Shown here in pieces: positions 1-64,000 of a stretch of 64,000 nt of DNA. Origin of the DNA: an uncultured Atopobiaceae bacterium (lineage in GTDB: Bacteria > Actinomycetota > Coriobacteriia > Coriobacteriales > Atopobiaceae); the NCBI GenBank assembly GCA_947625405.1, contig CANQOF010000002.1, positions 62,001-126,000 of the forward strand, given 5' to 3'. Under the pieces are notes generated by a model. That model saw nothing but the letters and a program-made list of their open reading frames with translations. It did no database searches and was not told the origin of the DNA. Each line of letters opens with the position of its first letter. The first letter of the stretch is position 1. Position numbers and translations under genes: made by a program.

Positions 1-17
1 CGCACCAAGCAGGACAG

Positions 18-47
18 CCCCCGCCAGCGAGCAATCGCCGGCGGGGG
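18..47 (+). terminator. GC-rich hairpin upstream of rplS
   Basis: Bases 18-25 (CCCCCGCC) pair perfectly with 40-47 (GGCGGGGG), and an inner GCGA/TCGC pair extends the stem. Only a weak T-run (ATTTGC) follows. It probably ends the transcript of a gene left of the window, but it could also be part of an rplS leader. Confidence 0.5.
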
Positions 48-75
48 ATTTGCACTGCCCATCGCATGTCCGTCC

Positions 76-104
76 TTGCAACGCCCTTTCGTAGCAGCTA
101 GAGT
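76..104 (+). promoter_or_regulatory. Probable sigma-70-type promoter of rplS
   Basis: TTGCAA at 76-81 and TAGAGT at 99-104 are separated by exactly 17 bases, a good match to housekeeping spacing. The predicted start near 111 leaves a leader of about 67 bases before the rplS ATG. Confidence 0.55.
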
Positions 105-177
105 AGCAAAGTTGCAAAAGCACCCCACGTACCGTTCGGCGTGCCGTCGGGACCTCTGGGCAACCGAAAGAGGAAGC

Positions 178-519
178 ATGAACGTCATCGAAGAGATCGA
201 AAAGCAGCAGCTCAAGAGCGATGTCCCTCAGCTCGAGCCGGGCGACAACGTGAAAGTGCACTACCGCATCCGCGAGGGCGATCGCGAGCGCATCCAGGTG
301 TTCCAGGGCGACGTGATCCGCATCGCCGGCCACGGCGCGCGCGAGACCTTCACCGTGCGCAAGACGAGCTTCGGCGTGGGCGTGGAGCGCACGTTCCCGC
401 TGCATAGCCCCAAGATCGCAAAGCTCGAGGTCGTGCGCCACGGCCAGGTGCGTCGCGCGAAGCTCTACTACCTGCGCGAGCGCTCCGGCAAGTCCGCGCG
501 CATCCGCGAGCGTCGCTAG
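178..519 (+). CDS. rplS: 50S ribosomal protein L19
   Basis: The 113-residue product has the normal L19 length and basic character. It opens with an acidic helix ([14 protein letters not shown]) and continues with the SH3-like core around the family words [16 protein letters not shown] and TFTVRK. L19 sits at the 30S-50S interface. The frame is open 34 codons further upstream, but the ATG at 178 follows an AGAGGAAG ribosome-binding site and matches the family N-terminus, so the upstream starts are rejected. A strong terminator follows 21 bases after the stop, so it is probably transcribed alone from the promoter at 76-104. Confidence 0.97.
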
Positions 520-540
520 TTCTCGCATCGGATTGCTTGC

Positions 541-577
541 AAGCGGGCCGCCCTTCGGGGCGGCCCGCTTTTCTTTT
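541..577 (+). terminator. Rho-independent terminator after rplS
   Basis: A perfect 13-bp stem (541-553 with 558-570) has a stable TTCG tetraloop (554-557) and is followed by TTCTTTT. It separates rplS from rnhB. Confidence 0.92.
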
Positions 578-591
578 GCGAGAATAGGGCC

Positions 592-1392
592 ATGGATACG
601 CAGCCCACCATCGCGTCGATTGCCGCGGAACTCCGCCACGCGCATGGCACGGAGCTCGAGGCGCTTGTCACCGCGCACGCCGCGGATCCTCGCGAGCGCG
701 TGCAGGAGCTTCTCGGAGGGGCGATCCGCCGCCTCGAGCGGGAGCGCGCGGAGGAAGCCCGGGTTCGAAGCATGTACGAGCTCGCCGAGGAGCTTGGAGG
801 AAGCGGGCTCATCCTCGGCGTGGACGAGGTGGGACGCGGGGCCGTGGCGGGACCGCTCACGGTGGCGGCGGTGGCGCTTCCGATGGAGCCCCCCATCATC
901 GGTTTGAACGATTCGAAGAAGCTGAGCGCTGCTCGGCGCGAGCTGCTCTCCGAAAAGATCCACGAGGTAGCGCGGGCAATTGGCATCTACCATGTGCCGC
1001 CCACGCGCATCGATGCGATCGGCATGGCGCGTGCGATTCGCGAGGCCATGGCGGGTGCCGTTCGGCAAGCGACGAAGGCCGCGGGCGCCGAGCCCGACGC
1101 CGTGCTCATCGATGGCAACCCGGTGCATGTCCATCCACGTGAGATTTGCGTGGTGAGGGGCGACGCCATGATCGCCCCCATTGCCGGCGCGTCGATCGTG
1201 GCCAAGGTGTGCCGCGATGCCATCATGGTCGAGGCCGAAAAGACGTGGCCGGGTTATGGCTTCGCCTCATGCAAGGGATACGCCGCAGCGAGCCACATCG
1301 CGGCCATTCGCGAGCACGGCCTCACGCCCTACCACCGCGCCACGTTCTGCACCCGCTTCGCTGGCGAGCAAGCGCAGCAAACGCTCTTCTAG
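592..1392 (+). CDS. rnhB: Ribonuclease HII
   Basis: The enzyme cleaves RNA in RNA-DNA hybrids and at single ribonucleotides embedded in DNA. The 266-residue protein shows the signature GVDEVGRG (D78, E79), an IDGN motif (D174) and the late ASIVAKVCRDA motif (D209), which together form the acidic metal-binding site. The C-terminal GYGFASCKGY segment is also typical. About 70 residues of mostly helical sequence precede the catalytic core, as in the long Firmicutes-type RNase HII enzymes. The stop codon overlaps the convergent MFS gene by four bases. The ribosome-binding site is weak. Confidence 0.96.
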   Translation: MDTQPTIASIAAELRHAHGTELEALVTAHAADPRERVQELLGGAIRRLERERAEEARVRSMYELAEELGGSGLILGVDEVGRGAVAGPLTVAAVALPMEPPIIGLNDSKKLSAARRELLSEKIHEVARAIGIYHVPPTRIDAIGMARAIREAMAGAVRQATKAAGAEPDAVLIDGNPVHVHPREICVVRGDAMIAPIAGASIVAKVCRDAIMVEAEKTWPGYGFASCKGYAAASHIAAIREHGLTPYHRATFCTRFAGEQAQQTLF

Positions 1393-2666
1393 CTCGCGCT
1401 TTCTGCGGTTTCCGCGTCGAGCGCCCGAATGTCGCGCATGCTAAGCGCGATCACGCCGGAGACGATGCAGATGAGGCTCGCGAGCGCGAACATCGCGGGA
1501 AGGCCAATCACGTCGCCCAATGGTCCCAAGAGCGCCACGCCGACTGGCGCACCCACGCCTGAAGCGGCGGTGATGAGGCCCATCGCGCGACCGAGTTGTT
1601 CACTCGGTACCTCGCGCTGCACGATCGTCATGAGCGGGCCGTTGAAGCCCGCTTCGAAGGCACCCGCGATGACGTTCAGCACGAGGAAGAGCCAGAAGAG
1701 CTCTGGCGGGAGATAGCCCATGGGAAGGCAGAGCAGCCCCACCGTGAGGTAGGAGAGAGCGATGAGCGTGGCGAGGTGGGAGCCGCCGCCCCACGCGAGC
1801 AGTACGACTGAGCCGAGGACGAGCCCGCCTCCGTAGCACGCCTCGACGATGGAGGCCATGAAGCCATCGCCGAGGTAGTGCTCGGCGGTGATGAGCGGAA
1901 ACGTTGCACCGATCGGCGCCATCGCGGCCCAGCAGATGAGCATGAGCCAGAGGAGCTTGAAGAGCGCGCGGTTCTTGGCAAGGGCATCCCAGCCCACTTT
2001 TAGGTTGTGGAGGATATGGGCGTGCTCGCTCGCCGCGTCGCGCACCGTGGGCACGTGGGCCGCGAGGAGCCCGAGCACGGCGAACACGGCACCGAGCGTA
2101 TCGAGGAAGAGCGCCCAAGGGAGCCCGAACGTGCTGAAGACGAAGATGCCCAAGGCGGGCGAGAGCATCGAGGCCACCGACACCGCGAGCTGATCGAGCA
2201 TGTTGAGCCGGAGGAGCTGCTCTTCGGGCGCGAGCATGGGTACGAGTGCGAGGAAGGCGGGGGAGTGGAAGGCCTGTCCGATGCTCCTCGCCGCCGCGAA
2301 GGCCACGATCACGCCGAGCGAAACCTCAGCTCCGAGCATGGCGATGCCGAGGATGAGCGAGAGGACGCCGATCGCGAGGTCAGCGACGATCATGATGGCC
2401 TTGCGGTTCAAGCGATCCGCCACGAGGCCTCCCACGGGCGAGAGAAGCCCCGTCGGAAGCATCGAGCAGATCATCATGAGCGAGAGCCAGCCGGCTGAGC
2501 CGGTGCTTTCCGTCACGTGCCAGACGATCGCATAGCCCGCGGCACTCGAGGAGATGATCGAAAACGCCTGACCGGCCCAGATGGCGGCGATGACCGCGAC
2601 CCAGTGCTTGGCAAGGGGTTGGCCGCTCGAGGAGAGACGAGTGGTTGTGGTCGGGGATTTCGTCAT
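1389..2666 (-). CDS. MFS exporter, MefA/EntS-like (MFS_3 type)
   Basis: This 425-residue integral membrane protein shows about twelve hydrophobic segments and the loop-2/3 signature GLVADRLNRK (a G-x-x-x-D-R-x-x-R-K motif) characteristic of the major facilitator superfamily. The short polar N-terminus and overall pattern resemble the drug/macrolide efflux branch (MefA, EntS). The substrate cannot be read from sequence. It is transcribed away from the HerA-like gene's terminator and converges on rnhB with a four-base overlap. It could be an unrelated small-molecule exporter, so the name is kept general. Confidence 0.85.
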   Translation of the reverse strand: MTKSPTTTTRLSSSGQPLAKHWVAVIAAIWAGQAFSIISSSAAGYAIVWHVTESTGSAGWLSLMMICSMLPTGLLSPVGGLVADRLNRKAIMIVADLAIGVLSLILGIAMLGAEVSLGVIVAFAAARSIGQAFHSPAFLALVPMLAPEEQLLRLNMLDQLAVSVASMLSPALGIFVFSTFGLPWALFLDTLGAVFAVLGLLAAHVPTVRDAASEHAHILHNLKVGWDALAKNRALFKLLWLMLICWAAMAPIGATFPLITAEHYLGDGFMASIVEACYGGGLVLGSVVLLAWGGGSHLATLIALSYLTVGLLCLPMGYLPPELFWLFLVLNVIAGAFEAGFNGPLMTIVQREVPSEQLGRAMGLITAASGVGAPVGVALLGPLGDVIGLPAMFALASLICIVSGVIALSMRDIRALDAETAESAS

Positions 2667-2732
2667 GCGGGCTAGGGTAGCCGACCGAGCACGGGGAGGC
2701 GATGGTGTCTCCTCGTTGCCGCCTGCAAAGAA

Positions 2733-2763
2733 GACGGGGTTCGCCCTATCGGCGAACCTCGTC
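2733..2763 (-). terminator. Terminator for the HerA-like gene
   Basis: On the minus strand a 13-bp stem (2751-2763 with 2733-2745, one G-T pair) encloses a short loop and is followed by TTCTTTG. It lies 23 bases after the stop of the HerA-like gene. Confidence 0.8.
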
Positions 2764-2785
2764 GGCTATTCAAGTGCCCTGAGGC

Positions 2786-4363
2786 CTAGTGCAGGATGTT
2801 TCCGAGGATGCCGCGGCTGATCGCGTCCTCCACGCCGCGGCCCACGCTCTTGCCCACGGAGCCCTTGAGCACGGAGCCGAGGAAGTTCATGCCCTGTTTC
2901 ATGGCCTGGGTCTTCATCTTTTCCATCTCGCGCTCGTGCGCGCGCTCCTTGCGCTCGGCCTTCTTCTCGGCCTCGCGAGCGGCCTTGGCCGCTGCCTTCG
3001 CCTTCTCCTTCTCGAGCTCGGCCCTCTCCTTTTCGAGCTCCGCGCGCTGGGCCTCGAGCTCTGCGGCCTCGGCTTCCTTCTTTGCCTTCTCGGCGAGTTT
3101 CTCGAAAGCGCTTTCTGGGTCGACGGCGTTGCCGTACTTGCCCATGAGGTTGGACTGGCCCTCGGCCACCTTTTGCTTCACGTCCGCCGGTGCGGCTGCC
3201 ATGAGGCACTGCGGGGGCAGGATCTTCGCGTTCTCCACGATCTCGGGGCGACCTTCGTCGTCGAGGAAGGAGACGAGCGCCTCGCCCGTGCCGAGGTTCA
3301 AGATAGCGTCCGCGGAATCGAAGCTCGGGTTCGCGCGGAAGGCTTGGGCCGCGGCCTTCACGGCCTTCTGCTCGGCCGGCGTGTAGGCGCGAAGCCCGTG
3401 CTGGATGCGGTTCGAGAGTTGGGAGAGCACGTCGTCGGGGATGTCCGAGGGCGACTGGGTGATGAAGTAGATGCCCACGCCCTTTGAGCGGATGAGGCGC
3501 ACGACTTGGATGACCTTGTCGGTGAGCTCCTTCGGCATGCCGTCGAAGAGGAGATGCGCCTCGTCGAAGAAGAAGACGAACTTCGGCTTATCGGGATCGC
3601 CCACCTCGGGAAGCGTCTCGAAGAGGTCGGAGAGCATCCAGAGGAGGAACATCGCGTAGGTGGTGGGCTTGTTCACGAGCTGCGTGGCGTCGAGCACATT
3701 CACGTAGCCTTGGCCGTTCGTGTCGGTGGCGAACCAGTCCATGAGGTCGAGGCTCGGCTCGCCGAAAAGGGTGGCGGCACCCGCTTCCTCGAGCTTCACG
3801 AGCTGGCGCATGATCGTAGCCACCGATTGGCTCGTGATGTGGCCGTACTCCATCTCGTAGTCCTTCACATGCTTGGAGAGGTAGTTCAAGAGTGCGCGAA
3901 GGTCCTTGAGGTCGATGAGCAGGAGCTGCTGGTCGTCGGCGATGCGGAAGGCGATGGAGAGCACGCCGGCCTGCACGTCGGTGAGCTCCATCATGCGGGA
4001 GAGCAGGTCGGGGCCCATGTCGGAGACGGTGATGCGGATGGGGATGCCGCCTTGGCCATCAAGGCTCCAGAAGCGTGTCGGGCAGCCTTGGTATCTCCAG
4101 CCCTCGATGCCGAACTTCTTGATGCGCTTCTGCATTCCCTCGCTGTCCTCGCCGGGCGCGGCGATGCCGGTGACGTCGCCCTTCACGTCGGCCATGAAGG
4201 CGGGCACGCCCGCCTGCGAGAAGCCCTCGGCCATCACCTTCAAGGTGACGGTCTTGCCAGTGCCGGTGGCGCCCGCGATGAGGCCGTGGCGGTTCGCCTT
4301 GTTGAGCTTCAAATAGCAGGGGTTATCTCCTTGTGCCATCCAAATCTTGTCGCCTGCGAGCAT
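2786..4363 (-). CDS. HerA-like helicase/ATPase, DUF853 family
   Basis: The 525-residue protein is an FtsK/HerA-superfamily ATPase. The Walker A motif GATGTGKT is at residues 31-38 and the Walker B run FVFFFDEA at about 262-269, followed by the ITQSPSDIPDDVLSQL sensor region typical of DUF853. A charged coiled coil rich in Glu, Ala and Lys spans roughly residues 425-490, and the tail carries the family's Gly-rich ending. Its cellular role is not established; DNA translocation is inferred from the superfamily. The ATG at 4363 is preferred over an upstream ATG at 4402 because AAAGGA lies eight bases before it. Confidence 0.9.
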   Translation of the reverse strand: MLAGDKIWMAQGDNPCYLKLNKANRHGLIAGATGTGKTVTLKVMAEGFSQAGVPAFMADVKGDVTGIAAPGEDSEGMQKRIKKFGIEGWRYQGCPTRFWSLDGQGGIPIRITVSDMGPDLLSRMMELTDVQAGVLSIAFRIADDQQLLLIDLKDLRALLNYLSKHVKDYEMEYGHITSQSVATIMRQLVKLEEAGAATLFGEPSLDLMDWFATDTNGQGYVNVLDATQLVNKPTTYAMFLLWMLSDLFETLPEVGDPDKPKFVFFFDEAHLLFDGMPKELTDKVIQVVRLIRSKGVGIYFITQSPSDIPDDVLSQLSNRIQHGLRAYTPAEQKAVKAAAQAFRANPSFDSADAILNLGTGEALVSFLDDEGRPEIVENAKILPPQCLMAAAPADVKQKVAEGQSNLMGKYGNAVDPESAFEKLAEKAKKEAEAAELEAQRAELEKERAELEKEKAKAAAKAAREAEKKAERKERAHEREMEKMKTQAMKQGMNFLGSVLKGSVGKSVGRGVEDAISRGILGNILH

Positions 4364-4650
4364 GGGCGTGTCCTTTCTATGCACTGGCGGAGCAGACCTC
4401 ACGCGGTTTCAGTGTGAAGCATCGCCCGCGCGAGTGGAGCCCCCGTGGAGGGGCCAATCGGCAAACTCGCGTGTCCCCCCAGCGTGGTTGGAAACGCGCA
4501 AGGGAGGAACACAGCCCCTGACCTCGGGTTTCGAAAGGCAAGGGATGGTTTGGGGGCGCGGGGCTGGCAAGCCCCCGGCGAGTTGGACCGAAGAGATTTG
4601 CAAGGTCTCTTTGAGACGCTTGGGACCCTGTTGGAGAGAAAGGGGTGTCC
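4364..4650. other. 287-base divergent intergenic region
   Basis: This gap separates the leftward HerA-like gene from the rightward yraN cluster and must hold both promoters. I see no convincing -35/-10 pair, no RNA gene and no reading frame with a family match. Overlapping open frames here look like GC-rich chance frames. Confidence 0.6.
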
Positions 4651-5295
4651 ATGGAAGCGGTATTGGAAAAGAAGCCGAAGAAGAAAGCGATCTCGCGTCC
4701 GAAGGGCACGCATAAGGCCCTGCCTGGTGCGGGAAAGACGGTGGGGGAAGGCCCGGGAGGGGGCGGCGCCACGTCTGTGGCGGCGGCGCCTGAGGCGGTC
4801 CAGGCACGCGCGGGGGAGGTGCAAGGCCGCGAGTGCCCGTGCGAGTGCGTGGAGGAGATGGTCGCCACCGATGGGATCTGGTGGCGCACGTACGAGGAGC
4901 CGGATAAGCCCATCGAGGACTACACGACGAGGGAGATCGGCATCGCGGGGGAGTTTCTCGCCGCGCGCTATCTGGCGCATCACGGCTACGAGATCCTCGC
5001 CCAAAATTGGCGCACGAAATTCGGCGAGGCCGACATCGTGTGCCGCAACGCCGACGGCACGGTCGTCCTCGTGGAGGTGAAGACGCGCCTCGTGCTCTCG
5101 AAGGATCGCGGTGCCATGCCGGAGCTCGCCGTGAACGCGAAGAAGCAGAAGCAATATCGAAGGCTTGGGCTCGTCTACCTCATGCAACATCCCGACGAGG
5201 ATTCTCTACGCTTCGATGTGATGGCCATCAACTTCATCGATCGCCATTCCGCGCGCCTTCGCCACCTCGTGGGCGCCTTCGACTGGGACTTCTGA
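4651..5295 (+). CDS. yraN: YraN/UPF0102 family nuclease-like protein, N-terminally extended
   Basis: Residues from about 95 onward match the YraN fold: an AGEFLAARYLAHHGY helix, NWRTKFGEADIV with the restriction-endonuclease-like GE-x-D, and VLVEVKTR with E-x-K. YraN proteins are usually about 120 residues; this one has 214. The extra N-terminus is low in complexity (Lys, Gly, Ala) and contains a CPCEC cluster. The ATG at 4651 follows GGAGAGAAAGGGG. An alternative ATG at 4858 behind GGAGGAG would give a near-standard length. The family often neighbours comM and dprA, as here. The stop overlaps the comM start (TGATG). Confidence 0.85.
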   Translation: MEAVLEKKPKKKAISRPKGTHKALPGAGKTVGEGPGGGGATSVAAAPEAVQARAGEVQGRECPCECVEEMVATDGIWWRTYEEPDKPIEDYTTREIGIAGEFLAARYLAHHGYEILAQNWRTKFGEADIVCRNADGTVVLVEVKTRLVLSKDRGAMPELAVNAKKQKQYRRLGLVYLMQHPDEDSLRFDVMAINFIDRHSARLRHLVGAFDWDF

Positions 5296-6848
5296 TGATG
5301 GAGCAGGCAAAGGATCGGATGCCGGAGCGCTTCACCGTCCATGGCGCCACCCTCTCGGGCATCGAGGCGATCGAGGTTGAGGTGGAGGTCGATTTCTCCG
5401 GTGGCATCCCCGGCATGACCATCGTCGGCATGCCGGACACGCAGATCCTCGAGGCGAGATCGAGGGTGCGCTGCGCCCTGCGCGCGGCTGAATTCGAGAT
5501 CCCGCGCATGCTCATCACGGTCAACCTCCGCCCCGGGGATGTGCGAAAGACGGGCACCGCGTTCGATCTCCCCATTGCCGTGGGGATTCTCGCCGCGAGC
5601 GGGCAGATCCCCACGGAGGGGCTGGACAAATGTCTTTTCATCGGCGAACTCGGACTCACGGGGGACCTCTGCCCCGTGCATGGGGAGATGGCGTTTGCGG
5701 GGCTCGCCGCCGAGCATCACCTCACGCTTGCGGGTCCGGTCGACGCGCATCTCGCGCGAATCGTCGGTGCCGACTTCGCGACGCTCACCGACATACGCGA
5801 CCTCACGCGGGGCGTGATGAGCTTCGAGGGGCAGGCGCGACGCGTGCGTGACGAGGAGCCGGAGAAGCCGACGCTTCCCTTCGGATCGTCGGTGGACTTC
5901 GGTGACGTGATCGACCAAGAGCAGGCGAAGCGCGCGTTCGTGATCGCGGCCGTGGGAAACCACGGCCTCCTCATGCACGGACCTCCCGGTTCGGGCAAGA
6001 CGATGCTCGCGCGCTGCTATCCGAAGATCCTCCCCAAGCTTGATCGCTCGGGAAGGCTCGAGGCGGCGTTAGTGCACTCGGTGGTGGGGCTTGACGTCGA
6101 TCCCATCCTCGAAGGCGAGCGCCCATTTCGCGCTCCGCACCATTCGATTTCCGCGGTGGGCCTTGTGGGCGGGGGAAGGCCGGTGCGCCCGGGGGAGATC
6201 TCCCTCGCGCACGAGGGCGTGCTCTTCTTGGACGAGCTCCCCGAATTCACGAGTTCCACCCTGCAATCGCTTCGCCAGCCCATGGAAGACGGCGCGGTGA
6301 GGATCGTGCGTGCCGAGGGAACCTTCACCTTTCCCGCGCGCTTCCAACTCGTGGCCGCGGCAAATCCCTGCCCCTGCGGGCATCTTGGAGATCCCGGAAA
6401 GCGCTGCACGTGCTCTCCCGAGCGCATCGCGCAGTACCAGGGAAGGGTCGGAGGGCCGCTCATGGATCGCATCGACCTCGCAATCGATGTGGCACGCCCC
6501 TCTTCGAAAGACATGATCCGCGGACGACAAGGGCTCACGAGCGCAGAGATGGCCGAGCAGGTGGAAGCGGCCCGCGCGTTTCGCGCGGAGCGGCTCGCGC
6601 GGGCTCCCGAGGCGCCACGCGGACGGCCGCTCGAGGGCCTCGGATTCGAGGCGAGCGCGCTCGATTACCTGGAACGCGTATCGAGGAACCTCCTCTTCGG
6701 AGGCCGGGCGCTCACCAAAGTGGCCAATATCGCGCGCACGGTGGCCGACATCGAGGGTCATGAGAGGGTGCAAACGGGCGACGTGTCGGAGGCCTGCGCG
6801 TTCCGCTCGAAGCAGAACCTCGGGGAGGGGGCGGGCTATGCCGCTTGA
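5295..6848 (+). CDS. comM: ComM/YifB family Mg-chelatase-like AAA+ ATPase
   Basis: The 517-residue protein has the order expected for ComM: an N-terminal Lon-protease-like S5 fold domain (residues about 1-180), an AAA+ module with Walker A GPPGSGKT (229-236) and Walker B VLFLDELPEF, a four-cysteine cluster around CPCGHLGDPGKRCTC, and a C-terminal Mg-chelatase domain. ComM helps branch migration during transformation, which fits the adjacent dprA. The ATG at 5295 overlaps the yraN stop by one base; a second ATG follows directly at 5298. Confidence 0.95.
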   Translation: MMEQAKDRMPERFTVHGATLSGIEAIEVEVEVDFSGGIPGMTIVGMPDTQILEARSRVRCALRAAEFEIPRMLITVNLRPGDVRKTGTAFDLPIAVGILAASGQIPTEGLDKCLFIGELGLTGDLCPVHGEMAFAGLAAEHHLTLAGPVDAHLARIVGADFATLTDIRDLTRGVMSFEGQARRVRDEEPEKPTLPFGSSVDFGDVIDQEQAKRAFVIAAVGNHGLLMHGPPGSGKTMLARCYPKILPKLDRSGRLEAALVHSVVGLDVDPILEGERPFRAPHHSISAVGLVGGGRPVRPGEISLAHEGVLFLDELPEFTSSTLQSLRQPMEDGAVRIVRAEGTFTFPARFQLVAAANPCPCGHLGDPGKRCTCSPERIAQYQGRVGGPLMDRIDLAIDVARPSSKDMIRGRQGLTSAEMAEQVEAARAFRAERLARAPEAPRGRPLEGLGFEASALDYLERVSRNLLFGGRALTKVANIARTVADIEGHERVQTGDVSEACAFRSKQNLGEGAGYAA

Positions 6849-7845
6849 GGAGATCCTTCGACAAATACCCGAGGAAGAGGGGCACGCAAGATGCCCGGAT
6901 GATGGATGGGAAGTGCACCCGGGAGACGAGCTCTGGCCGGAGATGGTGACGGAGGTCGCCCAGGTGGGCGACGTGATCTACGGCGTCGGCGATCCCGCGC
7001 TCATGCGCAAGCCCTGCATCTCCATCATCGGCGCCCGCCGTGCCACCCCCTACGGCATCGCCATTGCCAAGCTCGTGGGCAGGGTTGCCGCGGAAAGCGG
7101 GCTCGTCGTGGTGTCGGGCGGGGCGCTCGGATGCGACGCCGCCGCCTCGCGTGCCGCGATCGCGGCGGGAGGCTCCACCATCCTCGTCTCCGGTTGCAGC
7201 GCGGAAAACGTCTATCCCAAGACGAACAGGGATCTTTTCAAGGAGGCTCGCGCGCGTGGATGCGTGCTCTCGCTCGCTCCTTGGGGCACGGAACCGCATC
7301 GCTTCGCGTTTCCCGTTCGAAACCGCCTCATCGCCGCGCTCTCGAAGGTGCTGATGGTCTGCGAGGCATCCATGCCGTCGGGCACGTTTTCCACCGCGCA
7401 GGCGGCGAGCGATCTCGACAGGCGCATCTACGCGGCTCCCGGCTCCATCTTCTCGCCCTATTCGCGGGGGACGAACTGGCTGCTCGAGCAGGGCGCCTCC
7501 ATCATCGTGGACGAGACGTCGCTCGAGCTTGCCATCTCCGCCGATTACGACATTTGCAGGCTCGTGAGCCAGCGCATGGAGGATCCCGAACGCGGGAGGG
7601 TGCTCGAAGCGCTCGTGGCAGAGCCGAGGAGGGCAGACGATCTCGCCGATCTGCTCTCCATGGAGGTGGTCACCCTCCTTCGCACGCTCGCAGACTACGA
7701 GGCCATGGGACTCGTCACGAAGCTTCCCGATGGGTGTTACGCTCCATCCGAGGCAGCGCTTCTCGGCGCCGAGGATCAGAAGGCGCCCAGGAGGCGAAAG
7801 GCGAAGATGGCTCGTGGGGGAGGCGGAGGGAACTACCGTGGCTGA
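6838..7845 (+). CDS. dprA: DNA-processing protein DprA
   Basis: DprA loads RecA onto incoming single-stranded DNA during transformation. The Rossmann-like core begins with SIIGARRATPYG and continues with VVVSGGALGCDAAASRAAI, which binds DNA in the family. NRDLFKEA and FPVRNRLIAALS are further family words. A C-terminal winged-helix-like segment runs from about residue 255 (RVLEALVAEPRRADDLADLL). The 335-residue product starts at the ATG at 6838 behind GGGGAGGGG and overlaps comM by 11 bases. Whether the organism is competent cannot be judged here. Confidence 0.95.
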   Translation: MPLEEILRQIPEEEGHARCPDDGWEVHPGDELWPEMVTEVAQVGDVIYGVGDPALMRKPCISIIGARRATPYGIAIAKLVGRVAAESGLVVVSGGALGCDAAASRAAIAAGGSTILVSGCSAENVYPKTNRDLFKEARARGCVLSLAPWGTEPHRFAFPVRNRLIAALSKVLMVCEASMPSGTFSTAQAASDLDRRIYAAPGSIFSPYSRGTNWLLEQGASIIVDETSLELAISADYDICRLVSQRMEDPERGRVLEALVAEPRRADDLADLLSMEVVTLLRTLADYEAMGLVTKLPDGCYAPSEAALLGAEDQKAPRRRKAKMARGGGGGNYRG

Positions 7846-9181
7846 GGTAACGGTCATAGGCGGAGGGCTCGCGGGCTCTGAGTGCGCACTCCAGCTCGTG
7901 AGGCGCGGGTTTTCCGTGCTCCTCGTCGAGGAGCGCCCCGGCGTCTCCACCGGAGCCCACCGAACCCCATGGCTCGCAGAGCTCGTGTGCTCGAACTCCC
8001 TCAAATCCGAGCGTGAGGACAGCGCCGCCGGGCTCTTGAAACGCGAGCTCGAGCTCATGGATTCCGCGCTCCTCGAGATCGCAAAGGCCAATCGGGTGGA
8101 GGCGGGAGGCGCCCTCGCGGTGGATCGCGAGGGCTTTGCGCTCGACGTCACGCGCGAGGTGGAGGAAGCACCGCTCATCACCCTTGAGCGAAGGGAGCAA
8201 CTCGATCTTCCCGAAGGCCCTGCCGTGGTGGCAACGGGCCCCCTCACCTCGCCAGCGCTCGCGAAGGCCATCGAGGCGACGCTCGGGGAGCGCTCGCTTG
8301 CGTTCTTCGACGCCGCGGCACCGATCGTCGACGCGGAGACGATCGATCGGAGCATCGCCTTTTCCCAGAACCGTTACGGCGAGGGGGATTCCTCGGGCGA
8401 CTACCTCAATTGCCCGATGGACAAAGCGGAATACGAAATGTTCATCGATGCCCTCCTTGGAGCGGATCGCGTGATCCTTCGCGATTTCGAGACGAAGGAC
8501 CTCTTCAGCGCCTGCCAGCCGATCGAGGAGGTGGCGAGGGCGGGGAGGGACGCGCCTCGTTACGGGGCCTTGAAGCCCGTGGGCCTCGTGGATCCGAGGA
8601 CGGGGCGGCGCCCGTGGGCGGTCGTGCAACTTCGCGCGGAGAACGCCCAGCGGAGCGCCTACAACCTCGTGGGCTTCCAAACCAACCTCACGTTTGCCGC
8701 CCAGCGGCGCGTGTTCAAGATGATTCCCGGCCTCGAGCACGCGGAGTTCTTCCGCTATGGCGTCATGCATAGAAACTCCTTCGTGGATTCGCCGCACGCG
8801 CTCGAGGGGGGATTCAAGGTTCGGGGGAGGGCGATCTGGCTTGCCGGACAGCTCACGGGCACGGAGGGCTACACCGAGGCCATCGCCTCGGGGCTCCTCG
8901 CCGCGCTCCACGTGGTCGCGTATCTTAGCGACCTCGCTGAGCCCGTCTTGCCCCCCACGAGCGCCTTTGGCTCGCTCGTGGCATGGGCAACCAACCCCTC
9001 CACCACCCACTACCAGCCACAGCACGTGAACTTCGGACTCATGCCGCCGCTGGCGGAGCCGATCCGCAACAAACGCGAGCGCCATGTGGCGTTTGCCGAG
9101 CGGGCGATGCGCGACCTTGCCAGCTGGAAGCGCGAGAACCCGCGGCTCTTCGTGGAGGCGAAGCCGGCATGGGCGAGATGA
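7838..9181 (+). CDS. trmFO: Methylenetetrahydrofolate-tRNA-(uracil-54)-methyltransferase TrmFO
   Basis: TrmFO uses methylenetetrahydrofolate and FAD to make m5U54 in the T loop of tRNA. The 447-residue product starts with the FAD-binding GGGLAGSE and carries both catalytic cysteines of the family, in ELVCSNSLK (C51) and in LFSACQPIEE. The GTG at 7838 follows GGAGGCGGAGGG and overlaps dprA by eight bases. Earlier in-frame starts would add residues without family similarity. The stop overlaps the recombinase start, so this is one transcription unit from yraN to xerC. Confidence 0.96.
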   Translation: MAEVTVIGGGLAGSECALQLVRRGFSVLLVEERPGVSTGAHRTPWLAELVCSNSLKSEREDSAAGLLKRELELMDSALLEIAKANRVEAGGALAVDREGFALDVTREVEEAPLITLERREQLDLPEGPAVVATGPLTSPALAKAIEATLGERSLAFFDAAAPIVDAETIDRSIAFSQNRYGEGDSSGDYLNCPMDKAEYEMFIDALLGADRVILRDFETKDLFSACQPIEEVARAGRDAPRYGALKPVGLVDPRTGRRPWAVVQLRAENAQRSAYNLVGFQTNLTFAAQRRVFKMIPGLEHAEFFRYGVMHRNSFVDSPHALEGGFKVRGRAIWLAGQLTGTEGYTEAIASGLLAALHVVAYLSDLAEPVLPPTSAFGSLVAWATNPSTTHYQPQHVNFGLMPPLAEPIRNKRERHVAFAERAMRDLASWKRENPRLFVEAKPAWAR

Positions 9182-10137
9182 GCGAGAAGGGGGTGCGCAC
9201 CACTCGTAAGGCGACATCCCTCACGAGCGCCCGCTCCCACGCGGAGGAGTACCTTGCGTATCTCAGTGGCACGAGGAACGTGTCGAAGAACACCATCAAG
9301 GGATATCGCGCCGACATCGACGCGTTCCTCGATTGGTGCGAGCGAAAGGACGTCGATCCGCTCACCATCACGACCCCGCAGGTGCGCGCCTGGCTGGGCG
9401 AGCTTCGTCGCGCTCGCTACGCCACGCGAACGATGAACCGGAAGCTCTCCGCCCTCCGAGGTTTCTACAACTGGATGATCGAGCGCGACTTCGCCACGAC
9501 CTCCGCCCTCGCGACGATGCCCGGCCCCAAGGTGGGGCGCCATCTTCCGAAGGTGATGGGGGATAGGGAAGTCCGCCAGATGCTCGCAGTGGTGGATGGC
9601 GAGAGCGCGTGGGACGTCTTCGATCGCGCACTCGTGGAGTTCCTCTACGCCACAGGCGCGCGCATCCAAGAGGCATCGAACGTCAACCTCGAGGACATCG
9701 ACCTCGTTCGTGGCTCAGTGCGCCTCTTCGGCAAGGGTTCGAAGGAGCGACTCGTGCCCCTCTACTCGAGGGCGCGCGCGAGCGTGGGGGACTATCTCGA
9801 GAGTGTGCGCCCCGAGCGCGCGGCGAAGGCCTCGGAAGCAGACGGAGACGAAAGCGCCCGCGCGCTCTTCCTCTCCCAGCGCGGACGACGCATGAGCGCG
9901 GCGGCGCTGCGCACTCGCTTCGAGCGCGTGGTGGAAAAAGCCGGGCTTCCGCCCACGATCACCCCACACACGATGCGCCACACTTTCGCGACCGAGCTCT
10001 TGAACGGCGACGCGGATCTCAGGAGCGTGCAAGAACTCCTCGGCCACGCGAGCCTCTCGACCACGCAGATCTACACGAATCTCTCCATTGAGCGACTGGG
10101 CGAGGTCATGCGCCAGGCGCATCCGCGTGGAGAGTGA
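9169..10137 (+). CDS. xerC: Tyrosine recombinase XerC-like
   Basis: Xer recombinases resolve chromosome dimers at dif during division. The 322-residue protein has the N-terminal SAM-like core-binding domain (residues about 20-110) and the catalytic domain with the full set: R165 in TGARIQE, a lysine near 189, H267 and R270 in HTMRHTFATELL, H293 in LLGHAS and Y302 in IYTNLS. Its place after trmFO matches the common xerC position in many Gram-positives. The ATG at 9169 sits behind GGAGG; a second in-frame ATG at 9178 overlaps the trmFO stop. Confidence 0.93.
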   Translation: MGEMSEKGVRTTRKATSLTSARSHAEEYLAYLSGTRNVSKNTIKGYRADIDAFLDWCERKDVDPLTITTPQVRAWLGELRRARYATRTMNRKLSALRGFYNWMIERDFATTSALATMPGPKVGRHLPKVMGDREVRQMLAVVDGESAWDVFDRALVEFLYATGARIQEASNVNLEDIDLVRGSVRLFGKGSKERLVPLYSRARASVGDYLESVRPERAAKASEADGDESARALFLSQRGRRMSAAALRTRFERVVEKAGLPPTITPHTMRHTFATELLNGDADLRSVQELLGHASLSTTQIYTNLSIERLGEVMRQAHPRGE

Positions 10138-10168
10138 ATGAGCGCGCCCATGGAAGGGCCTTTTCCCA

Positions 10169-10221
10169 TATACTTTTGCGATTGTGCCGGCATTCGGCAC
10201 CGGCTGGGGCCAAAGCCCCAG
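10169..10221 (+). promoter_or_regulatory. Promoter-like box and two hairpins in the rpsB leader
   Basis: TATACT at 10169-10174 is a good -10 box but lacks a clear -35. Downstream lie two hairpins: GTGCCG/CGGCAC (10184-10189 with 10195-10200) and CTGGGGC/GCCCCAG (10204-10210 with 10215-10221). The leader to the rpsB ATG would be about 150 bases, long enough for regulation by a ribosomal protein, though I cannot match it to a known leader family. Confidence 0.45.
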
Positions 10222-10333
10222 GCGAACCATTTCACACGCGTGCGGACTCGTCGGCCGCGGTGCTCGAAGACCCAGGTACTTCGGGTGGCAGGCGGGGTTG
10301 AGGTGCGCGGAGGCCTAACCGATGGAGGTAACC

Positions 10334-11221
<888 letters not shown>

Positions 11222-11289
11222 CGCCGAACGCGCCTCGTCGCGGATCTCCCATCAGTGATTTCACTCATTCGAGAAGAAAGGCACCATCC

Positions 11290-12159
11290 ATGCCCCAAGT
11301 GACCGCACAGCTCGTGAAGCAACTTCGTGAAATGACCGACGCTCCCATGATGGAGTGCAAGAAGGCCCTCGTGGAAGCCGACGGCGACATCGACGCCGCC
11401 GTCGACGTCCTCCGCAAGATGGGCACCATCAAGGCCGCCAAGAAGGCCGGTCGCGCCACCAACGAGGGTACCGTCGCCGCCTTCGTGTCCGATGACTCCC
11501 AGAAGGGCGCGCTCGTGGAGGTGTCCTGCGAGACCGACTTCGTGGGCACGAACCCCAAGTTCAAGAGCTTCGCAAACGACGTCGCGCGCGTGGCCGCGGA
11601 ATGCAACCCCGCCACCGTGGAGGATCTCCTCGCGCACCACTTCGTGAACGACGGCACCGTCGCCGACGCCCTCACCGAGCTCATCCACACCATGGGCGAG
11701 AACATGAAGATCGCGCGCGTGTGCTGCGTGAACGCCAAGAAGGGCGCCCTTTCGAGCTACGTGCACGGCGGCAAGCTCGGCGTGATCTGCGAGTTCGAGT
11801 TCAACAAGCCCGAAACCGCCGAGGTGCCCGAGTTCAAGAACTTCGCGCATGACGTGGCCATGCAGGTGGCCGCCGCGAATCCCGTGGCCGCCCGCCGCAT
11901 CGACGTGCCGGATGAGACGATCGAGCACGAGAAGGCCATCTACAAGGCGCAGGCCGCCGACTCCGGCAAGCCCGAGGCCATTCAGGAGAAGATGGCGGAG
12001 GGCCGCCTTAAGAAGTTCTTCCGCGAGAACGTGCTCACCGAGCAGGACTTCATCAAGGACACGAACACCACCATCAAGACCCTCGCCGAGACGGTTTCCG
12101 TGGCGTGCGACGACACGATCGAGGTCGTGGGCTTCGAACGCTTCGACTTCGGCGCCTAG
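11290..12159 (+). CDS. tsf: Translation elongation factor Ts
   Basis: EF-Ts exchanges GDP for GTP on EF-Tu. The 289-residue protein begins with a UBA-like domain followed by the hallmark TDAPMMECKKAL and TIKAAKKAGR, then the two core subdomains (VEVSCETDFV is the usual contact region). AGAAAGG lies before the ATG. It follows rpsB after 68 bases with no clear terminator. Confidence 0.97.
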   Translation: MPQVTAQLVKQLREMTDAPMMECKKALVEADGDIDAAVDVLRKMGTIKAAKKAGRATNEGTVAAFVSDDSQKGALVEVSCETDFVGTNPKFKSFANDVARVAAECNPATVEDLLAHHFVNDGTVADALTELIHTMGENMKIARVCCVNAKKGALSSYVHGGKLGVICEFEFNKPETAEVPEFKNFAHDVAMQVAAANPVAARRIDVPDETIEHEKAIYKAQAADSGKPEAIQEKMAEGRLKKFFRENVLTEQDFIKDTNTTIKTLAETVSVACDDTIEVVGFERFDFGA

Positions 12160-12168
12160 GGAGCTTTC

Positions 12169-12894
12169 GTGGCGGACTACGTCTACAAGCGCGTACTCCT
12201 GAAGCTCTCCGGCGAAGCCCTCATGGGCGACGCCGGCTATGGCATCGACCCCAAGGTCCTCGAGCATCTTGCGAGCGAGATCCGCACCATCCACGACGAC
12301 GGCGTGGAAATCGGCATCGTCGTGGGTGGTGGCAACATCTTCCGCGGAATGGCGGGCGCGGCGAGCGGCATGGAGCGCGCGCAGGCCGACTACATGGGCA
12401 TGCTCGCCACCGTCATGAACGCGCTCGCCCTCCAAGACACCTTCGAGCGCGCGGGGATGTACTGCCGCGTGATGAGCGCCATCGAGATGCGCGAGGTGTG
12501 CGAGACCTACATCCGTCGTCGCGCCACGCGCCACCTCGAGAAGGGTCGCATCGTCATCTTCGCGGCCGGCACCGGCAACCCGTACTTCACCACGGACACC
12601 GCGGCCGCCCTGCGCGCCCTCGAGATCGAGGCCGATTGCCTGATGAAGGCCACGAAGGTGGATGGCATCTACGACAAGGATCCCGTCACGCATCCCGACG
12701 CGGTGCGCTTCGACACCATCACCTACCTCGACGTGCTCACGCGTGACCTTAAGGTGATGGACGCCGCGGCCACCGCGCTTTGCCACGACAACAACCTGCC
12801 CATCCTCGTCTTCAACATCGACGAGCCAAACGTGTTCAAGAAGGCCCTCACCGGCGAACCGGTGGGGACCACGGTCGTAGGGGAGGAGTCGTAA
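12169..12894 (+). CDS. pyrH: Uridylate kinase (UMP kinase)
   Basis: PyrH phosphorylates UMP to UDP and belongs to the amino-acid-kinase fold. Key words are [43 protein letters not shown] and [13 protein letters not shown]. The 241-residue length is typical. Translation starts at a GTG behind GGGAG, nine bases after tsf. Confidence 0.97.
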
Positions 12895-12897
12895 GCG

Positions 12898-13443
12898 ATG
12901 AGCGACGTGATGGAAGAAACCAAGAAGCGGATGGAAAAGTGCCTCACGGCGCTTCAGAACAACTTCTCCCGCGTGCGCACGGGCCGCGCGAACCCGCACG
13001 TGCTCGACCACGTGATGGTCGACTACTACGGCCAGCCCACGCCCATCACGCAGCTCGCCGGCATTCGCGTGCCGGAGGCCACAATGCTCCTCGTGGAGCC
13101 GTGGGATAAGAGCTCGCTCAATGCCATTGAGAAGGCCATTCGTACCTCCGACCTCGGCATCAACCCGTCAAACGACGGCACCTCCATTCGCTTGCCGTTC
13201 CCCGCGCCCACCGAGGAGCGCCGCCGCGAGCTCGCGAAGGAGTGCCGGCAGATGGGCGAGGAGGCGCGCGTGGCCGTGCGCAACGTGCGGCGTGACGCGA
13301 ACGCGCGCATCGAGCGCGACGAGGAGCTCTCCGAGGACGAGGTGCGTCGCGAGCAGAACAACATCCAGCGCATGACCGATGAGTACATCAAGAAGGTCGA
13401 CGAGGCCACGAAAGCCAAAGAAGCCGAGGTCATGGCGATCTAA
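12898..13443 (+). CDS. frr: Ribosome recycling factor
   Basis: RRF splits post-termination ribosomes together with EF-G. The 181-residue product shows FSRVRTGRANPHVLD, YGQPTPITQLA and LTEERRRELAK-like sequence (PAPTEERRRELAKE), and the long three-helix bundle. It starts three bases after the pyrH stop with GGGGAGGAG upstream. Confidence 0.97.
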   Translation: MSDVMEETKKRMEKCLTALQNNFSRVRTGRANPHVLDHVMVDYYGQPTPITQLAGIRVPEATMLLVEPWDKSSLNAIEKAIRTSDLGINPSNDGTSIRLPFPAPTEERRRELAKECRQMGEEARVAVRNVRRDANARIERDEELSEDEVRREQNNIQRMTDEYIKKVDEATKAKEAEVMAI

Positions 13444-14229
13444 GTGGACGCTCGCGAGGAAAAGCTCCTTGCGTACTACCGCGATTCGCAACCGGATATC
13501 TCCCTTGCGGACGTGGATCTTGCGCGTTTGCCGTCCCATATCTCCATCATTATGGATGGCAATGGACGATGGGCGGAGGCTCGCGGGCTCGATCGCTCGC
13601 AAGGGCACGTTGCCGGCGTCGACTCGCTGCGCGAAACCATCACCGCGTGCGTGCGCCTCGGCGTGGACGTCCTCTCGGCCTACGCGTTTTCCACCGAGAA
13701 TTGGAAGCGGCCGCAGAGGGAAGTCGATCTTCTGATGGATCTCTTCGCGAAGACGCTCTTGAACGAGCTCCCACTCTTCCACCAGGAGCACGTGCGCCTA
13801 GAGCTTTGGGGCGATCTCGAGGCCCTTCCCGCGAAGACCTACGCCACGTTTTGCCGGGGTATCGACGAGACCTCCGGGTATTCGACGATGACCCTCGCGC
13901 TTGCGGTGAACTACGGTTCGCGCGCCGAGATCGTGCGCGCGAGTCGCTCGCTCGCCCACGACGTGGCGCGAGGACGCCTCGAAGCCAAGGACATCACCGA
14001 GGAACTCTTCGCGCGAAGGCTCTACACCGCCGACGTGCCCGACCCCGAGCTCCTCATCCGCACCTCCGGCGAGCTTCGCCTCTCGAATTACCTCCTCTGG
14101 CAGCTCGCCTATAGCGAGCTCTACGTGACGGACACGCTCTGGCCGGATTTCGATCGTTGGGAGCTCCTGCGCGCGATCCGCGCGTACCAAAGCCGCGAGC
14201 GACGCTTTGGGGGCGTGGGACGTGCCTGA
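13444..14229 (+). CDS. uppS: Isoprenyl transferase (undecaprenyl diphosphate synthase)
   Basis: UppS elongates farnesyl-PP to the C55 lipid carrier for cell-wall synthesis. The 261-residue protein has the signature IIMDGNGRWA with catalytic D38, followed by FSTENWKRP and the substrate-binding RTSGELRLSNYLLWQ. The GTG start lies directly after the frr stop codon, with no intervening base. It feeds peptidoglycan synthesis together with the neighbouring isoprenoid genes dxr and ispG. Confidence 0.97.
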   Translation: MDAREEKLLAYYRDSQPDISLADVDLARLPSHISIIMDGNGRWAEARGLDRSQGHVAGVDSLRETITACVRLGVDVLSAYAFSTENWKRPQREVDLLMDLFAKTLLNELPLFHQEHVRLELWGDLEALPAKTYATFCRGIDETSGYSTMTLALAVNYGSRAEIVRASRSLAHDVARGRLEAKDITEELFARRLYTADVPDPELLIRTSGELRLSNYLLWQLAYSELYVTDTLWPDFDRWELLRAIRAYQSRERRFGGVGRA

Positions 14230-15253
14230 GGAGCGGAAGGGCCAACGCGTCGCGAGGCGGAGCGCAGGGGGCGTGGACGGAAGGCGCAATGGCGCGTCCG
14301 TGTCTACGCGCACCTCGCAAAAGCGCGCGAAGTCACAGGCGTCCAAAAAGGCCAAGGAGACGGCGAAGCGCTCCCTCGTGGAGCGTCGTGAGGAACGCGA
14401 GATCAAGCGCGCCGCGGGCGAGCTCAAGGGCCAGAAGGTGCGCGGCGCCGCGGAGCGAACCCTCACTCGCACGTTCTCGGGCGCGATCTACGCGATCACC
14501 ATGGTGGTGCTCGTGTCCATCGGCCCCGTCACCACGACCATCCTCACCGCCGCGATCGCCTGGCTCTGCTGCTCGGAGTTCTTCCGGCTCACGCGCCTCA
14601 TGGGCCGCGCGCCCTTCGAGTTTCTCGGGCTCGCGGGCGCCATCGCCTTCCCGGTGGCGGCGTTCATCGACCAAGCGCTCATCACCTGGGTGCTCTACGT
14701 GCTCCTCTTCGCGAGCGGCATCTGGTACATCTTCACGCCCCGGGCCTCCATCTCCGATGTGGCGGTCACGGTCTTCGCGCCGCTCTACACGGGCTTCCTC
14801 ATCTCGTCGATCGTCTCCATCCGCATGCTCGATCCGGGGAGCACGGGCGCGCTCATGACGCTTGGCGTGCTCGGCAGCATCTGGGCCAACGACGCGGCGG
14901 CGTATTTCTGCGGGCGCCGTTTCGGGCGCACGAAGATGAGCCCGAGGATCAGCCCGAATAAGACGTGGGAGGGCTTCTGGGGCGGCTACGTGGGCGGCCT
15001 CATCCTCTGGATCATCATGCTCCTCGTGGGGCTTCCCGGGATCACCATCCCCATCGTCATCATCGGCTCGATCTTCACGATGATCGCGGGCGTGATCGGC
15101 GACCTCGTGGAATCGAGGATCAAGCGCGCCGCGGGGGTGAAGGATTCGGGCGATTTCCTGCCCGGCCACGGCGGCCTTCTCGATCGCACGGATTCCCAGC
15201 TCTTTGGCTGCATGACGGGGTATTTGATCCTCCATCTCGGAGGCATCCTCTGA
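14222..15253 (+). CDS. cdsA: Phosphatidate cytidylyltransferase (CDP-DAG synthase) with basic N-terminal extension
   Basis: CdsA makes CDP-diacylglycerol from phosphatidate and CTP. The membrane part has about eight hydrophobic segments and the family signature SPNKTWEGFWGG together with KDSGDFLPGHGGLLDRTDS near the C-terminus. The protein has 343 residues; the first 85-90 are hydrophilic and very basic (many Arg, Lys, Ser), an extension not needed for the reaction. The GTG at 14222 overlaps uppS by eight bases. A shorter start inside the basic region cannot be excluded. Confidence 0.93.
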   Translation: MPEERKGQRVARRSAGGVDGRRNGASVSTRTSQKRAKSQASKKAKETAKRSLVERREEREIKRAAGELKGQKVRGAAERTLTRTFSGAIYAITMVVLVSIGPVTTTILTAAIAWLCCSEFFRLTRLMGRAPFEFLGLAGAIAFPVAAFIDQALITWVLYVLLFASGIWYIFTPRASISDVAVTVFAPLYTGFLISSIVSIRMLDPGSTGALMTLGVLGSIWANDAAAYFCGRRFGRTKMSPRISPNKTWEGFWGGYVGGLILWIIMLLVGLPGITIPIVIIGSIFTMIAGVIGDLVESRIKRAAGVKDSGDFLPGHGGLLDRTDSQLFGCMTGYLILHLGGIL

Positions 15254-16425
15254 TGGCGGAGGCGAGGCGCAGGGCCCGCGTGTGCATCCTCGGCGCGACG
15301 GGCTCGATAGGGCGCCAGACACTCGACGTGTGCTCTCGCCACGCCGAGAGGCTCGAGGTCGTGGGCCTTGCCGCGGGAAGCGACGCACGGGGGCTCGCCG
15401 AGGCCGCCGCGCGCCTCCACGTGCGAGACCTCGCGCTCAGCGACGCCTCCTCCGCATCACGCGAGCTCCTTGCCGAGCTCGCACCGTCGGCCGCGTGCGA
15501 GTTCGGCGAGCGGGCGGTGGCCGAGCTCTGCGAGCGCGTCGACGCGAGCATCGTGCTCGTGGCCATCGTGGGAGCCGCCGCCATCGCGCCCACGCTCGCC
15601 GCGCTCAGGACGGGCGCTCGCGTGGCGCTCGCGAACAAGGAGTGCCTCGTCGCCGCGGGGAGCCTCGTGTGCGCCGCCGCGGCTCCCGGCCAGATCATCC
15701 CGGTCGACAGCGAGCATTCCGCCATCTTCCAGTGCCTTCAGGCGGGGAGGCCCTCAGAGCTCTCCAGGATCTGGCTCACCTGCTCAGGTGGCCCGTTTCG
15801 GGGCCTCACGCGCGAGGAGCTCGCGCACGTCACGGCCCAGGACGCGCTTCGCCACCCCACGTGGAACATGGGACCGAAGATCACGATCGATTCCGCGGAT
15901 CTCATGAACAAGGGCCTCGAGGTGATCGAGGCCACCTGGCTCTTCGGCTTGGACGCGAGCAAGGTGAGCGTGCTCGTCCACCCGCAATCCCTCGTCCACT
16001 CGATGGTGGAGTTCGCCGATGGCGAAACCATCGCCCAGCTCGGAGCCCCCGACATGCGCGGGGCGATCCAATACGCGATGAGCTATCCCGAGCGCTGGAA
16101 GGCGCCCATGGAAGCGCCGGATTGGCGCAAGATGGGGCCGATCACCTTCGATGCGCCCGACTTCGAGGTCTTTCGCTGCCTTGCTCTCGCCATGGAAGCT
16201 GCACATGTGGGCGGTACCATGCCCGCCGCTATGAACGCGGCAAACGAAGTGGCAAACGCGGCGTTTCGCGAGGGGCGCATCCGCATGACGGAGATCGACG
16301 AGGTCATCGAGGTCGTGATGGACACTACCTCGCCCGCGAGCGTGGAGAGCCTGGAGCAGATCCTCGAGGTCGACTCCCGCGCGCGCAGGGCCGCGGCCGC
16401 CTGCATCCAGGAGCTCGCACGATGA
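15253..16425 (+). CDS. dxr: 1-deoxy-D-xylulose-5-phosphate reductoisomerase
   Basis: Dxr catalyses the first committed step of the MEP isoprenoid pathway using NADPH. The 390-residue protein has the nucleotide motif ILGATGSIG, the metal/substrate region VDSEHSAIFQCL, MNKGLEVIEA, and a C-terminal helical domain. The ATG at 15253 overlaps the cdsA stop by one base (TGATG) and the stop overlaps rseP (ATGA), indicating translational coupling. Confidence 0.97.
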   Translation: MAEARRRARVCILGATGSIGRQTLDVCSRHAERLEVVGLAAGSDARGLAEAAARLHVRDLALSDASSASRELLAELAPSAACEFGERAVAELCERVDASIVLVAIVGAAAIAPTLAALRTGARVALANKECLVAAGSLVCAAAAPGQIIPVDSEHSAIFQCLQAGRPSELSRIWLTCSGGPFRGLTREELAHVTAQDALRHPTWNMGPKITIDSADLMNKGLEVIEATWLFGLDASKVSVLVHPQSLVHSMVEFADGETIAQLGAPDMRGAIQYAMSYPERWKAPMEAPDWRKMGPITFDAPDFEVFRCLALAMEAAHVGGTMPAAMNAANEVANAAFREGRIRMTEIDEVIEVVMDTTSPASVESLEQILEVDSRARRAAAACIQELAR

Positions 16426-17801
16426 TGCTTCTCAACATCCTCCTCATGGTCTTCTGGGGGCTCTTGCTCCTCTGCGTGGTCGTCGTGATCCACGAGGGCG
16501 GACACTTCCTCGCGGCGCGCGCCCAGGGCATTCGCGTGACGGAATTCTTCCTCGGCCTTCCGTGCCGCTGGCGCATCTCCCGCACGTCCAAGCGCTATGG
16601 CACCCGCTATGGCGTGACGGTGCTTCTCTTCGGCGGCTACAACCAGATTTGCGGCCTTGCGGGCGAGGCTCCGAAACACACGAAGGACGTGCTCTTAGCG
16701 CTCATGGCGCGCGGACGGGCCACCCCCGAGGAGCTTTCCGAGGACGTGGGCTGCACGCCCGACGAGGCGATGGACGCGCTCGTCACGCTCACGGACTGGG
16801 CCTCGGTCGAGCCCTTCTACGACCCCGAGAAGGGCGAGAAGCCCAGCCAGAAGACCTACCCCGCCGCCTTCCAGACGGTCGAGCGCGACGCGGACCTCTA
16901 CACCCGCTACGACCGCGCGAGCGACTTCTCGCTTCCCGGAGCCACGGAGGCGGGCATCGCGCGTTCGGTGGAGGACGGTGACGCCTTCTACGAGCGGGAG
17001 AAGAAGGCCACCTACCTCGGAGACGGCCTCGTGGGCCGCCTCGTGATGCTCCTTGCGGGCGTGACGGTGAACATCGTCTTCGGCATCCTCATCGTCACCC
17101 TCGCGCTCATGATCCAGGGCATCGCCGTCACCGTGAACGAGAGCAGGATAGGGAGCGTGGACGAGGGAAGCCTCGCCGCCGCGGCCGGCCTCGAGGCGGG
17201 CGATGAGATCACCGAGGTGGCGGGCACGCCGGTGGCCACGTGGACGGAGCTCCACGACGCGCTCCACGAGGCGTTGGGCACGGGGGAGGACTTCGAGATC
17301 GCCTACACGCGCGATGGCAAGGCGGAGAGCGCGATCGTGCCCGCCGAGGGCACCGGCGCCTCGACCATCGGCATCACCGCGCCCACGGAGCAGGTGCGCC
17401 TCGGCTTCGTTGACGCGCTCGCCTACACCTTCACCTACCTCGGCATGGTCGCGCAGATGATCATCCAGCTCTTCTCGCCGGCGCACGTGGCCGAGGTGGT
17501 GCAGAACTCCACTTCCGTGGTGGGCATCACGGTGATGGCGGGGCAAGCGGCGGCGCAGGGGTTCGTGCCGTACGTGCTCATCGCGGCATCGGTTTCCATC
17601 TCGCTCGGCTTCGTGAACCTCTTGCCGATCCCGCCGCTCGACGGGGGCAAGGTGCTTGTGGAGATCATCCAGGCGATCATCCGCAGGCCGCTTCCCGAAA
17701 AGGCGCTCCTCGCCTTCAACTACGTGGGCATCGGGCTCTTCATGCTGCTCTTCATCGTGCTCTTGCAGCAGGACATCTTCCGCTACGTGCTCGGGGGGTA
17801 G
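16422..17801 (+). CDS. rseP: RseP/Rip1-type site-2 membrane metalloprotease with inserted winged-helix-like domain
   Basis: The 459-residue protein is an M50 intramembrane protease that cleaves membrane-anchored regulators. The first TM segment carries the zinc motif HEGGH (H24, E25, H28), a PDZ domain lies around residues 235-320, and the last TM region has NLLPIPPLDGG with the third metal ligand. Between the conserved GGYN turn and the second TM there is an extra segment, residues about 83-198. Its first part (ARGRATPEELSEDVGCTPDE) reads like a helix-turn-helix. Ordinary family members have a shorter loop there. It sits between dxr and ispG, as in many bacteria. Confidence 0.93.
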   Translation: MMLLNILLMVFWGLLLLCVVVVIHEGGHFLAARAQGIRVTEFFLGLPCRWRISRTSKRYGTRYGVTVLLFGGYNQICGLAGEAPKHTKDVLLALMARGRATPEELSEDVGCTPDEAMDALVTLTDWASVEPFYDPEKGEKPSQKTYPAAFQTVERDADLYTRYDRASDFSLPGATEAGIARSVEDGDAFYEREKKATYLGDGLVGRLVMLLAGVTVNIVFGILIVTLALMIQGIAVTVNESRIGSVDEGSLAAAAGLEAGDEITEVAGTPVATWTELHDALHEALGTGEDFEIAYTRDGKAESAIVPAEGTGASTIGITAPTEQVRLGFVDALAYTFTYLGMVAQMIIQLFSPAHVAEVVQNSTSVVGITVMAGQAAAQGFVPYVLIAASVSISLGFVNLLPIPPLDGGKVLVEIIQAIIRRPLPEKALLAFNYVGIGLFMLLFIVLLQQDIFRYVLGG

Positions 17802-17803
17802 CG

Positions 17804-18892
17804 GTGGGGGAGATTGCCGGCCAGAGCGCGGTTCCCCGCGAGCGCACACGCCGCGTCTTCGTGGGTGCCGTGCCCATCGGAGGCGGGGCGCCGGTGGCGG
17901 TCCAGTCCATGACGACGACGCCCACGCGCGACCCCGAAGCCACCCTCGGGCAGATCGCGGAACTCGCCGCGGAGGGTTGCGAGATCGCCCGCGTGGCGAT
18001 CCCCGATCAGAGCTCGCTCGACGGTTTCGAGGCGATTTGCGCCGATTCTCCCCTGCCCATCGTGGCCGACATCCACTTCGACCATCGCCTCGCCATCGAA
18101 GCCTGCCATCGCGGCGCCGCGGCGCTTCGCGTCAATCCCGGAAACATCGGGAGCTGGGAGCGCGTGGATGCCGTCATCGACGCGGCGGGGGAGGCGGGCA
18201 TCCCCATACGCATCGGCGTGAACGCCGGCTCGCTCGCCAAGGACGTCGAAGCGCGCGCGGACCTCACGCATGCCGAAAAGCTCGTGGAAAGCGCGGTGAG
18301 CTTCGTGCGGCACTTCGCTCTCCGCGATTTCCGGGACGTCGTGGTCTCCGCGAAGACCCACTCCGCGATGGAGACGGTCGAGGTCAATCGGCTGCTCTCC
18401 CACGCGCTCCCAAGCGTGCCACTCCACCTCGGAGTCACGGAGGCGGGCGATTTCAGCCAGGCGACGGTCAAGAACTCCGTGGCGCTCGGTATCCTCCTCT
18501 CCGAGGGCATCGGCGACACGATTCGCGTGAGCATCACGGCGCCGCCCGCCGACGAGGTGCGCGTGGCCTGGCAGATCCTCGCCGCCACGGGCGTGCGCAG
18601 GCGCGGTCCCGAGATCGTGAGCTGCCCCACCTGCGCGCGCTGCTCGATCGACCTCATGGCGCTCGAAGCCGAGGTCGCGCGCCGCCTTCGCACCGAGAGC
18701 GAGCCGCTCTGCGTGGCGGTCATGGGATGCGAGGTCAACGGCCCCGGCGAGGCGCGCGCGGCCGACATCGGCATCGCGGGAGGCCACGGGCACTGCATCC
18801 TCTTCGCGGGCGGGGAGATCATCGCCACGGTGGGGCAATCCGAGGCCGTCGACGCGCTCATGGCGGAGATCGAAGCGCGCTTTTGCTCCTAG
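17804..18892 (+). CDS. ispG: 4-hydroxy-3-methylbut-2-en-1-yl diphosphate synthase (flavodoxin)
   Basis: IspG is the [4Fe-4S] enzyme of the penultimate MEP step. The 362-residue protein is the short bacterial form: a TIM barrel followed by the iron-sulfur domain with SCPTCARCSID and the later GCEVNGPGEA, which supply the three cluster cysteines and the conserved Glu. GTG start with GGGGGG upstream, two bases after rseP. With dxr here and ispH at 29.9 kb, three MEP genes lie in this window. Confidence 0.97.
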   Translation: MGEIAGQSAVPRERTRRVFVGAVPIGGGAPVAVQSMTTTPTRDPEATLGQIAELAAEGCEIARVAIPDQSSLDGFEAICADSPLPIVADIHFDHRLAIEACHRGAAALRVNPGNIGSWERVDAVIDAAGEAGIPIRIGVNAGSLAKDVEARADLTHAEKLVESAVSFVRHFALRDFRDVVVSAKTHSAMETVEVNRLLSHALPSVPLHLGVTEAGDFSQATVKNSVALGILLSEGIGDTIRVSITAPPADEVRVAWQILAATGVRRRGPEIVSCPTCARCSIDLMALEAEVARRLRTESEPLCVAVMGCEVNGPGEARAADIGIAGGHGHCILFAGGEIIATVGQSEAVDALMAEIEARFCS

Positions 18893-18939
18893 CGTGCGAG
18901 CCCCTCGCCCCGGCTCCGGTCGCCTTGGAGCTCGTTCGG

Positions 18940-18976
18940 TAGAATGCCCGCGTAGGCCTTGCACATCCCTGGAGGT
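18940..18976 (+). promoter_or_regulatory. Possible proS -10 box and strong ribosome-binding site
   Basis: TAGAAT at 18940-18945 resembles the -10 boxes seen at 28320 and 45714 in this window, but no good -35 is present. GGAGGT at 18971-18976 decides the ATG at 18980. Confidence 0.35.
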
Positions 18977-18979
18977 TTC

Positions 18980-20695
18980 ATGCCCCGCTACATGACCATG
19001 AGCGCGCTCTACGCGCCCACGCTGAAAGAGGATCCCGCGGAAGCCGAGCTCGCGAGCCATCGCCTGCTCCTTCGCGCGGGAATGATCCGCCGCACCGCCT
19101 CGGGCGTCTACAGCTACCTCCCCCTCGCGTGGCGCGCCATCAAGAAGATCGAGCGCGTGGTGCGCGAGGAGATGGACGCCATCGGCGCGCAGGAGATGCT
19201 CTGCCCGATCCTCTCCCCGGAGGAGCTCTGGCAGGAGAGCGGCCGTTGGAACGTCTACGGCCCCGAGCTCATGCGCGTGACTGACCGCCACGATCGCGAT
19301 TTCGCGCTCGGCCCCACCCACGAGGAGACGATCACCGACCTCGTGCGAGGAGAGCTTCGCTCCTATAAGCAGCTTCCCGTGTCGCTCTACCAGATCCAGA
19401 CGAAGTTCCGCGACGAGCGTCGTCCGCGCTTCGGCCTCATGCGAGGGCGCGAATTCATCATGAAGGACGCCTACAGCTTCGACGCGAGCGTGGAGGGCAT
19501 GCAGGCGAGCTATGACGCCATGAAGGGCGCCTACGCGAGGATCTGCGAGCGCGTGGGCCTGAAGGCGCTTCCCGTGGTGGCCGATTCGGGCCAGATCGGC
19601 GGCGACACGTCGGTGGAGTTCATGGCGCTCGCGGACGCGGGAGAGGCGGCGATCGTCTACTGCGATTGCGGCTACGCCGCGGATGAAGAGGCGGCGGTCG
19701 TGCGGGTGGTGGCCTCCGAGGGCCCGGGAGGCCCCGAGGTGGAACGCGTGCACACCCCCGGCCTCGGCGCGATCAGCGACGTCGCCGCGTTCTTCGGAGT
19801 GCCCGAGAACGCGTGCCGGAAGTCCATGGCGATCATCGACGGCGAGGGCCGAGCCGTGGTGTGCATCATCCCCGGCGACCACGAGTTCAACGAAGTCAAG
19901 GCTGCCAAGCACTTCGGCGACTTCCACATGATGAGCGATGAGGAACTCGAGGAGAAGGGCCTCGCGAAGGGCTTCATGGGCCCCGTGGGCTTGCCGGAGG
20001 GCGTGGCGCTCTACTGCGACGAATCGCTGAGGGATTCCAAATGCTGGTTGGTGGGCGCCAACGAGGTCGACTACCACCTCACGGGCGTGCGGCCCGGGCG
20101 CGACTTCGAGCCGATCTCCTGGCTCGACCTTGTGAGCGCGAGGGCGGGCGATGGATGCCCCGAGTGCGGTTTGCCGCTCCACGAGGCTCGTGGCATCGAG
20201 GTCTCCCAGGTCTTCCAGCTCGGCGCGAAGTACTCCGAGTCGATGCACGCGACCTTCGCCGACGAGGACGGCCAGGAGAAGCCCTTCCAGATGGGCTGCT
20301 ACGGCGTGGGCATCTCGCGCACGCTCGCCGCGGTCGTCGAGCAGTCCAACGACGAGCACGGCATCGTCTGGCCCGTGCCCGTGGCTCCCTATGAGGTGAC
20401 GGTGCTCGCGCTCTCGATGAAGGACGCGGAGGTCGTGGATGCCGCGCAAGGGCTCGCCGAGGCGCTTTCCGAGGAGGGCATCGAGGTGATCTTTGACGAC
20501 CGCGACGAGCGGGCGGGCGTGAAGTTCGCCGAAGCCGATCTCATGGGCTTTCCGTACCAGCTCGTGTGCGGTAAGCGCGGGATCGCCAACGGCGTCTGCG
20601 AACTCAAGGATCGCGCAACGGGGGAGCGAAGCGAAGTGGCGCTCGACGAGGCGGTTTCGATGGTCGCGGAGCTCGTGAAAGCGCGTCGCCGCTAG
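18980..20695 (+). CDS. proS: Prolyl-tRNA synthetase, bacterial type with editing domain
   Basis: The class II synthetase charges tRNA-Pro. The 571-residue protein shows motif 2 (FRDERRPRFGLMRGREF, MKDAYSF), the GPTHEE signature, the INS editing domain between motifs 2 and 3 (about residues 220-400), motif 3 (CYGVGISR) and the C-terminal anticodon-binding domain. The ATG at 18980 follows GGAGGT; an upstream in-frame ATG at 18959 has no ribosome-binding site and lies in poorly conserved sequence. Confidence 0.97.
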   Translation: MPRYMTMSALYAPTLKEDPAEAELASHRLLLRAGMIRRTASGVYSYLPLAWRAIKKIERVVREEMDAIGAQEMLCPILSPEELWQESGRWNVYGPELMRVTDRHDRDFALGPTHEETITDLVRGELRSYKQLPVSLYQIQTKFRDERRPRFGLMRGREFIMKDAYSFDASVEGMQASYDAMKGAYARICERVGLKALPVVADSGQIGGDTSVEFMALADAGEAAIVYCDCGYAADEEAAVVRVVASEGPGGPEVERVHTPGLGAISDVAAFFGVPENACRKSMAIIDGEGRAVVCIIPGDHEFNEVKAAKHFGDFHMMSDEELEEKGLAKGFMGPVGLPEGVALYCDESLRDSKCWLVGANEVDYHLTGVRPGRDFEPISWLDLVSARAGDGCPECGLPLHEARGIEVSQVFQLGAKYSESMHATFADEDGQEKPFQMGCYGVGISRTLAAVVEQSNDEHGIVWPVPVAPYEVTVLALSMKDAEVVDAAQGLAEALSEEGIEVIFDDRDERAGVKFAEADLMGFPYQLVCGKRGIANGVCELKDRATGERSEVALDEAVSMVAELVKARRR

Positions 20696-20734
20696 AAACG
20701 CACGCCACGCCCAAGCAATCGATTCGCGAGAAAG

Positions 20735-20763
20735 CAGGCCATCGGCATCGCGCCGGTGGCCTG
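20735..20763. terminator. Bidirectional terminator between proS and a tRNA gene
   Basis: CAGGCCATCGGC (20735-20746) pairs with GCCGGTGGCCTG (20752-20763) with one wobble. The better T-run (CTTTCTC) is on the minus strand, so it mainly serves the leftward tRNA. A very similar stem ends the tRNA-Val gene at 25497-25524. Confidence 0.75.
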
Positions 20764-20771
20764 CGAGTGTT

Positions 20772-20847
20772 TGGTGGGCCCAGCAGGATTCGAACCTGCA
20801 ATCCAGGGATTATGAGTCCCCTGCGTTAACCGTTGCGCCATAGGCCC
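20772..20847 (-). tRNA. tRNA with CAT anticodon (elongator Met or Ile2)
   Basis: The 76-base minus-strand sequence folds as a cloverleaf: a 7-bp acceptor stem starting GGGCCTA, a D arm GCG/CGC, an anticodon stem GGGGA/TCCCT around loop CTCATAA, a T arm GCAGG-TTCGAAT-CCTGC, and an encoded CCA. G1-C72 and the anticodon stem exclude initiator tRNA. CAT can mean elongator Met, or Ile when C34 is modified by TilS; the sequence alone does not settle it. Confidence 0.93.
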
Positions 20848-20959
20848 CTATGTGAACTACAGGATACCCGGGAATAGTGTCCAGCGCTCCTCGCGGTGCA
20901 CACAGCTCATAGCGAAGTTTCGTAGCGGTGTGCTCTTGAGGCGCCACCGGCACCTCAAG

Positions 20960-20989
20960 CCTCTCGGGTTCGAGCCCCCTTATCTCCAC
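20960..20989 (+). repeat. tRNA 3'-end-like repeat, copy 1
   Basis: Thirty bases (starting CCTCTCGGGTTCGAG, ending TTATCTCCAC) are identical to copy 2 at 21118-21147. They match the T loop and acceptor 3' half of the nearby minus-strand tRNA-Ala, but on the opposite strand and without a 5' half. Confidence 0.8.
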
Positions 20990-21117
20990 GGCTTGGGGGC
21001 GAAAGTCTTTCGTGGCTGGTACTGCGGGGGCTCGACGCAAAATCGCTTCGCGATTTTGCCGGCTTCGCGCGAAAAGCATGCGCTCAGCCCGCGAGAAGCC
21101 ACACGGGCTTCTCGCGC

Positions 21118-21151
21118 CCTCTCGGGTTCGAGCCCCCTTATCTCCACCAAC
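21118..21151 (+). repeat. tRNA 3'-end-like repeat, copy 2, mirrored against tRNA-Ala
   Basis: This copy extends through CCACCAAC. With the true tRNA-Ala end (minus strand) it forms a nearly perfect inverted repeat of roughly 80 bases centred on the terminator at 21158-21176. Confidence 0.8.
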
Positions 21152-21176
21152 AAAAAAGGTCCCGCTTTGCGGGACC
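21152..21176 (-). terminator. Rho-independent terminator of tRNA-Ala
   Basis: GGTCCCGC (21158-21165) pairs with GCGGGACC (21169-21176) around a 3-base loop. On the minus strand the stem is followed by six T (21157-21152). It begins ten bases after the tRNA 3' end. Confidence 0.88.
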
Positions 21177-21185
21177 CGTTTTTGT

Positions 21186-21261
21186 TGGTGGAGATAAGGG
21201 GGCTCGAGCCCCTGACCTCATGACTGCCAGTCATGCGCTCTCCCAGCTGAGCTATATCCCC
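21186..21261 (-). tRNA. tRNA-Ala(GGC)
   Basis: The 76-base minus-strand sequence forms a canonical cloverleaf: acceptor GGGGATA/TATCTCC with one G-T pair near the third position, D arm GCTC/GAGC, anticodon stem CATGA/TCATG with loop CTGGCAG (anticodon GGC), T arm AGGGG/CCCCT, and encoded CCA. Confidence 0.96.
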
Positions 21262-21279
21262 GGGATGTGGTGCGCGAAC

Positions 21280-21307
21280 ATGATAGCAGAGCGGCGGCGA
21301 GGGGCAA
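21280..21307 (-). promoter_or_regulatory. Promoter of tRNA-Ala
   Basis: On the minus strand TTGCCC (21307-21302) and TATCAT (21285-21280) are separated by 16 bases, ending 18 bases before the mature tRNA 5' end. Confidence 0.6.
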
Positions 21308-21384
21308 ATGGAGGAGATTGTCTCCATAGCAACGCCCTACAATGGGCACGCACGAATCCCACCAATCGACTGAGCGGATCTCCC

Positions 21385-21849
21385 ATGTCTCAAACGCGCA
21401 AGAACCTCAAAGTAGTTGCCATCGCCTGCCTCATCCTTGGCCTGTGCTTCAGCATCTTCTGCATCATCGGCACCATCACCTACGTGGGCACCAACGTCAC
21501 CATGGAGAACCTCGCGGTGCCCGATGACTTCGTGAGCGCGGCTACGGGGGCCATCGGCGTGCACCCCATGATCGGCGTGTTCGTGAAGGCGGTACTCGCC
21601 ATCGCGGGGTTCTGGAGCGGTTGGGCTGGCGTGCAGGGGGGAAACGTGCCCTCGAAGGCCAAGACCTCGATGATCGTGTGCTTCGTCTGCTGCCTTATCT
21701 TCATCGCCGGATCGGCGTACTTCTGGATCATCGACGCGGGGCTCGACACGGGAAGCCTCGTCTTTGCCATCATCGGCGCGATCGCCGAGCTCGCGGCCGT
21801 GATTTTCTCCCGGATGGTCTATACCGAATCGCTCGACGCGCTCCAATAG
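21385..21849 (+). CDS. Four-TM membrane protein of unknown function
   Basis: The 154-residue protein has four hydrophobic segments (residues about 8-30, 60-78, 88-108 and 120-140) with an outside loop after TM1 and a polar GGNVPSKAKTS turn between TM2 and TM3. I do not recognise a named family. The same layout occurs in the 161-residue protein at 45202-45687 (turn GASNPRKS), so the two are probably paralogues. The frame is open upstream, but that part overlaps tRNA-Ala and is rejected. The start at 21385 has only a weak ribosome-binding site. Confidence 0.7.
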   Translation: MSQTRKNLKVVAIACLILGLCFSIFCIIGTITYVGTNVTMENLAVPDDFVSAATGAIGVHPMIGVFVKAVLAIAGFWSGWAGVQGGNVPSKAKTSMIVCFVCCLIFIAGSAYFWIIDAGLDTGSLVFAIIGAIAELAAVIFSRMVYTESLDALQ

Positions 21850-21864
21850 CCGAGGCGCTCGCCC

Positions 21865-22545
21865 CTACATCCCAAAGCAGAGCCAGAGATAGAGCGGCCA
21901 CGCCGTGGCGTCGATGTAGATCTCGAGCGGGTCGAATGGCAGCACCATCGGCAGCAGGAAGAGCATGATCAAGAGGATCGGCATGGAGTAGCGCTGGATG
22001 GCGTAGTACTTTCTGAGCGCCTCGCCCTTCATGAACCAGCCGATGATCGACGAGCCGTCGAGGGGCGGAAGCGGGATCAAGTTGAAGAACATGAGCATGA
22101 GGTTCACGTAGACGTACGTGGTGAGGAAATCGCCGAGGTAGAGCCCCGCGCCCGCGTTGTAGGCCTCGGGCCAGAAAAACCACACGAGGCGAAAGGCGAT
22201 GGCGCCGATCACGGCCTGCGCGAGGTTCGCCCCGGGGCCCGCGAGGGCGACGAGGAGCTCGTCCCTTCGGCGATTTCGCAGGTTGAAGGGGTTGTAGGGC
22301 ACGGGCTTCGCATAGGCGAAGATCGGGCCTCCAAGGAGCGCGAGCGCCGCCGGCATGATGATCGAACCGAAGAGGTCGAGGTGCTTCACGGGGTTCAGCG
22401 TGAGGCGTCCCGCGTCCTTTGCGGTGTTGTCGCCGCAAAGGTACGCCACGTAGCCATGCGCGCACTCGTGGAGCACGATCGAGACGAGGACCGCGAGGAT
22501 CGTGATCGCCTCGTAGATGAGGTCGATGTCGAGGAAGCTGCCCAT
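21865..22545 (-). CDS. M50-family site-2-type membrane protease, short form without PDZ
   Basis: The 226-residue protein has the zinc motif HECAH in its first membrane segment (about residues 26-30) and NLIPLPPLDGS in a later one, the ligand pattern of SpoIVFB/YwhC-type metalloproteases. The GDNTAKDAGRLTLNP loop is typical of the uncharacterised branch. There is no PDZ domain, unlike RseP at 16.4 kb. It is the last gene of a leftward unit; its ATG directly follows the stop of the small membrane protein gene. The substrate is unknown. Confidence 0.9.
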   Translation of the reverse strand: MGSFLDIDLIYEAITILAVLVSIVLHECAHGYVAYLCGDNTAKDAGRLTLNPVKHLDLFGSIIMPAALALLGGPIFAYAKPVPYNPFNLRNRRRDELLVALAGPGANLAQAVIGAIAFRLVWFFWPEAYNAGAGLYLGDFLTTYVYVNLMLMFFNLIPLPPLDGSSIIGWFMKGEALRKYYAIQRYSMPILLIMLFLLPMVLPFDPLEIYIDATAWPLYLWLCFGM

Positions 22546-22848
22546 CTATCTCCTGAGAGCGGCCGAGGCGCGCACGAGCGCCCAATCGAGCACGAAAAGT
22601 ATCACGGACGAGAGGGCGAAGTCTCCGCGAAAGCTTCCGCCGAGGGGGGAGATCCACACGAAGAGGCCGGAAAATCCATGGTAGACGATGCGCTGGAGCC
22701 AGTAGGCGAGGTCCGCGACCGCCGTCATCGAGGCAACGGGAGCAAAGCAGAGCGCGATGCACGCGAGGGCAAAGAGGATCGCGAGGATGCGACACGCCCA
22801 TGCGGCGATGCGGCAGATGATCGAGAGTGTGGTGCGGAGGGCCGTCAT
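22546..22848 (-). CDS. Small membrane protein, possibly YggT-like
   Basis: The 100-residue product has one long hydrophobic N-terminal segment ([19 protein letters not shown]) and a second near the C-terminus, with an [19 protein letters not shown] stretch between them that faintly resembles the YggT family pattern. The ATG at 22848 overlaps the stop of the ABC-F gene (ATGA); a GTG at 22887 would add 13 residues. Function is unknown and the YggT comparison is an impression only. Confidence 0.6.
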
Positions 22849-24872
22849 TGCCCTTGCTCTTCCAGGAGCTCGGTCAAGGTGAGCCACTCCTCCTCGAGGG
22901 CGGGGAGCTCGGCCCTCAGATGCTCGTAGTCCTCGAGTGTCGCGGCGAATCGCTCCTGGTCTTGGTAGAGGTCGGGATCGGCGAGAAGCTCGGTGAGCTC
23001 GCGCTCGCGGGCATGGGCGGGCTCAAGGGCGCGCTCCACCTCGGTAAGCCGTTTCCGTGCCTGCGCGAGGCGCTTCTTGCGCGCTTGCTGCGCGCGATGC
23101 TCGGCGCGCTTGCGCTCGCGTTCCTCATCCTCTGAGAGGGCTCCCATCTCGTGCGTGCGGCGCGGGGCCTTTGCGCCTGACGCCGCCGATGCAGGACGCG
23201 GCCTTTGCCCGGGAGCGGACGAGGGCGCGGACTCCGCCTCCGTCTCCGCACCCTCCTCGGCGAGCAGCTGGGCGCGTTTCCAGAGGTAATAGTCGTAGTC
23301 GTCCTCGTAGACGGTCGCCTTTCCCTCGCGCACGTCGACGATCTTGTTCGCCATGGCGCGCACGAGGTGCTCGTCGTGGGAGATGAGGAGGATCGTCCCG
23401 GGGAAGTTCACGAGGGCGTGCTCGAGCACGTCGACGGAATCGATGTCGAGGTGGTTCGTGGGCTCGTCGAGAAGTAGGAGCGGGTGCGCCGCGACGAGCA
23501 TCTTCGCGAGCGCGAGGCGCGCCCGCTCGCCGCCCGAGAGCACGGAGACGCTCTTCTCCACGTCGTCTCCCGAGAAGAGGAAGGCGCCCAGGAGCCGGCG
23601 CTCCTCGGGGGTGCTCCATCCCGGCGCCACGGCGTCGATCTCTGAGAGCACCGTATTCGCGCGGCTGAGCTCCTCCAGCTGATGCTGCGCGTAGTAGGAG
23701 CCCGTGACGGACTTTCCCCAGGCGACGCTTCCCGCGGCGGGCTCGAGCTTCTTCGCCGCGAGCTTCAGGAGCGTCGACTTGCCGGCTCCGTTCGGCCCCA
23801 CGAGCGCCACGCGATCTCCTCGGTAGAGCGTGAGCGAGAGATCGTCGTAGACCACGTGCTCGCCATAGGCGGCGCGCACGTGGTCGAGCTCCACCACCAT
23901 GTCGCCCGTGCGGGGCGGCTTCGGGAAGTCGAAGTGCGGGCGCGCGTGCTTCTCGGGAAGCACGACGAGCTCCTCCTTGATGGCCTCGATGCGGCGCACG
24001 CGCTCCTGCACCTGCTTGGCCTTGGTGGGCTTGTAGCGGAAACGGTCCACGAAGACCTGCATGTGGGCGATGTCGCGCTCCTGCGCGGCGCGCTTGGCTC
24101 GGAGCTGCTCGAGGTTCGACTCGCGTTGCGCGAGGTAGGCGGAGTAGTTTCCGGTGTAGGTTTGGAGACGGCGATTCTCGAGCGCCGCCACGTGGTCCAC
24201 GCAGGCGTCCATGAAGGAGCGGTCGTGGGAGACGATGAGCACGGCGCCCTCGTAGGACGAGAGATAGCTCTCGAACCACTGCACGCTTTCGAGGTCGAGG
24301 TGGTTCGTGGGCTCGTCGAGGAGCAGGACATCGGGGTGGGAGAGCAGGAGTTTCGCGAGCGCGATGCGCATCTGCCAACCGCCGGAGAAATCCCGAGCGC
24401 GCTTCTCGAAGTCCTCCACGGGAAAGCCGAGGCCGGAGAGGATGGCGCGAGCGCGACTCTCGAGCTCGTAGCCGCCGAGCACCTCGAAGCGATCGCGCGC
24501 GGGCCCATAGGCGGCCATCGCGGCCTCGAGCTCCTCGCCGCTCGCCTCGGCCATGGTGGCCTCGAGTTCCGCAAGGCGCGCCTCGAGCGCCTTCACCTCC
24601 TCTGCCGACGCGAGCACCTCCTCGAGCGCGCTCGCGTCGTCGGAGAACTCGGCCTCCTGCTCGAGGTAGCCGATCGTCGAGTTCTTCGCGAGCGTGATCG
24701 TGCCCTCGTCGGCGCCCTCGAGCCCGAGGATGATGCGCAGGAGGGTCGTCTTTCCCGCGCCGTTGGGCCCCACGAGCGCCCATGATTCCCCGGCGTTCAC
24801 CTGGAACGTGGCGCCGCGGTAGAGCACCTGCGGCCCGAAGGACTTCGAGACCTTGTCGACGGCGAGGATCAC
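22845..24872 (-). CDS. ABC-F subfamily ATPase with C-terminal coiled coil
   Basis: The 675-residue protein has two ABC ATPase domains in one chain and no membrane segments, the hallmark of ABC-F ribosome-associated factors. Both Walker A motifs read GPNGAGK(S/T)T, both signature motifs ([13 protein letters not shown] and [13 protein letters not shown]) and both [23 protein letters not shown] Walker B motifs are present, with a linker rich in Arg and Lys between the domains. A charged coiled-coil tail follows residue about 560. It resembles the YheS/Uup type more than resistance-type ABC-F, but the ribosomal site cannot be predicted. Confidence 0.92.
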
Positions 24873-24884
24873 GTGGGGCGCGCC

Positions 24885-25256
24885 CTACTCGTCTTCGGTG
24901 AGGTGGATGGCGAAGCCGCCGACCTCGGGCTTGAGGTAGATGAGATGGGTGGTGCCATCAGGGCGAAGGCGACGGCTCGATTCGTCGATCTCCACGCCGC
25001 GCTCGGAAAACCACGCCTCGGCATCGGGGATGCTGTCCACATGGAATCCAAGGTGGCCGTGCTCGCCGCGCCCATTTCCCGCCATCGTCTCCACGAAGGT
25101 GCCGGAGAGCACGGAGACGGGCGTGCGGCTCGCGGGAAGGCCCATGAGCGCGTCGAACGTGGAGGCGATCCCCTCCGCCTCCTCGAGACTCTTCGCGTTG
25201 ATGCCCACATGGGCGAGGTAGAGCCCAAGATCGCGCACCGGATCTCCCGTAGACAT
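24885..25256 (-). CDS. VOC-family (glyoxalase-like) protein
   Basis: The 123-residue product is a vicinal-oxygen-chelate fold protein: LYLAHVGINAKSLEEAEGIA opens the first module and GHLGFHVDSIPDAEAWFSERG the second, ending in GGFAIHLTEDE. This pattern closely recalls the VOC domain fused to KDPG aldolase in some Firmicutes, here as a stand-alone gene. Conserved His/Glu could bind a metal. The ATG at 25256 follows GAGGGGGGA at good distance; ATG 25262 is too close to it. It starts the leftward operon VOC, ABC-F, small membrane protein, M50 protease. Confidence 0.82.
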   Translation of the reverse strand: MSTGDPVRDLGLYLAHVGINAKSLEEAEGIASTFDALMGLPASRTPVSVLSGTFVETMAGNGRGEHGHLGFHVDSIPDAEAWFSERGVEIDESSRRLRPDGTTHLIYLKPEVGGFAIHLTEDE

Positions 25257-25333
25257 CGGCATTCCCCCCTCGTCGGGACGCGTCCAAGGGCGTATGCGAG
25301 GCTCTCGCGACACCCGATTGGTCAAGGCTTCCA

Positions 25334-25339
25334 AGTATA
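25334..25339 (-). promoter_or_regulatory. -10 box for the VOC/ABC-F operon
   Basis: TATACT on the minus strand lies about 75 bases upstream of the VOC start. No -35 is recognisable. Confidence 0.35.
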
Positions 25340-25366
25340 GAGAGTGTGCGCCTCGCGCCTTCCGCG

Positions 25367-25395
25367 CTGCTTGCGCGCTTCGCATCTGCTACCAT
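25367..25395 (+). promoter_or_regulatory. Probable tRNA-Val promoter
   Basis: CTGCTT (25367-25372) and TACCAT (25390-25395) are 17 bases apart and end 15 bases before the tRNA. Confidence 0.4.
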
Positions 25396-25410
25396 GACTG
25401 CGCTTCGCAG

Positions 25411-25485
25411 GGGCGATTGGCTCAGGGGTAGAGCACATCCTTCACACGGATGGGGTCGCTGGTTCGAATCCAGCATCGCCCACCA
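25411..25485 (+). tRNA. tRNA-Val(CAC)
   Basis: The 75-base cloverleaf has acceptor GGGCGAT/ATCGCCC, D arm GCTC/GAGC, anticodon stem CATCC/GGATG with loop TTCACAC (anticodon CAC), T arm GCTGG-TTCGAAT-CCAGC, and encoded CCA. Confidence 0.96.
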
Positions 25486-25496
25486 CGATCACAACG

Positions 25497-25524
25497 CAGG
25501 CCACCGGGCGCGCCCGATGGCCTG
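25497..25524 (+). terminator. Terminator after tRNA-Val
   Basis: CAGGCCACCGGGC pairs with GCCCGATGGCCTG (one mismatch), followed by TCTTCGTGTT. The stem is almost the same sequence as the tRNA terminator at 20735-20763. Confidence 0.75.
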
Positions 25525-25683
25525 TCTTCGTGTTCCGGACGATTCGCGCCCTTGCGAGGGCCATCTCCTCAACGAACGCGACCTTTGGCGTCATGAAGGT
25601 AAAAAGATCCTCGGAGTCGTTTTACATCGGCCCTCCCAATCGTGGCCACCGGCCGGGGCAAATCGAACGAAAGGGGATGGCCC

Positions 25684-25839
25684 ATGGCTGAACAGGGCAT
25701 GGCCGACGCATCCACGACGGCGGGGGCCGCCGGCGGTCCGCCGCTCATCGAGGTCAGGGGACTTTGCAAGAGCTACCCCAGCTCCCAACTCCAGGACGTC
25801 GACCTCGGCGTCGCCCAAGGAATCGTGGTGGGCTTCGTC
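25684..25839 (+). pseudogene. Decayed ABC transporter ATPase, N-terminal fragment
   Basis: A good start (ATG 25684 with AAGGGG upstream) leads into PLIEVRGLCKSYPSSQLQDVDL and then GIVVGFV, exactly how an ABC ATPase begins just before its Walker A. Homology then stops: no G-x-x-G-x-G-K-S/T follows and the frame runs into unrelated sequence and the hairpin at 25924. The rest of the gene has been deleted. No matching membrane partner is nearby. Confidence 0.7.
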
Positions 25840-25923
25840 GTGAGTGACGCGCTCCCATCCGTGTTCTTCGGCCGTCGCGAGCTCCGACGCGAGGTCGATA
25901 GTTTCCATCCTCAGCCGTGTTTG

Positions 25924-25958
25924 AAGCGGGCCACCGTCCCTTCGGCGGGGGCCCGCTT
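25924..25958 (+). terminator. Hairpin between the ABC fragment and scpA
   Basis: AAGCGGGCC (25924-25932) pairs with GGCCCGCTT (25950-25958), followed by GCTTGCT. It is terminator-like with a modest T content. Confidence 0.65.
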
Positions 25959-26006
25959 GCTTGCTAGACTATGCCCGAGCTCGAGAAACCTAAGGAGGGG
26001 AGGGGC

Positions 26007-26813
26007 ATGGCGTGGCGCGTGAAGACAGACGTCTTTGATGGCCCCTTCGATCTCCTGCTCGCGCTCGTCTCCCGCCAGAAGGTGGACGTCGGGGCGATCT
26101 CCATCGCCGAACTCGCCGACCAGTACCTCGCGGAAGTGGACGCCATGGGCGAGCTCGACCTCGAGGTCGCGAGCGATTTCATGGACGTGGCCGCCTCGCT
26201 TCTCGCCATCAAGGCCGCGTCGCTCCTTCCCGCGGGGTTCAACGGGAAGCGCTCGTCGCTCGAGCTCTCCGCGGAGGAAATCGAGGAGGCGCTCGACGCC
26301 GAGACCTCCCGGGACGTCCTCATCGCGCGGCTGCTCGCCTATCGGCAGTTTCGCCAGGCGGCGGCCGCGCTCGAGGCGAGGGGGGAGACCGAGGCGCGCA
26401 TGCACCCGCGCACGGCAGGGCCCGACGCGGAGTACCTCGGCCTCATGCCGGATTTCCTCACGGAGATCACGCTTCGCGGGCTTGCCGTCGTCGCGGCGGA
26501 CATCTTGGGAAGGCGCCAGTCGTTTCTCCTCGAAGCGGACCACGTGGCGCCCCCTCGGCTTCCCGTCTCCTTCACGACGAGCGCGGTCGACCGCTTCACG
26601 CAGGCAAACCCGAAGACGACCTTCACCGAGCTCCTGCAGGGAAACGAGGATCCGGAGGACGTGGTCGTGACGCTCCTCGCGGTGCTCGAGCTCTATAAGC
26701 TGGGCTCCATCGACATCCACCAACGTCGCGCGTTCGGGGAGATCGACGTGCAGCGCCTCCCCGACGCCAAGCCCTACGAAGCCGATTCCCATCTCTGGGA
26801 AGAGGGGATCTAG
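26007..26813 (+). CDS. scpA: Segregation and condensation protein A
   Basis: ScpA is the kleisin that bridges the two SMC heads in chromosome condensation. The 268-residue protein opens with VFDGPFDLLLALVSRQKVDV, the family hallmark, contains SDFMDVAASLLAIKAASLLP, and ends with a winged-helix segment (VVTLLAVLELYKLGSI). The ATG at 26007 follows AAGGAGGGGAGGGG; an in-frame ATG at 25971 lies before this site. scpB starts two bases after the stop. Confidence 0.95.
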   Translation: MAWRVKTDVFDGPFDLLLALVSRQKVDVGAISIAELADQYLAEVDAMGELDLEVASDFMDVAASLLAIKAASLLPAGFNGKRSSLELSAEEIEEALDAETSRDVLIARLLAYRQFRQAAAALEARGETEARMHPRTAGPDAEYLGLMPDFLTEITLRGLAVVAADILGRRQSFLLEADHVAPPRLPVSFTTSAVDRFTQANPKTTFTELLQGNEDPEDVVVTLLAVLELYKLGSIDIHQRRAFGEIDVQRLPDAKPYEADSHLWEEGI

Positions 26814-26815
26814 CC

Positions 26816-27559
26816 ATGGAAGACCTCGACCAGCTGAGCGCGGGATCGCTCAAGGGCACGCTCGAGGCGATGCTCCTCGTGTCCACCGACCCCACTCCCG
26901 CGACGGATTTCGCGAAGGTGCTCCAGGCGACGCCGGGCGAGGTGGTGGAGGCGCTTTCGGATCTCTCCGCCGAGTACGCGGACAAGGGGCGCGGCTTCGC
27001 GCTTCGCGAGGTGGCGGGAGGATGGAGGCTCTCCACCCCGCCCGCCTACCACGACGCGGTGGAGAGGCTCGTGCTTTCCTGGGACACCCGCAAGCTCACC
27101 CAGGCGGCGCTCGAGACGCTCGCCGTGATCGCCTACCTCCAGCCCCTCACGCGAGACGGCGTGCGGGCGATCCGCGGCGTGAATTCCGACGGCACGATCT
27201 CCTCGCTCGTGGATAAGGGGCTCGTGCGCGAGGTGGGGAGGGACACCTCTCCCGGCCAGCCGATCCTCTACGGCACCACGCGCCGCTTCCTCGAGCGTTT
27301 CGGGTTGAAATCCACGAAGGACCTCCCACCGCTCGAGGAGTTCGCGCCCGACGAGGCCACGAGGCGATTCATCGTCGAGCGGCTGTCGGGCACCTCGATC
27401 GGCCTTGCGGGCGAAGACGCAAGCGACGTGGAGCTCGTGGACGTGGCCGAGCTTGGGACTGAGGCCGAGCTTGAGGATGAGGTTGAGGCTCGCTCCGCGG
27501 TCGAGCGAAAGGCTCAAGCTGGCCCTGAGGAGGGCGATGCAACCCTCGAGCACAGATGA
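26816..27559 (+). CDS. scpB: Segregation and condensation protein B
   Basis: ScpB dimerises through winged helices and binds ScpA. The 247-residue protein has LKGTLEAMLLVSTDPTPA, the ALETLAVIAYLQPLTRDGVRAIRGVNSDG core and GQPILYGTTRRFLERFGL, all typical. The last 45 residues form an acidic, low-complexity tail (Glu, Val, Ala). The 3' end overlaps the pseudouridine synthase gene by 23 bases. Confidence 0.95.
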   Translation: MEDLDQLSAGSLKGTLEAMLLVSTDPTPATDFAKVLQATPGEVVEALSDLSAEYADKGRGFALREVAGGWRLSTPPAYHDAVERLVLSWDTRKLTQAALETLAVIAYLQPLTRDGVRAIRGVNSDGTISSLVDKGLVREVGRDTSPGQPILYGTTRRFLERFGLKSTKDLPPLEEFAPDEATRRFIVERLSGTSIGLAGEDASDVELVDVAELGTEAELEDEVEARSAVERKAQAGPEEGDATLEHR

Positions 27560-28322
27560 GCGTCTCGTGCCGATGCGCCTCCAGCGATTCCTCGCGAGGG
27601 CGGGCGTGGCGAGCAGGCGCGGCTCCGAAAACCTCATGACCGCGGGGCGCGTGCGCGTGAACGGCGAGGTCGTGACGGAGCTCGGGAGCCGCGTGGATCC
27701 GCGGACGGACGTCGTGAGCGTCGACGGGCGCGAGGTGCGCCTCGGCGAGGCGCCCGCCTACCTCATGCTCAACAAACCCGCGGGCTATCTCTGCACGATG
27801 CGCGATCCTCGAGGGCGCCCCACCGTCGCCGAGCTCATGCCCCTCGAGGACCACCCCGGCCTCTTTTGCGTGGGGCGCCTCGACAAGGACACGACGGGGC
27901 TCCTCCTCTTCACCACCGACGGCGACGCCGCGCAGCGCCTCCTCCATCCCTCGTATGAGAAGGAGAAGCGCTACCTCGCCCTCATCGATCGCCCGCTCTC
28001 GGCACGGGCTCGCCTTGCGCTCGAGCGGGGCATCGCGCTCGATGACGGTCCCGCGGCCCCGGCGAAGGTGCGCGAGCTCGGTGCCGAGGAGGCGCGTGGC
28101 GTGCCCTTTGCCATCGCGAAGTGGCCCCACGGGGCCGCCGCCGTGGAGCTCACGATCCACGAGGGGCGGAAGCACCAGGTGAAGCGCATGTTCAAGGCGG
28201 TGGGGCGCGAGGTGCTCGCCCTGCATCGCGCCTCGTTCGGGCCGCTCGAGCTTGGCGAGCTTGCCCTCGGCGCCTGGCGCGAGCTCACGCATGATGAGGT
28301 CTCGGCGCTGCGCGCCCTTTAG
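27537..28322 (+). CDS. rluB: RluB/RsuA-family rRNA pseudouridine synthase
   Basis: The 261-residue enzyme converts uridine to pseudouridine in rRNA. It has an N-terminal S4 RNA-binding domain (MRLQRFLARAGVASRRGSE) and the catalytic GRLDKDTTGLLLFTTDGDAAQ with its Asp, followed by EGRKHQVKRMFKAVG. The ATG at 27537 is chosen because GAGGAGGG sits just upstream inside scpB; starts at 27567 (GTG) or 27573 (ATG) would also keep the S4 domain. The scpA-scpB-rluB-cmk order is common in Gram-positives. Confidence 0.93.
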   Translation: MQPSSTDERLVPMRLQRFLARAGVASRRGSENLMTAGRVRVNGEVVTELGSRVDPRTDVVSVDGREVRLGEAPAYLMLNKPAGYLCTMRDPRGRPTVAELMPLEDHPGLFCVGRLDKDTTGLLLFTTDGDAAQRLLHPSYEKEKRYLALIDRPLSARARLALERGIALDDGPAAPAKVRELGAEEARGVPFAIAKWPHGAAAVELTIHEGRKHQVKRMFKAVGREVLALHRASFGPLELGELALGAWRELTHDEVSALRAL

Positions 28323-28325
28323 AAT
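28320..28325 (+). promoter_or_regulatory. Possible -10 box ahead of cmk
   Basis: TAGAAT overlaps the rluB stop codon, 38 bases before cmk. It lies in a small GCGCCC/GGGCGC hairpin. No -35 is clear. Confidence 0.35.
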
Positions 28326-28363
28326 GGGCGCGTGATAGGCCAGCGCCCCAAGGGAGGAAGCGC

Positions 28364-29908
28364 ATGATCGTTGCCATCGACGGGCCGGCGGGCTCCGGGA
28401 AGTCCACGGTCGCCAAGCTCGTGGCCGCGCGTAAGGGCTACGCGTTCCTCGACACGGGCGCGATGTATCGCGCGCTCACGCTCGCCTGCCTCGAGCACGG
28501 CGTGGACGTCTTAGACGCGCGGGCGGTGATCGCCGAGGTGCGCGGGCATAAGGTGGGCTTCGCGGGAGAGGATGACCAGGACCTCCACGCGACGCTCGAC
28601 GGGCGCAACGTGGCGCGCGAGATCCGCACGCCCGAGGTGGACGCCTCCGTGTCGGCGGTGGCGGCCGTCCCCGAGGTGCGGGAGTTCCTGCTCGGCCAGC
28701 AGCGCGCCTTCGCCGAGGGCCACGACGTCGTCGCCGAGGGAAGGGACATCGGCACGGTCGTCTTTCCGAATGCCGACGTGAAGATCTACCTCGACGCCGA
28801 TCCCGCGGTGCGCGCGCGTCGGCGCGCGATCCAGGCCGCGGGTGGCAACGCGGCCACGGGAGATGACGCGGGGGTGGGCGAGGAGGCCGAGGCGGAGGCG
28901 CTTCGGGCCCTCAAGGCGCGAGACGAGCGCGACAGCACCCGCGAGGTGGCTCCGCTCACGATGGCCGAGGACGCGACCCTCGTGGACACGACGAACCTCA
29001 CCCTTGAGGACACGGTCGACGTGATCTGCGCGCTCACCGGCATCAACGCGCTCACGAAGGACCACCGCCAGGAGAAGCGCAAGAAGCAGGTGGCCAGGGA
29101 GAGGCAGGAGACGGGCAGGGTGGCGCGCGCGGTGTCCCCGGAGCTTCGCGACAGGACGCCCTACGACGAGAAGCTTGCGCCCATGCGCCACTTCCACAAC
29201 TCCTTCGACGACTACTACGACCACGCCTTGGCCGACTACCCGCTGCTCACGCGCCTTCTCTACGACATGATCGGCTGGGGGGTCTTCTGCGTCACGAAGC
29301 TCGTGTGGCCGTGGAGGTTCGAGGACGACGCCGCGTACTTCGAATGGCTGAAAGCCCAGGACAGGGGCACCGTCGTCATCATGAACCACGTGTCGATGAT
29401 CGAGCCGGTGGTGACGGTCACGCACTTCTGGCGGAAGGGCCTTCGCCTGCGCGCCATCTACAAGGAGGATTTCAACCGCTTCACCTTCATGCACTGGGTC
29501 TTCACGCGCATCGGCTGCATCCCCGTCTCGCGGGGCACCTCCGACATGAAGGCGCTTCGACGCGCCCAGCACGCGCTTGAGCGAGGGGAGAACATCCTCA
29601 TCTACCCCGAGGGCACGCGCGTGAGGCACGAGGGCGACGAGGTGGAGGCGATGGGTGGCTTCGCCCTCATCGCGAGGATGGCGAAGACCGGCGTCACGCC
29701 GATGGCCGTGGTGGGGGCGCGCAAGCAGCACCATGGCCCCACCCTCAAGCGCAGGCACAGCTTCATCAAGATCGGCAAGGCGATCACCTTCGGCTCGCTC
29801 GGGGTGAAGGGGAGGAAGGCCCAGCTCGAGGCGATGGAGGCGCGTGCGATGGCGCGCGTGTGGGAGCTTCGCGACGCGCTTCGCGAAGAGCATCCGGGCG
29901 AGGACTAG
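28364..29908 (+). CDS. cmk: Cytidylate kinase fused to PlsC-type acyltransferase
   Basis: The 514-residue protein is bifunctional. Residues 1-225 are cytidylate kinase (P-loop GPAGSGKST, FLDTGAMYRALTL, VAEGRDIGTVVFP, RDERDS), which makes CDP. After a charged linker (about 226-290), residues 291-514 form a 1-acylglycerol-3-phosphate acyltransferase domain with YPEGTR at 414-419. The acyltransferase catalytic motif reads NHVSMIEP: H342 is present, but the usual Asp of H-x4-D is Glu (E347). Separate cmk and plsC neighbours are common in Gram-positives, so a gene fusion is credible. AGGGAGGAA precedes the ATG. Confidence 0.93.
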   Translation: MIVAIDGPAGSGKSTVAKLVAARKGYAFLDTGAMYRALTLACLEHGVDVLDARAVIAEVRGHKVGFAGEDDQDLHATLDGRNVAREIRTPEVDASVSAVAAVPEVREFLLGQQRAFAEGHDVVAEGRDIGTVVFPNADVKIYLDADPAVRARRRAIQAAGGNAATGDDAGVGEEAEAEALRALKARDERDSTREVAPLTMAEDATLVDTTNLTLEDTVDVICALTGINALTKDHRQEKRKKQVARERQETGRVARAVSPELRDRTPYDEKLAPMRHFHNSFDDYYDHALADYPLLTRLLYDMIGWGVFCVTKLVWPWRFEDDAAYFEWLKAQDRGTVVIMNHVSMIEPVVTVTHFWRKGLRLRAIYKEDFNRFTFMHWVFTRIGCIPVSRGTSDMKALRRAQHALERGENILIYPEGTRVRHEGDEVEAMGGFALIARMAKTGVTPMAVVGARKQHHGPTLKRRHSFIKIGKAITFGSLGVKGRKAQLEAMEARAMARVWELRDALREEHPGED

Positions 29909-30774
29909 TGCCCCTCGAGGTCGCGGAAAAGGCGGGAGCCTGCTTCGGCGTGGAACGCGCGCTCGCGCTGGTGGAGCGCACGCTCGACGAGGCCACGGGG
30001 CCGGTCGCGACGCTTGGCCCCCTCATCCACAATCCCTCGGTGGTGGATGAGCTCGCCTCGCGCGGGGTGCGCGCGGTGGACGAGCCTCCCCACGCGCCGG
30101 GCACCACGCTCGTCATTCGCTCCCACGGGGTGGCGCCCGAGGTAGTCGAGCTCGCAAGGGAGCGCGGGCTTCGCGTGGTGGACGCCACCTGCCCGTACGT
30201 GAAGCAAGCCCAGAGGGCCGCGCGTGAGCACCTCTTGGCGGGGCGGCAGGTCGTCGTCCTCGGGGAGGCGGGCCATCCCGAGGTGGATGGCATCCTCGCG
30301 AACGCGCCCGGAGCCATCGCCGTCACGAAGCCCGAGGACCTCGGGGGCCTTCAGCGCGGGGTGAGCGTGGGGCTCGTCTCGCAGACGACGCAGACGACCG
30401 AGCGATTCGCTCGCATCGAGCGGGCGCTTCGCGAGCAAGGCCACGAGGTGGTGGCGTCGCGCACGATCTGCGCGGCCACGCGCCAGAGGCAGGAGGCGGC
30501 CGTCGAGCTCTCGAAGCGGGTAGACGAGATGATCATCATCGGAGGGCGCAATTCGGCGAACACGACGCGCCTCGCTAAGCTCTGCGCGAAGCATTGCCCC
30601 ACCCACCACGTCGAGGGTCCGAAGGAGCTGGATCCGCGCTGGTTCAAAGCGGGTATGAAGACAGGAGTGAGCGCGGGCGCCTCGACCCCGAGGGCGCAGA
30701 TCGAGGCGGTGTGCCGCGCCATCGAGAAATTGCTCGGCGAAGGGGGCGAGGGTCCGTGGCAAAGCCCATCGTGA
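29908..30774 (+). CDS. ispH: 4-hydroxy-3-methylbut-2-enyl diphosphate reductase
   Basis: IspH is the last enzyme of the MEP pathway, yielding IPP and DMAPP. The 288-residue protein has the three cluster cysteines (C12 in AGACFGV, C95 in DATCPYV, C188 in RTICAAT), the histidines of SHG and GEAGHPEV, and SQTTQT. The GTG at 29908 overlaps the cmk stop by one base; an upstream ATG at 29860 would add unrelated residues. The cmk-plsC-ispH linkage is widespread in Gram-positives. Confidence 0.95.
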   Translation: MPLEVAEKAGACFGVERALALVERTLDEATGPVATLGPLIHNPSVVDELASRGVRAVDEPPHAPGTTLVIRSHGVAPEVVELARERGLRVVDATCPYVKQAQRAAREHLLAGRQVVVLGEAGHPEVDGILANAPGAIAVTKPEDLGGLQRGVSVGLVSQTTQTTERFARIERALREQGHEVVASRTICAATRQRQEAAVELSKRVDEMIIIGGRNSANTTRLAKLCAKHCPTHHVEGPKELDPRWFKAGMKTGVSAGASTPRAQIEAVCRAIEKLLGEGGEGPWQSPS

Positions 30775-32075
30775 GCGTCGTGGGGCGACCGAACGTGGGC
30801 AAGTCCACGCTCGTGAACCGCCTCTCCGAGCGTCGCGCCGCCATCGTCGACGCGGAGCGCGGGGTCACGCGGGATCGCTCCTACCACGAGGCCGATTGGA
30901 ACGGGCGCGAGTTCGTGCTCGTCGATACGGGCGGCATCGAGCCCCAGAACGCCGACGATCGCTTCTCCGCGGCCATCCGCGAGCAGGCGCTCCAAGCCCT
31001 CGCGGAATCCGACGCGGTGCTCTTTGTGGTGGACGCCACCGCGGGGGCCACCGCCGAGGACGAGGAGGTGGCGCGTCGCCTTCGCCGCGCGCAGGTGCCC
31101 GTGCTCCTCGTGGCGAACAAGGTCGACGGCGACGCCCAGGAAGCCAACCTCTGGGAGCTCCTCAGCCTCGGTGCGGGAGAGCCCTATCCGGTGTCCGCCG
31201 TGCACGGGCGCGGCACGGGGGACCTCCTCGACGCGCTCGTGGAGGTGTTTCCCGAAGAGCCCGCCGCCTCTGAGGATCGCTATCCCGAGGGCTGCGTGAA
31301 CGTGGCGATCGTGGGGCGCCCGAACGTGGGCAAGTCGTCGCTCGTGAACTGCATCTCGGGAAGCGAGCGCTCGATCGTCTCCGACGTGGCGGGCACCACG
31401 CGCGACGCCGTGGACATCGTCGTCGAGCACGGGAGCGCGCTCTACCGCCTCGTGGACACCGCGGGCCTCCGCAAGCGCGCCAACGTGACGGAGAACGTCG
31501 AGTACTACTCCACCCTTCGCGGCCTCCAGGCGCTCGACGAGGCCGACCTCGCATTCCTCGTGATCGACGGCTCGGCGGGCGTGACGGAGCAAGACCAGAA
31601 GATCGCGGGGTTCGCACTCGAGCGCGGCTGCGCGCTCGTGACGGTGCTCAACAAGTGGGATCTCGTGCGCGGCGAGGAGGCGCGCGAGGATCTCCGCATG
31701 TCCATCGCCAGACGGCTGGAGTTTTGCAAATGGGCGCCGCAGGTGGCGGTGAGCGCGCGCTCTGGGCGTGGCATCGACAAGCTCTGGGGCGCCGCGGAGC
31801 TCGCGCTCGAGAACTATCGCCGACGCATTCCCACGCCCGTCGTGAACGACGTGCTCGCGTCCATCCGCGAGAGCGGCCACACGGTGGGGGAGGGCAGGCG
31901 CCACCTTCGCATCTTCTACGGCGCCCAAAGCGCCTCCTGCCCGCCTGCCCTCATGCTCTTCTGCAACCATCCGGATCTCGTGACGGACAATTACCGTCGA
32001 TACTTGGAGCGCCGTTTCCGCGAGGCCGTGGACCTCACGGGCACCCCGCTTCGGCTCGCCTTCAAGAGGAGGTAG
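30756..32075 (+). CDS. der: Ribosome biogenesis GTPase Der (EngA)
   Basis: Der has two GTPase domains in tandem and assists 50S assembly. In the 439-residue protein both P-loops read GRPNVGKS, the first domain has DTGGIE and NKVDG, the second DTAGLRKR and NKWDL, and a KH-like C-terminal domain ends the chain. The GTG at 30756 follows GAAGGGGGCGAGG inside the end of ispH (19-base overlap). Confidence 0.96.
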   Translation: MAKPIVSVVGRPNVGKSTLVNRLSERRAAIVDAERGVTRDRSYHEADWNGREFVLVDTGGIEPQNADDRFSAAIREQALQALAESDAVLFVVDATAGATAEDEEVARRLRRAQVPVLLVANKVDGDAQEANLWELLSLGAGEPYPVSAVHGRGTGDLLDALVEVFPEEPAASEDRYPEGCVNVAIVGRPNVGKSSLVNCISGSERSIVSDVAGTTRDAVDIVVEHGSALYRLVDTAGLRKRANVTENVEYYSTLRGLQALDEADLAFLVIDGSAGVTEQDQKIAGFALERGCALVTVLNKWDLVRGEEAREDLRMSIARRLEFCKWAPQVAVSARSGRGIDKLWGAAELALENYRRRIPTPVVNDVLASIRESGHTVGEGRRHLRIFYGAQSASCPPALMLFCNHPDLVTDNYRRYLERRFREAVDLTGTPLRLAFKRR

Positions 32076-32076
32076 C

Positions 32077-33012
32077 GTGATCACCACTCTCGTCATCGTC
32101 CTTTTGGCGCTCATGGCATCCGCCTACGCCGTCTGCGGCGTTCCCTTTGGTTATCTCATCTCGAAGAAGTCCGCGGGCGTCGATGTGACGCAGGTGGGCT
32201 CCGGAAACATCGGCTCCACGAACGTCGCGAGAACCGTGGGCCTCAAGGCGGGAGCGCTCACGCTCTTCCTCGACGCGGCGAAGGGGTTCGTGTGCGTCTA
32301 CCTCGCGAAGCTCCTGCTCGCCCTCGCGCTCACGGGCGGCGACCTCGCGCCCTTCGCGCCCACCGGCGAGTTTGGCTGGACGATCGCGATGGTCTTCATG
32401 AGCGCCGTCATCGGCCACATCTTCTCGCCCTACCTGCACTTCAAGGGTGGCAAGGGCATCGCCTGCGGTTTCGGCGCGTGCCTCGCCCTCTCGTGGCCAC
32501 TCGCCCTCGCGATCCTCATCGTCTTCCTCGTGTTCTCCATTCCCACGCGCTACGTGTCGCTGGGCTCGCTCGCCGCCTCGATTTCGCTCCCGATCTTCTC
32601 GGCCATCTTCTATTGGCCGATCAACTGGGGCTTTGAAGTGCCGCTCATCTTCGCCGCGGCCGCGGCCGTGTGGGCGCATCGCCTCAACGCCAAGAAGCTC
32701 CTCGCAGGGGAGGAGCGCACGTTCGAGGTGAGGGACGGAAAGGACGATTCCGTGGAACATTCCGATGATTCCGTGCGCGAACTGGAAGAGGTCACGATGG
32801 AGGCGGCGAAGGCCGACGCGGCCCGCGCGCCCAAGGCGGGCGTGGGGCTTCCCTTCGGAGACGAACCCCAGCTCAAGACCGAGATCGACGAGGCCGAGGA
32901 TGACCTCGACGTGGTGAGCGAGGAAGTCGACGCGTTCTCGAATGCGCTCGAGAACGGCGAGGATCCTCTCGAGGCCCTCGACGCGCTCGAGGACGAGGAC
33001 AAGGACGAATAG
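32077..33012 (+). CDS. plsY: Acyl-phosphate:glycerol-3-phosphate acyltransferase with acidic tail
   Basis: PlsY transfers an acyl group from acyl-phosphate to glycerol-3-phosphate, starting phospholipid synthesis. The membrane core (residues about 1-215) shows the motifs GSGNIGSTNVARTVG and HFKGGKGIACGFG. Total length is 311 residues against about 200 in most bacteria; the extra 95 are cytosolic, acidic and rich in Glu, Asp and Ala. GAGGAGGT precedes the GTG start. gpsA, which makes its substrate, follows immediately. Confidence 0.94.
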   Translation: MITTLVIVLLALMASAYAVCGVPFGYLISKKSAGVDVTQVGSGNIGSTNVARTVGLKAGALTLFLDAAKGFVCVYLAKLLLALALTGGDLAPFAPTGEFGWTIAMVFMSAVIGHIFSPYLHFKGGKGIACGFGACLALSWPLALAILIVFLVFSIPTRYVSLGSLAASISLPIFSAIFYWPINWGFEVPLIFAAAAAVWAHRLNAKKLLAGEERTFEVRDGKDDSVEHSDDSVRELEEVTMEAAKADAARAPKAGVGLPFGDEPQLKTEIDEAEDDLDVVSEEVDAFSNALENGEDPLEALDALEDEDKDE

Positions 33013-34059
33013 GTGGACGCCGAAGGTTTCCGCGTGCTCGAGCCGGAGAAGGTGGCCGTCGTAGGGCTCGGCTCCTGGGGCACGGCCATCGCGAGCCTCG
33101 CCGCCCCCCACGTGGGGGAGGTCTGTGGTTGGGACTACCTCGAAGCCGTGGTGGAGGGCGTGAATCTCACCCACCGCAATCCCTCGTACGCCACGGGCTG
33201 CGTGCTCCCCGACAACGTGCGCGCCACGAGCGACCTCGCGGAGGCGGTCTCGGGCGCGAGCGCCGTCCTCGTGGCCACGCCATCCGCCTTCCTGCGCTCG
33301 ACGTGCGCGAAGTTCGCGCCGTTTCTCCCTGCGAGCGTGCCGGTGCTCGTGCTCGCGAAGGGCATCGAGCGCGAAACCGGGCTCCTCGTCTACCAAGTGG
33401 CGGCCGACGAGCTCGGCGGCGAGGAGCGCGTGGCGCTCATCTCTGGCCCGAACCACTCCGAGGAGGTGGTGCTCGGCCTTCCCGCGGCCACGGTCTGCGG
33501 GGCCGCGAATGCCGAGCTCGTGGAGGTGTTTCGGCAGATCCTCGGCTCAGAGCGCTTCCGCATCTACGGCTCCAAGGACCGCATCGGGGTCGCCGCGTGC
33601 GGCGCCCTCAAGAACATCGTGGCCATCGCCTGCGGCATCGCGAGCGGCATGGGGCTCGGCGACAACACGATCGCCGTCCTCATGACGCGCGGCCTCGCCG
33701 AGATGACGCGCATCGCCTACGCGCTCGGCGCGCAACCGCTCACCTGCATGGGCCTTGCCGGCATGGGCGACCTCGTGGCCACCTGCAACTCCCCGTACTC
33801 GAGGAACCGCACCTTCGGCCAGGCCTTCGTGGCGGGAGAGACGCTCGCGGAGTACGAGGCGCGCACCTCGATGGTGGTCGAGGGCTATCGCGCGGCCGCA
33901 AGCGCGCACGACCTCGCGGCGCGGCTCGGCGTGGAGGCGCCGCTCGTGGATAGCGTCTATCGTGTGCTCTACGAGGATTCGCCGCTCGAGCGGGAAGTGA
34001 GAGATCTTCTCTCGAGGGAGCCCCGCACGGAGTTCTACGGCATCGACGACGCGTCGTGA
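33013..34059 (+). CDS. gpsA: Glycerol-3-phosphate dehydrogenase [NAD(P)+]
   Basis: GpsA reduces dihydroxyacetone phosphate to glycerol-3-phosphate, the acceptor used by PlsY. The 348-residue protein has the nucleotide-binding VVGLGSWGTAIA near the start, LVLAKGIERETG, SGPNHSEEV and the catalytic AACGALKNIVAIACG region. The GTG start abuts the plsY stop; GTG codons at 33034 and 33052 are possible alternatives. Confidence 0.95.
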   Translation: MDAEGFRVLEPEKVAVVGLGSWGTAIASLAAPHVGEVCGWDYLEAVVEGVNLTHRNPSYATGCVLPDNVRATSDLAEAVSGASAVLVATPSAFLRSTCAKFAPFLPASVPVLVLAKGIERETGLLVYQVAADELGGEERVALISGPNHSEEVVLGLPAATVCGAANAELVEVFRQILGSERFRIYGSKDRIGVAACGALKNIVAIACGIASGMGLGDNTIAVLMTRGLAEMTRIAYALGAQPLTCMGLAGMGDLVATCNSPYSRNRTFGQAFVAGETLAEYEARTSMVVEGYRAAASAHDLAARLGVEAPLVDSVYRVLYEDSPLEREVRDLLSREPRTEFYGIDDAS

Positions 34060-34082
34060 GCACGATGCGCGAAGGAGTGGCC

Positions 34083-34772
34083 ATGCCAGAAACGCTCGGC
34101 ACCGATCGCACTTCGCCCGTGCGCATCGCCCCCTCCATCCTCTCCGCCGACCTCCTTCGCCTCGGCGAGGAGATCGAGGACATCTCCACCGCCGATTTCA
34201 TCCACGTGGACGTGATGGATGGCGTGTGGGTGCCCCACCTCACCTTCGGGCCCGACGTGATCATGGCGTCGAGGCGCGCGAGCTCGCTTCCCGTGGATTG
34301 CCACCTCATGGTGGAGGACCCCGCGCCGATCGCCCTCCAAGCCGCCGAGGCGGGAGCCCGCTACGTGAGCTTCCATATCGAGGCGTGCCCGCTCGCGCAT
34401 CGCCTCGCCCAGGAGCTCCGCGCCAAGGGCGCCCACCCCGCGATCGCGCTCAATCCCGCGACGCCCGTCTCGGCGCTCGAGGAGATCGCGCAGTACGTGG
34501 ACATGGTCGTTGTCATGGGCGTTGAGCCGGGCTTTTCCGGGCAGGCGTTCATCCCGCGCACGGTGGGGAAGGTGCGCGAGCTCGCCGAGCTGAGAGACGC
34601 GCGCGCCCTTGATTTCCTCATCGAGGTGGACGGCGGCGTATCGCTCGAGAACGCGGGCGCGCTCGCGGAGGCTGGCACCGACGTGTTCGTGGCGGGGAGC
34701 TTCGTCTTCGGGGCGAGCGATCGTGCGGCGGCCATCGCGAGCCTGCGGGCCGCCGCCGAGGCAGGCTACTGA
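34083..34772 (+). CDS. rpe: Ribulose-phosphate 3-epimerase
   Basis: Rpe interconverts ribulose-5-P and xylulose-5-P. The 229-residue TIM barrel shows IAPSILSADLLRL, FIHVDVMDG, CHLMVEDP, MGVEPGFSGQAF and EVDGGVS, covering the metal and phosphate sites. The ATG at 34083 follows AAGGAG; an in-frame GTG at 34056 overlaps the gpsA stop but adds a poorly conserved leader. Confidence 0.95.
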   Translation: MPETLGTDRTSPVRIAPSILSADLLRLGEEIEDISTADFIHVDVMDGVWVPHLTFGPDVIMASRRASSLPVDCHLMVEDPAPIALQAAEAGARYVSFHIEACPLAHRLAQELRAKGAHPAIALNPATPVSALEEIAQYVDMVVVMGVEPGFSGQAFIPRTVGKVRELAELRDARALDFLIEVDGGVSLENAGALAEAGTDVFVAGSFVFGASDRAAAIASLRAAAEAGY

Positions 34773-34776
34773 GCGC

Positions 34777-35952
34777 ATGGCCGATCGCTCCCACATCTAC
34801 CTCGACTACGCCGCCTCGGCGCCGGTGCGAGGGATTGCGCTCGACGCGGAGGCCGCGTATCGCGAGGAGCCCTTCGCGCCCGCCAACCCCAACTCGCTCC
34901 ACACCATGGGGCGTGAGGCGGCGCGCGTGCTCGGCGAGGCGCGCTCCGCGCTCGCGCGTGCGCTCGGAGGGGGCTTCCGGCCGCTTGACGTGGCCTTTTC
35001 CGGCGGGGGGACCGAGGCGAACAACCTCTGCGCGCTCGGCCTTGCCGAGGGGAAGCGCCGCGCGGAGGGGAAGCGCCGCCGCGTGCTCATCTCCTCGATC
35101 GAGCATGATTCCGTGCTCGACCTCGCTCCGGAGTTCAAGGCGAGGGGCTTCGAGGTTTGCCTCGTGAGGCCGGATGCGCGAGGCGTGGTGGGAGTCCCGC
35201 AGCTCGAGCGAGAGCTCGCGGACGACGTCGCGCTCGTGGCGGTGACGGCGGCGAACAACGAGACGGGCGCCGTCCAGCCGGTGGGAGAGCTCGCGCGCGC
35301 CGCGCACGCCAAGGGCGCGCTCTTCATGACGGACGCGATCCAGGCCTTTTGCCACGTGCCGATCGACCTCTCCGAGGTGGACGCCGTCACGCTCGCCGCG
35401 CATAAGATCGGCGCCATTCCGGGAGTGGGCGCCTTCGCCGTGCGGCATGGTCGTCCCTTCAAGCCGAATTCGTTCGGCGGGGGCCAGGAAATGGGTCGTC
35501 GCGCGGGCACGCAGGACGTGGCGGGGGCGCGCGCCTTCGCGGCGACCGCCGCCGCGCTCATGCCCGAGCTCGAGCGGCACGCGCGCGAGACCTCCGAGCA
35601 GGCGAAATGGCTCTCCGAAAAGCTCACCGAGCTCCCTCGCGTGAGGGCGACGACCGACCTTCCCTATAACGGCGCCTCCCGCCTTCCCGGCATCGTGAAC
35701 GTGCTCGTGGAGGGGATGGAATCGGAGACCCTCATCCTCGCCCTCGACGACGCGGGCTTCGAGGTGTCGGCGGGGTCCGCCTGCTCGTCGGGCTCGCTCG
35801 ACCCCTCGCACGTGCTCACGGCCATGGGCATCCCTCGCGACCTCGCCCTCGGGGCGCTCAGGATCTCCTTCGACGAGCGCGTGGCGCGCGCCGACCTCGA
35901 GGCGTTTCTCCGGGCGTTCTCAGCGATCGTGGCTCCAAGGGGGAAGCGTTGA
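34777..35952 (+). CDS. iscS: Cysteine desulfurase, NifS/IscS-like
   Basis: The PLP enzyme takes sulfur from cysteine as a persulfide. The 391-residue protein has YLDYAASAPV at the start, GGTEANNL, the PLP lysine in LAAHKIGAIPG and the catalytic cysteine in SAGSACSSGSLDPSHVL. It is followed with a 3-base overlap by mnmA, so its probable job is to supply sulfur for tRNA thiolation; a wider iron-sulfur role is possible. No iscU or sufU is visible in the window. Confidence 0.92.
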   Translation: MADRSHIYLDYAASAPVRGIALDAEAAYREEPFAPANPNSLHTMGREAARVLGEARSALARALGGGFRPLDVAFSGGGTEANNLCALGLAEGKRRAEGKRRRVLISSIEHDSVLDLAPEFKARGFEVCLVRPDARGVVGVPQLERELADDVALVAVTAANNETGAVQPVGELARAAHAKGALFMTDAIQAFCHVPIDLSEVDAVTLAAHKIGAIPGVGAFAVRHGRPFKPNSFGGGQEMGRRAGTQDVAGARAFAATAAALMPELERHARETSEQAKWLSEKLTELPRVRATTDLPYNGASRLPGIVNVLVEGMESETLILALDDAGFEVSAGSACSSGSLDPSHVLTAMGIPRDLALGALRISFDERVARADLEAFLRAFSAIVAPRGKR

Positions 35953-37022
35953 GCGTCGTCGTGGGATTCTCCGGCGGAGTCGATTCCTCGACGGTCGTCG
36001 CGTGGGCGAAGCGGGAGGGGCTCGAGCCGATAGCCTGCGTGCTCGCCATGCGGGAGGGGGATCGCGCCATCCCCTCGAGGGAGACTCGCGAACGCGCGAG
36101 GAGGACGGCCGAGCAGCTTGGCGTGGCGTATATGGAGAGGGACGTCTCGCGGGACTTCCTCGCGCGCGTGATCGAACCCTTCGCGATGGCGTACGCCGAG
36201 GGGCGCACGCCCAATCCATGCTCCTTGTGCAATCGCGAGTTGAAGGTGAAGAGCCTCATCGACGTCGCCGATGAGCTGGGCGCGGAGAAGGTCCTCACCG
36301 GCCACTACGCGCGCATCGTGCGGGGGGAGGACGGGATTTCGCGCATCGCGCGCGCGGCGGACGCCTCGAAGGACCAGAGTTACTTCCTCGCGCGCCTCAC
36401 GAGCGAGCAGGTCGCGCGATTGGAGTTTCCCCTCGCCACCCTGCAGAAGCGCGAGGTGCGCGAGACCGCGAGGGCCCTCGAGCTTCCCGCGGCCGAGGCG
36501 CCGGAATCCATGGGCGTGTGCTTTGCCTCGGACGGTTCGTATAAGGACGTCATCTCCGAGGTGGCGCCGCGGGCGCTCGAGCCGGGCGAGATCGTCACGG
36601 GGAAAGGCGAGGTCCTGGGCCTCCACCAGGGCATCGCGAGCGTGACGGTGGGGCAGCGCAAAGGTCTCTCGCTCTCGGGTGGCCCATGGTTCGTGAACGA
36701 GATCGACGCGCGCGCGAATCGCGTGATCGTGCAGCACGGGAAGGCCCCTCGCGCCCGCGCGCTCGAGCTCGCCGACTTCTCGTTGAACGTGCCCGCGGCC
36801 GAGCTCTCGAAGATCGAGGTGCGCGTGGCGACGCACTATCGCACGAAGGCGCTTTTGGCGAAGGTGGTACCCGGCGCCCATGGCCATGCGAGCGTCGCGT
36901 TTCTCGAGGAATTCCCGCTCGCCGCGCCCGGCCAGTCGTCGGTGCTCTATTCCGGCGATATCGTCATCGGCGAGGGCACGATCGAGGACGTCGAGTTCCA
37001 AAGCCCGGAGGGTGATGCGTGA
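35949..37022 (+). CDS. mnmA: tRNA-specific 2-thiouridylase MnmA
   Basis: MnmA makes s2U34 in tRNA for Lys, Glu and Gln. The 357-residue protein has the ATP pyrophosphatase motif FSGGVDSS, the catalytic cysteines in PNPCSLCNRELK and MGVCFAS, ASKDQSYFLARL and GQRKGLSLSGGPW. It starts at a TTG that overlaps the desulfurase stop, a rare start supported by the position of the P-loop only eight residues in. Confidence 0.94.
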   Translation: MSVVVGFSGGVDSSTVVAWAKREGLEPIACVLAMREGDRAIPSRETRERARRTAEQLGVAYMERDVSRDFLARVIEPFAMAYAEGRTPNPCSLCNRELKVKSLIDVADELGAEKVLTGHYARIVRGEDGISRIARAADASKDQSYFLARLTSEQVARLEFPLATLQKREVRETARALELPAAEAPESMGVCFASDGSYKDVISEVAPRALEPGEIVTGKGEVLGLHQGIASVTVGQRKGLSLSGGPWFVNEIDARANRVIVQHGKAPRARALELADFSLNVPAAELSKIEVRVATHYRTKALLAKVVPGAHGHASVAFLEEFPLAAPGQSSVLYSGDIVIGEGTIEDVEFQSPEGDA

Positions 37023-37909
37023 TGGAGGTCCGTGAGCTTGAGCGGCGCCTCCTTGAGCGCTTTCCGAGGGAGGACGCCGAGGAGTGGGATCACGTGGGCC
37101 TTGCCGCAGGCGACCTCTTCGCCGAGGTCAAGGGCATCGCGTGCTCGCTCGACCCCGCGCCTTCCGCCGTGCGCGCCGCGGCGAAGGCGGGCGCGAACGT
37201 GCTCTTGACGCATCATCCCGTCTACCTCGAGGCGCCCGAGGCGTTCACGCCGTACGCGGCGGATTCAAGCGCGGGCGCGGCGCTTTGGGAGGCCATCCAG
37301 CACGGGGTTTCCCTCATCGCGCTCCACACGAACCTCGACCGCTCCGAGGAGGCGCTCCGATTCCTCGCGCGGGAGCTCGGGCTTTCCTATCTCGGCCGCG
37401 CCACGAAAGACGGCTATGGCGCGCTCCTCGACGCCTCGGGGGCGACGCTCGGCGAATTGGGGGATCTCTTAAGGGATCGCCTTGGCGCGCGTCCCATCTT
37501 CTGGAACGCGGCCTTTGACGCTTCGCCTTTGCATATCCATAAAACAACCATTGACGGATCGATGGATGGCGAAGCTCAGCGGGCGGAGGCGGCCGCGGGC
37601 CCTGCCGCGGGCGTGCTCGTTCAACCCGCAGGTGTCGTAGCGTATCTTTCCGGGTCCGCCGGAGAGCTCGCCCTCGATGCCGCGGCGCGCGGCGCCCGGG
37701 CGATCGTCTGCGGCGAGGAGTCCTACCACCGGTTGTTGGAATTGATTAATAAAAAGACGTCGGATAATGATAATCTAAGCGTGTTCGTGATCGGCCATGA
37801 CGTCTCCGAGCTCCCCTACGCGCGCCTCCTCCAGAACGTGGCGCGCGAGCTCGGGGAGGGCGTGCCCGTGGACGTGCTCGAGGAGGGCATCCACTGGATC
37901 GCGCTCTGA
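37022..37909 (+). CDS. Nif3-like dinuclear metal center protein (DUF34)
   Basis: The 295-residue protein belongs to the NIF3/YbgI family, which binds two metal ions; its function is unsettled. EWDHVGLAAGD, LLTHHPVYL and ALHTNLDRS supply the metal-binding His and Asp. A central insert is short, as in most Actinomycetota. Two short stretches (about 37530-37555 and 37738-37785) are strikingly AT-rich compared with the rest. ATG 37022 overlaps the mnmA stop; GTG 37019 is an alternative. Confidence 0.88.
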   Translation: MEVRELERRLLERFPREDAEEWDHVGLAAGDLFAEVKGIACSLDPAPSAVRAAAKAGANVLLTHHPVYLEAPEAFTPYAADSSAGAALWEAIQHGVSLIALHTNLDRSEEALRFLARELGLSYLGRATKDGYGALLDASGATLGELGDLLRDRLGARPIFWNAAFDASPLHIHKTTIDGSMDGEAQRAEAAAGPAAGVLVQPAGVVAYLSGSAGELALDAAARGARAIVCGEESYHRLLELINKKTSDNDNLSVFVIGHDVSELPYARLLQNVARELGEGVPVDVLEEGIHWIAL

Positions 37910-37952
37910 GGCGAGGCCGATCGTCCGCCCGCTCGGGAACCTTGGAGGTTGG

Positions 37953-38678
37953 ATGGCCCGCTCCGAAGGCGCCGCCCTGCTGGATCTCCAGCGCATCGAC
38001 CTTGAGCTCGCGCGCGAGAAAGCGCAGGCAGAGCACCCCGCGGCGCTCGAGCGGCTGAAGAGCCTCCTCGCCACCTCGAAACGCGTGCAAGCCCTCGTCA
38101 CGCAGCTCACCGGGCGCGTGAAGGATTCCGAGATGGAGCTTTCCGAGCTCTCGGCCGAGCAGGAGAGCCTGAGGCGCGAAGTCGACGAGCTCAAGGAGCG
38201 GGCGCGCACCGAGGCGATGGACCATCGCCAGCAAGCGTGGGCCAACGAGCAACACGCCTCGCTCATGAAGCGCCTCGACAAGGCGGAGTTCAAGGGCGAG
38301 GAGGCCCTCGAAACCCTCGACACGCTCACGCGCAAGCGCGACGAGGCGCTCGCGGCGAGGGAGAGGCTCGACAGGGAGATCTCCAAGGTGAAGGCCGACA
38401 TCCGCGCCTCCGTGGAGCGCGCGCACGCCGCGATCTCGAGCCTCGAGGGCGAGCGGGAAGCGCTCGTTTCGAGCCTCGATCCCGCGGTCCTCGGCGCCTA
38501 CGAGCGCGCGTCTTCGCGCTTCGAGGGGCTCGCCGTCGAGGAGCTCCACGGAAACCACCCGAGCATCTGCCGCATGGCGCTCGAACCGCGCGCGGTGCAG
38601 GAGGCATGGCGCGACGCGCCCATCACGCAATGCCCGTACTGCCGCCGCATTCTCATCGTCGGAGAGGAGGAGGGCTGA
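37953..38678 (+). CDS. Coiled-coil protein with C-terminal zinc-ribbon-like end (zf-RING_7 type)
   Basis: The 241-residue protein is almost entirely charged coiled coil (residues about 10-170, rich in Glu, Leu, Arg) with a short C-terminal domain ending in QCPYCRRIL, as in the family found beside Nif3-like genes in many bacteria. Usually two C-x-x-C knuckles are present; here the first one keeps only a single cysteine (HPSICRMALEP), so zinc binding may be altered. GGAGG lies just before the ATG. Function is unknown. Confidence 0.82.
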   Translation: MARSEGAALLDLQRIDLELAREKAQAEHPAALERLKSLLATSKRVQALVTQLTGRVKDSEMELSELSAEQESLRREVDELKERARTEAMDHRQQAWANEQHASLMKRLDKAEFKGEEALETLDTLTRKRDEALAARERLDREISKVKADIRASVERAHAAISSLEGEREALVSSLDPAVLGAYERASSRFEGLAVEELHGNHPSICRMALEPRAVQEAWRDAPITQCPYCRRILIVGEEEG

Positions 38679-38757
38679 GGCGCGCCCTCGGCGCTCTTCT
38701 GGCGTACGCATGGCAAAACGCCGGCATCCGCTGGCCCAACGAGGAAAGGAAGCACCC

Positions 38758-39786
38758 ATGCCCACCGGTCGACCCATGTCCGAACGTTCCACGGCCATCA
38801 AGGAAGCCCTCACGGGCAAGCGGAAGAACTCGACGGTCACCCTCGACCTCCAGCCGGACGAAATCGAAAGCTTCAGCCGCTTCACGCAGCGCGCCCGCAC
38901 CGCGGCGAAGAACCTCGGGATGAAGGTCGGCGTGCGCGTGGACAAGGCCGATTCCACGAAAGGCGTCATCACGGTGAAGGAAACCGGGCTCGACCCCAAG
39001 GAGAAGCCGGCGAAGACCGGGCGCCGCGGACGCCCCCGCAAGGACGAGCCGAAGGCCGAGGAGCCGAAGGCCGAGGAGCCGAAGCCGAAGCATGCTCGCA
39101 AGCCCAAGACGAGCGAGCCGAAAGACGATGACGTGCCGATGGTGGCCGAAATCGTCGAGGAGGAGGTCGTCACAGCCGAGCCCGTGAGCGTGGCCGACGC
39201 GCTCGTCGAGGAGATGCTCGAAGAGGCCATCGAGGAAGAGGACGTGCGCGGCGTGGCCGTGTGCGTGAGCGCCTCCATCGCGGCGTACAAGGCCTGCGAG
39301 ATCGTGCGCGGCCTCCAGCGCGGCGGCTGCGACGTGGCCGTGGCCATGACCCCCGCCGCCACCGAGTTCGTGGGGCCGGCCACCTTCGCCGCCCTCACCG
39401 ACCTCCCCGTGGCCGTCGATCTCTTCGATTGGCCCGTCTCGCAGCTCCCGCACATCGAGCTCGCCGAGTGGGCCGACCTCATCGTCGTGGCCCCTGCCTC
39501 CGCCGACTGCATCGCGAAGATCGCCCATGGCCTCGCCGACGATTGCGTCTGCGCCACCGTGCTCGCGGCCACCTCGCCCATCATCGTCTGCCCGTCTATG
39601 AACGTGCACATGTGGCAAAACCCCGCCACGCAGGCGAACGTGAAGACGCTTCGTGACCGCGGCGTCATCGTCCTCGAGCCCGCCGAGGGCTACCTCGTGT
39701 GCGGCGACTGGGGCGAGGGCAAGCTCGCGCCGGTCGAGACGATCGTGAAGGCCTGCCTCGATGAGGTTGCTAAGCTGGGCGCGTAG
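38758..39786 (+). CDS. coaC: Phosphopantothenoylcysteine decarboxylase with AT-hook-like N-terminal extension
   Basis: From residue about 163 this is the flavoprotein CoaC (VCVSASIAAYKACEIVRGL, PSMNVHMWQNP, and GYLVCGDWGEGK), which decarboxylates 4'-phosphopantothenoylcysteine in CoA synthesis. Before it lie 160 residues of unrelated sequence: a small folded-looking segment (residues 20-75), a basic AT-hook-like GRRGRPRK at 89-96, Lys/Pro/Glu repeats, and an acidic stretch. The ATG at 38758 has GAGGAAAGGAAG upstream. A GTG at 39244 behind GAGGAAGAGGA could start a stand-alone CoaC from the same gene. Confidence 0.88.
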   Translation: MPTGRPMSERSTAIKEALTGKRKNSTVTLDLQPDEIESFSRFTQRARTAAKNLGMKVGVRVDKADSTKGVITVKETGLDPKEKPAKTGRRGRPRKDEPKAEEPKAEEPKPKHARKPKTSEPKDDDVPMVAEIVEEEVVTAEPVSVADALVEEMLEEAIEEEDVRGVAVCVSASIAAYKACEIVRGLQRGGCDVAVAMTPAATEFVGPATFAALTDLPVAVDLFDWPVSQLPHIELAEWADLIVVAPASADCIAKIAHGLADDCVCATVLAATSPIIVCPSMNVHMWQNPATQANVKTLRDRGVIVLEPAEGYLVCGDWGEGKLAPVETIVKACLDEVAKLGA

Positions 39787-39813
39787 GCGCACCGCGAAAC
39801 TCAACCGCCGAGC

Positions 39814-39848
39814 GCGTGGGGTTCGGGGCCTCGCCTCGAGCCCCACGC
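39814..39848 (+). terminator. Hairpin between coaC and coaB
   Basis: GCGTGGGG (39814-39821) pairs with CCCCACGC (39841-39848) with further imperfect pairing inside, followed by only TTTG. It may be a weak terminator or an RNA stability element. Confidence 0.5.
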
Positions 39849-39863
39849 TTTGAAAGGACCCGC

Positions 39864-40556
39864 ATGGAACCCACGATTTCGGAGAGCCCCGCCCGCGTGC
39901 TCGCGGGCAGGCGCGTGCTCATCACCGCCGGGCCCACGCACGAGGCTATCGACCCCGTGCGCTACATCGCGAACGCGAGCTCGGGAAAGATGGGCTACGC
40001 CATCGCGCGCGCGGCGCGAGACGCGGGGGCCGAGGTCGTGCTCGTCTCGGGGCCGGTGGCCATACCCGAGCCCGAGGGGGTGGAGATCGTGCGCGTGGTG
40101 TCCGCGGCGGAGATGCTCGAGGCGTGCGAGCGGGAGTTTCCCGCGTGCGATGCCGCGATCCTCGCCGCCGCGGTGGCGGACTTCACCCCCGCGCACCCCA
40201 GGGGTCGAAAGATCAAGAAGGACGAGGGTGGCCTCACCATCCTCGAGCTCAAGGAGACCGCGGACATCCTGAAGGAGCTTTCCTCGAAGAAGGGCGAGCG
40301 CGCGGTCGTGGGCTTTGCCGCCGAGACGAACGACCTCCTCACGCACGCGGAGGAAAAGCTCGAGGAAAAGGGTTGCGACCTCATCGTGGCAAACGACGTC
40401 TCGCGCGCTGATTCCACCTTCGGATCCGACACCGACCAAGTGACCTTCGTGGCGCCGGACGGCGTGGCGGAGCTCCCGCTCCTTCCGAAGGACGAGGTGG
40501 CGAGGCGGCTCGTGGCGAGGCTCGCGGCGCTCCTCGCGAAGGGCACGCGGGAATAG
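39864..40556 (+). CDS. coaB: Phosphopantothenate-cysteine ligase (stand-alone CoaB)
   Basis: CoaB joins phosphopantothenate and cysteine. The 230-residue protein has VLITAGPTHEAIDPVRYIAN, SSGKMGYAIA, AAAVADFTP, GFAAETND and VANDVSRADSTFGSDTD, all from the CoaB half of the usual bifunctional CoaBC. Here CoaC and CoaB are separate neighbouring genes, with CoaC first. AAAGGA precedes the ATG. Confidence 0.94.
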   Translation: MEPTISESPARVLAGRRVLITAGPTHEAIDPVRYIANASSGKMGYAIARAARDAGAEVVLVSGPVAIPEPEGVEIVRVVSAAEMLEACEREFPACDAAILAAAVADFTPAHPRGRKIKKDEGGLTILELKETADILKELSSKKGERAVVGFAAETNDLLTHAEEKLEEKGCDLIVANDVSRADSTFGSDTDQVTFVAPDGVAELPLLPKDEVARRLVARLAALLAKGTRE

Positions 40557-40559
40557 CGC

Positions 40560-42389
40560 ATGGGCATCCTCTGCACCCTCGATAGCGTGGGGCTCGAATG
40601 GCCCACGCGCCGCGTTTTGGATGACGTCTCCCTGGGCGTCTACGAGGGGGATCGCATCGGCGTGGTGGGCACGAACGGCGCGGGGAAATCATCGCTGTTG
40701 CGCCTCCTCTCCGGCGAGATCGAGCCCACGGAGGGCAGGTGGGTGCCGCGCAGGGGCATCCGCATCGGGATGCTCGGGCAGGCGGACGCGCTCGACGACG
40801 AGGCGACGGTGCGGGAGAACCTCTTCGGGGACCTTCCCGAGTTCGCATGGGCCGCGAAGGCGGGGGTGCGATCGATCCTCTCCGCGTTGCTCGCCGACGT
40901 GGGGCTCGAGCGCAGGGTCGCGGAGCTCTCGGGAGGGGAGCGCAGGCGCGTGGACCTCGCGCGCCTGCTCGTGGGCGAGTGGGATCTCCTGCTCCTCGAC
41001 GAGCCGACGAACCACCTCGACGTCGTGGGCATCACCTGGCTCGCCGAGCATCTCCAGAATCGCTGGCCGACGGGGGAGGGCGCGCTCGTCGTCGTGACGC
41101 ACGACCGGTGGTTCCTCGACACCGTGTGCACGAGCATGTGGGAGCTCCACTCGGGGCGCATCGAGCGCTTCGAGGGAGGGTTCTCCGCCTACACGCAGCA
41201 GCGCGTCGAGCGTGACCGCCAAGCGCGGAAAGCCGAGGTCAAACGCCAAAACGCGCTGCGCAGGGAGCTCGCGTGGCTCGCTCGCGCGCCCCAAGCGCGG
41301 GCGACGCGCCCGAAGTTCAGGAAGCAGGAAGCGGAGGCGCTCATCGCCGACGTGCCGGAGCTTCGAGACCCGATCCGCCTCAGGAGCGCGGCGGTCGCGC
41401 GGCTCGGCAAGCAGGTCTTCGAGCTCGAGGACGTGGCGAAATCCTATGGCGATCGCGTGATCTTCGAGGGCGTGGACTGGATCATCGGCCCCGGGGATCG
41501 CATCGGCCTCCTCGGCGAGAACGGCGCGGGCAAGACGACCTTCCTAGACGTGCTCAGCGGGGTGGACGAGCCCTCGAAGGGCACGATCAAGCGCGGGAAG
41601 AGCGTGCGCCTCGCGCGGGTGAGCCAGCACCTCGACCTCCTCGCGGGGCGCGACGAGCAAACCGTCGATCGCCTCCTCGAGGACTTCAAGCGCCATCTCG
41701 TGATGGGCGGCGAGGAGGTAACCTCGCGCTCCGTGGTGGAATCGCTCGGCTTTTCCGGGGGCGACTTCCTCACGCGCCTCGGGGACCTCTCGGGCGGGCA
41801 GCGCAGGCGCCTCGCGATCGCCTGCGCACTCATGCAGGAGCCGAACGTCCTCATCCTCGACGAGCCAGGAAACGACCTCGACGTGGACATGCTCGCCGCG
41901 CTCGAGAGCGTGCTCGACGGCTTCAGCGGCACGCTCCTCATCGTCACGCACGACCGCTACCTCATGGAGCGCGCGACCGACGACGTCTACGCGCTCATGG
42001 ACGGGCGCATCCGCCACCTTCCCGGCGGCGTGGACGAGTTCCTGCGGCGCGTGGAGGAGCGCTCGGGGGCCCAGGACGCGCCGGCGGACGCGGACCCTTC
42101 GGAAGGCGCGTGCGCGGCGGAGCGCGCCGTCGACGAGCGCGAGCTGAGGCGCCGGCAAAACGCCGAGCGTCGGGCGGCGCGCCACGCCTTCGACGTGGCC
42201 GGGCGGCGCGTGAAGCGCACGCGCGATGAGGTGGCGAGCTTGAAGGAGCGCCTCGCCTCGGCGGACCCGACGGACTACGTGGCGCTCCAGGAGCTCCAAA
42301 CGGCGCTCAACGAGGCGACGGCGCGCCTTGCCGAGCTGGAGGACGAATGGCTCGTCGCGGCGCTCGAGATCGGCGAGGACGTGGACTGA
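40560..42389 (+). CDS. ABC-F subfamily ATPase, Uup-like
   Basis: The 609-residue cytosolic protein has two ABC domains: Walker A GTNGAGKSS and GENGAGKTT, signatures LSGGERRRVDLARL and LSGGQRRRLAIACA, Walker [13 protein letters not shown] and LILDEPGNDLD (the second with an unusual GND), and H-loops THDRWF and THDRYL. The C-terminal coiled coil (residues about 515-600) is Uup-like. It is the second ABC-F gene in the window. The ATG lies three bases after the coaB stop. Confidence 0.92.
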   Translation: MGILCTLDSVGLEWPTRRVLDDVSLGVYEGDRIGVVGTNGAGKSSLLRLLSGEIEPTEGRWVPRRGIRIGMLGQADALDDEATVRENLFGDLPEFAWAAKAGVRSILSALLADVGLERRVAELSGGERRRVDLARLLVGEWDLLLLDEPTNHLDVVGITWLAEHLQNRWPTGEGALVVVTHDRWFLDTVCTSMWELHSGRIERFEGGFSAYTQQRVERDRQARKAEVKRQNALRRELAWLARAPQARATRPKFRKQEAEALIADVPELRDPIRLRSAAVARLGKQVFELEDVAKSYGDRVIFEGVDWIIGPGDRIGLLGENGAGKTTFLDVLSGVDEPSKGTIKRGKSVRLARVSQHLDLLAGRDEQTVDRLLEDFKRHLVMGGEEVTSRSVVESLGFSGGDFLTRLGDLSGGQRRRLAIACALMQEPNVLILDEPGNDLDVDMLAALESVLDGFSGTLLIVTHDRYLMERATDDVYALMDGRIRHLPGGVDEFLRRVEERSGAQDAPADADPSEGACAAERAVDERELRRRQNAERRAARHAFDVAGRRVKRTRDEVASLKERLASADPTDYVALQELQTALNEATARLAELEDEWLVAALEIGEDVD

Positions 42390-42395
42390 GCGCGC

Positions 42396-42722
42396 CTACG
42401 CGCTCCAGCGGCATCGCGCGAGGTCCACGTGCATGGCGTCGAGGAAGGGCACGCGCTCGCCCTCGAGGAGCTCGCGCTGCACCGACGCGCCGCCGAAGCC
42501 GAAACGCTCGGCGAGCTTGCCATCCGAGAAGACCACGCGATGGCAAGGCGTCTCGATGGGGTGCGGATTGTGGTGGAGCGCCTGCCCCACGAAGCGCGCC
42601 GCGCGCGGGGAGCCCGCAAGCCGCGCCACCTGGCCATACGTGGCCACGCGGCCCTCGGGGATCTCCCTCACGACCGCGTAGACGCGTTCTGCCAACGGCA
42701 GCGTCTCGTCGAATGGCTCCAT
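42396..42722 (-). CDS. MGMT-family protein (short Ogt/ATL-like)
   Basis: The 108-residue product consists only of the DNA-binding/active-site domain of O6-alkylguanine-DNA alkyltransferases: VYAVVREIPEGRVATYGQVARLAG is the helix-turn-helix part and ETPCHRVVFSDGKL contains the acceptor cysteine (C60 in PCHRV). Full-length Ogt has an extra N-terminal domain; alkyltransferase-like ATL proteins have the same short length but replace the Cys with Trp or Ala. This one keeps Cys, so it may be an active mini-alkyltransferase or an ATL relative. It converges on the ABC-F gene. Confidence 0.86.
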   Translation of the reverse strand: MEPFDETLPLAERVYAVVREIPEGRVATYGQVARLAGSPRAARFVGQALHHNPHPIETPCHRVVFSDGKLAERFGFGGASVQRELLEGERVPFLDAMHVDLARCRWSA

Positions 42723-42802
42723 CGCGCACTCCCGTGCAAAACCCGTGCTCCTTGCGCCCTATCATAGGCGCTACGCGTACGTGCCTTTTGAAAGGTGAAC
42801 CC

Positions 42803-43387
42803 ATGGCCGACGAACTTCATGGCGCATCCCTCTCCATCGACCCGGAAACCACCGCCCTCCTCGTGATCGACGTCCTCGAAGGAGGGTTCCTCGATTCCGA
42901 TCAAACCGAGGAGAACCGCGCTTTCGGCGAGGCGTGCGCCGAGGTGGCGAGGCTTTGCCGCGAGGCGGGGCTTCCCGTGGTGATGTGCTGCGACGCCCAC
43001 ATCGAGGGGCTCGACCGCGAGCTCGACCTCTGGGGCCCGCACGGCATGGCGGGCGCGGAGGCCTCGAAGCCGGCGAAGCTCCTCGGCTCCTCCCCGCGCG
43101 ACTTCATCATCGAGAAGCGTCGCTATTCGGGCTTCTTCGAGACCGACCTCGACCTCACCCTGCGCGAGCTCGGCGTGAAGACGGTCATCGCCATCGGCTC
43201 CGACACGAACATCTGCGTGCTCCACACGCTTGCCGACGCGTACTTCCGCAACTACGCGTCGGTCGTGGTGAGGGAGGCGACGATGACCTTCCTCGTGGGC
43301 ACGCAGGAGGGCGCCTTCGAGCACATGGAGCGCTGCTTCGGCACGAAGCTCGTGAGCGTTGGGGATCTCCGCGCCGCCCTCGCGTAG
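42803..43387 (+). CDS. Isochorismatase-family cysteine hydrolase
   Basis: The 194-residue protein has the catalytic triad of the family: D23 in LLVIDVLEGG, K105 in IIEKRRYSGFFETDL, and C138 in SDTNICVL. Members include nicotinamidase, ureidoacrylate hydrolase and isochorismatase; the specificity here is unclear, though the KRRYSGFFET segment is nicotinamidase-like. GAAAGG precedes the ATG. A strong terminator follows. Confidence 0.88.
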   Translation: MADELHGASLSIDPETTALLVIDVLEGGFLDSDQTEENRAFGEACAEVARLCREAGLPVVMCCDAHIEGLDRELDLWGPHGMAGAEASKPAKLLGSSPRDFIIEKRRYSGFFETDLDLTLRELGVKTVIAIGSDTNICVLHTLADAYFRNYASVVVREATMTFLVGTQEGAFEHMERCFGTKLVSVGDLRAALA

Positions 43388-43404
43388 CAGCGAAAGCGCA
43401 CGAG

Positions 43405-43438
43405 AAGAGGCGTCGCATCGAGGGATGCGACGCCTCTT
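43405..43438 (+). terminator. Strong terminator after the isochorismatase-family gene
   Basis: A perfect 15-bp stem (43405-43419 with 43424-43438) has a GAGG loop and a TTTA end; the opposite strand ends TTCTCG. It also separates the broken LYNP-repeat gene that ends at 43463. Confidence 0.9.
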
Positions 43439-43462
43439 TATGATTATCGGTTAGGCGCGAGA

Positions 43463-44848
43463 TTACCAGCTGGAATCCCAAAGAACGCCTGTCCAGGCGA
43501 TCCCTTCGTACTTCCACCCAGCCTTCTCGTTGGCTCTCACCTCATTGAAATCTGTTGAGTAATGGTGCGTTCCCGAACCCGTCTTGTAGGGATTGAAAAG
43601 GCGAGTCACTGTTTCACTTTCACCAGTATCCACGAAGTGGTAGGGATCTTTGATCTCGTTGAAGGAATAGAACTTGATACCTTCCTTTTTCCACCCGGCC
43701 TTTGCGTTTGCCTCGTATTCCTCGAGATTGATCGTGTAATGGTGGTCGTCAGTGTAGGGGTTATAGAGGCGATAGACCGGATAGTCGCTCTTCACGGGGG
43801 CATACCACATCACACCCTCGTAATTCCACCCGTTTCCCTCCATGGTGCTGCGCTCATCCTGGCTTGCGGTGTAGAGGTGCTCGCCCGTGTACGGGTTGTA
43901 CATGCGGTACATCTCGTGCCCGGTTCTTATATCGATTTCGAATAGACTTCCATATGCGCTATGGCCGTGCTCAGGGTTTTCGACGGACTCAAAGCACATG
44001 TAGTGCGTTCCTGCTTCCAGAAGTCCGCAATCCAGTGAGTACCAGCTATAGGAATCGTAGCCAGGATCATAGTCGTTCGTCGAAGATTTCAGTTCCTTGC
44101 CTGAAGAATCTACCAGCGAAATCTTAATCTCTCCAATAGAATGGAATCCCCCAAACTTGACGTTCGTAGGCTCGTCCAAGGAGAACTTATAGAAAACCCT
44201 GCATACGCGCGATCTTCGTAGTCTTTCAAATAGCTGTTATCTAGGCTGCCCGCGACGATCTTTTCGAGATTAATCTCGGCCGCGTGCGCGATGTCACGAT
44301 TGATGGGCTCTACAACTTGGAAATTCGTACCATCGTACATCGTGTATGCATTAGCAGAAAGCCACACCGAACCTGCATAGGAACTCGGGGCGGTTTGCTT
44401 GACTCTGAACGAATAATCGCCTTTTGGGAGCACCAGCCGACATCTGTTGTAGGATCCGAGATACTTCGTCTTGTCTATGACGTTGTTAGACGAATCGAGT
44501 ACTTCTGCTTCAATGGTGGCATTGCCCGAAGAATCATATGACTTAGAAGCGCTCAAATCGAAACCCACTGAAGAATTCGTGTGTAGCCTGAACGGGTAGG
44601 TGACTTCTTTGGTGCCACGCCAGTCATAGTCTGACGAGCCGAATCTTGTGGTTGTTTCGCCCAATACCACCGGCTCCGCGGCGAGGGCTTGCGTGGGAAG
44701 GATCGTGAGCGCGCAGAAGAGCGCGACGAGGAGGGCGAGGAGCGAAGCGCGGGGCGCGCGATTCGTCCCGTGAGCGCGCGAAGCGCGAGATCCCCCTAGC
44801 TGCTCATCGCAAACAGTTCGGGGGGGGGGTGTAGGAACCTCTATTCAT
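43463..44848 (-). pseudogene. Secreted LYNP-repeat (DUF5648-like) surface protein, frameshifted
   Basis: One gene is split over three frames. Part 1 (ATG 44848) stops after 14 codons because of a run of ten G at 44820-44829; with nine it would read on into a signal peptide (LLALLVALFCALTILPTQALA, residues about 38-58). Part 2 (to about 44195) is a beta-rich domain ending SYLKDYEDRAYAG. One missing base near 44193-44199 then shifts into part 3 (FYKFSLDEP onward). Part 3 ends with three repeats of about 45 residues with LYNPYTG-H-YT and AGWK-EG words. GC is clearly lower than around it, suggesting transfer. It lies between a terminator and tRNA-Pro. Phase variation, decay or sequencing error are all possible. 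Confidence 0.75.
44820..44829. repeat. Homopolymer of ten G at the 5' end of the LYNP-repeat gene
   Basis: G10 on the plus strand (C10 in the coding strand) lies six codons after the putative ATG at 44848. Nine instead of ten would restore a frame that runs through the signal peptide into the mature protein. Confidence 0.85.
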
Positions 44849-45000
44849 CGTGGTACACCATTTCCCTTGTTGAGATGGATCGGACAATTGCGACGATTGT
44901 ACGGGAGGAGCGCCGCGAAAAGCCGTTGCCACACGATGCGCATAAACCCTGAACGGCCAACGGTTTCGCGAGGGAATAGCGGGGCGCGTGAGCGCGCACC

Positions 45001-45030
45001 TTGAAACGCGGGCGGGTATGCGGGTAAAAT
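45001..45030 (+). promoter_or_regulatory. Promoter of tRNA-Pro
   Basis: TTGAAA (45001-45006) and TAAAAT (45025-45030) are 18 bases apart, ending 22 bases before the tRNA. This is the best promoter match in the window. Confidence 0.7.
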
Positions 45031-45052
45031 GCCCGCTACGCAGCACCATTTC

Positions 45053-45129
<77 letters not shown>

Positions 45130-45137
45130 GGAAATGA

Positions 45138-45169
45138 AAGGCCGGGGGCCCGGGGCCCTCGGCCTTCTT
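45138..45169 (+). terminator. Terminator after tRNA-Pro
   Basis: AAGGCCGGGGGCC (45138-45150) pairs with GGCCCTCGGCCTT (45154-45166) with one wobble, followed by CTTC. Confidence 0.8.
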
Positions 45170-45201
45170 CATGCGGAGCGTCGGACGCGAGCGCGGCGCT
45201 G

Positions 45202-45687
45202 CTACACGTACGCCATCTTCTTCACCCTGCGCGCGAGCCAGAAGAAGATGCCCATCAAGCACACGGAGAGCACCGACGTGATGGCGCCGTTCGGGCTCGT
45301 GAGCGGGGCTCCGAGGACCACTCCGAGGATGCCCGAGACAAGCGTGACGATCGCCGCCACGAGGCCGATGATCGAGAAGATGTAGACCGGCATCGACTTC
45401 CTCGGGTTGCTCGCGCCCATGACGCCGAGGATGCCGGTGGCGAGCACGAAGCCGCCGATGAGGAGCACCACGCCGCCCGACTGCCCGACCGTCTGCACGA
45501 GGTCGTCCGCGTCCACGTCCTCGAAGCCCTCGGAGGCGAGGCTCTCGGTGATGGCCTCGAGGCTCTCGGGGTTGGACGCTACGGAGAACACCGAGAGGGC
45601 GATGATGATGCCTCCGATGAGCACGATCGAGCCGAGCACGATGGCAAAGATCGAGAAGAGCTTGAGAATGCGCTGGTATCCGTTCAT
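45202..45687 (-). CDS. Four-TM membrane protein of unknown function
   Basis: The 161-residue protein has four hydrophobic segments (about 10-33, 72-92, 100-122 and 132-150), an acidic outside loop after TM1 (EGFEDVDADD) and a cytosolic GASNPRKS turn between TM2 and TM3. It matches the layout of the 154-residue protein at 21385-21849, so both probably belong to one uncharacterised family. GGAGGAGG lies before the ATG and TAGAAT (minus strand, 45714-45709) lies about 25 bases upstream. Confidence 0.78.
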   Translation of the reverse strand: MNGYQRILKLFSIFAIVLGSIVLIGGIIIALSVFSVASNPESLEAITESLASEGFEDVDADDLVQTVGQSGGVVLLIGGFVLATGILGVMGASNPRKSMPVYIFSIIGLVAAIVTLVSGILGVVLGAPLTSPNGAITSVLSVCLMGIFFWLARRVKKMAYV

Positions 45688-45708
45688 GGCCTCCTCCTTC
45701 GGCGACCA

Positions 45709-45714
45709 ATTCTA
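45709..45714 (-). promoter_or_regulatory. -10 box for the four-TM protein gene
   Basis: TAGAAT on the minus strand, 22-27 bases from the start codon at 45687; no clear -35. Confidence 0.4.
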
Positions 45715-45830
45715 GCCATCCCGTGGGCGGCCACGCGATCGCGGGATGTGCCCGCGCGCGCTAAGATGGCGAGCAACTGGCACGCGCGTGGACGTGGCGC
45801 GAGGCGCGCGGAGACCCCGGGGAGTGAGCG

Positions 45831-46577
45831 GTGAGGTTTCGCTACTTTGAGGAGAAGATCAACTCTGCCGATCCGACGGCTCCTCTTGGCACCTCGAACA
45901 ATCCCTCGATGAAGATCTTCACGATCGCGAACGTCATCACATTTTGCCGGATCGCGCTCGCCATCATCTTCTTCTGCCTCTTCGTGAACGGCGTGAACCG
46001 CGTCGCCTGCTTCGTGCTCTACGGCGTGGCGGCCTCCACGGACTTCCTCGACGGCCAGGTGGCCAGGAGGACGAACACCGTCTCCTGGCTGGGAAAGCTG
46101 CTCGACCCGGCGGTGGATCGGCTGCTCCTCTTCTGCGGCGTCGTGGCGCTCGTGTGGGTGGGCGACCTTCCGCTCTGGGTGGCCGTCCTCGTGATCGGAC
46201 GCGACTTCTACCTCGCCTTCGGCATGACGCTTCTCTTCGGCGTGCGCAAGCGGCCGCTCGACGTCCTTTTCATCGGCAAGGTGACGACGGCGCTTCTGCT
46301 CTTCGGCTTCACCCTCTGCCTGCTTGATTGGCCCGTGATCGAAGGCCTCGGGCTCGTGGGCGTGAGCTGGCTTCCGGTGCTGAACGCCGAGGGCGGCTCG
46401 CTCGGTCTCCTCTTCGTCTACGCCGGCTGCGTGACGAGCGTCATCACCGCCGTCATGTACACGATCGAGGGCCTGCAGCTGAAAGAGGATCGCGACCGCG
46501 GCCTCCTCGAGGACGAGCCCGCGGGCTTCGAGCGCGCGGATCGCACCCAGCGCCGCGTGCAGGGGAAGACGCAATGA
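45831..46577 (+). CDS. CDP-alcohol phosphatidyltransferase (PgsA/cardiolipin-synthase-like)
   Basis: The enzyme class transfers a phosphatidyl group from CDP-diacylglycerol to an alcohol. The 248-residue membrane protein carries the full motif D71-x2-D74-G-x2-A-R-x8-G-x3-D92-x3-D96 (STDFLDGQVARR to LLDPAVD). About six TM segments follow. The acceptor (glycerol-3-phosphate, phosphatidylglycerol or inositol phosphate) is not certain. GTG start with GGGGAG. The stop overlaps the carboxypeptidase start. Confidence 0.9.
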   Translation: MRFRYFEEKINSADPTAPLGTSNNPSMKIFTIANVITFCRIALAIIFFCLFVNGVNRVACFVLYGVAASTDFLDGQVARRTNTVSWLGKLLDPAVDRLLLFCGVVALVWVGDLPLWVAVLVIGRDFYLAFGMTLLFGVRKRPLDVLFIGKVTTALLLFGFTLCLLDWPVIEGLGLVGVSWLPVLNAEGGSLGLLFVYAGCVTSVITAVMYTIEGLQLKEDRDRGLLEDEPAGFERADRTQRRVQGKTQ

Positions 46578-47746
46578 GGGCCCGCGCGCGCGTGACCTCG
46601 CGATTCGCCTGCGCGCTGGCCCTCGCGCTCGCATGCCTCGTCGCCTTCGCGCGGCCCGCGAGGGCCAGCGAGCCCGCGCTCTCCGAGGCGAGCGCCGCCA
46701 TCGTGCTCGACGCGGCGGGAAACACCCTCTATGAGAAAAACGCCGACGAGCAGTTCGTGCCCGCGAGCATCACCAAGCTCATGACCGCCGTCTGCGCGCT
46801 TGATTCCGGGGTGCCGCTCGACCAGGAGGTCACGGTCCGCAAGGTGGAGTTTCCCGACGAGCCGGCCGCGCAGAAGGCTGATTTCCCCGAGGGCGCGAAG
46901 ATCTCCTTCGGAGACCTCCTCCGCGTGACGCTCGTGTACTCGGCAAACGACTGCGCGGTGATGGTGGGGGAGACCGTCTCGGGAAGCGAGAGCGCGTTCG
47001 TGGACCTCATGAACGCGAAGGCCGCGGAGCTCGGCCTCACGGAGACGCACTACGCGAACACCCATGGCCTCGAGGCAGACGGCCACGTCACGAGCGCGCG
47101 CGACCAAGCGGAGCTCGGACGCTACGCGCTCCTCAACTACCCCTTCATCGCCGAAACCGTGGAGATGCCGAGCGTGACGGTGGAGGTGGACGGCCAAGAC
47201 CTCACCTTCAAAACCACCGACGAGCTCCTCGGCGCCTATTCCGGCGCCATGGGCATCAAGACCGGCCAGGTGGAGCGCGGCGTGACCTTCCTCGGGGCCG
47301 TGCGGCAGGAGAACGCGACCCTCTATTCCTGCGTGCTCGGCTGCGCGACGCCGGAGGGCCGCTTCGCCGACACGCGCGCGCTCTGGGATTGGGCCTATGG
47401 CGCCTACGACCACACGGTCGTGGCGGGGCCGAGCGTGGAGGCGGCGCGCTATCCCTATCCGCTTCGCTTCGGATGGGACATCATCGCGCGCTCGTCCGAG
47501 GAGGTGACGGCCCTCTCCTGGCCGAGCTTCGGCGCGATGGCGGACCATCGCGTGATCGCGCCCGAGGGGACGCCGTTTTTCGGCGGGGAGCTCGTGGGCG
47601 CCTCGCTCTGGACGCAGGGCGAACGCTCACTCAACGCGTGCAGCTACGAGGCGCGCGGGCTCGTCCAAAGCCCGACGATGAAGAACAACCCCCTCTACAC
47701 CGCGCTCAACTACCACGACCTTCCCGGCCTCGCGAACGCCGACTAG
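46574..47746 (+). CDS. D-alanyl-D-alanine carboxypeptidase (PBP5/DacF type)
   Basis: The secreted penicillin-binding protein trims the terminal D-Ala of peptidoglycan stem peptides. The 390-residue protein has a signal peptide ending near ARPARAS, then the three active-site motifs: S65-x-x-K68 in PASITKLM, S-x-N in YSANDCAVM, and KTG in GIKTGQ. It lacks an obvious C-terminal amphipathic anchor helix. The ATG overlaps the upstream stop (ATGA) and AGGGGAAG precedes it. Confidence 0.93.
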   Translation: MRARARVTSRFACALALALACLVAFARPARASEPALSEASAAIVLDAAGNTLYEKNADEQFVPASITKLMTAVCALDSGVPLDQEVTVRKVEFPDEPAAQKADFPEGAKISFGDLLRVTLVYSANDCAVMVGETVSGSESAFVDLMNAKAAELGLTETHYANTHGLEADGHVTSARDQAELGRYALLNYPFIAETVEMPSVTVEVDGQDLTFKTTDELLGAYSGAMGIKTGQVERGVTFLGAVRQENATLYSCVLGCATPEGRFADTRALWDWAYGAYDHTVVAGPSVEAARYPYPLRFGWDIIARSSEEVTALSWPSFGAMADHRVIAPEGTPFFGGELVGASLWTQGERSLNACSYEARGLVQSPTMKNNPLYTALNYHDLPGLANAD

Positions 47747-47770
47747 CCACTTGGAGTGAGGGGAGCAGCC

Positions 47771-49006
47771 ATGGCCTCGAGCCCCCAGCACAGCGCCAAC
47801 ACCGCCTTTGCCACACCCTCGGCCTACGACTTCGAGACGCCGCTCGATCGCTCGCTCGAGGGTTCCGCGAAGTGGAATTTGATGTACGAGGAAAATGCCG
47901 ACGTGACGCCGGGCGTGGTGCCGTTTTCCGTGGCGGACATGGAGTTTCGCACGGCGCCTCAGATCGTGCGAGCGATCCAGGAGACGGCCGCCATCTCCAC
48001 GATGGGCTACACGGTGGCCACCGACGACTACCTTGATTCGGTGCTCGGGTGGCAATTCCGCCGCCACTCCTGGACGCCGAGCCTCGACTGGCTCGTGTGC
48101 ACGCCCGGCGTCGTGCCGGCGATCTGCACGGCGGTGCAGGCGTTTACGCAGGTGGGGGATGGCGTCATCATCCAGCCGCCCGTCTACTACCCGTTCTTTC
48201 GCGCCGTCGCGGAAAACGGGCGTCGCGTGATCGAGAACCCGCTCGTCTACGAGAATCATCACTGGCGCATGAACTTCGAGGAGCTCGCGGAGCTCGTGAA
48301 GGCGCCCTCCACGCGCCTCCTCATCCTCTGCTCCCCGCATAACCCCGTCGGGCGCGTGTGGACGAAGGACGAGCTCACGACCCTCATCTCCCTTTGCGTG
48401 GCGAATGACGTGCTCATCGTCTCCGACGAGATCCACAACGACCTCATCATGCCCGGCTACGAGCACACGACGCTCATGAAGGCGATGAAGACGGGGCAGT
48501 TCGAGTATTGCATGGTGGCGACCGCGCCCTCCAAGACCTTCAACATCGCGGGGCTCCAGTGCTCGAACATCTTCATCGAGAACGCGCGAGCTCGCGGCAC
48601 CTTCAAGAACCAGCAGCAAAAGTCCGGCATCTCCGGCCTGAACGCGCTCGCGTGGCGCGCCTGCCAGGTGGCCTACGACGAGTGCGAGGGGTGGCTCGAC
48701 GACCTCATCTCCGTCATCTGGCGAAACTACGGGATCCTCAAGCGCCATCTCGCCCAGACGCACCCTTGGGTAGACGTGAGCGAGCTCGAGGGCACCTACC
48801 TCGCGTGGCTCGACCTCCGCGCCTCGGGCGCCGACGCGAAGGCCATCGAACGCACGATGCACGCGCACGACCTCTACTTCGACGAGGGAGGCATGTTCGG
48901 CGCGCAAGGGGAGGGGTTCGAGCGTTGGAACCTCGCGTGCCCGACCCCGATCATCGAGCGGGCGCTCGAGCGCTTCGACGAGGCGCTCGACGAGCTTAAG
49001 GCGTAG
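47771..49006 (+). CDS. MalY/PatB-family PLP aminotransferase-like C-S lyase
   Basis: These fold-type I PLP enzymes split cystathionine or cysteine by beta-elimination. The 411-residue protein has VPFSVADMEF, CSPHNPVGRVW, SDEIHNDL and the PLP lysine in TAPSKTFNIAGLQ. The ATG at 47771 with GAGGGGAG upstream is preferred over one at 47756. It is followed after 11 bases by ridA, whose product removes the reactive enamine such lyases release. Confidence 0.92.
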   Translation: MASSPQHSANTAFATPSAYDFETPLDRSLEGSAKWNLMYEENADVTPGVVPFSVADMEFRTAPQIVRAIQETAAISTMGYTVATDDYLDSVLGWQFRRHSWTPSLDWLVCTPGVVPAICTAVQAFTQVGDGVIIQPPVYYPFFRAVAENGRRVIENPLVYENHHWRMNFEELAELVKAPSTRLLILCSPHNPVGRVWTKDELTTLISLCVANDVLIVSDEIHNDLIMPGYEHTTLMKAMKTGQFEYCMVATAPSKTFNIAGLQCSNIFIENARARGTFKNQQQKSGISGLNALAWRACQVAYDECEGWLDDLISVIWRNYGILKRHLAQTHPWVDVSELEGTYLAWLDLRASGADAKAIERTMHAHDLYFDEGGMFGAQGEGFERWNLACPTPIIERALERFDEALDELKA

Positions 49007-49017
49007 GGAGGCGGCCC

Positions 49018-49392
49018 ATGTACACCATTCGCTCCGAGGGCGCGCCGAAGCCCACGGGCTCGTATTCGCAGGGCACCTCCGCGGCGCGCTACGTGTTCGT
49101 GTCCTCCCAGCTGCCGATCGACCCCGCCACGGGCGCGCTCATCGAAGCCTCTCTCGGGGCGCAGGTGGCGCGCTGTGTCGAGAACGTGGAGGCCGTGCTC
49201 AAGGACGTGGACCTCTCGCTCGAGGACGTCTGCCTGCTCCACGTGTGGCTCACCGACCTTCGCGACCTCGAGATCGTGGACGAGGTGCTCGCGGAGCGCA
49301 TCGCGAGGCCCTATCCCGCACGAAGCGTCATCGGCGTGAGCGAGCTCCCGCTCGGGGCTCCCGTGCAAATTGAGGCGATCGCGTGCCGCTGA
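49018..49392 (+). CDS. ridA: RidA/YjgF-family 2-iminobutanoate/2-iminopropanoate deaminase
   Basis: The 124-residue trimer-forming protein has the key arginine R102 in PARSVIGVSELP and E119 in QIEAIA, with GSYSQG and LPIDPATG near the start. RidA hydrolyses imines formed from 2-aminoacrylate. Its position after a MalY-type lyase fits detoxification of that intermediate. Confidence 0.93.
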   Translation: MYTIRSEGAPKPTGSYSQGTSAARYVFVSSQLPIDPATGALIEASLGAQVARCVENVEAVLKDVDLSLEDVCLLHVWLTDLRDLEIVDEVLAERIARPYPARSVIGVSELPLGAPVQIEAIACR

Positions 49393-49474
49393 CGCTGGGA
49401 ACTTGAACCTTTCAGACCCTTTCTCGCAACCCTCACGCTCATCCTCGCGTCGAGGGACATGTGCGCGCTCGAGA

Positions 49475-49497
49475 GTTGGTTTACACTTTGAGCCAAC
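49475..49497 (+). promoter_or_regulatory. Possible promoter/operator ahead of the FHA gene
   Basis: GTTGG (49475-49479) and CCAAC (49493-49497) form a small inverted repeat around TACACT (49482-49487), the same -10 hexamer as at lexA. A -35 is not evident; an operator role is a guess. Confidence 0.3.
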
Positions 49498-49529
49498 TGC
49501 GGAAACTCGTATGAGAGGTCTCAGAAGGC

Positions 49530-49955
49530 ATGAGCGACGGCGCGAAGGCGAATCAAAACCCCACCACGATCTTTCGTATGCCCTCGGCTGACGAGACCGT
49601 GCCCGATCTCGCGGCGCACGATCGCCTGCCGAACCCCACGCTCTCCATCGTGAAGGGCCCGCATACCGGCACCACGTTCGTGCTCGATACGCCGCTCATC
49701 ACGATCGGTCGCGACCCCTCGAACAACGTCTTCCTGAACGACATGACCGTTTCTCGCCACCACGCGCGCCTCGAGTTCACTGCGCAGGGCGCGCAGCTCG
49801 AGGACCTCGGCTCCTTGAATGGCACCTGGGTGGATGGCGCGATCATGAATCGCGCCACCCTCGAGGACGGCTCGACGATACAGATCGGCACGTTCAGGAT
49901 GGTTTACCACACGACGCAATCCACGAGCCGGATTCCCGTTTCAAGCGGCGAGTAG
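49530..49955 (+). CDS. FHA-domain protein, GarA/OdhI-like
   Basis: The 141-residue protein consists of a short N-terminal tail and one forkhead-associated domain (residues about 36-125) with phosphothreonine-binding GRDPSNNVFLN (from residue 60), SRHHA (75-79) and GSLNGTWVDG. The tail contains threonines at 12, 13 and 23 (PTTIFR, DETVPD), similar in position to the ETT motif of mycobacterial GarA, which controls glutamate and 2-oxoglutarate metabolism when phosphorylated. A MerR regulator follows, as in mycobacteria (garA-Rv1828). Confidence 0.88.
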   Translation: MSDGAKANQNPTTIFRMPSADETVPDLAAHDRLPNPTLSIVKGPHTGTTFVLDTPLITIGRDPSNNVFLNDMTVSRHHARLEFTAQGAQLEDLGSLNGTWVDGAIMNRATLEDGSTIQIGTFRMVYHTTQSTSRIPVSSGE

Positions 49956-49961
49956 GCGTTC

Positions 49962-50684
49962 ATGGCACGGACCACCTACGTCACCATCGGCAAGGTCGTC
50001 AAGCGGCTCCAGCAGTCCTATCCCGACCTCACGGTCTCGAAGGTCCGCTATCTCGAAGACGAGGGGCTGCTCCACCTCGAGCGCTCGAGCGGGGGCTACC
50101 GCCTCTTCACACCGCAGGACATCAAGCGCCTGGAGACCATTCTCTACCTCCAAAAGACGCGCTTCTTGCCACTCTCGGTGATCAAAGAGGAGCTCGACGG
50201 CAACTCGTCCACCCCCGTGGGCGGCGTCGACGCGTTTCCCCAGGCGATCGTCGACACGAAGGACGTGACCGATCGCCTGCACCCGATCGACAGCATCCCC
50301 GAGAAGCTCGGCGTGTCGGTGGCGTTCGTGCGTCAGCTCGCGCAATGCCAGCTCATCGAGCTCAAGAGCTCGCCGCGCCAGAGCGACCTCGTGGACGGGC
50401 GCGACTTCGCCCTCATCCGCAGCGCCGAGGCGCTTCGCCACTTCGGCATCGAACCGAGGAACCTCAAGCCCTACGTGATGACGGCGAACCGCGAAAGCCC
50501 GCTCATCGACCAGGTGCTCTCCTTCATCGGGGCCCGCACGCACGGCACCCCGAAGGAGCAGTGGGAGGCGAAGGAGCGCGCGTTCGAGCAGATCATCTCG
50601 CTCACCGGCAACGTGCGCGCCGCGCTCGTTCGGAGAAACCTCGCGAAGACGCTCACCCCGCCCAAGGGCGCGGACGCGTCGTAG
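49962..50684 (+). CDS. MerR-family transcriptional regulator, FtsR (Rv1828)-like
   Basis: The 240-residue protein has a MerR winged helix-turn-helix (TIGKVVKRLQQSYPDLTVSKVRYLEDEGLL, residues about 7-36, then SGGYRLFTPQDIKRL) and a second, divergent helix-turn-helix near VDTKDVTDRL to GVSVAFVRQLAQ, rather than a metal-binding tail. Two DNA-binding-like modules and the neighbouring FHA gene match Rv1828/FtsR, an activator of ftsZ in Corynebacterium. The target here is unknown. Confidence 0.85.
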   Translation: MARTTYVTIGKVVKRLQQSYPDLTVSKVRYLEDEGLLHLERSSGGYRLFTPQDIKRLETILYLQKTRFLPLSVIKEELDGNSSTPVGGVDAFPQAIVDTKDVTDRLHPIDSIPEKLGVSVAFVRQLAQCQLIELKSSPRQSDLVDGRDFALIRSAEALRHFGIEPRNLKPYVMTANRESPLIDQVLSFIGARTHGTPKEQWEAKERAFEQIISLTGNVRAALVRRNLAKTLTPPKGADAS

Positions 50685-50737
50685 GCGAGTTTGGTTAGAC
50701 GGCAATCCGCGAAACGCGAAGGAAAGGGAAGGCAAGC

Positions 50738-51274
50738 ATGGCGTCCTTTGACTACGAGAGCCTCATCGTCGACATCCCCGACTATCCCGAGCCCGGCGTT
50801 GTCTTCAAGGACATCATGCCGCTCCTCGGCGACGCGCAGGGCTTCGCCAACGTGATCGACGACCTCGTCGACCACTACGTGGGCATGGGCGTGACGAAGG
50901 TCGTGAGCGCCGAGGCGCGCGGCTTCCTCCTCGGCTCCGCGGTGGCGTATCGCCTCAACGCCGGCTTCGTGGCGGCGCGCAAGCCCGGCAAGCTTCCGCG
51001 CGAGGTCTACCGCCAGGCCTACGCGCTCGAGTACGGCGAGGACGAGCTGCAGATCCACGTGGACGCGCTCTCCACGGGCGACAAGGTGATCATCGTCGAC
51101 GACCTCATGGCCACGGGCGGCACCGCGATCGCCTGCGCGCAGCTCGCCGAGACGGCGGGCGCCGAGGTGCTCGGCTTTGGTTGCATCCTCGAGCTCGGCT
51201 TCCTGCATCCGCGCGAGACGCTCGCCAAGGCGGGCTTCGATCGTGATTTTTATTCGTTGGTTTACGTGGGCTAG
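50738..51274 (+). CDS. apt: Adenine phosphoribosyltransferase
   Basis: Apt salvages adenine to AMP with PRPP. The 178-residue protein has DIPDYPEPGVVFKDIMPLL, SAEARGFLLG, RKPGKLP and the PRPP-binding VIIVDDLMATGGTA, all diagnostic. GGAAAGGGAAGG precedes the ATG. Confidence 0.96.
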   Translation: MASFDYESLIVDIPDYPEPGVVFKDIMPLLGDAQGFANVIDDLVDHYVGMGVTKVVSAEARGFLLGSAVAYRLNAGFVAARKPGKLPREVYRQAYALEYGEDELQIHVDALSTGDKVIIVDDLMATGGTAIACAQLAETAGAEVLGFGCILELGFLHPRETLAKAGFDRDFYSLVYVG

Positions 51275-51330
51275 TTCTCATCGAGGGTCCGAAGCGCTAG
51301 GGTTTCGCGAGGAAGGGAGGGCCCTTTACC

Positions 51331-52488
51331 ATGCAGTTCCGCAAGTCCTTGGGCGCTCGCTGCCTCATGGCGCTTCTCGCGGCGCTCCTCGTGGCGTGCA
51401 CCGTCGTGTGCCGCCCCGCGAAGGCGCTCACGCTCGACGAGGCGAAGGCCCAGCTCGAGAGTCTCGGCGTGGAGCTCGCCCAGCTCGAAGACGAGCTCAG
51501 CATGGCCTCCGCCGACCTCGAGGCCACCAAGGCTGAGATGGAAACCACCGAGGACGCCATCCAGGTGAAGCGTGGCGAGCTCACGACCGCGCAGGGCGAG
51601 CTCGCGGAGAGCACGCGCCGCACCTATAAAATGGGCACGCTCGGGCTCCTCGACATCATCATGAACGCGACGAGCTTCGAGGACCTCGTCACGCGCATCT
51701 ACTTCGCGGACGCCATCCAAGACGCGCAGGCGAATGCCGTCGAAACCGTGCGCGGCCTCGAGCAGGAGCTTGAGGCCAAGCAGGCCGAGCTCATGCAGAC
51801 GCGCGCCACGCAGGAGGCCACCCTCGCGAACGTCGAGACCTCCGTCGAGGAGCACGAGGCGAAGGTCGCCGAGGCGCAGGCCGTCTACGACCAGCTCTCG
51901 GCCGAGGAGCAGGCGCGCCTCGCCGCCGAGGCGGCGGCCCAGGCGCAGGTGAACGAGAACGGCACGAACACGAACGGCCTCTCGAACGCCGTGCAGGCGG
52001 CGGAGAGCAACGCGGGCGCGGGCGGCCAGCAGGGCGCGCCCTCCGCGCCGTCCGCCGAATCACCCTCCGGCTCCAACTCCTCGAGCTCCTCGTCCTCCTC
52101 GAGCTCCCCGAAGCCGCAGCCGTCCTACGACTACTCGAGCGGAGACCCGATCTCCATCGCGATGCAGTTCGTGGGCAACGTGCCCTACGTCTACGGCGGG
52201 AACAGCCCGTCGGAGGGCTTCGACTGCTCCGGCATGGTGTGCTATGTGTTCAACCAGCTGGGGGTATCCCTTCCTCGCACCACCTACGGGCAGATCGACT
52301 ACCTGCAGTCCAAGGGCGCGTGGAAGACCGACCTCTCCGAGCTGAACCCGGGCGACATCGTCTTCCCGCACACGGGGCACGTGGGCATCTACGCGGGCGA
52401 TGGCATGTTCATCGACGCGCCGAAGCCCGGCATGACCGTGCAATATCGCGCCCTCTACGGTTTTTACGGCGGGGGTTCAGTTTGGTAA
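51331..52488 (+). CDS. Secreted NlpC/P60 peptidoglycan hydrolase with coiled coil
   Basis: The 385-residue protein has a signal peptide (residues 1-32, ending RPAKA), two coiled-coil stretches (about 35-100 and 130-205), a Gly/Ser/Pro linker with a run of ten serines near 251-259, and an NlpC/P60 domain (270-385) with catalytic C299 in EGFDCSG and H350 in GHVGIYAG. The layout resembles RipA/CwlO-type endopeptidases that cut D-Glu-meso-DAP links. GGAAGGGAGG precedes the ATG. A similar hydrolase gene follows. Confidence 0.92.
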   Translation: MQFRKSLGARCLMALLAALLVACTVVCRPAKALTLDEAKAQLESLGVELAQLEDELSMASADLEATKAEMETTEDAIQVKRGELTTAQGELAESTRRTYKMGTLGLLDIIMNATSFEDLVTRIYFADAIQDAQANAVETVRGLEQELEAKQAELMQTRATQEATLANVETSVEEHEAKVAEAQAVYDQLSAEEQARLAAEAAAQAQVNENGTNTNGLSNAVQAAESNAGAGGQQGAPSAPSAESPSGSNSSSSSSSSSSPKPQPSYDYSSGDPISIAMQFVGNVPYVYGGNSPSEGFDCSGMVCYVFNQLGVSLPRTTYGQIDYLQSKGAWKTDLSELNPGDIVFPHTGHVGIYAGDGMFIDAPKPGMTVQYRALYGFYGGGSVW

Positions 52489-52548
52489 GCTGCAGTTTTG
52501 TGGGCAAAGGCATGCCTTTTTGCCACGGGGCCCTGCCAAGGAGAAACG

Positions 52549-53598
52549 TTGCGTAACCACACCACCCGAAGCCATCGCTTGGCCGCGCTCGCCATCGCCG
52601 CGTGCGTGGCGCTCGGCGGGGTAGGGGTCGCCGGAGAGGCGCTCGCCGCCCCGCTCGCCAAAGACGACACCGTCGAGGTCTATCGCCTCTACAACCCCTG
52701 GGAATACCAGCACCTCTACACCGTCGACGTGAACGAGTACGAGATCCTCCAGGAAGAGGGCTGGCAGGGGGAGGGAGCCGTGTGGCTCGCCCCGAAGAGC
52801 TCCTCCACGAAGGTGAGTCGCCTCTACAACCCCTTCACGGGAGAGCACCTCCTCTCCGTGGACGCGGGGGAGATAAAGAGCCTCACCCGCCTCGGCTGGA
52901 CCGTCGAAGAGATGGAGCATCCGATCTACTCGAGCGACGGCAACGAGCGCCTGATCTCGCGCCTCTATAACCCGTATGCCGAGCAGGGGGACACGCCCTC
53001 CGAGGCGCACTTTCTCTCCGTCAACGAGGTGGAGATCGAGAACCTCGTGGGGCTCGGATGGCAGATGGATGGCACTGAGAACGCCATCTACGCCGTCGCG
53101 CTTCCCGGAGAGCTCGACGACGTCATCACGCCCGTCGAGCCCGAGGAGCCGAACGGCGCCGAGGATCCTGGCGCCCTCGACGACCCGTACTACGCGCAGC
53201 GCCTCGAGGTCATCGAGCTCGCGATGGAGCAGGTCGGGAAGCCCTACGTGTGGGGCGGCGAGAGCCTTGAAGAGGGCGGGTTCGATTGCTCGGGCCTCGT
53301 GTACTACGTCTACGGGATCCTCGGCTACGACCTCCCGAGGACGACCTACGGCCTCGAGAGCTACCTCAAGAGCACCGGCGCCTGGAAGACCGACATCGAG
53401 GACATGAAGCTCGGCGACGTCCTCGTGATGAACTACAGCGGCCACGTGGGCATCTTCGCGGGCAAGGATCCCGAGACCGGCCGCTACATGATGATCGACG
53501 CGGGAAACGAAGACACCGGCGTGGTCTATCGCGAGATCTTCTATTACTACCATCCGGAATGGAGCGGCCCGCTCCAGGGCGGCGGCTCCATCTTCTAG
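52549..53598 (+). CDS. Secreted NlpC/P60 hydrolase with LYNP repeats
   Basis: The 349-residue protein has a signal peptide (to about residue 34), three repeats of about 45 residues (from about 45, 91 and 139) carrying RLYNP and GW words, a Glu/Pro linker, and an NlpC/P60 domain (from 213) with C247 in GGFDCSGL and H299 in YSGHVGIF. The repeats match those of the broken gene at 43463-44848 (DUF5648-like; possibly surface or glycan binding). Start: TTG 52549 with AAGGAG at 52538-52543; an upstream TTG at 52498 adds residues that spoil the signal peptide. A bulged hairpin near 52500-52525 precedes it. Confidence 0.88.
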   Translation: MRNHTTRSHRLAALAIAACVALGGVGVAGEALAAPLAKDDTVEVYRLYNPWEYQHLYTVDVNEYEILQEEGWQGEGAVWLAPKSSSTKVSRLYNPFTGEHLLSVDAGEIKSLTRLGWTVEEMEHPIYSSDGNERLISRLYNPYAEQGDTPSEAHFLSVNEVEIENLVGLGWQMDGTENAIYAVALPGELDDVITPVEPEEPNGAEDPGALDDPYYAQRLEVIELAMEQVGKPYVWGGESLEEGGFDCSGLVYYVYGILGYDLPRTTYGLESYLKSTGAWKTDIEDMKLGDVLVMNYSGHVGIFAGKDPETGRYMMIDAGNEDTGVVYREIFYYYHPEWSGPLQGGGSIF

Positions 53599-53646
53599 GG
53601 CGCGCTCAGGGGAAATCAAGGGAAGAAGGGCTCGGAAACGTGAAAG

Positions 53647-53722
53647 CCGGGCTCTTTACCCGCGTATCTCTCTACTTTACATAACCGGGCCCTTTACCTG
53701 CGTATCTCTCTACTTTACATAA
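53647..53722 (+). repeat. Two tandem copies of a 38-bp repeat
   Basis: Copies at 53647-53684 and 53685-53722 differ at two positions. Each contains TCTCTCTACTTTACATAA at its 3' end. An AT-rich patch (GATATATTATC) follows directly. Confidence 0.9.
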
Positions 53723-53887
53723 GATATATTATCGCAGTTTTATGAATCGAGGCGGACCTGCGGGTGTGCGCGAATGGGCGGCGTGCGTTCCGGATGCTCG
53801 CGTCCCCTCGACGCGGCGATGGCGATCGCCTGCGACGGTGCCCGCATGCCGCCTCGCGACGTCCATCCTCCGATGACTGTCCCCAAA

Positions 53888-54069
53888 GCCACGGAGGCTC
53901 TTGCGGTGTATCTCGTGGTGTGGATGGGCTTGGGGTGTACGTGAAAACGCCATCCCTGCGCTTGCGGTGTGCGAAATGAGCCGAAATCGGGCGATTCCGC
54001 TGCGTTTCGCCACACCGCAAGGGCATCCGCGGCACGAAGTACACCGCAAGGCCAGCTGTGGCGTTGGTG
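53888..54069. repeat. Imperfect inverted repeat with arms of about 70 bases
   Basis: Arms at about 53888-53957 and 54001-54069 match at roughly three quarters of positions. Each arm holds the word ACACCGCAAG: inverted at 53900-53909 and 53961-53970, direct at 54012-54021 and 54041-54050. It could form a cruciform or an RNA hairpin; no gene is inside. Confidence 0.75.
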
Positions 54070-54265
54070 GTTCGCAGTTTGGTGACCAGACGCAGGCGCG
54101 CCCATCACCGAACCGTTCGCGGATCTGCATCACAAAGTCATCACACCCACGATACGCTCGCATTTTCCCCGTCCTGTGTTTCGGCGCGCATTCGTGACCT
54201 CGGACGTTGCGAAGTGCCTATCAGGCCCTCGTGGCTTCGCCACTGGCCATCCCCCATCCGTTCGC

Positions 54266-54285
54266 TATAATCGAACACCCGTTCG
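54266..54285 (+). promoter_or_regulatory. dinB promoter -10 box with LexA (SOS) box
   Basis: A perfect TATAAT (54266-54271) is directly followed by CGAACACCCGTTCG (54272-54285), which fits the Gram-positive SOS box CGAAC-N4-GTTCG. LexA bound here would block transcription of dinB. Confidence 0.82.
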
Positions 54286-54301
54286 GTTTTGAGGAGGTGC
54301 C

Positions 54302-55630
54302 ATGGAACCCTGCATTCCCGCCTACGCGCCGGTGGCCTCCTTGCCGGGAGCGCGCGAGGGAGATCGCGCGATCGCCCATGTGGACATGAACGCGTTTTAC
54401 GCGAGCGTCGAGCAGCACCTCCACCCCGAGCTTCGCGGCGTGGCCATGGCCGTGGCCGGGGATCCGAAGAACCGCCACGGCATCATCCTCGCGAAATCGC
54501 GCGAGGCGAAGGCCTGCGGGGTCTCCACCGGCGAGGCGATATGGGAAGCGAGGCAGAAGTGCCCCGATCTCGTGGTCGTGCCGCCAAACTACCCTCTCTA
54601 CCTGCGCTACTCCAAGCTTTCGCGAAAGCTCTACTACCGCTACACGAGCCAGGTGGAGCCCTTCGGCCTTGATGAGTGCTGGCTCGATCTCACGGGCTCC
54701 CTCGCGTTTTTGGGCGATGATCCCGAGACGATCGCGCGCGACATCTCCGAGCGGGTGAAGGATGAGCTCGGGCTCACGGTCTCCGTGGGGCTCTCGTGGA
54801 ACAAGGTCTTCGCCAAGCTCGGGAGCGACGTCGACGAGGGCGATGGCGTGCGTGTGGTGACCCGCGAGAACTACCGCGCCTGGGTGTGGCCAAGGCCCGC
54901 GGGAGACCTCCTCTACGTGGGGCCGGCCACGAAGCGAAAGCTCGCCACCATGGGCATCCTCACCATCGGGGCCCTCGCCCGAGCGAAAGACGAGCTCATC
55001 CGCGAGCGCTTCGGCGTGGTGGGCGGATGGCTCCAATCGTTCGCGCGCGGCGAGGACGCGAGCCCGGTGAAGGAGCTCCGCCCGGGCACCTGGGATGTGG
55101 AGCGCGAGGTGAAGGGCGTGGGAAACGGCCTCACCGCGCCGCACGACCTCGTGGGCGAGCGCGAGGTGAAGGCGCTCGTCTACCTGCTCTCGGAGTCGGT
55201 GGCGCAGCGGCTTCGCGAGGGGCATTGGAGGGCGCGCACGGTGAGCGTGGGCGTGCGCGACAAGAACCTCAAGGGCTATAGCCGCCAAGTGGCCCTCCCC
55301 CTCCCCACCTGCCTCACCTCGCGCGTGGCGGGGGCGGCGTGGGCGCTCCTGCGCGCTTCCGAGCCGCTCGACGAGCTCCACCCCATCCGCGCCCTCCACG
55401 TGCGCGCGACCAATCTCGTGGACGCCCGCGAGCCCTTTCAAGACGACCTCTTCGGCGCAAACGAGCGCGAACGGGCCCTCGAGCGCCTGGAGGCCGCCCA
55501 GGACGCGCTTCGGGCTCGCTTCGGTAACCAATGCGTGCGACGTCTCTCCGAGCTCTCAGACGAGCAAATGGCGCCGCTCGACATCAAGCGCGACAACATC
55601 ATCCACCCCGTGGGCTACTTCGGCGGGTGA
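54302..55630 (+). CDS. dinB: DNA polymerase IV-type Y-family polymerase
   Basis: The error-prone polymerase copies damaged DNA during the SOS response. The 442-residue protein has AHVDMNAFYASVEQ (D28), the catalytic GLDECWLDLTG with Asp-Glu, and the little-finger domain to about 350. QDDLF near residue 380 looks like a beta-clamp-binding motif. The strong GAGGAGGT site sets the ATG. The LexA box at 54272 indicates SOS control. A small gene is translationally coupled downstream. Confidence 0.94.
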   Translation: MEPCIPAYAPVASLPGAREGDRAIAHVDMNAFYASVEQHLHPELRGVAMAVAGDPKNRHGIILAKSREAKACGVSTGEAIWEARQKCPDLVVVPPNYPLYLRYSKLSRKLYYRYTSQVEPFGLDECWLDLTGSLAFLGDDPETIARDISERVKDELGLTVSVGLSWNKVFAKLGSDVDEGDGVRVVTRENYRAWVWPRPAGDLLYVGPATKRKLATMGILTIGALARAKDELIRERFGVVGGWLQSFARGEDASPVKELRPGTWDVEREVKGVGNGLTAPHDLVGEREVKALVYLLSESVAQRLREGHWRARTVSVGVRDKNLKGYSRQVALPLPTCLTSRVAGAAWALLRASEPLDELHPIRALHVRATNLVDAREPFQDDLFGANERERALERLEAAQDALRARFGNQCVRRLSELSDEQMAPLDIKRDNIIHPVGYFGG

Positions 55631-55896
55631 GGCGCGTGAAGGGCATTGCAGGACGCAAGAAGCGCTATGTGGCCGTGACGGCCGAGTTCTCCGAGGACGG
55701 GCAGCTCCAGCCTCGCGCCATCACGTGGGATGACGGGCGTCGCTTCGAGATCGACGAGGTGCGCGCGTGCCGGCGCGCCGCATCCCTCAAGACGGGGGGC
55801 GACGGGCTTCGCTACACCGTGCGCATCGGCCGCAACGTGACGCACCTCTTCTTCGAGGACCCACGCTGGTTCGTGGAGGAAAAGGTACGGGAATGA
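55627..55896 (+). CDS. Small basic protein coupled to dinB
   Basis: The 89-residue protein is predicted all-beta with words FSEDGQLQPRAITWDDGRRFEID, RAASLKTGGDGLRYTVRIG and HLFFEDPRWFVEE. Similar small proteins of unknown function accompany SOS polymerase genes in Clostridia, and the position recalls DUF6504 beside imuB/dnaE2 in actinobacteria, though I cannot claim homology. GTG 55627 overlaps the dinB stop (GTGA); GTG 55636 is an alternative. Confidence 0.78.
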   Translation: MRRVKGIAGRKKRYVAVTAEFSEDGQLQPRAITWDDGRRFEIDEVRACRRAASLKTGGDGLRYTVRIGRNVTHLFFEDPRWFVEEKVRE

Positions 55897-55900
55897 CGCT

Positions 55901-56009
55901 GCGAGACGCTGGATGCACCCCATCTTCGCGCGATCTCGGGCACTCACGTAGCATAAGTACGCTACGTGCCCGAGATCCCACGAATCTGGGGCACCCCAGC
56001 GCCTCTCGC
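55901..56009. terminator. Long imperfect inverted repeat between dinB unit and trxB
   Basis: The inner stem is perfect (GATCTCGGGCAC 55932-55943 with 55966-55977; ACGTAGC with GCTACGT). Outer arms GCGAGACGCTGG and the reverse near 55997-56009 pair imperfectly. T-rich sequence follows on the plus strand. It likely terminates both converging transcripts, but it is unusually large. Confidence 0.7.
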
Positions 56010-56052
56010 TGTCGTTTTGCTCTTCCCCCACCTTTTGGTTGTTGGAGATGCC

Positions 56053-56991
56053 TTAGATGACGATGGCGCCGAGGTAGAGGGCGGCGCTTGTGGCGGCGAT
56101 GGCGCCGTCGGCGACGGCCGTCACGATCTGGCGGAGCGGCTTCTCGCGCACGTCGCCCGCGGCGAAGAGGCCGGGGGTGGCCGTCTCCATGGCCTCGTTC
56201 GTGCGGATCTCGCCGAATTCGTTCACGTCCACGAGCTCGCGCACGATCTCGGAGGCGGGAATGTTCCCGATGAAGACGAAGACGCCGAAGGAGCCGGGCT
56301 CGTAGGCCTCCTCGGTCGTCTCGCCGGTGACCGTGTCCTCGAGCACGATTCGCTCGGGCATCATGCCGCCCTCGAGCGAGAGGATCCTCGTCGTGAGGTG
56401 CACCTCGATCTTGGGGTTCTCTTGCACCTTGGCGATGAGCGTGGGCTGGGCGCGGAGGTGGTCCTTGCGCACGACGAGGATGACCTTCGAGGCGAAGCGG
56501 GTGAGGAACTCGGCCTCCTCGCAGGCGGTGTTGCCACCGCCCACCACGTAGCAGAGCTTGTCTTTGTAGAACATGCCGTCGCAGGTGGCGCAGTAGGAGA
56601 CGCCGTGGCCGCGGAAGGCCTCCTCGCCGGCAAATCCCGCGGGACGCGGGGTGCCGCCGGTGGCGATGATGAGGGCCTTTGATTCGTAGCTCTCGGCGTA
56701 GCCGAAGGTGGTGAAGCGGCGGTTCTCGGCGTCCCACGAGATCGACTCCACGCCGTCCAGCTCGAAGCGCGCGCCGAGATGCTCGGCGTGCGCGTGCATC
56801 TTCTCCGCGAGCTCGTAGCCGCTCACCTCCTCGATGCCCGGGTAGTTGTCGATGAGGTCGGTGAGTCCGAGCTGGCCCCCGAAGGTGCCCTGCTCGATGG
56901 TGAGGCAGTCGATGGCCGCGCGATCGGCGTAGATCGAGGCGGCGAGGCCGGCGGGGCCGGCACCCACGATGACGAGGTCGCTGGATTTCAT
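56053..56991 (-). CDS. trxB: Thioredoxin-disulfide reductase
   Basis: TrxB passes electrons from NADPH via FAD to thioredoxin. The 312-residue protein has the FAD motif VIVGAGPAGLAA, the redox pair in YCATCDG (C134, C137), the NADPH motif VVGGGNTACEEA, and the C-terminal ATPGLFAAGDVR. The ATG at 56991 follows AAGGAG; an upstream start at 57117 adds 42 unrelated residues. No thioredoxin gene is adjacent. Confidence 0.95.
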   Translation of the reverse strand: MKSSDLVIVGAGPAGLAASIYADRAAIDCLTIEQGTFGGQLGLTDLIDNYPGIEEVSGYELAEKMHAHAEHLGARFELDGVESISWDAENRRFTTFGYAESYESKALIIATGGTPRPAGFAGEEAFRGHGVSYCATCDGMFYKDKLCYVVGGGNTACEEAEFLTRFASKVILVVRKDHLRAQPTLIAKVQENPKIEVHLTTRILSLEGGMMPERIVLEDTVTGETTEEAYEPGSFGVFVFIGNIPASEIVRELVDVNEFGEIRTNEAMETATPGLFAAGDVREKPLRQIVTAVADGAIAATSAALYLGAIVI

Positions 56992-57159
56992 CGAGGCTCC
57001 TTCGCGAGACGGACGGCGTGATCGGCGATATGGGACGCGGAAGACGAAGCCCGAAGCGCCCACGCTCCGATAGATACCCCGGATCGCCCACGGAAAAGCG
57101 GACGCGCCGGAATGCATCCAGCGCGCCCGCCTCGAGTTCGAGCGGATGGCGATGCCGCG

Positions 57160-58473
57160 TCAGGAGATGATGAAGCTGATGAGGAAGGCCGCGGCGGCCA
57201 CCCACATGAGCGGCTTCACCTTGGAGGACTGGCCCGTGCAGAGCGACACGGCCACGTAGGTGATGAACCCGAGGCCGATGCCGGTGGAGATGGAGTACGT
57301 CAGCGGGATGCCGGCGACGATCATGAAGCTCGAGATGCCTACGAGCTTGTCGTTCCAATCGATGTCGCTCACCTGGTCCATCATCAAGTAGCCCACGAGC
57401 ACGAGGGCGCCGGTGGTGGATGGCATGCTCACGATGGAGATGAGCGGCACGAAGAAGGCCGAGAGGAAGAAGAGGACGGCCGTCGTCACGGAGGCGAGGC
57501 CGCTCCTGCCGCCGTCGGCCGCGCCCGAAGCGCTCTCGACGTAGGTGGTGATGGAGGACGAGCCCACGAGACCGCCGATGGCCGCGGAGGCGGAGTCGAC
57601 GATGAGGATCTCGCGGATGTTCTTGATCCTGCCGTCTTTCTCGAGGAAGTCGCCGCTCTTCGCCACTGCGAAGGCGCTTCCCATGGTGTCGAAGAAGTCG
57701 CTCATGAGGAGGGAGAACACGAACATGAGGAGCACGGGGTTCACGAGCACCTCGACGATGGCAAGCTGCCCGTTCGGCCCGGCCATGAACGGCGCGCCGA
57801 AGGTGGAGAAGTCAAGGCCCGAGACGATGCCGTCGGGAATGGTGGTCACGCCCATCGGAATGCCCACGATCACGGCGACGATGATGCCGAGGAGGATGCT
57901 CGCGGGCACGTTCAGGCAATAGAAGATGACCGTGGCGATGATGGAGATGATCGCCACGAGGAAGGTTGGCGAGGTCACGTCGCCGAGGGCCACGAGCGTC
58001 GATTCGTCGCTGATCACCACGCCGCCGTTCTTCAGGCCGATGAGCGCGATGAAGAGGCCGAGGCCCGCGGCAATCGCGTGGCGAAGCGGCGCGGGGATGG
58101 CGTCCATGATGGCCTCGCGCAAGCCGCAGACGACGAGGATGAGGATCACGATGCCCTCGATGAAGACGACGGCCATGGCGGTGCGCCAGTCGCAGCCATC
58201 GAGCGTGGAGAGGGTGAAGGCCACGACGGCGTTGATGCCCATTCCGGCCGCGCAGGCGATCGGGCGATTGGAAAAGATGCCCATGAGGAAGGTGCAGATG
58301 GCGGCGCCGACGCAGGTGGCGGTGACGCCCGCGGCGAACGGAATGCCGGCGGCCTCGAGCAACCCGGGGTTCACGGCGATGATGTAGGCCATCGCGAGGA
58401 AAGTCGTAAGGCCGGCGCGCATCTCCTGGCCGACAGACGAGCCACGCTCGCGAAGGTGGAAGAAGCTCTCCAT
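57160..58473 (-). CDS. NCS2 purine permease, AzgA/GhxP type (guanine/hypoxanthine/adenine)
   Basis: The 437-residue protein has about 12-14 hydrophobic segments and the AzgA-branch motifs EMRAGLTTFLAMAYIIAVNP, GMGINA, MSDFFDTMGS and GSSSITTYVESASG. This branch imports purine bases by proton symport. It is a single gene with no purine riboswitch visible upstream. The nearby apt (50.7 kb) salvages adenine, a functional but not operonic link. Confidence 0.92.
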   Translation of the reverse strand: MESFFHLRERGSSVGQEMRAGLTTFLAMAYIIAVNPGLLEAAGIPFAAGVTATCVGAAICTFLMGIFSNRPIACAAGMGINAVVAFTLSTLDGCDWRTAMAVVFIEGIVILILVVCGLREAIMDAIPAPLRHAIAAGLGLFIALIGLKNGGVVISDESTLVALGDVTSPTFLVAIISIIATVIFYCLNVPASILLGIIVAVIVGIPMGVTTIPDGIVSGLDFSTFGAPFMAGPNGQLAIVEVLVNPVLLMFVFSLLMSDFFDTMGSAFAVAKSGDFLEKDGRIKNIREILIVDSASAAIGGLVGSSSITTYVESASGAADGGRSGLASVTTAVLFFLSAFFVPLISIVSMPSTTGALVLVGYLMMDQVSDIDWNDKLVGISSFMIVAGIPLTYSISTGIGLGFITYVAVSLCTGQSSKVKPLMWVAAAAFLISFIIS

Positions 58474-58540
58474 GATGAGCTCTCGTCCTCTCTCTTTCGG
58501 GTGCGAACAGTTCTTATCGTGGTTGACCGGACAAACGTCG

Positions 58541-58584
58541 ACGGGGCGCGAGATCGCGTGGACTATCGCGACGTCGCGCCCCGT
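58541..58584 (-). terminator. Hairpin after dut
   Basis: ACGGGGCGCGA (58541-58551) pairs perfectly with TCGCGCCCCGT (58574-58584). The minus-strand tail is only GACGTTTG, so the terminator is of moderate quality. Confidence 0.6.
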
Positions 58585-58590
58585 GAGAGC

Positions 58591-59034
58591 CTAGAGGGTT
58601 CCGCTTGAGCCGAAACCGCCCGCGCCGCGATCGGTTTCGGAGAGCGTCGCCACTTCCTTGATGGAAACCTGCGGCACCTCTTGAATTACGAGTTGGGCCA
58701 TGCGCTCGCCGCGCGATATGAAGAGGTCCCTCTCGGGGTCGAGGTTGATGGCGCACACCTTGAGCTCGCCGCGGTAGTGCGAATCCACGAGCCCCGGCGT
58801 GTTGGCCATCGAGAGGCCCTCCTTGAGGGCGAGGCCGCTTCGCGGCTGCACGAAGCCCGCGTAGCCCTCGGGGATGGCCACGGCGATGCCCGTGGACACG
58901 AGCCTGCGCTCGAGGGGCTTCAACGTCACGTCTTCGGAAGACCGAAGGTCGAGCCCGGCATCGCCCTTGTAGGCGTACGACGGCAGGTCTACCTCAGGGT
59001 CGAGGCGCTGTACCTCCAGCTCGATACTCCTCAC
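58591..59034 (-). CDS. dut: dUTP diphosphatase
   Basis: Dut hydrolyses dUTP to dUMP, keeping uracil out of DNA. The 147-residue protein shows all five trimeric dUTPase motifs: GDAGLDLRS, PRSGLAL, NTPGLVDSHYRGE, RGERMAQLVI and the C-terminal RGAGGFGSSG. The ATG overlaps the nrdR stop (ATGA). Confidence 0.96.
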   Translation of the reverse strand: MRSIELEVQRLDPEVDLPSYAYKGDAGLDLRSSEDVTLKPLERRLVSTGIAVAIPEGYAGFVQPRSGLALKEGLSMANTPGLVDSHYRGELKVCAINLDPERDLFISRGERMAQLVIQEVPQVSIKEVATLSETDRGAGGFGSSGTL

Positions 59035-59501
59035 CGCACATCCTCTTCTCTCTCGCTCGCCAGGCGCTGAAGCTCCCGGGAAAACTCCTCCACGCTATCG
59101 AAATGGCGATAGACCGATGCGAAGCGCACGTAGGCCACCTTGTCGATGTCGAGGAGGCCCCTGAGGATCATGTCGCCGATGTCGGACGCCCTCACTTCGC
59201 TCGTGCCGGAATCACGCACGCGCCCCTCCACGCCGTCGATGAGGCGATCAAGGGTTGAGAGATCCACGCCGCGCTTCACCGTGGCCCGCACGAGGCCGCG
59301 CATGAGCTTCTCGCGATCGAAGGGTTCCTTCGCTCCATTGCGCTTGATGACGACGAGCGGCTGCTCTTCCCGCCGCTCATACGTGGTGAAGCGATACCCG
59401 CAGGCTTCGCATTGCCGGCGTCTCCGTATGGCGTTGTCGTTCTCGGAAGGCCGAGAATCGATCACCTTGGATTCGACGCACCCGCATACGGGACAGCGCA
59501 T
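59031..59501 (-). CDS. nrdR: Transcriptional repressor NrdR
   Basis: NrdR represses ribonucleotide reductase genes according to ATP/dATP. The 156-residue protein has a zinc ribbon (C3, C6, C31, C34 in RCPVC and CEACGYRF) and an ATP-cone domain (VIKRNGAKEPFDREKL, residues about 49-139). The ATG at 59501 follows AAGGGG. In mycobacteria nrdR also lies next to a LysM gene and lexA, the same order as here. Confidence 0.95.
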   Translation of the reverse strand: MRCPVCGCVESKVIDSRPSENDNAIRRRRQCEACGYRFTTYERREEQPLVVIKRNGAKEPFDREKLMRGLVRATVKRGVDLSTLDRLIDGVEGRVRDSGTSEVRASDIGDMILRGLLDIDKVAYVRFASVYRHFDSVEEFSRELQRLASEREEDVR

Positions 59502-59629
59502 GGGTCCCCTTCGTCGGCCGGCATTACGGCTGAACCCTACCACATATTGAGCAGAGGGCATGTTCGAGACCCCACAGTTCGTGCTTTGGGTCGATCTTGG
59601 GAATCAAGAGAGCATGACCATTGAGGGCA

Positions 59630-60169
59630 TTACTCATGCCATTCGGGCATGAGGAGCCTCTGGCCTGCGAAGATGGTGGCGTTAGGAAGATCGTTCATCT
59701 CCTCAACCCAATGCACGAGGCGTCCGCTTTCCACGGGCGGAAGCTCGCGCGAATCGAGAATCGAGCGGAGCGTTTCGCCGGAGCAGACCACGTGCGGCTC
59801 CCATACGAGCGAATCGCGATACGCGGCGAGCTCCGCGCCCTCCATGAGCGAACCGAGCGCGAAGCAGAGGATCGTGAGCGCGCAGAGCGCGGCGAAGAGA
59901 AGGGTCCGAAGGGGTCCGCGTGCCTCCGTGACGCGCTCGGAGCCCTCAAAATCGCCCACCTCGCGAAGGGGCTCGCACGGGAAGTAGAGCGGGAGGGGCT
60001 CGCCCTCGAGGGCAATCGCGAGCACGGGGGAATCGTGATCGTCGCCCCCGCGCTCCCCCGAGGCTCCCCCAAGGCCTCCCTCCCAGAGCACGAAGGGCTG
60101 CTGGCGGTGGCCGGTATCGGCGTGGGATGGGAGCGAACGAGCGGGGAGTTGGTTTGTCGTGGTGGCCAT
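59630..60169 (-). CDS. Membrane-anchored LysM protein, probable SOS cell-division inhibitor (YneA/Rv2719c-like)
   Basis: The 179-residue protein has a long cytosolic N-terminus, one TM segment (about 87-108, LRTLLFAALCALTILCFALG) and an external LysM domain (126-176: HVVCSGETLRSIL to IFAGQRLLMPE). It is divergent from lexA across LexA boxes and followed by nrdR, exactly the arrangement of Rv2719c in Mycobacterium and of yneA beside lexA in Bacillus. Those proteins stop division during DNA damage. Function by position and architecture only. GAGGAGGG precedes the ATG. Confidence 0.8.
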   Translation of the reverse strand: MATTTNQLPARSLPSHADTGHRQQPFVLWEGGLGGASGERGGDDHDSPVLAIALEGEPLPLYFPCEPLREVGDFEGSERVTEARGPLRTLLFAALCALTILCFALGSLMEGAELAAYRDSLVWEPHVVCSGETLRSILDSRELPPVESGRLVHWVEEMNDLPNATIFAGQRLLMPEWHE

Positions 60170-60230
60170 GCGCCCTCCTCTCGAGTGGTTGGTGGAAACC
60201 TATCATCCGAACTCAACAACAATTACGAAC

Positions 60231-60304
60231 CGAACACGTGTTTGCATAGTAGCAGACTTACCCAAAACCGAACACGTGTTTTCAGAACGAATGTTTGCTA
60301 CACT
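60231..60304. promoter_or_regulatory. Three LexA boxes and lexA -10 box between the LysM gene and lexA
   Basis: CGAACACGTGTTTG (60231-60244), CGAACACGTGTTTT (60269-60282) and AGAACGAATGTTTG (60284-60297) fit CGAAC-N4-GTTCG fully or nearly. TGC-TACACT places an extended -10 at 60299-60304 ahead of lexA. The boxes can control both divergent genes. Confidence 0.85.
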
Positions 60305-60326
60305 GGGGACGACGAAGGGAGCTGCC

Positions 60327-60998
60327 ATGCCGAGGAGAGCCCTCTCCAAGAGCGTCCAGCGCATCTACGACTTCATCTGCGCGTATTCCGCCGAGCACGG
60401 CTATCCGCCCACCGTGCGCGAGATCGGCCGTGCGGTGAACCTCAGTTCCCCGAGCACGGTCCATATGCACCTCCGCACGCTCGAGACGCTCGGCTACATC
60501 AAGCGCGACCCGAACAAGCCGCGCGCGCTCGAGATCTGCGACGTTTCCCCGCGAAACGCCGACGCCCTGCGCGAGAAGGCCGAGGTCATCCCCTTCCCCG
60601 TCGTGGAGAATCCCTCCACCGGCCTCACCACGCTTCCCGTGGTGGGACGCGTCGCCGCGGGGTCGCCCATCCTCGCCGAGGAGAACATCGAGGAGACGCT
60701 CACGCTGCCGACTTCGCTGGTGGGAGACGGTGCGAGCTTCCTCCTGAAGGTCCAAGGCGAATCGATGATCGATGCCGGCATCTTCGACGGCGACCTCATC
60801 TTCGTGCGCGAGGAGCCGAGCGCGCAGGACGGGGAGATCGTCGTGGCGCTCGTGGATGATTCCGCCACGGTGAAGACCTTCTACAAGGAGGACGACCGCG
60901 TGCGTCTCCAGCCCGAAAATCCCAATATGGAGCCCATCTACGCGGAGAACCCTCGCATTCTCGGGCGCGTGACGGGCCTTCTGCGCACGAACATCTGA
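60327..60998 (+). CDS. lexA: SOS repressor LexA
   Basis: LexA represses DNA-damage genes and cleaves itself when RecA filaments form. The 223-residue protein has the winged helix-turn-helix (YPPTVREIGRAVNLSSPSTVH), the cleavage site A111-G112 in VAAGSP, and the catalytic pair S146 (GESM) and K183 (VKTF). The ATG at 60327 follows GAAGGGA and lies downstream of the LexA boxes; open frame further upstream is ignored. Confidence 0.97.
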   Translation: MPRRALSKSVQRIYDFICAYSAEHGYPPTVREIGRAVNLSSPSTVHMHLRTLETLGYIKRDPNKPRALEICDVSPRNADALREKAEVIPFPVVENPSTGLTTLPVVGRVAAGSPILAEENIEETLTLPTSLVGDGASFLLKVQGESMIDAGIFDGDLIFVREEPSAQDGEIVVALVDDSATVKTFYKEDDRVRLQPENPNMEPIYAENPRILGRVTGLLRTNI

Positions 60999-61011
60999 TT
61001 CTTCCCTCGCC

Positions 61012-61773
61012 ATGGCTGAGCGCCAGAGGATCCATGCCTTCGACATCGCCCGCGGCGCCGCGGTCGTGTCGATGATCGCGTTCCACACGATGTACGACCT
61101 CGTGAGCTACGAGGGCCTCAGCGCTCCGTGGTTTTGGGGCATACCGGGCGACGTCTGGCGCGCTTCCATCTCGTGGACCTTCCTCCTGCTCGCGGGAAGA
61201 ATGTTCTCGATCTCGCGTAGCAACTGGCGTCGAGCCGGGCGCTACCTCCTCGTCGCGGCCCTCATCTTTATCGTGACCACCATCGTCGCGGTGGATGTGC
61301 CGGTGAGCTTCGGCATCATCTACTGCATGGGCGCCTCCACGCTCATCTACGCGTGCGCTCAGCGTCTCGGCGCGCGCTTCTCGCACCCCGCGATCGCCGT
61401 GGTCCTCGGGGCGCTCTTCCTCTGCTCCTTGGAAGTGCCCCATGGGCGCTTTGGCATCGGTGCGCTCTCGGTCGAGCTCCCGCGGGCGCTCTACGCCACC
61501 CCTTGGCTCTCGTGGCTCGGCTTTCCCGGGGGCGGCTTTGCCTCAGGCGACTACTATCCGATCCTGCCCTATGCGCTCCTCTACGGCGTGGGGGTCGTGT
61601 GGGGATACTGCGTGAGCTCGGAAAACGCGCCCCAGTGGTTTCTCGACGCGCGCTCGCGTCCGCTTGAGTTCCTGGGGAGGCACTCGCTTCCCATCTACGT
61701 CTTCCACCAGGTGGCGATACTCGCGGTCCTCTGGCTCGTGGGAGCGGTGATCTCACACCCGCTCTTCGTCTAG
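61012..61773 (+). CDS. DUF1624/HGSNAT-type membrane acyltransferase-like protein
   Basis: The 253-residue protein has about seven to eight TM segments and opens with IHAFDIARGAAVVSMIAFHTMYDL, the hallmark of the heparan-alpha-glucosaminide N-acetyltransferase catalytic domain family, with a candidate catalytic His in AFHTMYD. Bacterial members are uncharacterised, possibly acetylating cell-envelope sugars. It starts 13 bases after lexA and may be cotranscribed. Its 3' end overlaps convergent hflX by 21 bases. Confidence 0.85.
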   Translation: MAERQRIHAFDIARGAAVVSMIAFHTMYDLVSYEGLSAPWFWGIPGDVWRASISWTFLLLAGRMFSISRSNWRRAGRYLLVAALIFIVTTIVAVDVPVSFGIIYCMGASTLIYACAQRLGARFSHPAIAVVLGALFLCSLEVPHGRFGIGALSVELPRALYATPWLSWLGFPGGGFASGDYYPILPYALLYGVGVVWGYCVSSENAPQWFLDARSRPLEFLGRHSLPIYVFHQVAILAVLWLVGAVISHPLFV

Positions 61774-63120
61774 CGGCCCGAGCGCGCCCGCTTCGAGCGC
61801 GTCCACCTCGTCCTCGAAGTCCTCCGCGTCTCGCGCGTAGGGCTCGAGGGAGCGCGCGAGCGCCTCGGGGGCTTTGACGGTGATGAGGAGGCCCTCCTGC
61901 ACGTAATGCTCGCGAATCACCTGGCAGCGTTCGTGGAGGAGCTTCACGAGACGCCCCTCGCTGAAGGGGATGAGCGCGGTGAGCGTCTCCTCGCCCGCGG
62001 ACGCCTCGGTGGCGATGCGATGCCTGAGGTCGGCGAGCCCGCGCTCTTCGAGCGCTGAGATGAGCTGCGCCTCGGGGTGGCGCAGGCGAAGCGTCTCGCG
62101 CGCGTCCCCACCGAGGAGATCGATCTTGTTCAGGCAGAGGACGCGCGGAATCTCCGTGGCGTCGATCTCCTCGAGCGTGTCCACCACCGAGCGCACCTCG
62201 GCCTCCCAGGCCTCGTCTGAGGCGTCCGCCACGCAGAGGATGAGGTTTGCCTCCCGCACCTCGGAGAGCGTCGATCTGAAGGCCTCCACGAGCGTCGTGG
62301 GGAGCTTCTGGATGAAGCCGACGGTGTCCGTGAGGGTGACGGTGCGCCCCTCCTCGAGGGCGAGCGAGCGAGTCGTGGCGTCGAGCGTGGCGAAGAGCTC
62401 GTCTCGCACATACACATCGGCTCCCGTGAGCGCGTTCATGAGGGTCGATTTGCCCGCGTTCGTGTAGCCCACGAGCGCCACTCGGAAGACGCCGGATTCC
62501 CATCGCGCCTTCGATTGGGTCTGGCGCCGCGCGTCCACGCGCTCCAGCTCGCGGCGCACCTGCGCGATGCGATTCCTCACCATACGGCGATCCACCTCGA
62601 GCTGGCTCTCGCCTTGGCCGAAGCGGCTCCCGATTCCGCCGCGGGTTTGCTCTCCCATGAGGTGGCTCCACATGCCGCGAAGCCGGGGTAGCACGTAGCG
62701 AAGCTGCGCAAGCTCCACCTGGAGGCGGCCCTCGACGGTGGTGGCGTGGCGGCCGAAGATGTCGAGGATGAGCGCCGTGCGATCGATGATCTTCACGTCT
62801 TTGCCCACGGCGCGCTCGAGATTCGACTGCTGCGAGGGAGTGAGGTCCTCATCGAAGACCACGACGTCGATCTTCTCCGCGCGCACGCGCTCCACGAGCT
62901 CCTCGGTCTTTCCCGAGCCGATGAAGGTCTTCGGGACGGGCTTCGCGAGACGCTGCGTGAGCTCGCCCACCACCTCGGCGCCATCGGTGTCCACGAGGCG
63001 CGCGAGCTCGGCCATCGAGCGATCTTGGGGCCAATTGTCGCGCTCCCCGAGATCCACCCCCACGAGCAGGGCGCGCTCGGGCGCGATTGCCGTCGATTGC
63101 GGGGTGAAGCGCCCGCTCAT
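61753..63120 (-). CDS. hflX: GTPase HflX
   Basis: HflX splits stalled 70S ribosomes under stress. The 455-residue protein has the HflX N-terminal domain (SGKTEELVERV, FDEDLTPSQQSNLERAVG, LDIFGRHATTVEGRLQVELAQL), a long helical linker with GGIGSRFGQGE, and the G domain (GYTNAGKST, DTVGFIQKLP, NKIDL). The ATG overlaps the miaA stop (ATGA). The miaA-hflX pairing is common in bacteria. Confidence 0.96.
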   Translation of the reverse strand: MSGRFTPQSTAIAPERALLVGVDLGERDNWPQDRSMAELARLVDTDGAEVVGELTQRLAKPVPKTFIGSGKTEELVERVRAEKIDVVVFDEDLTPSQQSNLERAVGKDVKIIDRTALILDIFGRHATTVEGRLQVELAQLRYVLPRLRGMWSHLMGEQTRGGIGSRFGQGESQLEVDRRMVRNRIAQVRRELERVDARRQTQSKARWESGVFRVALVGYTNAGKSTLMNALTGADVYVRDELFATLDATTRSLALEEGRTVTLTDTVGFIQKLPTTLVEAFRSTLSEVREANLILCVADASDEAWEAEVRSVVDTLEEIDATEIPRVLCLNKIDLLGGDARETLRLRHPEAQLISALEERGLADLRHRIATEASAGEETLTALIPFSEGRLVKLLHERCQVIREHYVQEGLLITVKAPEALARSLEPYARDAEDFEDEVDALEAGALGPLDEERV

Positions 63121-64000
63121 CGCACGACCTCGCCTCGGGAAGCGCGCGTAGCCCCATGCGCGAGGGCGTCGGCGACGATGGTCTCGACGATCCCTTGCGG
63201 GTCGAGGTCATCCACGTCGAGCCACATGATGCGAGGATCGCGACGAAACCAGGTGAGCTGGCGTTTCGCGTAGTTTCGGCTCCGCCGCTTCATGCGCTCG
63301 GTTGCCTCGCCGAGGTCGAGCTTGCCGGAAAGGTGCGCGAGAATCTCGGCGTAGCCGATTGCTTGCGATGCCGTGGGGGCGTCGGCGAGTCCACGCGCGC
63401 GGAGGCTCCGCACTTCCTCCAGGAAGCCTTCGGCGAGCATCTCGTCCACGCGCGCGTCGATCGCGCGATAGAGCGCCTCGCGATCGCGCGTGAGGCCCCA
63501 CATCCGGGCCTCGTAGTGCGGCACGGGCCGATGGAGGTCCTTTGCCTGCTCCGCGTAGGAGACGCCTTGGTCGCTCATCTCGAGCGCACGGATGGTGCGA
63601 CGCACGTTATGGGGGTGGATGAGGGCGGCCGAGGCGGGGTCCCTGCGCTCGAGCTCCTCCCAAAGCCCCTCGTCGCCCATCTCCCGCGCCCGTTCCTCCC
63701 AAAACCTCCGCGATGGCGAGGCGCTCTCCCCTTCGGGAAACGCCATCTCGTCGAGTGCCGCGCGCACGTAGAGCCCGGTGCCCCCGCAGAGGACGGGCGT
63801 GCGTCCCGCCTTGAGCTCGCGATCGATCGCCTCGCGCGCGTCTCTTTGATAGAGGGCCGCGGAATAGGCCTCCCCGATCTCCGCCACGTCCACGACCTCG
63901 AGCGGCATCCTTCGCGCGCTCGGGGGCACCTTCGCGGTGCCGATGTCCATGCCACGATAGACCTGCATGGCGTCCGCGGAGACGACGCGGGAGCCAAGCT
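63117..64000 (-). CDS. miaA: tRNA dimethylallyltransferase, 5' end beyond the window
   Basis: MiaA adds a dimethylallyl group (from DMAPP) to A37 of tRNAs reading U-starting codons. Visible residues include SADAMQVYRGMDIGTAKVP, CGGTGLYVRAAL and RNYAKRQLTWFRRDP. The N-terminal P-loop lies outside the window: reading is still open at 64000, and the ATG at 63968 is internal (the Met of the conserved DxMQ(V)YRG motif), not the start. DMAPP comes from the MEP pathway encoded by dxr, ispG and ispH here. Confidence 0.95.
   Translation of the reverse strand, partial: LGSRVVSADAMQVYRGMDIGTAKVPPSARRMPLEVVDVAEIGEAYSAALYQRDAREAIDRELKAGRTPVLCGGTGLYVRAALDEMAFPEGESASPSRRFWEERAREMGDEGLWEELERRDPASAALIHPHNVRRTIRALEMSDQGVSYAEQAKDLHRPVPHYEARMWGLTRDREALYRAIDARVDEMLAEGFLEEVRSLRARGLADAPTASQAIGYAEILAHLSGKLDLGEATERMKRRSRNYAKRQLTWFRRDPRIMWLDVDDLDPQGIVETIVADALAHGATRASRGEVVR

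Follow-up and report, generated by a model that had tools for sequence, protein, structure and literature searches.

A candidate contingency tract, apparently degenerate, in a lineage-specific gene for a predicted secreted protein of an uncultured Atopobiaceae bacterium

Introduction

Homopolymer switches at the 5' ends of genes for secreted proteins are already known, and those of surface proteins occur in Bifidobacteriales of the gut and the vagina. In Bifidobacterium breve UCC2003 the sortase-pilus loci bbr_0113 and bbr_1889 carry G-tracts whose slippage has been measured by maximum-depth sequencing; these loci combine the G-tract with LPXTG pilin genes, a sortase operon and an intact downstream gene (PMC9187656). 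In Gardnerella, homopolymer tracts of at least 8 bases have been described, and one of them was shown to vary between 9 and 10 bases (PMC11287997). We found no report of phase variation in Atopobiaceae, Olsenella, Collinsella or Coriobacteriia in the open-access literature, of which our coverage was incomplete.

The gene analysed here has a run of ten C on its coding strand. It resembles the B. breve loci in that a secreted-protein gene has a long homopolymer close to its 5' end, that an upstream start-bearing ORF needs in-frame joining for expression, and that the sequenced state is off (PMC9187656). It differs from them in having C on the coding strand, in encoding a DUF5648 protein and in carrying a second frameshift, and it is known from sequence alone. 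The likeness to Gardnerella lies in having G/C tracts across the genome, most of them within ORFs or at most 300 bp upstream and often belonging to surface proteins (PMC11287997). Gardnerella, however, is of the order Bifidobacteriales and involves other gene families, and length variation was shown there, whereas the locus described here was read from an assembly.

The LYNP repeats of the gene correspond to DUF5648 (PF18885), a domain found in secreted proteins such as the receptor-binding ends of BSAP, GH70 enzymes and an endolysin (PMC12853789, PMC13379245). Glycan recognition has been proposed for the DUF5648 of BSAP toxins and GH70 enzymes (PMC12853789). The domain is shared with these proteins, whereas the N-terminal part of the protein studied here showed no recognisable toxin or enzyme domain.

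Results and Discussion

Genomic context of the C10 gene

The window, the whole 64-kb stretch that was analysed (G000:C2:62001-126000), belongs to genome G000, which comprises 1.72 Mb in 33 contigs. The C10 gene lies on the minus strand, inserted between the 5' side of a tRNA-Pro(GGG) gene (45053-45129, plus strand) and an isochorismatase-like gene on the opposite strand (42803-43387, plus strand). Instead of an LPXTG pilin gene with a sortase operon, the locus has a gene that ends in DUF5648, followed by a terminator-like hairpin with a 14-bp stem (43405-43438; seen in the sequence, unscored by the scan) and then by the isochorismatase-like gene.

In three congeners (G001, G003 and G005) the site is empty: within about 35-60 bp after the isochorismatase-like gene come tRNA-Pro and a DUF4064-like gene. 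No comparable gene was found directly at tRNA-Pro in G002. A comparison of the tract between orthologs yielded none among 60 related genomes. The inserted gene is about 1.6 kb long and has a GC3 of 0.57-0.63, against about 0.8-0.95 in most native genes of the window (a comparison made with L056 and L229 set aside). The C10 gene is a lineage-specific gain, and may have been acquired horizontally at the tRNA-Pro locus.

The tract and its reading frames

No G/C run in the 64-kb window exceeds 6 bases except the C10 tract (44820-44829, minus strand; G10 on the plus strand). Six codons separate it from an ATG (44846-44848, minus strand); no other nearby start codon leads into the signal-peptide frame, and this one does so only in the C9 phase. 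The first-pass annotation had described this ATG, the tract and a stop after 14 codons, and its coordinates proved exact: at C10 the frame is closed by a TGA at 44804-44806 (minus strand). It had also proposed that removal of one base opens 59 codons into a signal peptide, and re-reading of the frames bore this out. With C9, 59 codons are open from the ATG as far as 44671, and they take in the core and c-region of the signal peptide, LLALLVALFCALTILPTQALA (44680-44742, minus strand), an assignment made by eye and with a hydropathy scan. The predicted products are 245 aa long with C9, 14 aa with C10 and 17 aa with C11. With C10 or C11, no upstream ATG, GTG or TTG reads into the signal-peptide frame, nor does that frame contain any such codon between the tract and GTG 44670.

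The locus thus carries a homopolymer of at least 8 bases early in a coding frame, and changes of a single base decide whether this frame soon stops or forms a long ORF, as in slipped-strand contingency loci. If translation initiates at ATG 44848, the tract would fill codons 7-10 of the one frame that has a start. In the assembled C10 state translation would end after 14 codons and export would be off, whereas the loss of one C or the gain of two would allow export of the N-terminal part. The ribosome-binding context of the ATG appears weak, with GGTG 7 nt upstream, and the coding (minus) strand of the gene yielded no sigma-70-like promoter.

A second frameshift separates DUF5648 from the signal peptide

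The LYNP region (43463-44179) does not share the frame of the mature N-terminal region (44193-44670, minus strand). The junction is spanned by an alignment with an intact paralog from the same genome, G000:C9:64067 (L065), which places the frame change at GGGTTTTC (44192-44199, minus strand). Programmed ribosomal frameshifting at this site was considered and rejected, the sequence GGG TTT TCT containing no slippery heptamer in the zero frame.

The N-terminal region is weakly similar to the paralog; it matched no Pfam family above the cut-off, and no relatives were found among 60 related genomes. Downstream of the junction, in the other frame, DUF5648 with its LYNP/YRLYNP repeats spans 43487-43915 (minus strand; PF18885, E=4.1e-38) with a profile score of 131.1 bits, compared to a curated cut-off of 25. 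No PDB relative of the DUF5648 half was found. The domain is expanded in the 1.7-Mb genome G000, where 47 matching stretches represent about 35-40 loci, many of them with open frames of 600-4000 aa.

Since the second frameshift at 44199-44192 splits the two halves in every phase, no tract length yields a whole LYNP protein, and DUF5648 is left out whichever frame the tract selects. The product of the C9 phase would be a fragment of about 190 residues that lacks the LYNP domain and is predicted to be exported. The first-pass annotation had held that the switch controls a LYNP-repeat protein; this had to be given up, as the second frameshift parts DUF5648 from the half that carries the signal peptide. 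This frameshift lies outside the tract and has already cut the domain off, so that the full protein is beyond the reach of switching.

Long G/C tracts in genome G000

Pattern searches of G000 returned 22, 2, 5 and 4 G/C runs of exactly 7, 8, 9 and 10 bases, respectively, and none that were longer. The nine runs of at least 9 compare with 0.4-2.4 expected (P 5e-10 to 9e-4), an expectation extrapolated from the G7 count with the range of decay ratios that the window shows (0.13-0.28). Taken alone, the window holds 3 G8 matches against 3.6 expected, which is not significant.

The long tracts are also biased in position. In a strict count, derived manually from the automatic list, six of the nine are found within about 450 nt of, or inside, the 5' part of a large same-strand gene for a secreted protein, as are 2 of the 22 G7 controls (P=0.003). 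The automatic version gave 7/9 against 6/22 (P=0.014). The C10 tract of the window is not among the six or seven, because the second frameshift shortens its ORF. Among the products of genes adjoining the tracts are an LPKTG-anchored protein of 1653 aa, two proteins longer than 1000 aa that carry DUF5648, and one that contains a GBS104-like tip-pilin domain. Furthermore, tracts precede two further DUF5648 genes in G000 and two in the congener G004. At the level of the genome, the tracts of G000 thus show both the excess and the bias towards secreted and surface genes that are looked for in contingency loci.

Tracts in congeners and other Atopobiaceae

Pairs of orthologs hold the tract at the matching place, with lengths equal or one base apart, in a search that covered long tracts only and is thereby biased towards kept tracts. 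Examples of a difference of one base between species are L060 (G10) and L116 (G9), and L062 (G9) and L131 (G10). Most tracts in the genus are of one type, with G on the coding strand, a conserved TC[AG]CTC-like 3' flank and a start 13-20 codons upstream in a leader ORF. The window tract departs from this type in having C on the coding strand, the flank GAACTG and a start 6 codons upstream. The TC[AG]CTC flank gave 12 matches in 140 Atopobiaceae genomes against 0 for the reversed control pattern, a result that concerns only part of the loci and excludes the window tract.

The 3' flank recurs after runs of G9-G12 in unrelated genes (L063 5550, L123 4277, L132 652, L115 4269, L135 5324 and L119 2496). 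One of these, at 2496-2504 of L119 (G004:C119), is an in-frame G9 with a TCACTC flank inside a BREX brxC gene (PADLOC BrxC, 1065 bits), which is a candidate phase-variable defence gene. In L122 (4365-4373, G001:C6) an in-frame G9 forms the GGG of the FAGGGS motif of an HmaB/DUF1156 adenine methylase. Runs of G9-G10 are kept in four genomes of the genus (L062 5103, L118 1134, L129 2180 and L131 2144) upstream of a conserved gene (MKYEIIGNPYPAVVCH...) on whose coding strand they read as C.

Tracts of ten G are present in 101 of the 140 Atopobiaceae genomes. In other genera of the family, G or C tracts occur 4-9 codons past the ATG of signal-peptide genes, several of them out of frame. Four loci selected by the flank motif have a G tract 5-8 codons past a good Shine-Dalgarno sequence and ATG, before the signal peptide; three of them, L185 (G9), L186 (G10) and L188 (G10), are out of frame, and the fourth, L187 (G9), is in frame. 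A sample of G10 loci drawn independently of the flank motif contributed two more that are out of frame: L211 (G10) and L202, a lipoprotein gene whose C12 tract gives a PPP in the n-region of the signal peptide. L202 is the closest match to the design of the window C10.

Several giant secreted genes (L113, L124, L057, L128, L060, L063 and L134) are preceded by a short leader ORF that holds the G tract and has its own start 13-20 codons upstream. In several loci of the genus, the leader ORF stops at the giant gene's start codon in one phase of the tract. Such an ending, however, arises about as often in dinucleotide shuffles (Fisher P=0.16; P=0.26 with one locus per family), and coupling between the leader ORF and the giant gene is therefore not claimed.

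Contingency tract or decayed gene

Our preferred explanation, which we hold with about even confidence, is that the C10 run is a slippage-prone contingency tract, half-broken or degenerate, within a gained secreted-protein gene, and one of a lineage-wide set. The proposal of the first-pass annotation that the locus is phase-variable retains its support from where the tract lies and how it sets the frame, from the surplus of G9-G10 runs that the genome shows at the 5' ends of genes for secreted proteins, and from the recurrence of the layout in other Atopobiaceae genera, while control over the LYNP protein falls away. Against the preferred explanation stand the C on the coding strand and the missing TC[AG]CTC-like flank, unlike most tracts of the genus, and also the weak ribosome-binding context of ATG 44848 and the negative search for a sigma-70-like promoter. 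Moreover, the second frameshift argues for decay. Because no tract length restores a complete gene, membership of the C10 locus in the slipped-strand class is unproven, and the locus is best regarded as a putative member.

The main rival is plain pseudogene decay, which we consider possible though rather unlikely. A foreign gene at the tRNA-Pro locus would have lost its frame twice and its start as well, and C10 would be one of the lesions, devoid of regulatory meaning. Two independent frameshifts and a signal-peptide frame with no canonical start fit this account, as do the absence of the gene from congeners and its low GC3; in addition, an ACG at 44766 occupies the classic position of a signal-peptide start, as would follow from the loss of a start codon. 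However, the lesion would then coincide with the longest G/C run of the window, part of a genome-wide excess at exactly such positions. Low GC3 (0.62) is also found in an intact tract-bearing DUF5648 giant (L060 10037-13162), and there are no further lesions in about 1.2 kb.

That one or both indels are errors of assembly or consensus, the gene being intact in the organism, seems improbable. Both indels lie within or beside homopolymers, and a mixed population could yield an arbitrary consensus tract length. Nevertheless, the second indel is at a mere T4, and the same assembly contains open frames of 3500-4200 aa (up to 4167 aa). Nearly all DUF5648 matches in G000 are free of stops, and the native genes of the window look intact, with ORFs covering about 94% of it.

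Least probable by our estimate is that the tract is a non-coding 5' leader, at most tuning expression, with translation from a downstream non-canonical codon such as ACG 44766: the peptide from 44766 is a textbook signal peptide and many loci of the genus have the tract upstream of a gene with its own start and ribosome-binding site, but the signal-peptide frame has no ATG, GTG or TTG before 44670 and 44766 is not preceded by a good Shine-Dalgarno sequence.

Returning to the contingency tract, the window holds a copy that seems at least half dead. If DUF5648 binds glycans, an undamaged copy would encode a switchable, secreted glycan-binding protein.

Implications for the Atopobiaceae

A broader reading, which we put forward tentatively and consider doubtful as a whole, is that Atopobiaceae possess a lineage-wide phase-variable repertoire of surface and defence genes. 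Besides BrxC and HmaB genes, the tracts would affect giant secreted proteins, lying within the first codons of their genes or in a short leader ORF; in the genus of the window the tract length would decide whether the leader ORF ends at the giant start, by translational coupling or polarity. The statistics support the repertoire part only, the coupling part having failed the shuffle test.

The Atopobiaceae tract set would be a further instance of the homopolymer switches known from secreted genes elsewhere, and is at present an unproven, candidate set of switches. The single locus in the window matters less, because it is apparently half dead. If the tract set is active, a second, largely uncultured lineage of gut actinobacteria would diversify its secreted proteins within clonal populations, and consensus sequences of metagenome-assembled genomes would miscall many such genes as broken.
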